Below are positions 1 to 36,127 of a DNA stretch of 36,127 nucleotides, one piece after another. The notes under the pieces are model-generated. The model had not been told where the DNA came from, did no database searches, and saw nothing but the letters and a program-made list of their open reading frames with translations. Source of the stretch: Bacteroidota bacterium (GTDB taxonomy: Bacteria; Bacteroidota; Bacteroidia; Chitinophagales; Saprospiraceae); assembly GCA_029781095.1 (NCBI GenBank), contig JAKOXM010000473.1, forward strand, positions 1 through 36,127. The letters are read 5' to 3'. The stretch's first letter is position 1; each line of letters begins with the position of its first letter. The position numbers were made by a program, and so were the translations under genes.

Positions 1-87
1 AGATTGTGTCGAAGAAATAAGACCGCTCAAGTCAAGTTGAAAACTGACACCGGGGTCGGCTACCTGAATACGCTTAATTTTAGCCAT
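1..87 (-). CDS. Unidentified protein, N-terminal fragment (cut by window edge)
   Basis: An open frame starts at the ATG at 87 and runs off the left edge, giving 29 residues that begin MAKIKRIQVADPG. It lies 61 nt downstream of the 149-3103 CHAT gene on the same strand, the same relative position the 147-aa small protein holds behind the other CHAT gene. The start M-[AG]-K-I-[KR] resembles that small protein (MGKIRVRV), but the similarity is too short to call homology. No Shine-Dalgarno is present, as usual in Bacteroidota. Function cannot be judged from this fragment; the positional parallel suggests a CHAT-linked partner. Confidence 0.55.
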   Translation of the reverse strand, partial: MAKIKRIQVADPGVSFQLDLSGLISSTQS

Positions 88-148
88 GAGAAAGGGAGGT
101 TTTGAAATAAAAAATATTTAAATATTAGACGAGTGCCGTGAAAAAATC

Positions 149-3103
149 TCAATGTTGTTCGACGTCTGATTTTCTTTTTTTGAAAAAATACCACCCGCCG
201 AATAAAAGGAGCGGGATCAGGCACCATAGCAACCAGCCCGCCCGTTGGGTAGAGACCTGTACCGGTGCATCGTTGCCGATCAGCACAAAAGCGCCCCAAA
301 AGAATGGGTGGTTGCGCTGATTGCTGGTCAGGTAATCCAGTTTGGCCTGCCGGATGGCTTCGTCCTTGCCCATTCCCTGTTTCAGATACTGGTAAAACGA
401 CTGCATGATCCCGGCGGTCGCCTGGTCGTCGGCCTGCCACAGACTCATCAGCACGTTGGCGCATCCGGCGTATTTGAAAGCCCTCGCCAGACTCATAACG
501 CCCTCTCCCTTAGCCAGTTGTCCGCGGCCCGTGTTGCATGCGCTCAATACGGCTACATCCGCGTTCAGGCGCATGTTGTATATTTCATAGGCATGCAGAA
601 TACCATCCGAGTCCTCGCCCTCATTCCCCGCGTTTTCTTGCGGCCAGCTGAATACAAGCCCGGAATACATGGGGTCGCAATCATTGAGGAAACCGTGCAT
701 GGCCAGGTGAAGGATGCGGGATTTTGGGGCATACTGCCGAAGGCGTTCCTCGGTGGCGTCCGCACCCAGAAATGCCTCGCTACCAAGCATCCGGGCGATC
801 TGCGAGACTTCGGCGGAGTTGTTGCCCAGGGGTGAAAAATCAGCCGCTTCCACCTCCCGGCACCCGGTATATTCGCCCCGGGAACGGGTTATTCCTTCAT
901 TTGTATATGCAGGGGCAAATCCGGCAAACAGGCATTCGGGTTTTTGTCTCTGGGCCGGCCGCAAGGCCAGGGAGGCCGAATATTCATACCGCACCGCCGT
1001 TTTCAGCAACAGGTAAGGCAGGCCGGCATAGTCGCCTCCTGGACGGGCATTTTCGGTGAGCAACAAATCAAACGGGAGATAGGAGAGGTTGCCATCGGGT
1101 ATGACGATCAGTTTTTTGGGCACCTTTTCCACGACGGGCGCCACGAGAGTCTGATACAATTCTCCCGCGTCGTCGGCAAACCGGGCGATCGCTTCATTGC
1201 TGCGCCCGTGCTCAAGTATCGTCTCGCGGTTGCGAAGGCCGCCGATGAAACGTTCGAGCCTGTCATTGACGCCGGCCTTGTTTGGCAGGGAGCTGCCTTT
1301 CAGACCTGTTTCGTCGATATAAAAAAGGTATGTCGTGCTGTCGCCGCTGAAATACTCCAGCAAGCCGACGCCCGAAGGCAAAGCCTGCCTGACAGCTGCC
1401 ACGCTCAGCGAGGGCTGACTGTATTTGACGCGGTAGTATTCCGGGTACGAGGTTTCCAGTTTTTTTAACAGCGTTTCATAGCTGCGGCGGCGGTCGAAAA
1501 TTTCTTTTTGCCATCTGAATATTTTGGAACTGTCGCCGCGGGCCTTCTGCTGGTCCCTGAATATTTGTTTTTTATAAAAGGCGATATCGATCTTTAAGTC
1601 TTTTTCTTCCCGGAGCAGTTCCTCGGGAATACCCGCTTTTTGCTTTGCCGCGGATTCGCGCAAGGCATCGGCGAGCAGCAATGCCTTGCTTTTTTCTGCG
1701 TATCGGAATGCCTGTTCGAGGTATTTCGTATCACCTGTTTGCGCATTCATTTCCATTGCCGCCCCGATGGCGCCTTCGACGATTGGACGCGCTTCGCGGT
1801 TCCAGAATTGCCGCGAGCCTTCCTGGTATTCGGCGCGCATGGTATCCAGGAGACCCATGGCAACGTCGTATGTAGCCAGGGATGCTTCCAGAAATTGCCG
1901 GTTCTGTTCCTGCGTGGCCAGCTGATGCAGCGTTTCTCCCTTGTCGCGCAGGGTAAGCAGAAAGTCCAGATATGCGTTTACCCGTTGCACCGCCGGATTC
2001 GCCAAAATGTCCTGATAGGGAAAACTGTCGGTAAGCATGCGCAATGCCTGCTGGTAGAAGGCCAATGCACCCCTCGGGTTGCCCTGCCTGTTGGCCACAA
2101 ATCCGAGGTGCCGGTAGGTCTTTCCGAGGCTGGGATGCTTGTCGCCGTACAATTCCTTTTGTTTCTTCAGCGCACGCTGGAGATACTTTTCAGCATCCGG
2201 ATAATTGCCCATGAGCCTGTAAACAAAACCGAGATTTTGCCAGGTTGACTCGATACCGTTATCCAGGTGATGCTTCGCATACAGATTCAGTGCTTTTTGA
2301 AGCGCCTCGAGCGCCGGTTCGTACTCGCCGGACTCTGCATACGAGTTTGCCAGATCGTTGTAGGATGCGATGAAATCGAAAGGTGTTTTTTCCGGAAAAT
2401 TCATCTGCAGCAAAGCAAGCGATTTCTGCGAACAGGCAATGGCCTGTGAAAAATCCTTCTTTCTGTAATAGACCTGACTGAGATTGTTGTAAGACCAAAC
2501 CAGGTTTTCCTTGGAAATAGTGGTATCGTTTAAAAAAATCTGGAGTTCCGACTGGGCATAGTCAATGGCCCTGTCAAAATCGCCTTTCCTGCGGTAAGAG
2601 TCGCTGATGTTGTGATAAGCATCGGCCAACAGTTTGGTGTTGCCGTTCTTTTTGTAAAAAGCGATCTCCTCAAGTCCGTATTTCAGGGCGGTCTCGAAAT
2701 CGCCGAGAGCATTGTAAACAATACCGGCGCAGTTGTAATACACACCCCAAAAATCATTGTCCGAAGGAATGGCCGTTTTCCCTTTTTGCCCCAGTACGGG
2801 CAGCAAGGCCTCGGCCTCCTTGAACCTGTTCAGGTAATAGAGGGCGAGGCTCTCCTGCACCTTCGATTTTCCCCATTCGGGCCAGTTATTCATTTTCTCC
2901 GAAAAGGCTGCTGCCTTTTGGGCGTAAATAAGGGCGCTGCCGGGCTCGCCGGTTTCGTTCAAGTGCTCTGCCTTCTGGCGTAATGCCATAAGCTCCCATT
3001 CCGGGTCGCCTGCTTTGACGCCCCGGGAAGGGTTGGGAATCTGGCCGCAAAGGGCAATACCCAATACAAGTAACCACAGAGGCCAGTATTTCGATGTCTT
3101 CAT
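149..3103 (-). CDS. TPR-CHAT caspase-like protease, membrane anchored (copy A)
   Basis: A 984-aa protein. Residues 1-22 look like a signal sequence, about 35-400 are TPR-like helical repeats, about 495-560 is a charged coiled-coil-like linker, and about 640-940 is a CHAT domain (caspase HetF-associated with TPRs, clan CD peptidase fold). The catalytic pair is intact: His803 in AMHG and Cys856 in SACNTG. Residues 956-974 form a transmembrane segment followed by KKRK, so the enzyme is probably exported and held in the inner membrane by its C-terminus. I chose the ATG at 3103 over 3121 because it directly precedes the signal sequence and because the bases just upstream (AAACGTAT.GCATG) recur before the paralogue at 6795. 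It is very similar to that paralogue through the CHAT domain, so the pair is a tandem duplication. The substrate is unknown. CHAT proteins elsewhere act as sensor-controlled proteases, but a role here is inference. Confidence 0.88.
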   Translation of the reverse strand: MKTSKYWPLWLLVLGIALCGQIPNPSRGVKAGDPEWELMALRQKAEHLNETGEPGSALIYAQKAAAFSEKMNNWPEWGKSKVQESLALYYLNRFKEAEALLPVLGQKGKTAIPSDNDFWGVYYNCAGIVYNALGDFETALKYGLEEIAFYKKNGNTKLLADAYHNISDSYRRKGDFDRAIDYAQSELQIFLNDTTISKENLVWSYNNLSQVYYRKKDFSQAIACSQKSLALLQMNFPEKTPFDFIASYNDLANSYAESGEYEPALEALQKALNLYAKHHLDNGIESTWQNLGFVYRLMGNYPDAEKYLQRALKKQKELYGDKHPSLGKTYRHLGFVANRQGNPRGALAFYQQALRMLTDSFPYQDILANPAVQRVNAYLDFLLTLRDKGETLHQLATQEQNRQFLEASLATYDVAMGLLDTMRAEYQEGSRQFWNREARPIVEGAIGAAMEMNAQTGDTKYLEQAFRYAEKSKALLLADALRESAAKQKAGIPEELLREEKDLKIDIAFYKKQIFRDQQKARGDSSKIFRWQKEIFDRRRSYETLLKKLETSYPEYYRVKYSQPSLSVAAVRQALPSGVGLLEYFSGDSTTYLFYIDETGLKGSSLPNKAGVNDRLERFIGGLRNRETILEHGRSNEAIARFADDAGELYQTLVAPVVEKVPKKLIVIPDGNLSYLPFDLLLTENARPGGDYAGLPYLLLKTAVRYEYSASLALRPAQRQKPECLFAGFAPAYTNEGITRSRGEYTGCREVEAADFSPLGNNSAEVSQIARMLGSEAFLGADATEERLRQYAPKSRILHLAMHGFLNDCDPMYSGLVFSWPQENAGNEGEDSDGILHAYEIYNMRLNADVAVLSACNTGRGQLAKGEGVMSLARAFKYAGCANVLMSLWQADDQATAGIMQSFYQYLKQGMGKDEAIRQAKLDYLTSNQRNHPFFWGAFVLIGNDAPVQVSTQRAGWLLWCLIPLLLFGGWYFFKKRKSDVEQH

Positions 3104-3277
3104 GCCATACGTTTGGCGCATTTTGATGGGGCCGCAGATGAAGGATTACAAAGTTGCGGCGCGACAAACGTTTTATTCCGAAAATACCTGCCTGCCAAAT
3201 CAGGTTGTCGGTGCCTTTTTTGCAAAGGCAAATGAACACATTTTTTCCTGCAATCCCGTTGTATTGCCGGAGGCATT

Positions 3278-3721
3278 CTATCCCGCCTTCAGGCCAAACA
3301 AGCGGGCAAAAAACAACCATATCCTTTGAAAAAAAGATACAGAGCCGCCCGAGGGAGCCGGCATGCGAGCCATAACTTCCTCCGATACCCTGTTGTGTAT
3401 TACAGCACCCGAAGCCGGGTCCAGGTCAGACACGGTAAAGCCCGGTACATTCTGAAGGCTTGTAATGGAGTATGAATCCACAGAAGTGCCGGATGAAAAA
3501 AGAAGGTTCAGCCCGCCGTTCCCGTCCGGGCCGGTACTGATCTGGGTCAACGGGGTTTGCCTCACGCCGACCAGAAGTGTACAGGTGGCGCTGCTATCCG
3601 ATGATATACTCACTCCGGTGGTTTCGGGCGACAAATTAACGGTGACGTTGCCACCTACCATTGCGGCGTTATTGTCGTCAGTACCTCCCGCTTGAGAAAC
3701 TCTTACTCTGATCTTTCCCAT
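3278..3721 (-). CDS. Small protein with amphipathic C-terminal helix, between two CHAT genes
   Basis: A 147-aa protein of no family I recognise. Residues 1 to about 110 are rich in Gly, Ser, Thr and Val and look like a beta-rich domain. After a flexible APSGG linker, the last 20 or so residues form a very hydrophobic stretch (SFFQRIWLFFARLFGL) with two Arg seven residues apart, consistent with an amphipathic or membrane-inserting helix. There is no signal peptide. It lies 113 nt after the first CHAT gene and 174 nt before the second, on the same strand, so it is probably co-transcribed. The layout fits a protease-substrate, effector or tethering role, but that is inference; no catalytic motif is visible. 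The ATG at 3721 is the only good start. Confidence 0.72.
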   Translation of the reverse strand: MGKIRVRVSQAGGTDDNNAAMVGGNVTVNLSPETTGVSISSDSSATCTLLVGVRQTPLTQISTGPDGNGGLNLLFSSGTSVDSYSITSLQNVPGFTVSDLDPASGAVIHNRVSEEVMARMPAPSGGSVSFFQRIWLFFARLFGLKAG

Positions 3722-3796
3722 AATAATTGGTTTTTAAAAAGTGAAAAGCAGTAACAAATTGACTGGTTGGCTTTTGGGGTGAATACCTATGTAGAC

Positions 3797-3814
3797 GAAA
3801 AAGGTTCCTTTTTC
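3797..3814. other. Short dyad just after the copy B CHAT gene
   Basis: GAAAAAGG and CCTTTTTC face each other with a 2-nt centre, 21-38 nt downstream of the CHAT stop on the minus strand. It could be a weak partial terminator or an mRNA end-protecting hairpin between the CHAT gene and the small protein. There is no separate T-run after it, so termination is doubtful. Confidence 0.35.
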
Positions 3815-3834
3815 TCGATAATGGCAGGTTGTTT

Positions 3835-6795
3835 TCAGGAAATGCGGGATTTTACTTTTTTCCGGAGACCCCACCACGCAACACCCGAGCCTGCCAGGAT
3901 CAGCGCGAGGCCATACCATATCCAGTTCGAAGGCTCTTTCAGTGGCCGGTCGTCGCCGATGAGCACGAATGCGCCCCAAAAAAACGGGTGATTCCGGGGA
4001 TTTTCGGCCAGATAATCCAGCTTGGCCTGCCGGATGGCTTCGTCTTTCCCGAGTCCGTCCTGCAGATGCCGGTAAAAATCCTGCATGATTTGTGCGGTCG
4101 CCCGGTCGTCGGCCTGCCAGAGGCTCATCATCACGTTGGCGCAGCCTGCGTATTTAAAAGCGCGCGCCAGACTGATGACACCTTCTCCTTTTGCCAGCTG
4201 GCCGCGGCCGGTATTGCATGCGCTCAGCACGGCCAGTTCGGCGTTCAGATGGAGGTTATAAATTTCATAGGCGTGCAAAAAGCCGTCGTTGTCTTCGGCA
4301 ATGGAATCACTCCGGACGCCATCCTTTTCTTTAAAAGCGGCCCCGGAAAAAACAAGCCCGGAATACAAGGGGTCGCAGTCGTTGAGAAAACCGTGCATGG
4401 CGAAATGGACGACGCGAGGCCCCTGCGCATGCTTCCGGAATTGCAATTCCGTGGCTTCGCCAGCGACAAATGCCTGACCGCCAACAAGCTTTGCTATATT
4501 CATTACCTCGTCTTCATTGTTGCTCAGGCGAGCGAAATCCGAGGCTGCCGGGCCCCGGCAATCGGTCCGTCCGTCGCGGGTTGCGGCTATCGACCAGTCG
4601 TCGCCATATGCAGGCGCATATCCGGCAAAGTAACTGCCCGAATGATGGTGCGAAGGCGCCTTCAGGGCAAGACCCGCCGAATATTCGTATCGTACCGCCG
4701 TTTGCCGCAGCAGATAGGGGAGGGTGTTGTATGCCTGCACACTGTTCGTATCTGCGTTTTTCGTGAGCAGCAACTCAAACGGGAGATAGGCCAGTCTGCC
4801 GTCGGGTATGACAACGAGTTTTTCCGGAATTTTTTCACCTGCAGGCGCCAGCAGGACACGATATACCGTGCGGGCATCCAGCGCAAACCGGCGGATGGCA
4901 GCCGTACTTCGGCCCTGTTCGGTCACCAGATCGCGGTCGCGCAGGCCGTCGAGCAGGCGATTGAGGGCGCCGGTATAAATGCTGTCGGTTGCCAGGCGGA
5001 GGCCGACTGCGTGGCTTTGGTCGAAGTAAAAGGCAAAAGAACCCCGGTCACCCTGAAAGAATTCGAGCATTCCAGTGCCTGCAGGCAGCGCCTGTTGTGC
5101 GCCGGAGAGGGTCAGGATGGGGTGGCGATATTTGATTTGGTAGTATTCCGGGTAGGCCGATTCCAACTTGGCAAGCAAGGCGTCGTATGCCCGGCGGCGC
5201 TGCAGGATTTCGCCTTGCCACAGCAGCAGCCGCGAAGTGTCGGCCTTGGTTTTTTGCTGTTCGAGGAAGACTTGTTTTTTATAGAAGGCAATGTCGATTT
5301 TCAATTGCTTTTCTTTCTGGAGCAGGGTGTCGGGAATGCCTGCCTGTTGTTTGTCGGCCGATTCGCGAAGAGCTTCCGCGAGTAAAAAAGCCTTGCTTTT
5401 TTCCGCATACTGAAATGCCTGGTCGAGATAGCGGGCGTCTTTTGTGTTTTGGTAAAGCTGCAAGGCAAGTTCAAGGGCGCTTTCGATGATGGGGCGGGCT
5501 TCCTGGTTCCAGAATATTTGCGAACCCTCCTGGTATTCTGCGCGCATACTGTCGAGCACGCCCGCCGCCACGTCGAATGTAGCCAGGGAGGCTTCCAGAA
5601 AGGCCGAATTGGACTCCTTTTGAGCCAGCAAGCGGAGTGATTGGGCCTTTTCGCTCAGGCAGTACATGAGATCAGTATAGACGCTTACGCGTTTTATGGC
5701 CGGATTGGCCAGTATGTCCTCACAGGGAAAAGAATCGGTCAGTGCGCGAAGAGCCTGTTGTTGCCAGCGCAGCGCTTCACGAAGGTTCCCCTGTTGCTGT
5801 TCGACGAGTCCCATGTGCCGGCATGCCTTGCCATAGAACGGGAGATTGGGGCTGCCACTCCGTATGGCGCGCCGGAGGTATTCGGTAGCCTTCGGGTAAA
5901 GCCCCATCTTTTCATAGAGGTAGCCCAGGTCGTACAAGGTAAACTCGATCTGGTCATTGAATTTGTTCTGTGCATGGATGCGCAAGGCTTTTTGAAGGTA
6001 ATCCTGCGCCTTTTCATAGGCCCCTATTTCAATGCAGGCATTGGCGAGATCGACGTATGTCTGAATTTTTAACTGGAAATCGTCAGGACATTGTTTTTCT
6101 ATGATCGAAAGGGCTTTTTCTGCGTATGCGACAGCCTTTTGGGGATTATTTTTTCGGTACCAGATTTTGCTCAGATTGCCATAGGTCCATGCCAGGTCGG
6201 CAGGAGCGGTTTGGGGTTCCGACAAAAAATAACGCAGTGCCGACTGCGTATACTCAAGCGCTCTGTCAAAATCACCCCGCGAACGGTAAGATGCTCCGAT
6301 ATTATTGCAAGCAATGGCCAGATCGGTCAGACTGTCGATCTTTTCGTAGAAGGAGATTTCTTTCAACCCGTACTTCAGCGCCGCTTCGTAATTGCCGGTC
6401 ATGATGTAAATGGCGCCTGCGGCATTGTAATAATTGCCCCAGAAAGAGCTGTCGGCGGGAAGGACTGCCTGCGCCTTTTGTTCGAGCACAGGAAACGTGG
6501 AGATCGCCTCGTTATATTGTCCCAGGCCGTAATAGGCTTCCAGTGCAGTGTTTTGGGATTTACCCCAGTTATACCAGTCTTTTGCTTTTTCCGCCAGGCT
6601 GCCGGCCTTGCGGGCATACACAAGCGCACTGTCATATTGTCCGGCTTCCGAAAAAATGCCGGCCTTTGTACACAGGTCCGCAGCTTCGGCATCGGGGCTG
6701 TCTGCGGTCCCGTCGGTTTGGATATTGGGTGACTGGCCGCACAGGACAACGCCAAGCAAAAGCAAAAAGGGAGGCCAATTGAAAGTTGTTTTCAT
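3835..6795 (-). CDS. TPR-CHAT caspase-like protease, membrane anchored (copy B)
   Basis: A 986-aa paralogue of the 149-3103 product with the same layout: signal-like N-terminus (LLLLGVVLCGQS), TPR-like repeats over about residues 35-400, a charged helical linker near 500-565, a CHAT domain near 640-940 and a membrane segment near 957-977 followed by RKK. The catalytic residues are His801 (AMHG) and Cys860 (SACNTG). The blocks around both residues and the C-terminal NHPFFWGAFVLIG are nearly identical between copies, while the TPR halves differ more. This suggests a conserved protease with diverging sensing surfaces. It is the first CHAT gene after the sigma/anti-sigma pair, 124 nt downstream, and a TACTTTTG box lies in that gap. 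The Cys in LCGQ is not a convincing lipobox because a Leu precedes it. Confidence 0.88.
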   Translation of the reverse strand: MKTTFNWPPFLLLLGVVLCGQSPNIQTDGTADSPDAEAADLCTKAGIFSEAGQYDSALVYARKAGSLAEKAKDWYNWGKSQNTALEAYYGLGQYNEAISTFPVLEQKAQAVLPADSSFWGNYYNAAGAIYIMTGNYEAALKYGLKEISFYEKIDSLTDLAIACNNIGASYRSRGDFDRALEYTQSALRYFLSEPQTAPADLAWTYGNLSKIWYRKNNPQKAVAYAEKALSIIEKQCPDDFQLKIQTYVDLANACIEIGAYEKAQDYLQKALRIHAQNKFNDQIEFTLYDLGYLYEKMGLYPKATEYLRRAIRSGSPNLPFYGKACRHMGLVEQQQGNLREALRWQQQALRALTDSFPCEDILANPAIKRVSVYTDLMYCLSEKAQSLRLLAQKESNSAFLEASLATFDVAAGVLDSMRAEYQEGSQIFWNQEARPIIESALELALQLYQNTKDARYLDQAFQYAEKSKAFLLAEALRESADKQQAGIPDTLLQKEKQLKIDIAFYKKQVFLEQQKTKADTSRLLLWQGEILQRRRAYDALLAKLESAYPEYYQIKYRHPILTLSGAQQALPAGTGMLEFFQGDRGSFAFYFDQSHAVGLRLATDSIYTGALNRLLDGLRDRDLVTEQGRSTAAIRRFALDARTVYRVLLAPAGEKIPEKLVVIPDGRLAYLPFELLLTKNADTNSVQAYNTLPYLLRQTAVRYEYSAGLALKAPSHHHSGSYFAGYAPAYGDDWSIAATRDGRTDCRGPAASDFARLSNNEDEVMNIAKLVGGQAFVAGEATELQFRKHAQGPRVVHFAMHGFLNDCDPLYSGLVFSGAAFKEKDGVRSDSIAEDNDGFLHAYEIYNLHLNAELAVLSACNTGRGQLAKGEGVISLARAFKYAGCANVMMSLWQADDRATAQIMQDFYRHLQDGLGKDEAIRQAKLDYLAENPRNHPFFWGAFVLIGDDRPLKEPSNWIWYGLALILAGSGVAWWGLRKKVKSRIS

Positions 6796-6876
6796 GCGAT
6801 ACGTTTAACGCACTTTTTCAGTGGTAAAAGGATTAAAAAAAGCGCGTCCGAACCGTGTTAAATGATGTACGCAGGC

Positions 6877-6884
6877 CAAAAGTA
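6877..6884 (-). promoter_or_regulatory. Possible -7 promoter box for the CHAT genes
   Basis: TACTTTTG on the minus strand matches the Bacteroidota -7 consensus TAnnTTTG and lies 82 nt before the copy B CHAT start. I do not see a convincing TTTG -33 element at the usual distance, so this may be a weak promoter, one read by an alternative sigma factor, or chance. Confidence 0.35.
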
Positions 6885-6919
6885 AAAAACTGGGGTAAAG
6901 GATCTATATTAATTTACAT

Positions 6920-7699
6920 CTATTTCAGCGTTTCAAGCAATTCCTGCGCTTCTTTCCTGCGCGGATTGCCAGCCTGGGAGGCTATATTTTGCAATACCGG
7001 TTTTGCCTGCACGACATCATCCACAACGATATAGGCGAGGGCTGAATACCATTGCGCTTCGTCCCAGTCATAGCTATCAGAGCTGACTTTTTTCAAGGCG
7101 TCGAGCGCTTCCCGGCCCTGCCCGATTGCAAGACGGGATATTCCGAGGTAAAGCTGCGCCTCCGAGCGACGGGTATAATTCGGGTTGGCAAGAAGCGCTT
7201 CCAGTGCGGCTATGGCGTCGTCGTATTGCTTCGCCTCGTAAGCCTTTTGCCAGGTAGCGACTTCCGCGTCGCGGACGACCGGCAGGGGACCCGTGCGGAA
7301 ATGCTCGTCGAACACCGCCTTATTATTATAGGCGTACTGCGTGCCTGTCGGCTGCAGGCTTTGGTAAACCGGCCATGCTATGAGCACAAGCAATACGGCT
7401 GCCGCGGCAGCATAGGCCCAGCGCGGCAAGTGGAAAATGCGTTTCGGGCCGACGTTTACGGTTGTGGCCGTGAGTCCGGATGCATTCTCCTGCATGAGTT
7501 TTTTCCCCAGCACGTGAAGTTTTTCAGCCAGCTGGCGATCCCCCTCCGTCTGAATCCCTTTCTGAACGACTGCCCAGGTTGCTATTTCTTCTGCAAAAGC
7601 GGAATCGTCTTTAAGGCGTTGCTCAAAGGCTGTTCGTTCTGCCTCCGGCATTTGGCCGGATGCGTATCTTTTGAGCAGATCATATGTTTGTTGTTCCAT
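6920..7699 (-). CDS. One-pass membrane protein with TPR-like outer domain, anti-sigma candidate
   Basis: A 259-aa protein. Residues 1-75 are a soluble helical segment (LLKRYASGQMPEAERTAFEQ) of the kind seen at the N-terminus of anti-sigma factors, but without zinc-binding Cys/His. Residues 94-113 form one transmembrane helix. Residues about 150-258 are TPR-like (WQKAYEAKQYDDAIAALEAL and following repeats). Topology should put the N-terminus in the cytoplasm and the TPR part in the periplasm. The ATG at 7699 is only 8 nt after the stop of the sigma factor gene, so the two are very likely translationally linked. This order (sigma, membrane partner, downstream targets) supports an anti-sigma role. 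The TPR part could contact the TPRs of the CHAT proteins, which is a guess. Confidence 0.75.
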   Translation of the reverse strand: MEQQTYDLLKRYASGQMPEAERTAFEQRLKDDSAFAEEIATWAVVQKGIQTEGDRQLAEKLHVLGKKLMQENASGLTATTVNVGPKRIFHLPRWAYAAAAAVLLVLIAWPVYQSLQPTGTQYAYNNKAVFDEHFRTGPLPVVRDAEVATWQKAYEAKQYDDAIAALEALLANPNYTRRSEAQLYLGISRLAIGQGREALDALKKVSSDSYDWDEAQWYSALAYIVVDDVVQAKPVLQNIASQAGNPRRKEAQELLETLK

Positions 7700-7707
7700 T
7701 GTAATCG

Positions 7708-8268
7708 TTATTGCACGCCCATCAGTTCGCGAAGTTTTTGAAGGCAGGCGTATTTTTTATTTTCTATGCTGTTTACATTTTTCAATCCGATGGCATTCGC
7801 TATTTCAAGAGCATCGTATCCGAGATATTCCGAGTACATCAAAATCTGTTGACAAACCTTTCCGAGTTGCAGGAGTTTGTGTTTTAACTTTTCCACCTGC
7901 TCTTCATCGGCCCACCTGCTCAGCAAATCCTGACTTTCATCGGTCGTGTCGGGCACTTCTCCCATCAGTTGTACAGGATTAGACGATTTCGAACGAAAAA
8001 TATCAATGCAGCGGTTGTAAAAAATTTGCTGAAGGCAGTTGCGCAGAGAAATACCGTCCGGCAATACGTTGTTCAGAATCTGTTTCCTTATAACGATGAT
8101 GGCATTATCGTATGCACTGATGAGATCGTCTTCGTCGAGTTTGCTGAATTTGATCCGGCCTTCACGGGCTATCTCAAAGCAATGCTCGTAGAGTCGCTTG
8201 ATGGCATATTCCTGCCGGCTTCCGCCGGCCCGGATTTCAGATATCATTTGTTCGTCGTTCAGATCCAT
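7708..8268 (-). CDS. ECF-like sigma-70 family RNA polymerase sigma factor
   Basis: A 186-aa protein with the two-domain layout of small sigma factors. A region-2-like helical domain occupies about residues 40-95 (DDLISAYDNAIIVIRKQI ... NRCIDIFR) and a region-4-like helix-turn-helix about 130-183 (VCQQILMYSEYLGYDALEIA followed by a recognition-helix-like LKNVNSIENKK). No region 1 or 3 is present. It likely directs RNA polymerase to promoters of the downstream minus-strand genes and perhaps others. It is the first gene of the cassette and overlaps none of its neighbours. Sequence divergence from housekeeping sigma is high; the fold assignment rests on the region 2 and 4 patterns only. Confidence 0.8.
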   Translation of the reverse strand: MDLNDEQMISEIRAGGSRQEYAIKRLYEHCFEIAREGRIKFSKLDEDDLISAYDNAIIVIRKQILNNVLPDGISLRNCLQQIFYNRCIDIFRSKSSNPVQLMGEVPDTTDESQDLLSRWADEEQVEKLKHKLLQLGKVCQQILMYSEYLGYDALEIANAIGLKNVNSIENKKYACLQKLRELMGVQ

Positions 8269-8346
8269 CTTTCGGCTGCTTCGGGGCTTTCGTCAAAACA
8301 GGGATTATGCCGGGGCGCCCGAAGGCAAAGCGTATAGTCACAGCAA

Positions 8347-8369
8347 ATCTATTACATGCATACATAGAT
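8347..8369. promoter_or_regulatory. 23-bp dyad upstream of the sigma gene
   Basis: ATCTAT and ATAGAT flank a central ATGCAT, forming a near-symmetric 23-bp site about 80 nt upstream of the sigma factor start. A TAGATTTG box on the minus strand (8344-8351), matching TAnnTTTG, overlaps one edge. The arrangement is what an operator over a promoter would look like. No -33 element is clear. Confidence 0.4.
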
Positions 8370-8409
8370 TCCTGTGCCGATAAGCGATTTCTTGAGATGC
8401 AGCGCGATT

Positions 8410-9063
8410 CTATGCTGCCTGCGGGGTTTCCGGCAACTTTCTTATCAGCATCAGCCCGTCCCGTACAGGCAGAAGAATGTTCTCCACCCGGGGGTCGTTT
8501 TGCACGAAATCGTTAAAAATGCGGAGGGCCCGGGCGGTTTCGTCCTTTTCATCGCTTCCGGCTACTTTGCCATCCCACAGCACATTGTCTGCCATGATAA
8601 ACCCGCCTGGTCTTGTTTTGGCCAATGCCAGTTCGTAGTGGAGTGGATAGTCCATTTTTCCGGCGTCGAGAAAAACGAGATCGAACACTTCCTCCAGCGC
8701 GGGAATAATGCCTGCCGCGTCTCCTATATGCAATCGGATATGGGCCGACAGACCGGACCTGTTTATGTATTTCCGGATAAGCCCCTCCATTTCGTCGTTG
8801 ATTTCAATGGTATGCAGCAATCCGTCGGCCGGCAGCCCTTCGGCCAGACAAAGGGCGGCGTAGCCGGTAAACGTACCGATCTCCAGTATTCGGCGGGGTC
8901 GTATCATGAGGCTGATGAAACGCAATAACATGCCCTGGTAGGGGCCGGACAACATTTGCGGGTTCAGCGTACGGAGCTGCGTTTCGCGTTCCAGTTCAGC
9001 AAGCAGGGCGCCGTTGCGGGTGGTGTGGTCTGCACAGTAGTCGAATGTTTTCTCGGAGAGGTT
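8410..9063 (-). CDS. SAM-dependent O-methyltransferase, caffeoyl-CoA OMT-like family
   Basis: A 217-aa cytosolic methyltransferase. The SAM-binding loop EIGTFTG is at residues 62-68, the acidic residue that holds the ribose is in HTIEIN (Glu88), and the probable metal ligands are Asp134 (FLDAGK) and Asp160-Asn161 (MADNVLWDG). This set is typical of cation-dependent catechol or caffeoyl-CoA O-methyltransferases. The bacterial substrate is not predictable. I chose the ATG at 9063 (MNLSEKTFDYC) over 9093 because family members start close to this point. It is a single-gene unit, divergent from the tRNA operon and 141 nt from the sigma gene start. Confidence 0.88.
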   Translation of the reverse strand, partial: NLSEKTFDYCADHTTRNGALLAELERETQLRTLNPQMLSGPYQGMLLRFISLMIRPRRILEIGTFTGYAALCLAEGLPADGLLHTIEINDEMEGLIRKYINRSGLSAHIRLHIGDAAGIIPALEEVFDLVFLDAGKMDYPLHYELALAKTRPGGFIMADNVLWDGKVAGSDEKDETARALRIFNDFVQNDPRVENILLPVRDGLMLIRKLPETPQAA

Positions 9064-9170
9064 CATCTGTGTGTATAAAAAATTGATAACCAAATAATTA
9101 CCGCAAATTAAAAACTGTTTTTAAAGTCCTGCACAAAGTTCTTGCTAAAATTTCCGGTTTTTTTCAAAAA

Positions 9171-9205
9171 TTGTTTTTTCGTTTCGGCAGTGCGCCTTAC
9201 CTTTG
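9171..9205 (+). promoter_or_regulatory. Probable promoter of the tRNA-tuf operon
   Basis: TACCTTTG at 9198-9205 matches the Bacteroidota -7 consensus. A TTG at 9171-9173 lies 24 nt upstream, slightly longer than the usual spacing. It is 85 nt before the first tRNA and no other such box is seen in the 227-nt divergent gap. Confidence 0.55.
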
Positions 9206-9290
9206 CACTCGCTTTTCGGGAAGGGGTTATTTTTTTCCGAAAAAAATGTTGTTTGAAATCATGCCAAAAGCCTTGGAGGCAACGAAATAA

Positions 9291-9363
9291 GCCACTGTAG
9301 CTCAGTTGGTAGAGCAGCTGATTTGTAATCAGCTGGTCGGGGGTTCGAGTCCCTCCAGTGGCT
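9291..9363 (+). tRNA. tRNA-Thr (anticodon TGT)
   Basis: A 73-nt cloverleaf. The acceptor stem GCCACTG pairs with CAGTGGC, and the anticodon loop TTTGTAA reads ACA codons. The T-arm GGTTCGAGTCC is canonical. CCA is not encoded. First of four clustered tRNAs before tuf, in the position of E. coli thrU. Confidence 0.97.
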
Positions 9364-9369
9364 CATTAG

Positions 9370-9451
9370 AGTTAATAGTTATCAGTTATCGGTCAACGGT
9401 TGTTTTTCTCACGAATCATGGACAAAGGCCGGTAACTGACTACCAACAACT
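9370..9451. repeat. Inverted array of degenerate heptamers (tRNA-Thr/Tyr spacer)
   Basis: The left arm 9370-9404 is exactly five 7-mers (AGTTAAT, AGTTATC, AGTTATC, GGTCAAC, GGTTGTT). The right arm 9431-9451, read on the other strand, is three more (AGTTGTT, GGTAGTC, AGTTACC). The arms can form an imperfect hairpin. It belongs to the spacer family described in the findings. Confidence 0.75.
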
Positions 9452-9458
9452 AAACCAA

Positions 9459-9542
9459 GGGGGTGCCCCGGAGTTGGAGAGCCGGGCCAGACTGTAAATC
9501 TGGTGCTTCACTGCTGAGTAGGTTCGAATCCCACCACCCCCA
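9459..9542 (+). tRNA. tRNA-Tyr (anticodon GTA)
   Basis: An 84-nt tRNA with the long variable arm expected of bacterial tRNA-Tyr. Acceptor GGGGGTG pairs with CACCCCC, the anticodon loop holds GTA, and the discriminator base is A. CCA is not encoded. Matches the position of E. coli tyrU. Confidence 0.97.
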
Positions 9543-9545
9543 CTT

Positions 9546-9575
9546 TACCCGCCGGAGCATCGGCGAAGGCGGGTA
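9546..9575 (+). other. Hairpin after tRNA-Tyr
   Basis: TACCCGCC pairs with GGCGGGTA across a 14-nt loop, followed by TTTCTTCT. It could be a weak terminator or a processing signal between tRNAs. A second small hairpin (ACCGCC with GGCGGT) follows at 9614-9639. Confidence 0.45.
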
Positions 9576-9643
9576 TTTCTTCTGTTTGTCATGACGAAGA
9601 AAATTGAATTGTCACCGCCTTCGCTAGGGCTTCGGCGGTTAAA

Positions 9644-9716
9644 GCGGTGGTAGCTCAGTTGGTAGAGCGTCAGCCTTCCAAGCTGAATGTCGCGAGTTCG
9701 AATCTCGTCCGCCGCT
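9644..9716 (+). tRNA. tRNA-Gly (anticodon TCC)
   Basis: A 73-nt cloverleaf with acceptor GCGGTGG pairing with CCGCCGC (one G-U) and anticodon loop CTTCCAA. CCA is not encoded. Matches the position and anticodon of E. coli glyT. Confidence 0.96.
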
Positions 9717-9724
9717 CCGGAATG

Positions 9725-9813
9725 ATTGTTAATTTCTAATTGTTAATTGTTGAATCCCGCTTGCGGTGCAAACACAAACGAACTTCACCAATGAACAATT
9801 ATCAATCAACAAA
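9725..9813. repeat. Inverted array of degenerate heptamers (tRNA-Gly/Thr spacer)
   Basis: The left arm 9725-9752 is four 7-mers (ATTGTTA, ATTTCTA, ATTGTTA, ATTGTTG). The right arm 9786-9813 is four more on the opposite strand (ATTGATA, ATTGTTC, ATTGGTG and a variant). A 16-nt block matches its inverted partner with two mismatches. Confidence 0.75.
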
Positions 9814-9816
9814 CGT

Positions 9817-9888
<72 letters not shown>

Positions 9889-9894
9889 CGAAGC

Positions 9895-9983
9895 AATGTG
9901 GTAAAGTGATAATTTCTCAATGTGGTAAGGATAGGGTTAAAATATTATCACATCATACACTCACATTATCGAATTATCGCATT
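9895..9983. repeat. Inverted array of degenerate octamers (tRNA-Thr/tuf spacer)
   Basis: The left arm 9895-9934 is five 8-mers (AATGTGGT, AAAGTGAT, AATTTCTC, AATGTGGT, AAGGATAG). The right arm 9952-9983 is four on the other strand (AATGCGAT, AATTCGAT, AATGTGAG, TGTATGAT). Same design as the neighbouring spacers but with a different word. Confidence 0.7.
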
Positions 9984-10029
9984 AAATAACATTTTTTCAC
10001 TTAAATTTTGACTTAAAAGTCTTTTACCA

Positions 10030-11235
10030 ATGGCAAAAGAGACATTCCAGCGCACCAAGCCGCACGTAAATATTGGCACGATCGGTCACGTTGACCACGG
10101 CAAGACGACGCTGACGGCCGCCATTACTTATGTTCTTTCTCAAAAGGGTCTGGCAAAGAAAACTGACTACGATGCCATTGATGCTGCTCCGGAAGAAAAA
10201 GAGCGTGGTATTACGATTAACACAGCACACGTAGAATACGAAACGGAAAAGCGTCACTATGCGCACGTTGACTGCCCGGGTCACGCCGACTACGTTAAAA
10301 ACATGATCACGGGTGCCGCCCAGATGGACGGTGCTATCGTAGTATGTGCTGCCACTGACGGCCCGATGCCACAAACGCGTGAGCACATCCTGCTCGCCCG
10401 CCAGGTAGGCGTTCCGAGAATCGTCGTATTCATGAATAAAGTGGATGCTGTCGACGATCCCGAAATGCTTGAACTCGTTGATATGGAATTGCGCGAACTG
10501 CTCAGTTCCTATAACTTCGATGGCGACAATGCATCCATTATCCAGGGCTCGGCTCTGAAAGCCCTCGAAGGCGACGGCAAAACCGGCGTATGGGCGGAAA
10601 AGATCATGGAACTGATGGACGCATGCGACAACGACATCCCTGATCCGGTACGTGAAGTTGACAAACCTTTCCTGATGCCGGTGGAAGACGTATTCACCAT
10701 CACGGGTCGCGGAACGGTTGCTACCGGCCGTATCGAACGCGGTGTGATCAACGTCAACGATCCTGTAGAAATCATCGGTATGATGAAGGAAGGCGAAAAA
10801 GCGCTGACCTCTACCGTAACCGGTGTGGAAATGTTCCGCAAACTGCTTGACCGCGGTGAAGCAGGCGACAACGCAGGTTTGCTTCTGCGCGGTATCGACA
10901 AAGAGCAAATCAAGCGCGGCATGGTTATTTGCAAGCCGGGCAGCGTGAAACCGCACAAACACTTCAAGTGCTCTGTTTACGTGCTTTCGAAAGATGAAGG
11001 CGGTCGTCACACACCGTTCTTCAACGGCTACCGTCCGCAGTTCTACTTCCGTACGACGGACGTAACCGGTGATGTAACCCTGCCCGCCAACGTGGAAATG
11101 GTTATGCCCGGCGATAACATCGAACTCGAAGTGAAACTGCTCAACACCATCGCTATGGAAAAAGGTCTCCGTTTCGCTATCCGCGAAGGTGGCCGTACGG
11201 TGGGTGCAGGTCAGGTAACCGAGATCATCGATTAA
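10030..11235 (+). CDS. tuf: Translation elongation factor Tu
   Basis: A 401-aa GTPase that delivers aminoacyl-tRNA to the ribosome. Motifs present: P-loop GHVDHGKT at 19-26, switch I RGITI near 59-63, DCPGH at 81-85 and NKVD at 136-139, followed by the two beta-barrel domains and the C-terminal VTEIID. The start [20 protein letters not shown] matches the family. It sits directly after four tRNAs and before tRNA-Trp, and is probably co-transcribed with them. The length is a few residues over the usual 394-396, which is normal for this phylum. Confidence 0.99.
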
Positions 11236-11253
11236 TAAAAAATATTCCGGTCT

Positions 11254-11317
11254 GCGGTAGGCGATAGACGGTTGACGGTTCATAGCCGTCAACCGTCGAC
11301 CGCCATCCGTTGACCGT
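11254..11317. repeat. Inverted array of degenerate heptamers (tuf/tRNA-Trp spacer)
   Basis: The left arm 11254-11281 is four 7-mers (GCGGTAG, GCGATAG, ACGGTTG, ACGGTTC). The right arm 11283-11317 is five on the opposite strand (ACGGTCA, ACGGATG, GCGGTCG, ACGGTTG, ACGGCTA). The core 11267-11278 with 11286-11297 is a perfect 12-bp stem with a 7-nt loop. Confidence 0.8.
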
Positions 11318-11322
11318 TTTAC

Positions 11323-11395
11323 AGGGGCATAGCTCAATTGGTAGAGTGGCGGTCTCCAAAACCGCAGGCTGCGGGTTCGAGCCCTGCTGCCCCTG
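11323..11395 (+). tRNA. tRNA-Trp (anticodon CCA)
   Basis: A 73-nt cloverleaf with acceptor AGGGGCA pairing with TGCCCCT and anticodon loop TCTCCAAAA-type with CCA. The discriminator is G. It lies just upstream of secE, an arrangement common in bacteria. Confidence 0.97.
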
Positions 11396-11410
11396 CCGGA
11401 AGTAAAAAAT

Positions 11411-11515
11411 GTTGCTCGTTCATCGGCGTTCGTTGTTCGTCTCCATACGACAACGGACTTTTTGCACAGTGGGCGGAACAGACTTTTTGAACGGACAACT
11501 AACAATTATTAACGA
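11411..11515. repeat. Degenerate heptamer dyad (tRNA-Trp/secE spacer)
   Basis: The left arm 11411-11438 reads as four 7-mers (GTTGCTC, GTTCATC, GGCGTTC, GTTGTTC). The right part, 11489-11515 on the opposite strand, contains related words (AGTTGTC, CGTTC). Two direct copies of GACTTTTTG also occur in the loop. Weaker than the other members. Confidence 0.5.
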
Positions 11516-11524
11516 TTTAGTGTA

Positions 11525-11722
11525 ATGGAAAGATTGACGCTTTATTTGAAAGAAAGCTACCATGAACTCGTGAAAAACGTCTCATGGCCTACTGCTGCGC
11601 AATTGCAGGAAAGCACGATCGTGGTATTGACCACATCGGGTATTCTGGCTTTGCTCATCTTTTTAATGGACGTCGTTTGCAGCGTCTTTTTCAAAAACAT
11701 CTACGGGGTTTGGGGGCAGTAA
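11525..11722 (+). CDS. secE: Preprotein translocase subunit SecE
   Basis: A 65-aa single-span membrane protein of the SecYEG channel. The amphipathic N-terminal part ESYHELVKNVSWPTAAQLQ carries the conserved V-x-WP motif, followed by one transmembrane helix at about residues 31-55. This is the short form found in most bacteria outside the gamma-proteobacteria. It precedes nusG by 42 nt, as in most bacteria. Confidence 0.96.
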   Translation: MERLTLYLKESYHELVKNVSWPTAAQLQESTIVVLTTSGILALLIFLMDVVCSVFFKNIYGVWGQ

Positions 11723-11764
11723 ACCCAAGTTCACTTCCATCACATTTCCTTCCCGTTTAGAACC

Positions 11765-12343
11765 ATGAGTCAGGAAAAAGAAACAGTGGCCTCCGAAGCT
11801 GCTGATAAGAAATGGTATTCTCTCCGCGTCATCAGCGGGAAAGAGAAGAAGATTCAGGAACGGATCCTGCTCGAAATCGAGCGGTCCGGGTGGAAGGATA
11901 TTGTCTTTTCAGTGATCGTACCTACTGAAAAGGTGTACAAGATTCGGAACGGTAAAAAAGTGATGCAGGAACGGAACCTGTTGCCCGGCTATATTCTGAT
12001 CGAGGCAGTGGGAGCCAAACTGAATGGCGATATCGCCAAGGTGATCGCCGACATACCCAATGTCATTCATTTTCTCGGCAAGGAAACCCCTATTCCGATG
12101 ACCCAGGTAGAGGCCAACCGCCTGCTGGGCAAAGTAGATGAAAGCAGCGAGGCAGGCGAGACCCTCAGCGAACCTTTCCTGATCGGCGAGACGGTGAAGA
12201 TTATCGACGGACCTTTTGCCGAATTTATCGGCGACATACAGGAGGTGAATGAAGAAAAGAAGAAACTGAAAGTGATCGTCAAGATTTTCGGGCGAGGCAC
12301 GGAGGTGGAACTCAATTTTATGCAAGTGGAAAAAATCGGTTAA
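11765..12343 (+). CDS. nusG: Transcription termination/antitermination factor NusG
   Basis: A 192-aa RNA polymerase-associated factor. The NGN domain spans about residues 15-125 (WYSLRVISGKEKKIQERI, LLPGYILIEA) and the C-terminal KOW domain about 138-190 (GETVKIIDGPFAEFIGDIQE). It lies between secE and rplK, the standard location. It promotes processive elongation and links transcription with ribosomes or Rho. Confidence 0.97.
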   Translation: MSQEKETVASEAADKKWYSLRVISGKEKKIQERILLEIERSGWKDIVFSVIVPTEKVYKIRNGKKVMQERNLLPGYILIEAVGAKLNGDIAKVIADIPNVIHFLGKETPIPMTQVEANRLLGKVDESSEAGETLSEPFLIGETVKIIDGPFAEFIGDIQEVNEEKKKLKVIVKIFGRGTEVELNFMQVEKIG

Positions 12344-12355
12344 ACCAGTCTGTTT

Positions 12356-12378
12356 AAACCCCGCTTCTCCCGGGGTTT
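12356..12378 (+). other. Hairpin between nusG and rplK
   Basis: AAACCCCG pairs with CGGGGTTT over a 7-nt loop just after the nusG stop. The following bases are GCTTCC rather than a T-run, so at most partial attenuation or mRNA processing is expected. A second dyad (AATTTTCA with TGAAAATT) lies at 12439-12459, just before rplK. Confidence 0.5.
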
Positions 12379-12467
12379 GCTTCCAAAGAGACGGTTTCTA
12401 CAGGTTTCATATAAATTAATCAGATTCAAATCTCTGTTAATTTTCAAATTCTGAAAATTCAGATCCA

Positions 12468-12917
12468 ATGGCAAAAGAAGTAGATGTTTATATTAAGCTT
12501 CAGGTAAAGGGTGGCCAGGCCAACCCCGCTCCGCCTATCGGTCCGGCACTCGGTTCCAAAGGCGTGAATATCATGGAGTTTTGCAAGCGCTTCAACGCGC
12601 AAACGCAGGAACAGCAAGGCAAAGTGCTCCCGGTAATCATTTCGGTATACAAAGACAAAACCTTTGACTTTGTTATCAAAACGCCCCCGGCTGCCATCCA
12701 GTTGTTCGAAGCGGTCAAACTGCAGCCCGGCAAGGGCTCTGCCGAACCCAACCGTAAAAAAGTGGGCTCTGTAACCTGGGATCAGGTGCGTGCGATCGCC
12801 GAAAGCAAAATGCCTGACCTCAACTGCTTTACAGTCGAATCGGCCATGAAAATGATCGCCGGAACGGCTCGCAGCATGGGTATTACGATCAGCGGTACGG
12901 CACCGTGGGATAATTAG
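12468..12917 (+). CDS. rplK: 50S ribosomal protein L11
   Basis: A 149-aa protein of the GTPase-associated centre. The N-terminal domain holds the proline-rich [11 protein letters not shown] loop (about residues 20-30), the thiostrepton-site region, and the C-terminal domain binds 23S rRNA ([15 protein letters not shown]). Length is near the usual 141-148. It is the first gene of the rplKAJL run, 124 nt after nusG. Confidence 0.98.
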
Positions 12918-12918
12918 A

Positions 12919-12989
12919 AAGGTTCCAAGGTTACATGGTTTCAAGGTTCTAAACCATGAAACACTGTAACCCTGAAACCTCGTAACCCT
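12919..12989. repeat. Inverted array of degenerate octamers (rplK/rplA spacer)
   Basis: The left arm 12919-12950 is four 8-mers (AAGGTTCC, AAGGTTAC, ATGGTTTC, AAGGTTCT). The right arm 12950-12989 is five on the opposite strand (AGGGTTAC, GAGGTTTC, AGGGTTAC, AGTGTTTC, ATGGTTTA). It is the same word family as in the rpoB downstream spacer. A small hairpin (GTTCCG with CGGAAC, 13008-13024) follows. Confidence 0.8.
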
Positions 12990-13050
12990 AATAACCATAA
13001 AAAGGGAGTTCCGCCCAACGGAACGCTTCACCTTTAAATACAACTTTTCA

Positions 13051-13746
<696 letters not shown>

Positions 13747-13856
13747 CCGGTTGCAGTTACCGGCGGCGGCAGGGGGAAGCAGAAAAATTATGATTCCTTC
13801 TCCGGCTCAAGGGACTCAACCATCCATTCAACACTCACATTTCAATTTATCAAGAA

Positions 13857-14384
13857 ATGACCAGAGAAGATAAAAATGTGGCGATTGCGGAGTTAAAAGA
13901 GGAATTGACCGGCACACCGTTCTTTTACCTTACCGATTCCTCAACGCTTACAGTTGCCAAGATCAACAAGTTTCGCCGGATGTGCTACGACAAAGGCATT
14001 TCTGTCAAAGTGGCTAAAAACACTTTGATACAGAAAGCCCTTGAAGATGCGCCGGAATCGAAGGGATATGCAGCGCTGTTCGACATCCTGAAAGGGCCGA
14101 CCACGATCCTGATCTCGGCGAATCCGAAAGCGCCGGCCAAATTGCTCGAAGAATTCCGCAAAACGGAGGAGCGCCCATTGCTGAAAGCAGCCTACATCGA
14201 TTCATCCGTATTCATCGGCGACGAGCAGCTTGCAGCGCTCGTGAAACTGAAGAGTAAGGAAGAGATGGTCGGCGAGATCATCGGCCTGCTCCAGTCGCCT
14301 TCGAAACGCATTGCCAGCCAGCTCACCGCTACCGGTGCCAAAATTGCCGGTATCGTCAAAACGCTGGAAGAGCGCACCGCTTAA
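13857..14384 (+). CDS. rplJ: 50S ribosomal protein L10
   Basis: A 175-aa protein that anchors the L7/L12 dimers to the ribosome. The N-terminal rRNA-binding domain has the usual KNTLIQKAL and GPTTILIS blocks and the C-terminal helix that binds L12 is present. The 110-nt upstream spacer has a small hairpin (CCGGT with ACCGG, 13747-13763). L10 leaders are often autoregulated, but I cannot identify the motif here. Confidence 0.97.
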   Translation: MTREDKNVAIAELKEELTGTPFFYLTDSSTLTVAKINKFRRMCYDKGISVKVAKNTLIQKALEDAPESKGYAALFDILKGPTTILISANPKAPAKLLEEFRKTEERPLLKAAYIDSSVFIGDEQLAALVKLKSKEEMVGEIIGLLQSPSKRIASQLTATGAKIAGIVKTLEERTA

Positions 14385-14396
14385 TGACAATGAGAT

Positions 14397-14527
14397 AATG
14401 TGCAAATGCTGCACGTTAGCGCATTTATTACGGCTTCCAAGTTCGCACTATATACCCAATCTGACCCGACCCCTTGAATCATTGCAACCCAACAGACCTT
14501 GAACCATTTTTCACACATTTCGCAAAT
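14397..14527. repeat. Weak octamer dyad (rplJ/rplL spacer)
   Basis: Words related to AATGTGCA occur at 14397-14413 and, inverted, at 14511-14527 (ATTTGCGA, AATGTGTGA). It looks like a decayed member of the spacer dyad family; the middle of the spacer shows nothing else. Confidence 0.4.
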
Positions 14528-14548
14528 AACTTTTAAAATTCTACTACA

Positions 14549-14935
14549 ATGGCAGATTTGAAAGCACTGGCTGAATCGCTCGTGAGCCTCACGATTAAAG
14601 AAGCCAATGAACTGGCCAATATCCTGAAAGATGAATACGGTATCGAACCCGCTGCTGCAGCTGTTGCTGTTGCAGGACCGGCTGCTGGCGGTGCCGGCGG
14701 CGGTGAAGCAGCTCCGGCTGAAAAAACCGAGTTCGACGTCGTGCTGAAAGACGCAGGTGCCAACAAACTCAACGTCGTGAAGGAAGTTAAAAACCTCCTC
14801 GGCCTGGGCTTGAAAGAGGCAAAAGACCTCGTGGATGGCGCTCCCAGCCCGCTGAAAAGCGGTGTAAACAAGGCTGAGGCAGAATCCATCAAGGCAGCAC
14901 TTGAGGCTGTCGGCGCAGTGGTCGAAGTAAAGTAA
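14549..14935 (+). CDS. rplL: 50S ribosomal protein L7/L12
   Basis: A 128-aa stalk protein that recruits translational GTPases. The N-terminal dimerisation helices (residues 1-35), the flexible Ala/Gly/Pro hinge (about 38-58) and the C-terminal globular domain ([20 protein letters not shown] onward) are all present. Multiple copies bind L10. Confidence 0.98.
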
Positions 14936-15046
14936 GCAGTCTGGTTTCTGGTTTTGACCCCGATAACTCGGGATCACCTCGGTTAACTGACTACTTACTT
15001 TCGACAAATGCCAGGTACTCAACCTTTTTTCAGATAATAGCGATTG

Positions 15047-15086
15047 GGCTTAACGCGCCCCCTGTAAGTCAGGGACGCGTTAAGCC
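15047..15086 (+). promoter_or_regulatory. Strong hairpin in the rplL-rpoB spacer
   Basis: GGCTTAACGCG pairs perfectly with CGCGTTAAGCC. Inside it CCCTG pairs with CAGGG, with one internal mismatch and a TAAGT loop. No T-run follows. In E. coli the same junction carries an attenuator and an RNase III processing site, so a role in setting the ribosomal protein to RNA polymerase ratio is plausible but inferred. Confidence 0.65.
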
Positions 15087-15226
15087 TATCCCTGTCTGTA
15101 AGGGTTTGGGTTTTGAACAATTACCTCTGTTTAATCGTTTAACAGGCTTGCAAACACTCACGCAGGCCTTCGTCACGCAAAGGCGTGGCAACATTGCCAA
15201 CCAGCATTCAAGCATACTTTGCAAAA

Positions 15227-18200
15227 ATGACCAATAACGGCATCTCTAACGGGGCAAACCACAAAACAGGCGTTCAGGAACGCGTCAATTTTGGTAAAAT
15301 TCGCCTCGCTGGTCACTATCCTGACCTCCTTGAAATTCAACTTAAATCGTTCCAGGAATATTTCCAGCTGGAAACCACACCCGAGAACCGTATCAACGAA
15401 GGTCTCTACCGTGTTTTCCAGGAAAATTTCCCGATCACCGACGCGCGGAACATATTCAACCTGGAATTTCTCGATTATTTCATCGATCCGCCCCGCTACA
15501 CCATCGACGAGTGTATGCAGCGCGGACTCACGTACTCCGTACCGTTGAAGGCCAAATTGCGCCTCTCCTGCAACGACCCGGAACACATCGATTTCCAAAC
15601 GATCGTACAGGACGTATTCCTCGGAAACATCCCGTATATGACGCCGAAAGGTACATTCGTGATCAACGGAGCCGAACGCGTCATCGTTTCGCAGCTGCAC
15701 CGCTCGCCGGGTGTGTTCTTCGGACAGAGCTACCACCCGAACGGAACGAAGATCTACAGCGCTCGCGTCATCCCTTTCAAAGGGGCATGGATGGAGTTCG
15801 CGACGGATATCAACCTGGTCATGTATGCCTACATCGACCGGAAAAAGAAATTCCCCGTCACCACGCTCCTGCGCGCAATCGGATTCGATACGGACAAAGC
15901 CATCCTCGACCTGTTCAACCTGGCCGATGAGATTGCCTGCACCCGCGACAACCTGGAGGCGTCCGTAGGCCGCAAACTGGCTGCGCGCGTACTGAAATCA
16001 TGGACGGAAGACTTCGTAGATGAAGATACGGGCGAGGTAGTGACCATCGAACGCAACGAGATCATACTCGAGCGCGATACGATGCTCGATGAAGAGAATA
16101 TCGAACTCATTCTCGACGCCGGTACGACGACCATCATTCTCCAGCGTACCGACATCGATGAAGATTTCTCCATCATCTACAATACTCTGCAAAAAGACCC
16201 GACTTCGAGCGAAATCGAAGCCGTGACCTATATATACCGGCAATTGCGCGGTTCCGATCCCCCGGACGATGAAACGGCTCGCGGTATTATCGAGAAACTC
16301 TTTTTCTCCGATAAACGCTACAACCTCGGCGAGGTCGGCCGTTTCAAGATCAACCGCAAACTCGGCCACAACATCGACGAGAACAACCTGGTTCTGACCA
16401 AGGAAGACATTATCGCCATCGTGCGCTATATCGTCTCCCTGATCAACAACAAATCGGAGATCGACGACATCGACCACTTGTCAAACCGTCGTGTTCGAAC
16501 GGTGGGCGAGCAACTTTACGCCCAGTTCGGCGTCGGCCTGGCCCGTATGGCCCGCACCATCCGCGAGCGGATGAACGTGCGCGACAACGAGGTGTTCACG
16601 CCTGTCGACCTGATCAACGCGCGTACCCTGTCGTCGGTGATCAACTCGTTCTTCGGCACGAGCCAGTTGTCGCAGTTTCTTGACCAGACGAACCCGCTTT
16701 CCGAGATCACCCACAAGCGCCGTATTTCGGCACTGGGGCCGGGCGGTTTGTCCCGCGAACGGGCAGGTTTCGAGGTGCGCGACGTACACTATTCACACTA
16801 TGGCCGTCTTTGCACGATTGAAACGCCGGAGGGACCGAACATCGGTCTTATTTCGACGCTGTGCACCCACGCCAAGATCAATAAAATGGGTTTCCTTGAA
16901 ACGCCTTACCGCCGCGTAAAAGACGGAAAGGTCGTGATGGAAGGAAATGAAGAATATCTTTCTGCCGAAGCGGAAGACTACATGAAAATCGCCCAGGCGA
17001 ACACGCCTGTGGGAGAAAATGGAGCCTTCCTCAACGATCGTGTGAAAGCCCGTGAACACGGTGACTTCCCGATCCTGTCGCCGGAAGAAGTGGAATACAT
17101 CGACGTGGCGCCCAACCAGATTGTAGGTGTGTCGGCATCGCTGATTCCGTTCCTTGAGAACGATGACGCCAACCGCGCGCTTATGGGATCGAACATGCAA
17201 CGCCAGGCTGTACCGCTTATCCGCCCGCACTCTCCGATCGTGGGTACGGGCCTGGAAGCCAAAGTGGCCCGTGACTCCCGCATGCTGATCAATGCTGAGG
17301 GCAGTGGCGTGGTCGAATACGTGGATGCCAACGAGATTGTCATCAACTACGACCGCACGGAAGAAGATCAGCTGGTTTCGTTCGAAGATGCGCGCAAGAC
17401 CTATACGCTCACCAAGTTTATGCGGACCAACCAGGGTACCTGCATCAACCTGAAGCCTATTGTACGCCGCGGCCAGCGTGTTGAGGAAGGCGATATCCTT
17501 TGCGAAGGATATGCTACCGAAAACGGCGAACTCGCACTCGGCCAAAACCTGAAAGTGGCATTTATGCCGTGGAAAGGTTACAACTTCGAGGATGCCATCG
17601 TGCTCTCCGAACGCGTTGTTCAGGAAGACATATTTACGTCCATCCACATCGAGCACTTCGAACTCGACGTGCGAGATACGAAACTCGGTGAGGAAGAACT
17701 CACGGCCGATATTCCGAACGTAAGCGAAGAGGCTACGAAAGACCTCGACGAAAACGGTATTATCCGCATCGGCGCCTGGGCGAAAGAAGGTGATATCCTT
17801 ATCGGCAAGATCACGCCGAAAGGTGAAACCGACCCGACGCCGGAAGAAAAACTGTTGCGCGCTATCTTCGGCGATAAAGCCGGCGATGTGAAAGACGCTT
17901 CTCTGAAAGTGCCGCCGAGCATCAACGGCGTCGTGATCGACAAGCAGTTGTTTGCCCGTGCGAAAAAAGACAAGGTGCAGAAAGAATCGGAGAAAGCCCT
18001 GCTCGACAGGCTCGACGACGAGCATGCAATCGCACTCAACAAACTGAAGACGATCCTGATCGACAAACTGCAAGTGCTGGTGAAAGACAAAACCACCAAC
18101 GGCATCCGCAGTATTTATGGATCCGAAATGGCGCCGAAAGGAACCAAACTCAGTGTTCAGGTGCTGCGCGAGCAAATCGAATACAGTGAAGTGGATTACA

Positions 18201-19066
18201 CCAACTGGACGAGCGAGAAAAATACCAATGCCTTGATCGCCAGGTTGTTGCACAACTACAGCATCAAAGTAAACGAAGAAGTAGGCCGCTACAAGCGTGA
18301 GAAATTCAACATCAGCATCGGTGACGAACTCCCCGCAGGCGTGTTGAAACTGGCGAAAGTTTACCTCGCTAAAAAGCGCAAACTCAAAGTGGGCGACAAA
18401 CTCGCAGGCCGCCACGGTAACAAAGGGATCGTAAGCCGTATCGTCCGGATGGAAGACATGCCTTTCCTTGCTGACGGCACCGCGGTAGATATCGTACTCA
18501 ACCCGCTGGGCGTACCTTCCCGTATGAACCTCGGTCAGATATTTGAAACGGTACTCGGATGGTCGGGCGATCGTCTTGGTCTCAAATTCGCCACCCCGAT
18601 CTTCGACGGAGCCAAAACCCACGAAGTGGAAGAGTGGATCGAAAAAGCCGGCTTGCCGGAATTGGGCCAGACATTCCTCCACGACGGCGAAACGGGCGAC
18701 CGCTTCCACCAGAAGGCGACAGTAGGCATCATTTATATGCTCAAACTCAGCCACATGGTGGACGACAAGATGCACGCACGTTCGATCGGTCCATACTCTC
18801 TCATCACCCAGCAACCACTCGGCGGTAAAGCCCAGTTCGGTGGCCAGCGTTTCGGTGAGATGGAGGTGTGGGCACTCGAAGCCTACGGCGCATCCAATAT
18901 CCTGCAGGAACTGCTGACCTACAAGTCGGATGATATCCAGGGTCGTGCGAAAGCCTATGAGGCCATCGTAAAAGGCGACAACCTGCCGGATGCCAATATA
19001 CCGGAATCATTCAACGTACTCGTGCACGAATTGCGCGGTCTGGCGCTGGATGTGAAGTTTGAATAA
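15227..19066 (+). CDS. rpoB: DNA-directed RNA polymerase subunit beta
   Basis: A 1279-aa catalytic-core subunit. The rifampicin pocket region ([20 protein letters not shown], with Asp486 and the downstream His, Arg, Ser and Leu) is of the sensitive type. Other family blocks include [12 protein letters not shown] and the C-terminal [19 protein letters not shown] prefer the ATG at 15227 (MTNNGISNG) over the GTG at 15185 because recalled Bacteroidota homologues begin shortly before RVNF and the first 14 residues of the longer form look non-conserved. One oddity is Thr530, where the motif [10 protein letters not shown] usually has Pro. It starts 291 nt after rplL and is followed by a glycosyltransferase-like gene rather than rpoC. 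Confidence 0.98.
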
Positions 19067-19068
19067 AC

Positions 19069-19172
19069 AAGGTTTCAGTGTTTCAAAGTTTCAAGGTTTC
19101 AGGGTTATTGTTTTCAAAAAACTTCTAATCCTGAAACCTTGAAACTTTGAAACCCTGAAACCCCGAAACCCG
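19069..19172. repeat. Inverted array of degenerate octamers (after rpoB)
   Basis: The left arm 19069-19108 is five 8-mers (AAGGTTTC, AGTGTTTC, AAAGTTTC, AAGGTTTC, AGGGTTAT). The right arm 19133-19172 is exactly five on the opposite strand (CGGGTTTC, GGGGTTTC, AGGGTTTC, AAAGTTTC, AAGGTTTC). This is the clearest member of the family. It fills nearly the whole rpoB downstream spacer and ends 3 nt before the next start codon. Confidence 0.88.
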
Positions 19173-19175
19173 ATA

Positions 19176-20252
19176 ATGGAGTACATCTGCACCTGGATTT
19201 ACCTGGACAGCCCGGAAGAAAGTTCGGAGTATCCGCAAGTTGGAAAAAAATCGCATTTGCCTGATTTTCAAAAAGTTTATTGGAAATGTGTGGCCGTTTT
19301 TTTCGCTTGCAGTACCCGGTTCAATCCGCAAAGGCGACATGTGCTTTTTACCAACAGGCAACAACAGGATATCCCGGAAGTAGATGGATTCGACCTCGGC
19401 AGTTTTTTGAAAGACCTGGATGTAGAGATCGTCACGATCCCGCTCAGCTGGCAGACGCCGGAAGGGTATTTTGGAAAATGGCGCAATCAGTTCTACATTT
19501 TTGATATTTTACAGTTCATTGAAAATCAATATGGTTCGCAACCCGATGCGCGACGAATTTCCAGATCCGTCGAATCGAACACTGCAAAAACGGACTGGGA
19601 AATCCGTCGAACGGATAATTCCGAGCCGTGTTTTGTCGTCCTCGATTCGGATTGTATCGTCAATAGTGCTTTGGATGAATTGTTTGATTCGATACGCCGG
19701 TACGGGCTCCTGGCCTTGCCAATGCCTTACAGCGAAACGCACTACATCAATGGCGTGACGCGGGAAGACATGCGGTGGATATACACGGATCTCGACGGCA
19801 GCGATCCCGGAAATAACCCCGTTTATTATGGCGGGGAAATTTTTGCGGCTGCGCTTCCGGTTATCCGGCAGATCAACCGTATCGCTCCGGTCGTTTGGAA
19901 CAAAATGCTGGATCGATTTCGGGCAGGACAACCCAAACTGAATGAAGAAGCCCATTTTCTGAGCTATTGTTACCACAAAATCGGTGGTTTTGGTTCCTTG
20001 GAGGGCTTTATCAAGCGGATCTGGACCTCGCCGAAATATTCAAACGTCGAGCCCAAAGATATCCGATTGCCGATCTGGCACCTTCCCTCTGAAAAAACGG
20101 GAGGTATTGCGTTGCTCTTTAAGAATCTCGCAGCCGGAAACTGGAATTCAGACGAGTTGGGCGGGTATGTGGGTGTGCCGAATCGGAAAAAATACCTCAA
20201 CCTGAAACACTGGATCAGGTATACACGGGTATACAAAATGCTAAAAAATTGA
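19176..20252 (+). CDS. Glycosyltransferase-like protein inserted between rpoB and rpoC
   Basis: A 358-aa protein with no signal peptide or membrane span. The centre resembles a GT-A type nucleotide-sugar transferase: FVVLDSDCIV with a DxD-like Asp157-Ser158-Asp159 (metal and sugar-nucleotide binding), a YYGGEIFAA block near 218-226 and an acidic NEEAHFLSYCYH motif (Asn256 to His260) that may supply catalytic acids. The C-terminal part is basic and aromatic. I cannot name the family or the acceptor. It reads in the same direction as rpoB and rpoC, 109 nt after one and 67 nt before the other, so it must be transcribed with them or stop them. It may be a late insertion into the operon. Confidence 0.7.
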   Translation: MEYICTWIYLDSPEESSEYPQVGKKSHLPDFQKVYWKCVAVFFACSTRFNPQRRHVLFTNRQQQDIPEVDGFDLGSFLKDLDVEIVTIPLSWQTPEGYFGKWRNQFYIFDILQFIENQYGSQPDARRISRSVESNTAKTDWEIRRTDNSEPCFVVLDSDCIVNSALDELFDSIRRYGLLALPMPYSETHYINGVTREDMRWIYTDLDGSDPGNNPVYYGGEIFAAALPVIRQINRIAPVVWNKMLDRFRAGQPKLNEEAHFLSYCYHKIGGFGSLEGFIKRIWTSPKYSNVEPKDIRLPIWHLPSEKTGGIALLFKNLAAGNWNSDELGGYVGVPNRKKYLNLKHWIRYTRVYKMLKN

Positions 20253-20280
20253 TTTTCAACATATTTTAATAACCTCTTTG

Positions 20281-20297
20281 AAACCGCCGGTTTTTTT
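20281..20297 (+). terminator. Weak terminator-like hairpin before rpoC
   Basis: AAACC pairs with GGTTT over a 3-nt loop, followed by more T (T-run 20291-20297). The 5-bp stem is short, so strong termination ahead of rpoC is unlikely. Confidence 0.3.
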
Positions 20298-20319
20298 GAA
20301 CTTTTGAACAATTCTGCAT

Positions 20320-23300
20320 ATGCCTTTCAAAAAGAAAAGCAACAAAACCGATCAGGGCTTCGACAGCATTACTATTTCGCTGGCCAGCCCCGACGAAATC
20401 CTTGAGCGCAGCTACGGCGAAGTGCTCAAGCCGGAAACCATCAACTATCGCTCCTACAAACCCGAACGCGACGGTTTGTTCTGTGAGCGTATTTTCGGAC
20501 CGGTCAAAGACTACGAATGCTATTGCGGCAAGTACAAACGTATCCGTTACAAGGGTATCGTATGCGACCGCTGTGGTGTCGAAGTGACTGAAAAGAAAGT
20601 ACGTCGCGAGCGTATGGGGCATATTCGCCTCGTTGTGCCGGTGGTGCATATCTGGTTTTTCAAGAGTCTGCCGAACAAAATCGGCTACCTGTTGGGTGTT
20701 TCGTCCAAAAAACTGGAAACCATCGTTTACTACGAACGCTACGTGGTGATCCAGCCCGGCATAAAAGCTGATGAAGGTATCAGCAAAATGGACTTGCTCA
20801 CCGAGGAAGAATACCTGGAGATCCTCGACGCACTGCCCAAGGAAAACCAGATGCTTGACGATTCGCACCCGGACAAGTTTGTGGCGAAAATGGGCGCCGA
20901 AGCGGTCTTCTCCCTGTTGAGTACGCTCAACCTCGACGACCTGTCGGCGCAGCTCCGCCACGAAGCCCACAGCGAAACCAGCCAGGCTAAAAAGACGGAG
21001 GCCAACAAACGCCTGCGTGTTGTGGAGGCCTTCCGCGCCGGACTTGACACCAGTGGTCAGCGCCCTGAATGGGCAATCATTCAGTACCTGCCCGTTGTGC
21101 CGCCCGAACTGCGCCCGCTGGTGCCGCTCGACGGTGGCCGGTTTGCCTCCTCCGATCTCAACGATTTGTATCGTCGTGTGATCATTCGCAACAACCGCCT
21201 CAAGCGCCTCCTCGAGATCAAAGCGCCTGAAGTTATCCTGCGTAACGAAAAACGCATGTTGCAGGAGGCCGTTGACTCGCTGTTCGACAACTCGCGCAAA
21301 TCAAACGCCGTGAAAGCCGAAGGCGGCCGGGCTCTCAAATCCTTGTCGGATATCCTGAAAGGAAAGCAGGGGCGTTTCCGTCAAAACCTGCTCGGTAAAC
21401 GTGTCGATTACTCCGGACGTTCGGTGATCGTCGTTGGCCCCACGCTGAAACTGCACGAGTGCGGTATCCCGAAGGCTATGGCTGCCGAATTGTTCAAGCC
21501 GTTCATTATCAGAAAATTAATAGAGCGCGGCATCGTTAAAACGGTGAAATCTGCAAAAAAACTTGTCGACAGAAAAGACCAGGTAATCTGGGAAATTCTG
21601 GAAAACATCCTGCGCGGACACCCCGTTCTTCTCAACAGGGCCCCGACGCTTCACCGCCTTTCGATACAGGCATTCCAGCCGCGGCTCATTGAAGGCAAGG
21701 CTATCCAGCTGCACCCGCTCGTTTGTACGGCTTTCAACGCCGACTTCGACGGTGACCAGATGGCCGTGCACGTGCCGCTGAGCCACGCAGCCATCCTGGA
21801 AGCGCAGGTGCTTATGTTGTCAAGCCACAACATGCTCAACCCGCAGGACGGTTCGCCGATCACGCTGCCTTCGCAGGACATGGTATTGGGTCTTTATTAC
21901 CTGACCAAGGAGCGCAAATCGATCCCGGAAAATCCGGTAAAAGGAGAAGGTCGCCGTTTTTATTCCACGGAAGAGGTGGTGATCGCCTACAACGAAGGGC
22001 AGCTCGACCTGCACGCCGGTATTGAATGCCGCATCCCTGTTGAAGGGAGCAACGGAGAGACCACCTATCAGCGACTTAAAACAACGGTTGGCCGGGTGCT
22101 TTTCAACCAGGCTGTTCCGCAAGGCGTTCCCTATATCAACGATCTGCTTACAAAGCGGAACCTGAAGGTCATCATCGGGGAAATATTGAACCATACCAGT
22201 TTTAAAACGACTGCGGAATTCCTCGATTCGATCAAGGAACTGGGCTTCGGCTGGGCGTTCAAAGCCGGCCTCTCGTTCAATCTCGGCGACCTGGTCATTC
22301 CGAATTTGAAAAAAATTGCTCTGGAAGCGGCCCAGGTTGAAGTAGACGAGGTGTGGGAGAACTATAACATGGGTCTCATCACCTACAACGAACGCTACAA
22401 CCAGATTATCGACAAATGGACATTCGCCGATAACCGGATTACCGACCAGTTGATGAAAGAATTGAGCAGCCACAAGCAGGGATTCAACTCCGTGTTCATG
22501 ATGCTCGACTCCGGTGCACGTGGTTCCAAACAACAGATCAAACAGTTGTGCGGACTTCGCGGCCTTATGGCCAAACCGCGTAAATCGGGCGATACCGGCG
22601 GCGCCATTATCGAAAACCCGATCCTGTCCAACTTCCTGGAAGGGCTGTCCGTACAGGAGTTCTTTATCTCCACGCACGGCGCCCGCAAAGGTTTGGCTGA
22701 TACGGCGTTGAAAACGGCTGACGCAGGTTACCTGACCCGCCGTCTGGTAGACGTTGCCCAGGATGTCGTAATCCGCGAGGTTGACTGCAATACCCTGCGG
22801 GGCATCGATACAACGGCGCTGAAAGAAGGCGATAAGGTCATCCAGAATTTGAAAGACCGGATCAAAGGCCGTTACAGCCTCTACGATATTTACCATCCGG
22901 AAACGGAAGATGTTATCGTGGCAGCAGGTGAATACATCACTGATGCGATCGCAAACCAGATTGAAACCGCTGAAATAGAAAGCGTTGCGATCCGTTCGGT
23001 GCTGACCTGCGAAAGCCGGCACGGGGTCTGCGCCAAATGCTACGGCAAAAACCTGGCTACCGGCCGTATTGCCGAAATGGGCGATGCAACAGGTATCATC
23101 GCAGCACAGTCCATCGGCGAACCGGGTACGCAGCTCACGCTTCGTACCTTCCACACGGGTGGTACGGCTATGATTGGCCAGACGGAAAACGACATTACTG
23201 CGCGTAACAACGGCAAACTGGAGTTTGACTCCATCCGCACTGTAGATGGTACGAACAACGAAGGTAAACCGGTGAAAGTCGTCGTATCCCGTACCGGAGA

Positions 23301-24627
23301 AATCCGTATGGTGGATCCGAAAACGAACCGCACCCTGTCAAACAACTACATTCCGTACGGCGCATTTTTGTTCGTCACGGACGGCCAGGAGGTTCAGCGT
23401 GGTGACAAGATATGCTCATGGGACCCCTTCAACGCCGTGATCGTGAGCGAATTCAAGGGTATTATTCGCTATCATAACCTCGAAGAAGGCACCAACTTCC
23501 GCATGGAACGCGATGACCAGACCGGCTTTGCCGAGAAAGTGGTTATTGAAAGCAAGAACAAGCGGAAGATTCCGTCTATATCGGTGGCCGATCCCAAAAC
23601 GGGCGAGGACCTTAAAAACTACTCGCTTCCAATCGGCGCCTATATCTCGGTTGACGATGAGGAAGAAGTGAACTCGGGCCAGCAGATTGTGAAAATCCCG
23701 CGTAAACTTGGTAAAATCGCCGATATCACGGGCGGTCTGCCTCGTGTAACGGAACTGTTCGAAGCGCGTAACCCGTCGAACCCGGCAGTTGTGGCGGAAA
23801 TTGACGGCGTCGTTACCTTCGGCGCCCTCAAACGCGGCAACCGTGAAAGCATGATCGAAGCAAAAGACGGTCAAAAACGCAAATACCTGGTTCCACTTAC
23901 CAAACACGTGTTGGTTCAGGATGGCGACTTTGTGCGCGCCGGCACTGCTCTGACGGAAGGCACCATCGCAGTAAAAGACATCCTCGCTATCAGGGGCCCG
24001 TTTGCTGCGTCGTCCTATCTTGTGAATGGCGTCCAGGAGGTATACCGCTCACAGGGCATCACGATCAATGACAAACACATCGAAGTCATTGTGCGTCAGA
24101 TGCTGCGCCGCCTCGAGATCGTCGATCCGGGTGATACGCACTTCCTCCAGGGCGAGCCGGTTGAACGCAACGAGTTTATTGACTACAACGACTGGATCTT
24201 CGACAAGAAATTTGTCACCGATCCGGGCGATAGCACCAAACTGAAAGCAGGCGCTCTCGTGACATTGCGTCAGGTTCGGGAAGAGAATTCGTTCCTCAAA
24301 CGCAACGATAAAAAGCTCGTGGAATACCGCGACGCACTCCCGGCAACGGCCGTTTCGATGCTCCTCGGTATCACCAAAGCATCGCTCGGTACAGAATCGT
24401 GGATTTCAGCCGCTTCGTTCCAGGAGACGACCAAGGTGCTCAGCACAGCCGCCATTGCAGCGAAGAAAGACCACCTCATGGGCTTGAAAGAGAATGTGAT
24501 CGTGGGCAAGAAGATCCCGGCAGGTACCGGTATGCGCGAATATGAACGCCTGCAAGTCACCAGCATCGGACGTCCGTTCCGCGACCAGCGCGACGACGAC
24601 GGTGTGCTGGTTGACGACGAGGTATAA
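20320..24627 (+). CDS. rpoC: DNA-directed RNA polymerase subunit beta'
   Basis: A 1435-aa catalytic subunit. Zinc site 1 is Cys67, Cys69, Cys82, Cys85. The Mg-binding NADFDGDQM lies at residues 473-481. Zinc site 2 is Cys823 with Cys897, Cys904 and Cys907. The bridge and trigger helix region ([19 protein letters not shown]) and the long Bacteroidota-type C-terminal insertions are present. Length fits the phylum. It is separated from rpoB by one foreign gene and ends the operon, with a strong terminator 33 nt downstream. Confidence 0.99.
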
Positions 24628-24659
24628 TATCCGGCATTCCGTTCCCGAAATATAATTAG

Positions 24660-24702
24660 GCCGCCGCTCCTCCCGAATCGGGGAAGGAGCGGCGGCTTTT
24701 TT
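24660..24702 (+). terminator. Rho-independent terminator after rpoC
   Basis: GCCGCCGCTCC pairs with GGAGCGGCGGC (11 bp, extended by TCCC/GGGA with a bulge), followed by six T. It closes the tRNA-tuf-rpl-rpo operon. The opposite strand lacks a T-run, so it is probably one-directional. Confidence 0.93.
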
Positions 24703-24714
24703 ATGCCGGGGAGG

Positions 24715-26622
24715 TTAATTTTTTACAAAGGGAATAACCTTCCGCTCCTGTTCCGTATGCACGACGGCAAAATAGATGCCCGCCGGCAATCGACCGGTTT
24801 CTACGGGCAATACCGCTTCACGATTGATTTCAAATTCCCAGTTCAGGTCGGTTGGCGCGCCGGCGGCATCGAAAATTTCCACGCGCACTTTTGCGGATTT
24901 TTGCGCAAAAACATACAATTCGCCGGCGTCATCGACTACGTTGGGGCGGAAAACAGCCTGGAAAGATTCGCCGCCGATCTCCAATGCCCTGACAGGTGAA
25001 AGAGCGCTGCTCCCGTCGGCATCTACCTGGTTCAGACGGAAAAAATGCGTTCCCGGCGGCAGGGCCGGGACCCGAAACGAGTATTCGACAGATGCGCCGA
25101 TATCGCCCGTTCCTGCGACAAAACCTTCTTTTTCCCAGGTTTTTGCAAAAGCGCTGTGCTGTACCTCAAAACCCGTATTGTGCGTTTCGCTCGCCGTTTC
25201 CCAATGCAGCAAGGCATCATGATCGAGGGCTTCCACCGTAAAACTTGTCAATTCGACGGGCAGTCCTATTGGCGACAGGGCCACATTCAGGGTGGTAAGC
25301 ACGCCATTGGACAGCGAAACAGATGTTGAATAGGGTACATAACCCGTTTTACTGACCAGAACGGTGAAGGAGCCGTTTTGTAATTGACCCATTTTATACA
25401 AACCCGTTGCGCCGCTGGTTTCGGTGAGGTTTGTGGCGATTATTTTCACCTGCGCGCCGTTCAGGGGGAAACCCGTTGATATGTCGGTGATCTGACCTTC
25501 CAGGTAACATCCCCGCACATAATTTGGCGTCAGCACCCACAGTTCGCCCGTGCCGTTGGCAACCCCTTCCGCGTTGATAACCGAAGCGAGGATATTTCCG
25601 GACGGCAAATAAGGATAAACGCCCCAGCATCCCTGGAAACCGCTACCGGAACCATTGGGGTATGTATCATAATTACCGGTCTGTACCATATTGGCCGGTC
25701 GCGAGACATCCACGATGGTGAAACCGTCTCTGTACCACGATGTTACAGCGTAGTCATTGATAATGTGTGTGTTGTGTACAATGGAACTGCTGCCCGGGTT
25801 GCTTTGTATTTTATCCAGCAAAGTAATATTGGCCGTGTTGGAAATATCGTAGGCAGTGAGAAACGAATTGCTTACTTCGTCCGTCGTGAACAGCGTATTT
25901 CCCGAACGCCAGGTGTTGTGGGTAAAAAGGCCCGGCGTCGACTGGGTCGTTATCAGGGTTGGATTGCTTTTGTTGGAGGTATTCACGATCGAGAAGAATC
26001 CGCTATAAACATGCGCTGAATACATGATGTCGTTGTCTACGAACCCGTCGTGCACGTAATTGCCATTGCCCGAAAAACTGGAGTTGAATTTGCCTACATA
26101 ATGGGGGTTGTACGGATCTGCGTTCAGGTCGAATATGAGCGCCCTGCCGCCGTTGCTGTTATTGCTCAGCTGGCTTCCATAGACGTACAGATAACCTTTG
26201 GTTTCGTCGACGTGCAAGGCGTGGGCTTTTGTCAGCAAGCCGTTGATAGCGGCGTCGCCGAAGTAGCTGTGATAAGTCAGGTTGCTCCCCGGCAGGTTGG
26301 CAAGATCGACGACCAGCACACCGCCGCCGCCCTCCGAAACCACATATGCATAGTGCTGATACGTTTTTATCTCATGCCAGTCGCTCGACGGACCTGTTAT
26401 TTGAATAATTTGAGAGGGGTTATCCGGATTGGTCACGTCAACGATACTGAGGCCGTTTTTTGCACCGACGAGCGCATATTCATTGCCTCCGGCGGCATAA
26501 CCCCAAACGTTGGCAAGGTTCTGGCCCGGATAAGACAGGATGGAGCGAAAATCGACATTGACATTTTGAGCGCGCAGCGCCGGCGCGAGTACGGGGAGAA
26601 AGAATAAAAACAAAAAACGCAT
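24715..26622 (-). CDS. Secreted LVIVD-repeat (choice-of-anchor B type) protein with T9SS sorting tail
   Basis: A 635-aa exported protein. Residues 1-18 are a signal peptide (MRFLFLFFLPVLAPALRAQ). About 19-370 contain LVIVD-type beta-propeller repeats (ALVGAKNGLSIVDVTNPDNP, GVLVVDLANL, GFTIVDVSRPANM). About 375-455 is a carboxypeptidase-regulatory-like beta domain (LEGQITDISTGFPLNGAQVK). A fibronectin-like stretch (VELTSFTVEALDHDALLHWE) follows, and the end (LPAGIYFAVVHTE ... KVIPFVKN) is a type A T9SS C-terminal signal. It should be displayed on or released from the cell surface by type IX secretion. The true ligand is unknown. I used the internal ATG at 26622 because it begins a clear signal peptide. 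Single gene, converging on rpoC. Confidence 0.85.
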   Translation of the reverse strand: MRFLFLFFLPVLAPALRAQNVNVDFRSILSYPGQNLANVWGYAAGGNEYALVGAKNGLSIVDVTNPDNPSQIIQITGPSSDWHEIKTYQHYAYVVSEGGGGVLVVDLANLPGSNLTYHSYFGDAAINGLLTKAHALHVDETKGYLYVYGSQLSNNSNGGRALIFDLNADPYNPHYVGKFNSSFSGNGNYVHDGFVDNDIMYSAHVYSGFFSIVNTSNKSNPTLITTQSTPGLFTHNTWRSGNTLFTTDEVSNSFLTAYDISNTANITLLDKIQSNPGSSSIVHNTHIINDYAVTSWYRDGFTIVDVSRPANMVQTGNYDTYPNGSGSGFQGCWGVYPYLPSGNILASVINAEGVANGTGELWVLTPNYVRGCYLEGQITDISTGFPLNGAQVKIIATNLTETSGATGLYKMGQLQNGSFTVLVSKTGYVPYSTSVSLSNGVLTTLNVALSPIGLPVELTSFTVEALDHDALLHWETASETHNTGFEVQHSAFAKTWEKEGFVAGTGDIGASVEYSFRVPALPPGTHFFRLNQVDADGSSALSPVRALEIGGESFQAVFRPNVVDDAGELYVFAQKSAKVRVEIFDAAGAPTDLNWEFEINREAVLPVETGRLPAGIYFAVVHTEQERKVIPFVKN

Positions 26623-26774
26623 TTTGTAATATTTTATTCGGCAAAATAACAAACCGACCGCCGTTTTTTCATATAAAATCTTCGACAGACAGAGCAAACA
26701 ACGGATTTATTCAATCTGAAAGATGCTTTCAGGACCTTTTCCTGTATTGTCAGGATTTTTTGACCCAAAACAAA

Positions 26775-26806
26775 TTTGGAGTGTAAGCCCGTCTGTTCTA
26801 CTTTTG
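26775..26806 (+). promoter_or_regulatory. Promoter of the histidine operon
   Basis: TTTG at 26775-26778, a 20-bp gap, then TACTTTTG at 26799-26806: an exact match to the Bacteroidota housekeeping pattern. Transcription should begin within a few bases of 26812, so the leader ORF would have almost no 5' untranslated region. Confidence 0.75.
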
Positions 26807-26811
26807 CAGCC

Positions 26812-26874
26812 GTGAATATTATTTCAGTCATTGTACGGCACCATCACCATTCCTTGCCCGGCGGCAAGCGATGA
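26812..26874 (+). CDS. hisL: His operon leader peptide
   Basis: A 20-codon ORF from GTG at 26812 to TGA at 26872-26874 with four consecutive His codons (26839-26850, CAC CAT CAC CAT). The peptide is MNIISVIVRHHHHSLPGGKR with GTG read as Met. The GTG start is uncertain: no ATG is available in frame, and the promoter places the transcript start right at it, so the leader may be leaderless. Stalling at the His run when charged tRNA-His is scarce would drive attenuation of the operon. Confidence 0.75.
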   Translation: MNIISVIVRHHHHSLPGGKR

Positions 26875-26953
26875 GGTGTCCATGCATTCGATCAGATTCG
26901 TGCTTTCACCAAACCCGGCTTGTCCTGTCAGCGACAAGCCGGGTTTGTTTTTT
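26853..26953 (+). promoter_or_regulatory. Transcription attenuator of the his operon
   Basis: Three mutually exclusive pairings can be read. Hairpin 1 is CTTGCC (26853-26858) with GGCAAG (26863-26868). The terminator is a perfect 14-bp stem, 26911-26924 with 26933-26946, plus T6 at 26948-26953. An antiterminator can form between GGCAAGC (26863-26869) and GCTTGTC (26918-26924), 7 bp with one G-U. A ribosome stalled on the His codons would cover the left arm of hairpin 1 and free its right arm to block the terminator. Confidence 0.8.
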
Positions 26954-26995
26954 ATCAAACCAAATCCTCCACGGAGAAAAGTTCAGCAAAATCAT

Positions 26996-27850
26996 ATGTT
27001 ACGTATCGCTATTCAAAAGTCCGGCCGCCTGTTCGAAGATTCCATCGCATTGTTGCGCGACGCCGGAATTGTATTGGGCAGTAGCCCCAGTCGATTGTTG
27101 CGGGCGCAAGCCTCGAATTTTCCATTAGAGGTCATTTTTCTGCGCGACGACGACATCCCGGAATATGTGGAAGAAGGCGTTGTAGATGCCGGTGTGGTAG
27201 GGGAGAACGTTGTACTTGAAAAAAACAAAAGCATTCAGATCATCGATCGACTTGGTTTCGGAAAATGCCGTATGTGTATCGCGATGCCGAAAAATGCAAA
27301 GTACTCGGGCCTGGAAAGCCTTAATAATCTGCGTATTGCAACCACCTACAATCGTATTCTGACCGATTTTCTCGCGAAGAAACACATCCGGGCTGAAATA
27401 CACGCCATCAGCGGCGCCGTCGAAATTGCGCCGTCGCTCGGCCTCGCAGATGCTATATTTGATATCGTCGGAACCGGCAGCACCTTGCTGGCCAACGGAC
27501 TGCGGGAAGTGGAAACCCTCCTCGAATCGGAAGCGCTGCTGATTGCCGGGCCCTCGCTGCCACCTGACAAACAGGAAATACTCGACAGACTGCTCTTTCG
27601 CCTGAACGCCAACAGAAATGCGAAGGGACACCGTTATATTCTGATGAACGCACCCAACGCCCGGATACCGGATATAATCAGGTTGCTGCCGGGTATGAAG
27701 AGCCCAACTGTACTGCCGCTCGCACTGGAAGGCTGGAGCAGCCTGCACAGCGTGGTGCCCGAGGCCATATTTTGGGATGTGCTGGAGCAACTTAAACAGG
27801 CCGGAGCGGAAGGGATTCTGGTGATACCCATCGAACGGATGATCGTTTGA
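26996..27850 (+). CDS. hisG: ATP phosphoribosyltransferase, long form
   Basis: A 284-aa enzyme that joins ATP and PRPP, the first and feedback-controlled step of histidine synthesis. The catalytic domain starts MLRIAIQKSGRLFEDSIALL, has the PRPP loop DIVGTGSTLLANGL near 155-168, and the C-terminal regulatory domain (about 210-284, KGHRYILMNAPNARIPDI ... EGILVIPIERM) marks the hexameric long form that does not need HisZ. I reject the upstream extension to 26831 because it would run through the terminator hairpin and has no family similarity. The ATG at 26996 is 43 nt after the terminator T-run. Confidence 0.97.
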   Translation: MLRIAIQKSGRLFEDSIALLRDAGIVLGSSPSRLLRAQASNFPLEVIFLRDDDIPEYVEEGVVDAGVVGENVVLEKNKSIQIIDRLGFGKCRMCIAMPKNAKYSGLESLNNLRIATTYNRILTDFLAKKHIRAEIHAISGAVEIAPSLGLADAIFDIVGTGSTLLANGLREVETLLESEALLIAGPSLPPDKQEILDRLLFRLNANRNAKGHRYILMNAPNARIPDIIRLLPGMKSPTVLPLALEGWSSLHSVVPEAIFWDVLEQLKQAGAEGILVIPIERMIV

Positions 27851-27909
27851 AAAACAGCCTTTCATGGCTTCATTGCTGATGTTGGTTCATTGTTGTTAAT
27901 TACTTGAAA

Positions 27910-29223
27910 ATGAAATTTCTATCATATCCTGATCTCCAGGATGCCATTGCGGGGCTGGCACGTCCGACAGACGAGCATTCAGCAGGGCGCCGCGAAAAAG
28001 TGGCGGCTATGCTGGCTGCCATTCGCCTGGAAGGAGATGCAGCCGTCCGGCGTTTTGCGCTGCAGTTCGACGGTTTTGTATCCGGACAACTGGCCGTAAC
28101 CGACGGGGAGTTTTCCGCCGCGGAGCAGATGATCTCCCCGGAATTGCAAACAGCCGTCCGGCAGGCCTATGCCAACATCCGGGCATTCCACGAAAGGCAA
28201 AGGGAGTCCTTTCAGCCTCTGGAAACCATGCCGGGCGTTGTTTGCTGGCGCGAAAGCGTGCCTATCGGTAAAGTTGGACTTTATATACCCGGCGGGACGG
28301 CGCCTTTGTTTTCCTCCGTGCTGATGCTGGGTGTGCCGGCACAAATCGCGGGATGCCGGGAAATTGTGTTGTGTACGCCTCCACAGCCCGACGGCTCGGT
28401 TCATCCTGCCATTTTGTTTGCCGCAAGCCTGTGCGGTATCCGTCAGGTATTCCGGATCGGCGGTGTGCAGGCAATCGGCGCAATGGCCTGCGGGACCGAT
28501 TCGATACCCGCCGTTTGGAAGATTTTCGGCCCCGGCAATCCCTGGGTGACAACCGCCAAACAACTCGTCAGCCTCGAAGGTGTGGCGATCGACCTGCCTG
28601 CGGGACCTTCGGAAGTCTGTATCATTGCCGACGATGCTGCCAATCCGCGTTTTGTCGCCGCCGACCTGCTCAGCCAGGCAGAACACGGGCCCGACAGCCA
28701 GGTTGTGCTGTTGTCCGATTCTGAAAAATTGATACGCCGGGTCGAGCAGGAACTGGCGATCCAGTTGGCCGGCCTCCCGCGGCGCGATTTTGCTGCGCAA
28801 GCCCTCGAAAACAGCACGGCCGTGCTGGTTCGCGATCTCGGCGAGGCAATGGCTATTTCCAATTTGTATGCGCCGGAACACCTGATCCTGCAAGTCGCCA
28901 AACCGGAAACCTGGGCCGCCAGGGTCACCAATGCCGGATCGGTTTTTCTGGGCGCTTTTACGCCTGAAAGCGCGGGCGATTACGCTTCCGGCACCAACCA
29001 CACCTTGCCGACCGGCGGCTACGCGCGCGCTTACGCTGGGGTGTCGCTGGATAGTTTTGTAAAAAAGATCACTTTTCAGCGGATCGACCGCCGCGGACTC
29101 GGCAGACTTGCGCCTGTCATTGTTGAAATGGCGCGGGCGGAGGGTCTGGAAGCACATGCCAGAGCGGTGGAACTGAGGACAAAAGCCTTCGATAACGATA
29201 CAAGCACTTCTGACGATGAATGA
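27910..29223 (+). CDS. hisD: Histidinol dehydrogenase
   Basis: A 437-aa NAD- and zinc-dependent enzyme carrying out the last two oxidations from histidinol to histidine. Family blocks include VGLYIPGGTAPLFSSVLMLG, FGPGNPWVTTAKQLV, the Zn/substrate motif QAEHGPDSQ (His259) and the catalytic pair Glu323-His324 in YAPEHL. The ATG at 27910 was chosen over the TTG at 27904. The end overlaps hisC by 8 nt, so translation is coupled. Confidence 0.97.
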   Translation: MKFLSYPDLQDAIAGLARPTDEHSAGRREKVAAMLAAIRLEGDAAVRRFALQFDGFVSGQLAVTDGEFSAAEQMISPELQTAVRQAYANIRAFHERQRESFQPLETMPGVVCWRESVPIGKVGLYIPGGTAPLFSSVLMLGVPAQIAGCREIVLCTPPQPDGSVHPAILFAASLCGIRQVFRIGGVQAIGAMACGTDSIPAVWKIFGPGNPWVTTAKQLVSLEGVAIDLPAGPSEVCIIADDAANPRFVAADLLSQAEHGPDSQVVLLSDSEKLIRRVEQELAIQLAGLPRRDFAAQALENSTAVLVRDLGEAMAISNLYAPEHLILQVAKPETWAARVTNAGSVFLGAFTPESAGDYASGTNHTLPTGGYARAYAGVSLDSFVKKITFQRIDRRGLGRLAPVIVEMARAEGLEAHARAVELRTKAFDNDTSTSDDE

Positions 29224-30292
29224 AGCGGAAGAAAAAATAAATGCCTTGCTCAGGCCAAATATCCGTTCGCTCCGACCCTATTCCTCCGCGCGCGACGAGT
29301 TCGAAGGGGGAGATGCCGATATCTTTCTGGATGCCAATGAAAACAGCCTCGGCAGTCCCCTGGATACGGCATACAACCGTTACCCCGATCCCCGTCAGAT
29401 CGCGCTGAAAGACGTACTTACCCGGATGAAAAATGTGCGGCAGGAATCCATATTCCTCGGCAACGGTTCCGATGAAGCCATCGATCTGCTGATCCGGGCG
29501 TTTTGCGAGCCGGGAACCGATCACGTGATCATCATGCCGCCTTCCTATGGCATGTACGCTGTGCAGGCCAATATCCAGGGCGCGGCTATCAGGCAGGCGC
29601 CCCTGTTTCCGGATTTTTCGCCCGATATTTCGGCCATTCGCCGCCATACTGACAAACATTCAAAACTGTTGTTTCTGTGTTCGCCCAATAATCCGACGGG
29701 CAATTGCCTGCCCGAAGATTTTATCCTGAAAGTATTGGGGGATTTTCCCGGCCTGGTTGTCCTGGATGAAGCGTATGCCGATTTTTCCGGAAAACCGTCC
29801 TGGGTATCGCGTGTGGAAGAATTTTCCAACCTCGTCGTTTTGCAAACCTTGTCAAAAGCCTGGGGGCTTGCGGGCTTGCGTGTCGGGATGGCTTATTCCA
29901 ACAAATACATTATCAATGTTTTAAATAAAATAAAATACCCTTACAATCTGAATTCCGCAACCATTAACCTTGCCTTAAAGGCACTGAATAACGAGACTGC
30001 CATGCAGAAAAACGTGTCGGCGCTGCTTGCCGGACGCGCCCGCCTGGAAGTTGCGTTGCCCGAAATCCGGTGCGTGCGGGAGGTTTTCTCCAGCGAGGCC
30101 AACTTCCTGCTGGTGCGCGTAACCGATGCCGATGCCGTTTACAGGTACCTCCTCGATCGCGGAATAGTAGTCCGCAACCGCAACCGGGAACTGCACTGCG
30201 AAAACTGCCTGCGCATCACTGTCGGCACGGAGGCGGAAAACGAGCGGCTGATAGATGCCCTGACGGATTTTAACCTTGTCACGACGCCCTGA
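29216..30292 (+). CDS. hisC: Histidinol-phosphate aminotransferase
   Basis: A 358-aa PLP enzyme converting imidazole acetol phosphate and glutamate to histidinol phosphate. Fold type I motifs are visible: [31 protein letters not shown], the PLP lysine Lys214 in [14 protein letters not shown], and the Arg-containing C-terminal [11 protein letters not shown]. It overlaps hisD by 8 nt, and hisB begins 1 nt after its stop. Confidence 0.97.
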
Positions 30293-30293
30293 T

Positions 30294-31463
30294 ATGTTAA
30301 AAATTCTTTTTATCGATCGCGACGGCACCATCATCGTCGAACCGCAGCCCGACCAGCAGGTCGATTCGCTTGAGAAACTTGAGTTTATCCCCGGCGCAAT
30401 TTATGCCCTGGCACGCATTGCCCGTGAACTGGACTACATGCTCGTCATGGTAACCAACCAGGACGGCCTTGGCACCGAATCCTTTCCCGAACATACTTTC
30501 TGGCCTGCACAGGATAAAATGATCAAAACCCTTGAAAACGAGGGGGTTCGGTTCCACGCCGTGCACATAGACCGCTCCTTCCCGAACGATCATTTGCCAA
30601 CCCGGAAGCCGGGTACTGCCATGCTGAGCGGGTATATGACGGGCGATTTCGATCTCGCAGGTTCCTTTGTGATCGGCGACCGCCTGACAGACGTGCAGCT
30701 GGCACTGAACCTTGGCGCCAAATCCGTTTTTCTGCGGAACAGCGCGGGCATTCAGGCTGAATCTGTGCCCGGCGCCCGGTTGAAACATTCTTCCGGAACC
30801 GAATACGAACCCGGAGGCCACAGCGCCGATATCACGTTCACGGCCGATAACTGGGAGCAGATATACCAATTTTTAAGACTGCCGCCCCGCCGGGTCGTGC
30901 ATCGGCGCAGCACCCGCGAGACCGATATCGTAGTCGATATCAACCTCGACGGTTCCGGCAAAAGCGACATCCGCACCGGTCTCGGCTTTTTTGACCACAT
31001 GCTCGATCAACTGGCCCGGCACGGTGGCCTCGACCTGAGCATCGAAGCGAAGGGCGATCTGCACATCGACGAGCATCACACCATAGAAGATACTGCGCTG
31101 ACGCTCGGCGAAGCATTCGCCCGGGCCCTCGGTGACAAACGCGGTATGGAACGTTACGGCTTTTGTCTCCCCATGGACGACGCCTTGTCACAAGTGGCGC
31201 TCGACTTCGGAGGCCGCCCCTGGCTTGTCTGGGAGGCCGTGTTTCAGCGGGAAAAAATTGGCGACGTGCCTACCGAAATGTTTTTTCATTTTTTCAAATC
31301 ATTCTCCGATGCGGCCCGCTGCAACCTGAATATCCGGTGCGAGGGACAAAACGAACACCATAAAATCGAGGCGATTTTCAAAGCCTTCGCCAAATCATTA
31401 AAAATGGCGGTACGCCGCGACCCTGAAAACCGGGAGCTGCCCAGTACCAAAGGAATACTATGA
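30294..31463 (+). CDS. hisB: Bifunctional histidinol-phosphatase / imidazoleglycerol-phosphate dehydratase
   Basis: A 389-aa fusion. Residues 1 to about 170 are a HAD phosphatase with the nucleophile motif FIDRDGT (Asp8 and Asp10). The zinc loop of the E. coli enzyme (CPH...CDCRKP) is replaced by [18 protein letters not shown], which lacks all its cysteines. From about 200 to the end is the dehydratase with its metal motifs [22 protein letters not shown] and NEHHKIEA. The ATG at 30294 follows the hisC stop by 1 nt, and the stop overlaps the hisH start (ATGA). I rejected the earlier TTG at 30276. Confidence 0.96.
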
Positions 31464-32053
31464 AAGTAGCCATCATAAAATATAATGCCGGCAACGTGCA
31501 ATCCGTGCGCTTCGCCCTTCAGCGACTCGGTGTAGATGCTGTCTGGACGGATGATCCTGCCTTGCTTCGCAGTGCCGACAAGGTCATTTTTCCGGGGGTG
31601 GGGGAGGCTTCTTCCGCCATGCAGTACCTTCGGGAACGCGGGCTGGATGTGGTGATCCGTTCCCTCGAACAACCCGTATTGGGCATTTGTCTGGGCCTGC
31701 AACTATTCTGCCGGTATTCGGAGGAAAACGATACAGCGTGTCTCGGTATTTTTGACGCGGAAGTGCGGCTTTTCCGCATAACAGAGGGGCTAAAAGTGCC
31801 CCATATGGGCTGGAATGAATTATCTCATCTGCGCGGACCACTTTTTACCGGCATAACGGAAGAAAGTTTTGCTTACTTTGTACATAGTTATTATGCCGAG
31901 GAAAGCCCTTCCGCGATTGCCCTGACAGAATACGGTGTAAGATTCAGCGCCGCCCTGCATCGCGACAATTTTTTCGCCGTGCAGTTTCACCCTGAGAAAT
32001 CGGGCCCGACAGGCCATCAAATACTTGATAACTTTTTGAAAATCAAATATTAA
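31460..32053 (+). CDS. hisH: Imidazole glycerol phosphate synthase, glutamine amidotransferase subunit
   Basis: A 197-aa class I glutaminase that makes ammonia for HisF. The catalytic triad is visible: Cys77 in GICLGLQLF, with His177 and Glu179 in VQFHPEKSG. It starts inside the hisB stop codon (4-nt overlap). A long hairpin with a T-run follows before hisA. Confidence 0.97.
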
Positions 32054-32062
32054 TAAACAATA

Positions 32063-32160
32063 AGCAGCGATTAAAAAGCAACATCTTGATTTCGATTTCA
32101 ACCCGCGAATTCATTCGTGGGTTGAAATCGAAATCGGGAAGTTGTTTTTTGACTGTTGCG
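32063..32160 (+). terminator. Very long hairpin with T-run between hisH and hisA
   Basis: 32088-32110 pairs with 32113-32135 over 23 positions with a single G-U, leaving an essentially minimal loop. The dyad continues outward imperfectly (AAAAAGCAAC on the left faces GTTGTTTTTT on the right) to cover nearly the whole spacer. Six T follow at 32145-32150. It looks like an efficient intrinsic terminator inside the operon. No promoter box was found between it and hisA. Confidence 0.7.
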
Positions 32161-32188
32161 AAAGCGATACAACGCGAAATATCATATT

Positions 32189-32911
32189 ATGGAAATCATT
32201 CCTTCATTCGATCTTCTGGACGGCAGGCTCGTCCGGCTTCGCCAAGGCGATTTTGAACAAAAAACCGAATACGAAGCCAATCCGCTCGAATTGGCGCTTG
32301 AACTCGAACAGGCCGGTATCCACCGCCTGCATATGGTCGACCTCGACGGCGCCCGCACCGGCAGGCCGGCCAATCTGCACATCCTGGCGGAAGTGGCGGC
32401 CCGTACGCGCCTGCAAATCGATTACGGCGGCGGTTTGCGCTCCATTCCTTCCCTCAAACAGGTGTGGGATGCGGGAGCCATGCTTTTTTCCGTCGGAAGC
32501 GTTGCCGTGCTCGCACAGGATGAATTTCGGGCATGGGTCGAGAAATTTGGCCCGGACCGCTTCCTCGTCGGCGCCGATGTGCGCGAACGCCAGATTGCGG
32601 TGCATGGCTGGAAAGACCAGACGGAAGTACCTCTGTTCGATTTCCTGCGGAAAATGCATAGCCTCGGTATTCGGCAGATATCGGTGACCGATATTGCCCG
32701 CGACGGCGAACTTTCCGGTCCCGGTACTCAACTGTACCGCGATATTCTGGCGGAGTTTCCTGATATGCAACTGGTCGCCAGCGGCGGTATCAGCAGCATT
32801 GCCGATCTGGAGGAACTAACGGCGATCGGTTGCTCCGGCGCTATCGTGGGCAAGGCATTTTTTGAAGGAAAAATACCGCTGCAATATTTCCGAGTCTATT
32901 CGAAGGTTTAG
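32189..32911 (+). CDS. hisA: ProFAR isomerase (phosphoribosylformimino-AICAR-ribotide isomerase)
   Basis: A 240-aa (beta-alpha)8 barrel enzyme that isomerises ProFAR to PRFAR. The catalytic Asp8 is in IIPSFDLLDGRLVRL, where most homologues read PAIDL. The second catalytic Asp is in SVTDIARDGELSGP. Two phosphate-binding loops (YGGGLRS, VASGGISS) are present. The ATG at 32189 is chosen over 32156, since the family starts right at MEIIP. It follows the long hairpin by about 38 nt. Confidence 0.96.
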   Translation: MEIIPSFDLLDGRLVRLRQGDFEQKTEYEANPLELALELEQAGIHRLHMVDLDGARTGRPANLHILAEVAARTRLQIDYGGGLRSIPSLKQVWDAGAMLFSVGSVAVLAQDEFRAWVEKFGPDRFLVGADVRERQIAVHGWKDQTEVPLFDFLRKMHSLGIRQISVTDIARDGELSGPGTQLYRDILAEFPDMQLVASGGISSIADLEELTAIGCSGAIVGKAFFEGKIPLQYFRVYSKV

Positions 32912-32993
32912 AAGTCTTCTGTTTATCCACCGCCCTTGCATTCGGCAGAAAAACGCAAACAAGCTACTGAAAATGACCGTTACCGTCTGAAAA

Positions 32994-33752
32994 ATGCTCG
33001 CCAAACGCATCATACCCTGCCTCGATATCAAAGACGGCCAGACGGTGAAAGGTATCCGTTTTGAACAACTACGCCAGGCTGGCGATCCCGTCCTGCTGGC
33101 AGAGGCCTACGCACGCCAGGGAGCGGACGAACTGGTTTTTCTCGACATCACAGCCACCCATGAAGAACGCGCCACTTTCGCAGAACTGGTATTGCGCATC
33201 GCCGGGGTGCTGGATATTCCGTTTACGGTGGGCGGTGGTATCGGTTCCATAGCGCAGGTCGAAACCCTGCTACAGGCGGGGGCAGACAAGGTTAGCATCA
33301 ATTCGGCAGCAGTCCGCCGGCCTGATCTGATTGATGATCTGGCCAGAACCTTTGGCAGCCAGTGTGTCGTTGTTGCCATCGACGCGCGCCTGCACGATAG
33401 CGGCGAACACCATGTGTACCTGAACGGCGGGCGTATACCTACCGAGCGGCGTGCCCTCGAATGGGCGCAGGAAGCCGTGGCCCGCGGCGCAGGTGAAATA
33501 TTGCTCACTTCCATGGACCACGACGGCACAAAAAGCGGTTTTGCACTCGAACTTACCCGCAGTATTTCCGAGGCTGTCGGCGTGCCGGTCATCGCCTCCG
33601 GCGGAGCGGGCATTCCCGAACATTTTCTCGAGGTTTTTACCGCCGGCAAAGCCGACGCGGCGCTCGCAGCAGGCATCTTTCACTTTGGAGAAATCTCCAT
33701 TCCCGCATTAAAAAATTACCTGACTGAACATGGAATTCCCATCAGAAAATAA
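32994..33752 (+). CDS. hisF: Imidazole glycerol phosphate synthase, cyclase subunit
   Basis: A 252-aa (beta-alpha)8 barrel partner of HisH that joins PRFAR and ammonia to form imidazole glycerol phosphate and AICAR. Catalytic residues are Asp11 (IPCLDIKDG) and the Asp of [12 protein letters not shown] (family AsD130 position). Phosphate loops VGGGIGS and ASGGAG are present. It begins 82 nt after hisA, and its last 23 nt overlap hisI in another frame. Confidence 0.97.
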
Positions 33753-34365
33753 TCCGCTTGCCGAACTTCCCTTTATCGATTTCGACAAAATGCCCGGCGG
33801 CCTCGTGCCGGCGGTCGTGCAGGATGCCCTGACCGGTGTGGTGCTTATGCTCGGGTATATGAATGCGGAGGCGCTCACAAAAACAAGGGAAACGGGACTC
33901 GTTACTTTTTTCAGCCGCTCGAAGCAGCGTCTGTGGACCAAAGGCGAATCTTCGGGCCATGTGCTGCGCCTCCGGGAACTCCGCGCAGACTGCGACGCGG
34001 ATGCCATTCTGGTAAAAGCAGCACCTTCCGGACCGGTTTGTCACACCGGCGACGATACTTGTTGGGGCGAGCGCAATCAATCGGCCCGCTTTTTGAATGA
34101 ACTGGAACAAATCATCGGTCAGCGCAAGACGGCAACGCCCGAAAGTTCTTACACGGCAAGGCTTTTTTCCGAAGGAATGGCCAAAATCGCGCAGAAGGTA
34201 GGAGAGGAAGCGGTGGAAACTGTTATAGAGGCCCTGGGAGACAATCGCGAACGCCTGCTGAACGAGACGGCCGACCTGCTATACCACTTGCTGGTGCTGC
34301 TGGCGGCAAAGAACATCAGTCTGGAAGAAGTAGAAATGATACTAAAAGCCCGTCATGTAAAATAA
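33730..34365 (+). CDS. hisI: Bifunctional phosphoribosyl-AMP cyclohydrolase / phosphoribosyl-ATP pyrophosphatase
   Basis: A 211-aa HisIE fusion carrying steps two and three of the pathway. Residues 1 to about 118 are the cyclohydrolase with zinc/magnesium motifs [11 protein letters not shown] and [13 protein letters not shown]. Residues about 125-211 are the all-alpha pyrophosphatase with the acidic [14 protein letters not shown] motif. Its start overlaps hisF by 23 nt, so the two are likely coupled. It is the last gene of the operon, and all histidine pathway activities are now accounted for. Confidence 0.97.
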
Positions 34366-34550
34366 TAATTTTGAAACTTCGTTAAATTGACTTCCGATTC
34401 GGATGATGATTCGGAAAATTAACGAAAACAGTTGTAAATATTCTTTTTTAAACATACTGTAATACAGTTAAAAAATCAGGCCCGAGCATCGAACGAGATT
34501 TTTACCCTTCAGGTATTCACAACATTTTATCAACTGTCATCCGAATTTCT
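34366..34550. other. Spacer after the his operon
   Basis: This gap holds a small dyad (TTCCGA ... TCGGAA region, 34391-34417) without a T-run and a symmetric ACTGT-AAT-ACAGT at 34456-34468 that could be an operator for the next gene. No Bacteroidota promoter box or strong terminator was found. Confidence 0.35.
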
Positions 34551-35216
34551 ATGAACGTTAAGACGTTTTTTGCCGCCGCCTTCCTGACACTCGCTGCTAC
34601 AACCCTGCACGCCCAGGCCCGTTACCAGATGGGTTTTACTTTTGGCAGTAACTATTCTTCATTGCGCTCCGACGTGTTCACCACCTCATCCGGACGCCTT
34701 GGATTTGCTGCCGGCTGTTCCTTTGCCTTGGGTTTCGGCGACCATTTTGAACTGAACCCGGAAATTGTTTTTACGCAAAAAGGCGCCAGTGCGAAAGCCG
34801 CCTATTTTTTGCCGGAACAAAAAGCAGACATCCGCACCTACCAATATTACTACAATACCTTTGAGGCCGGGCTTTTTGCCGGTTATCAGCCAGTGGCCGA
34901 CGTGCCTTTCCGCCTCCAGTTCGGCGGGTTCTTCGGTACGCATTTCCACAACCTGGACCGCAACAATCGCGACCTGTTTGTCGGTAATTACGAGGACATC
35001 AACAAGGCAATTCGCGCCGTCGATCTCAACGACGCCTATTCCGGAGTGGACTTCGGTCCTGCTTTTGGCCTGAGTGCAGGAGAAGGCCGTTTTCGCGCCA
35101 ACTTCCGCTACTACATCGGTACGCGGAACCTGTACAACAACCTCGAATATGTAGAGGCCGGACACCATATCCAATCGAGTTCGCTGCGCTTTTCGCTGAC
35201 TTACTTCCTTCAGTAG
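34551..35216 (+). CDS. Outer-membrane beta-barrel protein, PorT-like
   Basis: A 221-aa protein with a signal peptide at residues 1-21 (ATTLHAQ) and repeated alternating hydrophobic, aromatic beta strands ending in a C-terminal Phe-rich strand (SLRFSLTYFLQ). This pattern fits the small 8-stranded barrels annotated as PorT family or OmpA-like in Bacteroidota. Function is unknown. It stands alone between the his operon and a strong bidirectional terminator. Confidence 0.78.
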   Translation: MNVKTFFAAAFLTLAATTLHAQARYQMGFTFGSNYSSLRSDVFTTSSGRLGFAAGCSFALGFGDHFELNPEIVFTQKGASAKAAYFLPEQKADIRTYQYYYNTFEAGLFAGYQPVADVPFRLQFGGFFGTHFHNLDRNNRDLFVGNYEDINKAIRAVDLNDAYSGVDFGPAFGLSAGEGRFRANFRYYIGTRNLYNNLEYVEAGHHIQSSSLRFSLTYFLQ

Positions 35217-35220
35217 TCTT

Positions 35221-35302
35221 TAGGTGTGGCATGAAAAAAGCCCGGGTTAGTCGGTTTTTGAATTAAAACCGACTAACCCGGGCTTTTTTCATGCCACACC
35301 TA
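35221..35302. terminator. Perfect 38-bp bidirectional terminator hairpin
   Basis: 35221-35258 is exactly complementary to 35265-35302, with a 6-nt loop. The stem holds AAAAAAGCCCGGG on one side and CCCGGGCTTTTTT on the other, so each strand reads a GC stem then a T-run. The last 3 nt form the stop codon of the minus-strand acyltransferase. It lies between two converging genes, whose ends are 83 nt apart. Confidence 0.93.
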
Positions 35303-36127
35303 TGCTTTCGCGCGTCTCGCCCATACATCCTTCAAACGCAGGAAAGGCTTTTCGATCAATACCCAGCTAAGCCGGGCCAGCACATATGTACCGGCAAATG
35401 CCAGGATGATGTAAATCGTTTGACCGAGGGCGGGGGGCAGGCTGCTATGCAAGAGGCGGTTGCCGAAACTGTTTTTCCAGACGAATTCGAACATCTGGTG
35501 GAATACGTACAGACCGAAACTGTACTTCCCGAGGTCGCGAAGAAAACCGCATTCGCATATACGCCGGATGAGCGCATTGCGGTCCTTGTTGAGCGAGAGA
35601 TAAAGCAGCGATGCGAAAAAAAGCGCTGAAAGGGTATAAAGGCGGTGTTCGGTGCCGTGCAGGAAAATGCCGCCAATCTCCCAGCCGGTCCAGCAGAGCA
35701 GCGCCCGTGCGATCCATTTATCGTAGGGTATAAAACTGTCCAGATCCAGCCGGAAAAATATCGCCAGAAAACTGCCTGCGGCCAGGCCGTCCATCCGGGT
35801 AAAAGGCAACACGTAGGATGCTGTGGAGAATTTTACGCCTACCAGCCCATCCACCCAGAAACGAAGCGGCGTGCTGATGCAGATGAGTCCGATGCAGAGG
35901 GCCGCCAGCCAGCGTATAGGCACTAAGCGCACGATGAGCGGCCAGACCAGGTAGAATTGCTCCTCTACAGCCAGCGACCATAAATGATTGAGATTGAATA
36001 CGTTGCTGTGGGAATGCCAGGCGTTCTGGCCCAGGGCCATCGTTTTCAGCGAAATGGCGATATTGGGTGTGAAGGTGAAAAACCATGCAAAGGAGTCGTA
36101 GCCGTGCAGGCGTTCGGGCGTTTTTTC
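35300..36127 (-). CDS. Membrane acyltransferase, OafA/YrhL family (partial, cut by window edge)
   Basis: 276 codons of open frame run from the right edge to the TAG at 35300, so the true N-terminus lies beyond the window. Acyltransferase 3 features are present: NLNHLWSLAVEEQFYLVWPL (the typical WSLxVExQFY motif), several hydrophobic spans and the end motif LSWVLIEKPFLRL. Such enzymes move acyl groups onto cell-envelope sugars. The conserved N-terminal His motif is not in view. A start at 36040 is possible but unlikely, since reading continues upstream in frame with family-like sequence. Confidence 0.9.
   Translation of the reverse strand, partial: EKTPERLHGYDSFAWFFTFTPNIAISLKTMALGQNAWHSHSNVFNLNHLWSLAVEEQFYLVWPLIVRLVPIRWLAALCIGLICISTPLRFWVDGLVGVKFSTASYVLPFTRMDGLAAGSFLAIFFRLDLDSFIPYDKWIARALLCWTGWEIGGIFLHGTEHRLYTLSALFFASLLYLSLNKDRNALIRRICECGFLRDLGKYSFGLYVFHQMFEFVWKNSFGNRLLHSSLPPALGQTIYIILAFAGTYVLARLSWVLIEKPFLRLKDVWARRAKA

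What the first reader, a model, noticed from the sequence alone, without database searches (positions are those of the whole stretch)
9370..19172. Spacers of the tRNA-tuf-rpl-rpo operon are filled with word-specific tandem 7-mer/8-mer dyads
At least six spacers hold arms that are exact-phase tandems of a degenerate 7-mer or 8-mer, facing each other as imperfect inverted repeats: 9370-9451, 9725-9813, 9895-9983, 11254-11317, 12919-12989 and 19069-19172. A weaker seventh and eighth lie at 11411-11515 and 14397-14527. The word changes between spacers (AGTTATC, ATTGTTA, AATGTGGT, ACGGTTG, ARGGTTTC) but the two arms of one spacer share it. Only rplK-rplA and the rpoB 3' spacer use the same word. 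This is not a known feature of ribosomal operons that I can name. Shared words per spacer suggest arms homogenised by hairpin template switching or slippage, or selection on the RNA hairpin.
Basis: seen in the sequence. Interest (0 to 1): 0.7.

Follow-up and report, generated by a model that had tools for sequence, protein, structure and literature searches.

The report
Heptamer-octamer word hairpins behind genes
In many of these bacteria, gaps after genes hold hairpins built from short 7- or 8-letter DNA words; genomes differ in their favourite words, and the two sides of a hairpin keep the same word, nearly always in one orientation, as if DNA copying had folded back on itself.

Summary
Partly confirmed. 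In the window, lag 7 or 8 beats dinucleotide shuffles in five spacers (p 0.003-0.010); tThr-tuf is marginal (0.07) and the two 'weaker' ones fail. In 371 orthologous spacers of 35 loci, 93 carry a significant array, 78 of period 7 or 8. Of 76 array-bearing spacers, 82% hold the array's complement elsewhere in the spacer, against 4.6% for the same spacer in other genomes and 4.4% for shuffles. Words are genome-specific: GGTTTCAN x2 occurs 155 times here, at most 20 times in 40 congeners; GGTNGAC x2 1196 times in G022, 0 times in 19 of 41 genomes. New regularities: the arm with more G is 5' in 72 of 76 hairpins, most codirectional hairpins start at a stop codon, and arrays are scarce between divergent genes in two of three sampled genomes. 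The layout resembles published G-rich heptamers of Xanthomonas, read as G-quadruplexes; only 4 of 76 arms fit that. Best reading: slippage plus directional fold-back template switching, words spreading within genomes. Function and the 7/8 period stay unexplained.

The parts
9370..9451 (+). word hairpin, period 7 (AGTTATC), between tRNA-Thr and tRNA-Tyr; tandem 5' arm 9370-9400; facing arm weak
   Evidence: p 0.003; fold z -3.3; complement in rest of spacer 8.5, below the cut of 10
9725..9813 (+). word hairpin, period 7 (ATTGTTA), between tRNA-Gly and tRNA-Thr; tandem 5' arm 9725-9751
   Evidence: p 0.010; fold z -1.75; complement 10.5; one search score 40
9895..9983 (+). possible word hairpin, period 8, between tRNA-Thr and tuf; its 3' part is similar in several relatives
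   Evidence: p 0.07 (marginal); fold z -4.0; complement 8.0, other genomes reach 10.5
11248..11318 (+). word hairpin, period 7 (CGGTTGA; of the GGTNGAC word family), tuf to tRNA-Trp
   Evidence: p 0.003; fold z -9.3; complement 16
12919..12989 (+). word hairpin, period 8 (GGTTNCAN), starts 1 nt after the rplK stop codon
   Evidence: p 0.003; fold z -5.9; word 155 times in genome, one mismatch allowed
19069..19172 (+). word hairpin, period 8 (GGTTNCAN), starts 2 nt after the rpoB stop codon; nearly perfect stem
   Evidence: p 0.003; fold z -11.9 and fold drawing; mirror test of this one hairpin p 0.17
11411..11515 (+). claimed weak array between tRNA-Trp and secE: not significant here; holds an AACGGACTTTTT stretch seen in 12 of 34 loci
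   Evidence: p 0.36; z -0.8
14397..14527 (+). claimed weak array between rplJ and rplL: not significant here; holds GGCTTCCAAGTTCGCAC, seen in 18 of 34 loci
   Evidence: p 0.50; z +0.4

Best explanation
Each element is a hairpin [word]n-loop-[reverse-complement word]n, usually placed just behind a stop codon or tRNA 3' end. Shown: period 7 or 8; arms that share a word within a genome while words differ between genomes; genome-specific word sets; G/T-rich 5' arm; start at the stop codon; scarcity between divergent genes in the two array-rich genomes sampled. Inferred: arms lengthen by slippage of one or more units; the nascent 3' end folds back on the G/T-rich arm and copies it (intrastrand template switch), so the 3' arm is repeatedly rewritten from the 5' arm. 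Because G.T wobbles hold such a fold-back and A.C mispairs do not, correction pushes pairs to G-C and T-A, giving the polarity on either strand. Existing arrays also rewrite arms elsewhere in the genome by short-homology conversion, so a few words take over a genome while each loop stays private. Elements are tolerated in transcribed 3' gaps and removed from divergent promoter gaps; a useful role of the bare hairpin (guarding mRNA 3' ends, separating tRNAs) is possible but not shown.
For: Arms share a word within a genome but not across genomes at the same spacer: 82% vs 4.6% vs 4.4% shuffled, 76 spacers. Polarity 72 of 76, 3 reversed, 1 tie; 12 of 13 in added operons; 20 of 21 in other Bacteroidota loci, 10 of these from one locus; by an independent inverted-repeat search 44 to 10 for tandem against 83 to 57 for plain repeats. 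Pair counts 5'-3': G-C 650 vs C-G 139, T-A 778 vs A-T 399, the asymmetry that the Discussion of PMC8794818 derives for intrastrand template switching. Neighbouring units more alike than in shuffled order, z 7.5, 83 arrays. Mirrored unit order in aggregate, z 5.3, 43 hairpins. The tuf-tTrp hairpin differs by 5 units (35 nt) in each arm between G021 and G017. Words of both arms differ at three spacers between G006 and G016 (by eye). Loops of same-word loci in G000 look unrelated (10 loci printed, by eye). G022 plus G023: divergent gaps hold 7 of 79 arrays against 36% of gap length, p 5e-8; 17 of 20 codirectional hairpins lie within 10 nt of the stop, 7.9 expected.
Against: The per-hairpin mirror test is positive in only 1 of 43 at p<=0.01 and 4 of 43 at p<=0.05, so recent fold-back copying is not visible in most. 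Point changes between G007 and G009 do not look compensatory (by eye). Polarity is weaker by two other measures: 8 to 5 for tandem repeats of G007, and 60 to 15 when each spacer's best array is placed in its 5' or 3' half; a looser tandem class gives G-C/C-G 2.18 and T-A/A-T 1.29. In G007 2 of 7 gap arrays, and its only hairpin, lie between divergent genes. PMC8794818 needs a preferred strand for its asymmetry; the wobble argument used here to avoid that is mine and untested. Nothing explains why 7 and 8 rather than other lengths. Ectopic spread is inferred from word counts only.
Confidence: 0.45

Rival explanations
1. The hairpin itself is selected as an RNA element at mRNA 3' ends and between tRNAs (blocking 3' exonucleases, guiding cleavage, tuning read-through), and the word is free to drift as long as both arms agree.
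For: Start at stop codons (17 of 20), scarcity between divergent genes in G022 and G023, strong fold z in several spacers, presence in essential operons.
Against: 11 of 34 genus loci have no 7/8 array in the same spacers (whether they hold other hairpins there was not tested), unit variants are rarely mirrored, and stems seem to decay without compensation between G007 and G009. A bare structural need does not predict period 7/8 or G/T-first polarity.
Confidence: 0.25
2. G-rich heptamer arrays act as G-quadruplexes, as proposed for Xanthomonas and Nostoc (PMC4692102).
For: [quoted passage not shown]
Against: Only 4 of 76 5' arms here hold a four-run GGG motif and 21 of 76 a GG motif, yet 72 of 76 share the polarity.
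Confidence: 0.07
3. Words are binding sites of an RNA- or DNA-binding regulator, as suggested for TAACTGA repeats (PMC4679880).
For: One word with steady and variable positions recurs at many places in a genome.
Against: One genome uses many unrelated words and congeners use different ones, so a regulator would need many fast-changing specificities; the stem hides the sites.
Confidence: 0.08
4. A mobile element family (REP/MITE-like) with a dedicated enzyme inserts the hairpins.
For: High copy number of a word in single genomes.
Against: Same-word loci share no loop or flank that I could see (10 loci); arm lengths vary freely. No transposase search was made, and no filled/empty pair was available to look for a target duplication.
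Confidence: 0.1

Closest known systems
GGGAATC / GGGGA(C/T)T heptamer arrays of Xanthomonas and Nostoc (Rehm 2015, PMC4692102; passages seen)
   Different: A single G-rich word type per organism was studied and read as G-quadruplex; in Nostoc only few inverted pairs. Here many words per genome, periods 7 and 8, mostly without quadruplex motif, arm words tied within a spacer
TAACTGA direct repeats (MacGregor 2015, PMC4679880; abstract and section 10 read)
   Same: Intergenic heptamer arrays, also in five Bacteroidetes and in putative ribosomal protein operons
   Different: Direct repeats (one indirect) mostly just before start codons in BOGUAY; a single word studied
Heptamer stem of the Nostoc tRNA-Leu intron P6b, TDNGATT or NNTGAGT (PMC4476775; passages seen)
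   Same: Stem built of heptamers; one of two words occupies the same place; some length changes on both stem sides
   Different: A single intron locus with two words; here many spacers with many words
Template-switch mutations that create and maintain RNA hairpins (PMC8794818; abstract, passages and Discussion read)
   Same: Explains reverse-complement arms and an excess of 5'-G-C and 5'-U-A pairs
   Different: Described for rRNA and microRNA stems, not for tandem-word spacers; the asymmetry there needs a preferred strand

Membership tests
G-rich heptamer arrays (PMC4692102) | tandem 7-nt unit, intergenic | tested here: met
   but period 8 is also common, and of 113 arrays in G022 and G023 79 lie in called gaps and 17 inside called genes
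G-rich heptamer arrays (PMC4692102) | few between divergent ORFs, near stop codons, convergent inverted pairs | tested here: met
   (G022 and G023; G007 with 7 gap arrays does not show the divergent scarcity)
G-rich heptamer arrays (PMC4692102) | able to form G-quadruplex | tested here: not met
   4 of 76 5' arms with a four-run GGG motif, 21 of 76 with GG; motif only, no spectroscopy
TAACTGA repeats (PMC4679880) | word TAACTGA as direct repeats before start codons | tested here: not met
   Other words, 76 inverted pairs, start at stop codons
Intrinsic terminators | stem followed by U tract | tested here: not met
   No T run after the window hairpins and no + strand site there in the consensus scan, which covers loops of 3-8 only; 2 of 20 codirectional hairpins in the samples are followed by 6 or more T
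REP/BIME elements | tagged 20-40 bp palindrome and RAYT transposase | not tested
   No search for RAYT or tags was made; the 20-40 bp definition is from the search listing of PMC3733652, the RAYT link is recalled
Template-switch hairpins (PMC8794818) | 5'-base directed pair asymmetry (G-C > C-G, U-A > A-U) | tested here: met
   650 vs 139 and 778 vs 399; looser tandem class 449 vs 206 and 572 vs 445, plain repeats 715 vs 580 and 747 vs 705
Template-switch hairpins (PMC8794818) | several paired changes explained by one event in close relatives | tested here: inconclusive
   Symmetric 35+35 nt difference in one spacer; aggregate mirror z 5.3; per-hairpin test mostly negative

The most novel reading that the evidence does not exclude
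Bacterial genomes carry private libraries of 7- and 8-nt words, evolving like eukaryotic satellite libraries, that are written as one-way (keto to amino) hairpins behind stop codons by a directional fold-back copying process acting across Bacteroidota and possibly in Cyanobacteria and Xanthomonas; the polarity is a genome-wide fossil of intrastrand template switching.
Probability: 0.35. Interest if true: 0.8.

Novelty: new variant of a known kind. Interest (0 to 1): 0.6.

Why it matters
Intergenic heptamer arrays have been reported under different readings (quadruplexes, regulator sites, an intron stem). The data here put many words under one set of rules: period 7/8, G/T arm first, start at the stop codon, same word in both arms, words private to a genome. 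If the polarity is the trace of fold-back copying, hairpins of array-rich genomes become a record of template-switch direction, and an array-rich cultivable strain could be used to measure it.

Tried and rejected
Mirror copying as a sufficient account of each hairpin: rejected, 1 of 43 at p<=0.01 (43 of the 76 hairpins had enough units), though the aggregate is positive.

G-quadruplex as the cause of the polarity: 4 of 76.

General G-richness after stop codons: gaps without arrays show no such skew; G-poverty before start codons is general and not array-specific.

Loss of SbcD as the permissive cause: a full-scoring SbcD sits in G004, G008, G012 and G052, with 0, 0, 0 and 1 arrays in the operon. 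A fifth, array-rich G014 (5 arrays), passes the cut-off only when neighbouring pieces in the frame are added (78.3 bits); I counted it as absent. Fisher p 0.10 over 34 genomes, relatedness not corrected; shorter SbcD-like hits occur in most genomes. Kept as a lead only.

Recent births between G007 and G009: 160 kb of G007 against 180 kb of G009, 115 kb aligned at 94.3%; of 16 listed arrays 9 had both flanks in the other genome, and none gave a clean filled/empty site.

Transposon family: same-word loci share no loop or flank that I could see.

Rfam: only tRNAs at gathering level; below it two weak miRNA-family matches, far under their gathering scores, on the minus strand of two array spacers.

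PMC4060949: passages searched for heptamers, none found.

Rows dropped and biases: arrays with a strong period 1-4 signal and stretches with N were left out of the hairpin set; hairpin arms may lie up to 200 nt apart and a few pairs span a tRNA gene; the 134 pairs and 93 complementary pairs include overlapping loci, hence 76 after removing duplicates. 9 of the 37 sampled hairpins were left out of the stop-codon distances because a called gene overlapped or a flank was missing. L026 and L032 were left out as near-duplicates; still count both members of the near-identical pairs. Counts per period include one N run per period in G022 and a poly-T stretch in G023; nine of the 20 fetched G000 contigs gave an N run over their whole length. 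Gene calls come from my own quick codon-usage caller.
Full report
Setting. The window lies in a 5.96-Mb, 830-contig assembly. Among the best 80 rplK relatives kept from named genomes the closest is a Saprospiraceae metagenome bin at 91% identity, so I take it as a Saprospiraceae-type Bacteroidota. The region is tRNA-Thr, tRNA-Tyr, tRNA-Gly, tRNA-Thr, tuf, tRNA-Trp, secE, nusG, rplK, rplA, rplJ, rplL, rpoB, an unknown 358-aa ORF, rpoC (protein gene names from order and my reading; tRNAs).

Is it there? I scored every spacer for its best tandem lag between 4 and 20 and compared it with 300 dinucleotide shuffles of that spacer. Five of the six spacers named as strong fold better than shuffles at z below -3, rpoB-3' (-11.9) and tuf-tTrp (-9.3) most; tGly-tThr reaches only -1.75. 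Five unclaimed spacers also have z below -2, so stable folding alone does not mark the arrays. In tThr-tTyr and tThr-tuf the complement of the array in the rest of the spacer is weak (8.5 and 8.0).

Is it general? I fetched the same operon from relatives. In 279 spacers of 24 loci, 66 have p<0.02; the best lag is 7 in 36, 8 in 16 and 14 in 5. With 11 more genomes, 93 of 371 spacers are significant with score 9 or more, and 78 of the 93 have lag 7 or 8. In 400 kb of G022 there are 40 period-7 and 16 period-8 arrays against 1 and 2 in shuffles; in 321 kb of G023, 40 and 21 against 1 and 1 (these include an N run in G022 and a poly-T stretch in G023). G007 is poor in arrays: 6 and 7 in 460 kb against 2 and 3, fewer than its period-6, -9 and -12 arrays. 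Eleven of 34 genus loci have no 7/8 array in this operon, among them the small genomes G002, G011, G019 and G051 but also G008, G012 and G024 of about 6 Mb (sizes). In the three smallest of these the tThr-tTyr spacer is only 13-20 nt. Outside the genus the signal is patchy: in 15 loci of the same order 6 period-7 and 2 period-8 arrays against 2 and 0; in 79 named loci 59 period-7 against 7 in shuffles, 16 of them in one Chitinophagaceae locus, L100, and 12 period-8 against 6, while multiples of three are also common. Hairpins were found in 8 of 94 such loci; with periods 5 to 10 allowed, 19 of 21 have period 7.

Words. The word changes between genomes at the same spacer and is shared by both arms. 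For 76 array-bearing spacers I compared the array with the rest of its own spacer, unselected, and with the same spacer of other genomes. Complement score >=10 was found in 82% of own spacers, 4.6% of 1933 other-genome comparisons and 4.4% of shuffles; the own spacer was strictly best in 50 of 76. Whole-genome pattern counts show private lexicons. GGTTTCAN twice (one mismatch allowed) occurs 78+77 times in G000 and at most 20 times in the other 40 genomes of the genus searched; the pattern read backwards gives 12 or fewer. GGTNGAC twice occurs 1196 times in G022, 553 in G023, 439 in G021, 314 in G047 and 0 times in 19 of 41, with controls of 6 or fewer. AGTTATN three times occurs in 37 of 296 genomes across the phylum; the backward control occurs in 10 of 296 by my count. 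Same-word loci in G000 have different loops and flanks (10 loci printed, about 8 of them hairpins, read by eye).

Polarity. In 76 hairpins the 5' arm has more G than C in 72, fewer in 3, equal in 1. Eleven added operons give 12 of 13, and other Bacteroidota loci 20 of 21, ten of these from L100 with overlapping pairs. Because the reverse complement of such a hairpin has the same polarity, this is independent of the strand read. A separate search for inverted repeats in called gaps gives 44 to 10 (3 ties) for tandem ones, by genome 20:0, 16:5 and 8:5, and 83 to 57 for plain ones. Placing each spacer's best array in its 5' or 3' half gives 60 to 15. Lone arrays in codirectional gaps lean the same way: G-rich sense near the stop 7, near the next start 2; C-rich sense near the start 12, near the stop 4. 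Pair counts in the 76 are G-C 650, C-G 139, T-A 778, A-T 399; a looser tandem class gives ratios 2.18 and 1.29, plain repeats 1.23 and 1.06.

Placement. Of 113 arrays in the G022 and G023 samples, 79 lie in called gaps and 17 inside called genes. The 79 are 57 codirectional, 15 convergent, 7 divergent, while divergent gaps make up 36% of gap length (arms of one hairpin count twice). G007, with 7 gap arrays, has 2 in divergent gaps and its one hairpin there. Of 20 codirectional hairpins, 17 start within 10 nt of the upstream stop codon, 7.9 expected under uniform placement in the same gap. In the window the rplK and rpoB hairpins begin 1 and 2 nt after the stop codon. Consensus scanning, which covers loops of 3-8 only, lists no + strand terminator at the six hairpins.

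How arms change. Neighbouring units are more alike than in shuffled order (z 7.5; identity 0.816 at lag 1, 0.615 at lag 6 and more, 83 arrays), the mark of tandem duplication. Unit variants are mirrored between arms only weakly: aggregate z 5.3 over 43 hairpins, 4 of 43 individually at p<=0.05. Between G021 and G017 (91% in operon genes) the tuf-tTrp hairpin differs by 35 nt in each arm; between G006 and G016 (90%) both arms differ in word at rplK-rplA, rplA-rplJ and rplJ-rplL; between G007 and G009 (97%) stems differ by point changes without visible compensation (read by eye).

Mechanism. The Discussion of PMC8794818 argues that intrastrand template switching corrects stems according to the 5' base and so enriches G-C and U-A over their mirror images. 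That is the asymmetry seen here, clearly stronger than in plain repeats of called gaps. That paper needs a preferred strand; I propose instead that the strand carrying G.T wobbles folds back more readily than its partner carrying A.C mispairs, which yields the same bias on both strands. This step is inference. Slippage supplies length; ectopic conversion, also inferred, supplies the shared lexicon. Why the step is 7 or 8 nt stays unexplained.

Relation to known things. PMC4692102 reports for Xanthomonas GGGAATC arrays a very similar placement and 70 and 75 convergent inverted pairs in two species, few such pairs in Nostoc, and reads them as quadruplexes (passages). Here 4 of 76 5' arms have such a motif. 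PMC4679880 reports TAACTGA arrays, including five Bacteroidetes. PMC4476775 describes the P6b stem of the Nostoc tRNA-Leu intron, built of TDNGATT or NNTGAGT heptamers. I found no paper describing many-word lexicons with arm-matched words or this polarity in the listings; that library lacks most subscription journals.

Verdict. Real and orderly, widespread in this genus and patchy beyond it: a new variant of known intergenic heptamer arrays, with three regularities (private lexicons, polarity, stop-codon start) that make a directional copying origin testable. Function is not shown.

Noticed in passing
19176-20252: A 358-aa ORF sits between rpoB and rpoC. No Pfam, NCBIfam or PDB match; homologues at 52-67% identity in 7 of 140 loci, six of this genus and its closest named relative.
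   Followed up: partly
9544-9643: Strong hairpin without significant tandem words between tRNA-Tyr and tRNA-Gly (fold z -6.7; tandem p 0.87).
   Followed up: no
12990-13050, 14432-14448, 11452-11463: Shared short elements beside the arrays: GAGTYCCRCC in rplK-rplA (21 of 34 loci), GGCTTCCAAGTTCGCAC in rplJ-rplL (18 of 34), AACGGACTTTTT before secE (12 of 34). No Rfam family; possible leader or attenuator elements.
   Followed up: partly
G004, G008, G012, G052: Only these 4 of 41 genomes have a clear full-scoring SbcD (a fifth, G014, only with neighbouring pieces added); the four are poor in arrays, G014 is not. Fisher p 0.10, not corrected for relatedness.
   Followed up: partly
L024 vs L028, rplK-rplA spacer: Where G017 has a 57-nt longer hairpin, G021 has a 16-bp palindrome with the same outer ends TGTGG...CCACA, as if the inside of the hairpin had been deleted.
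   Followed up: no
L100: A Chitinophagaceae bin with 16 period-7 arrays and 10 (partly overlapping) hairpin pairs in 19 kb, words such as AGTCTGG, CGTGAGG, GTTTGGC.
   Followed up: no
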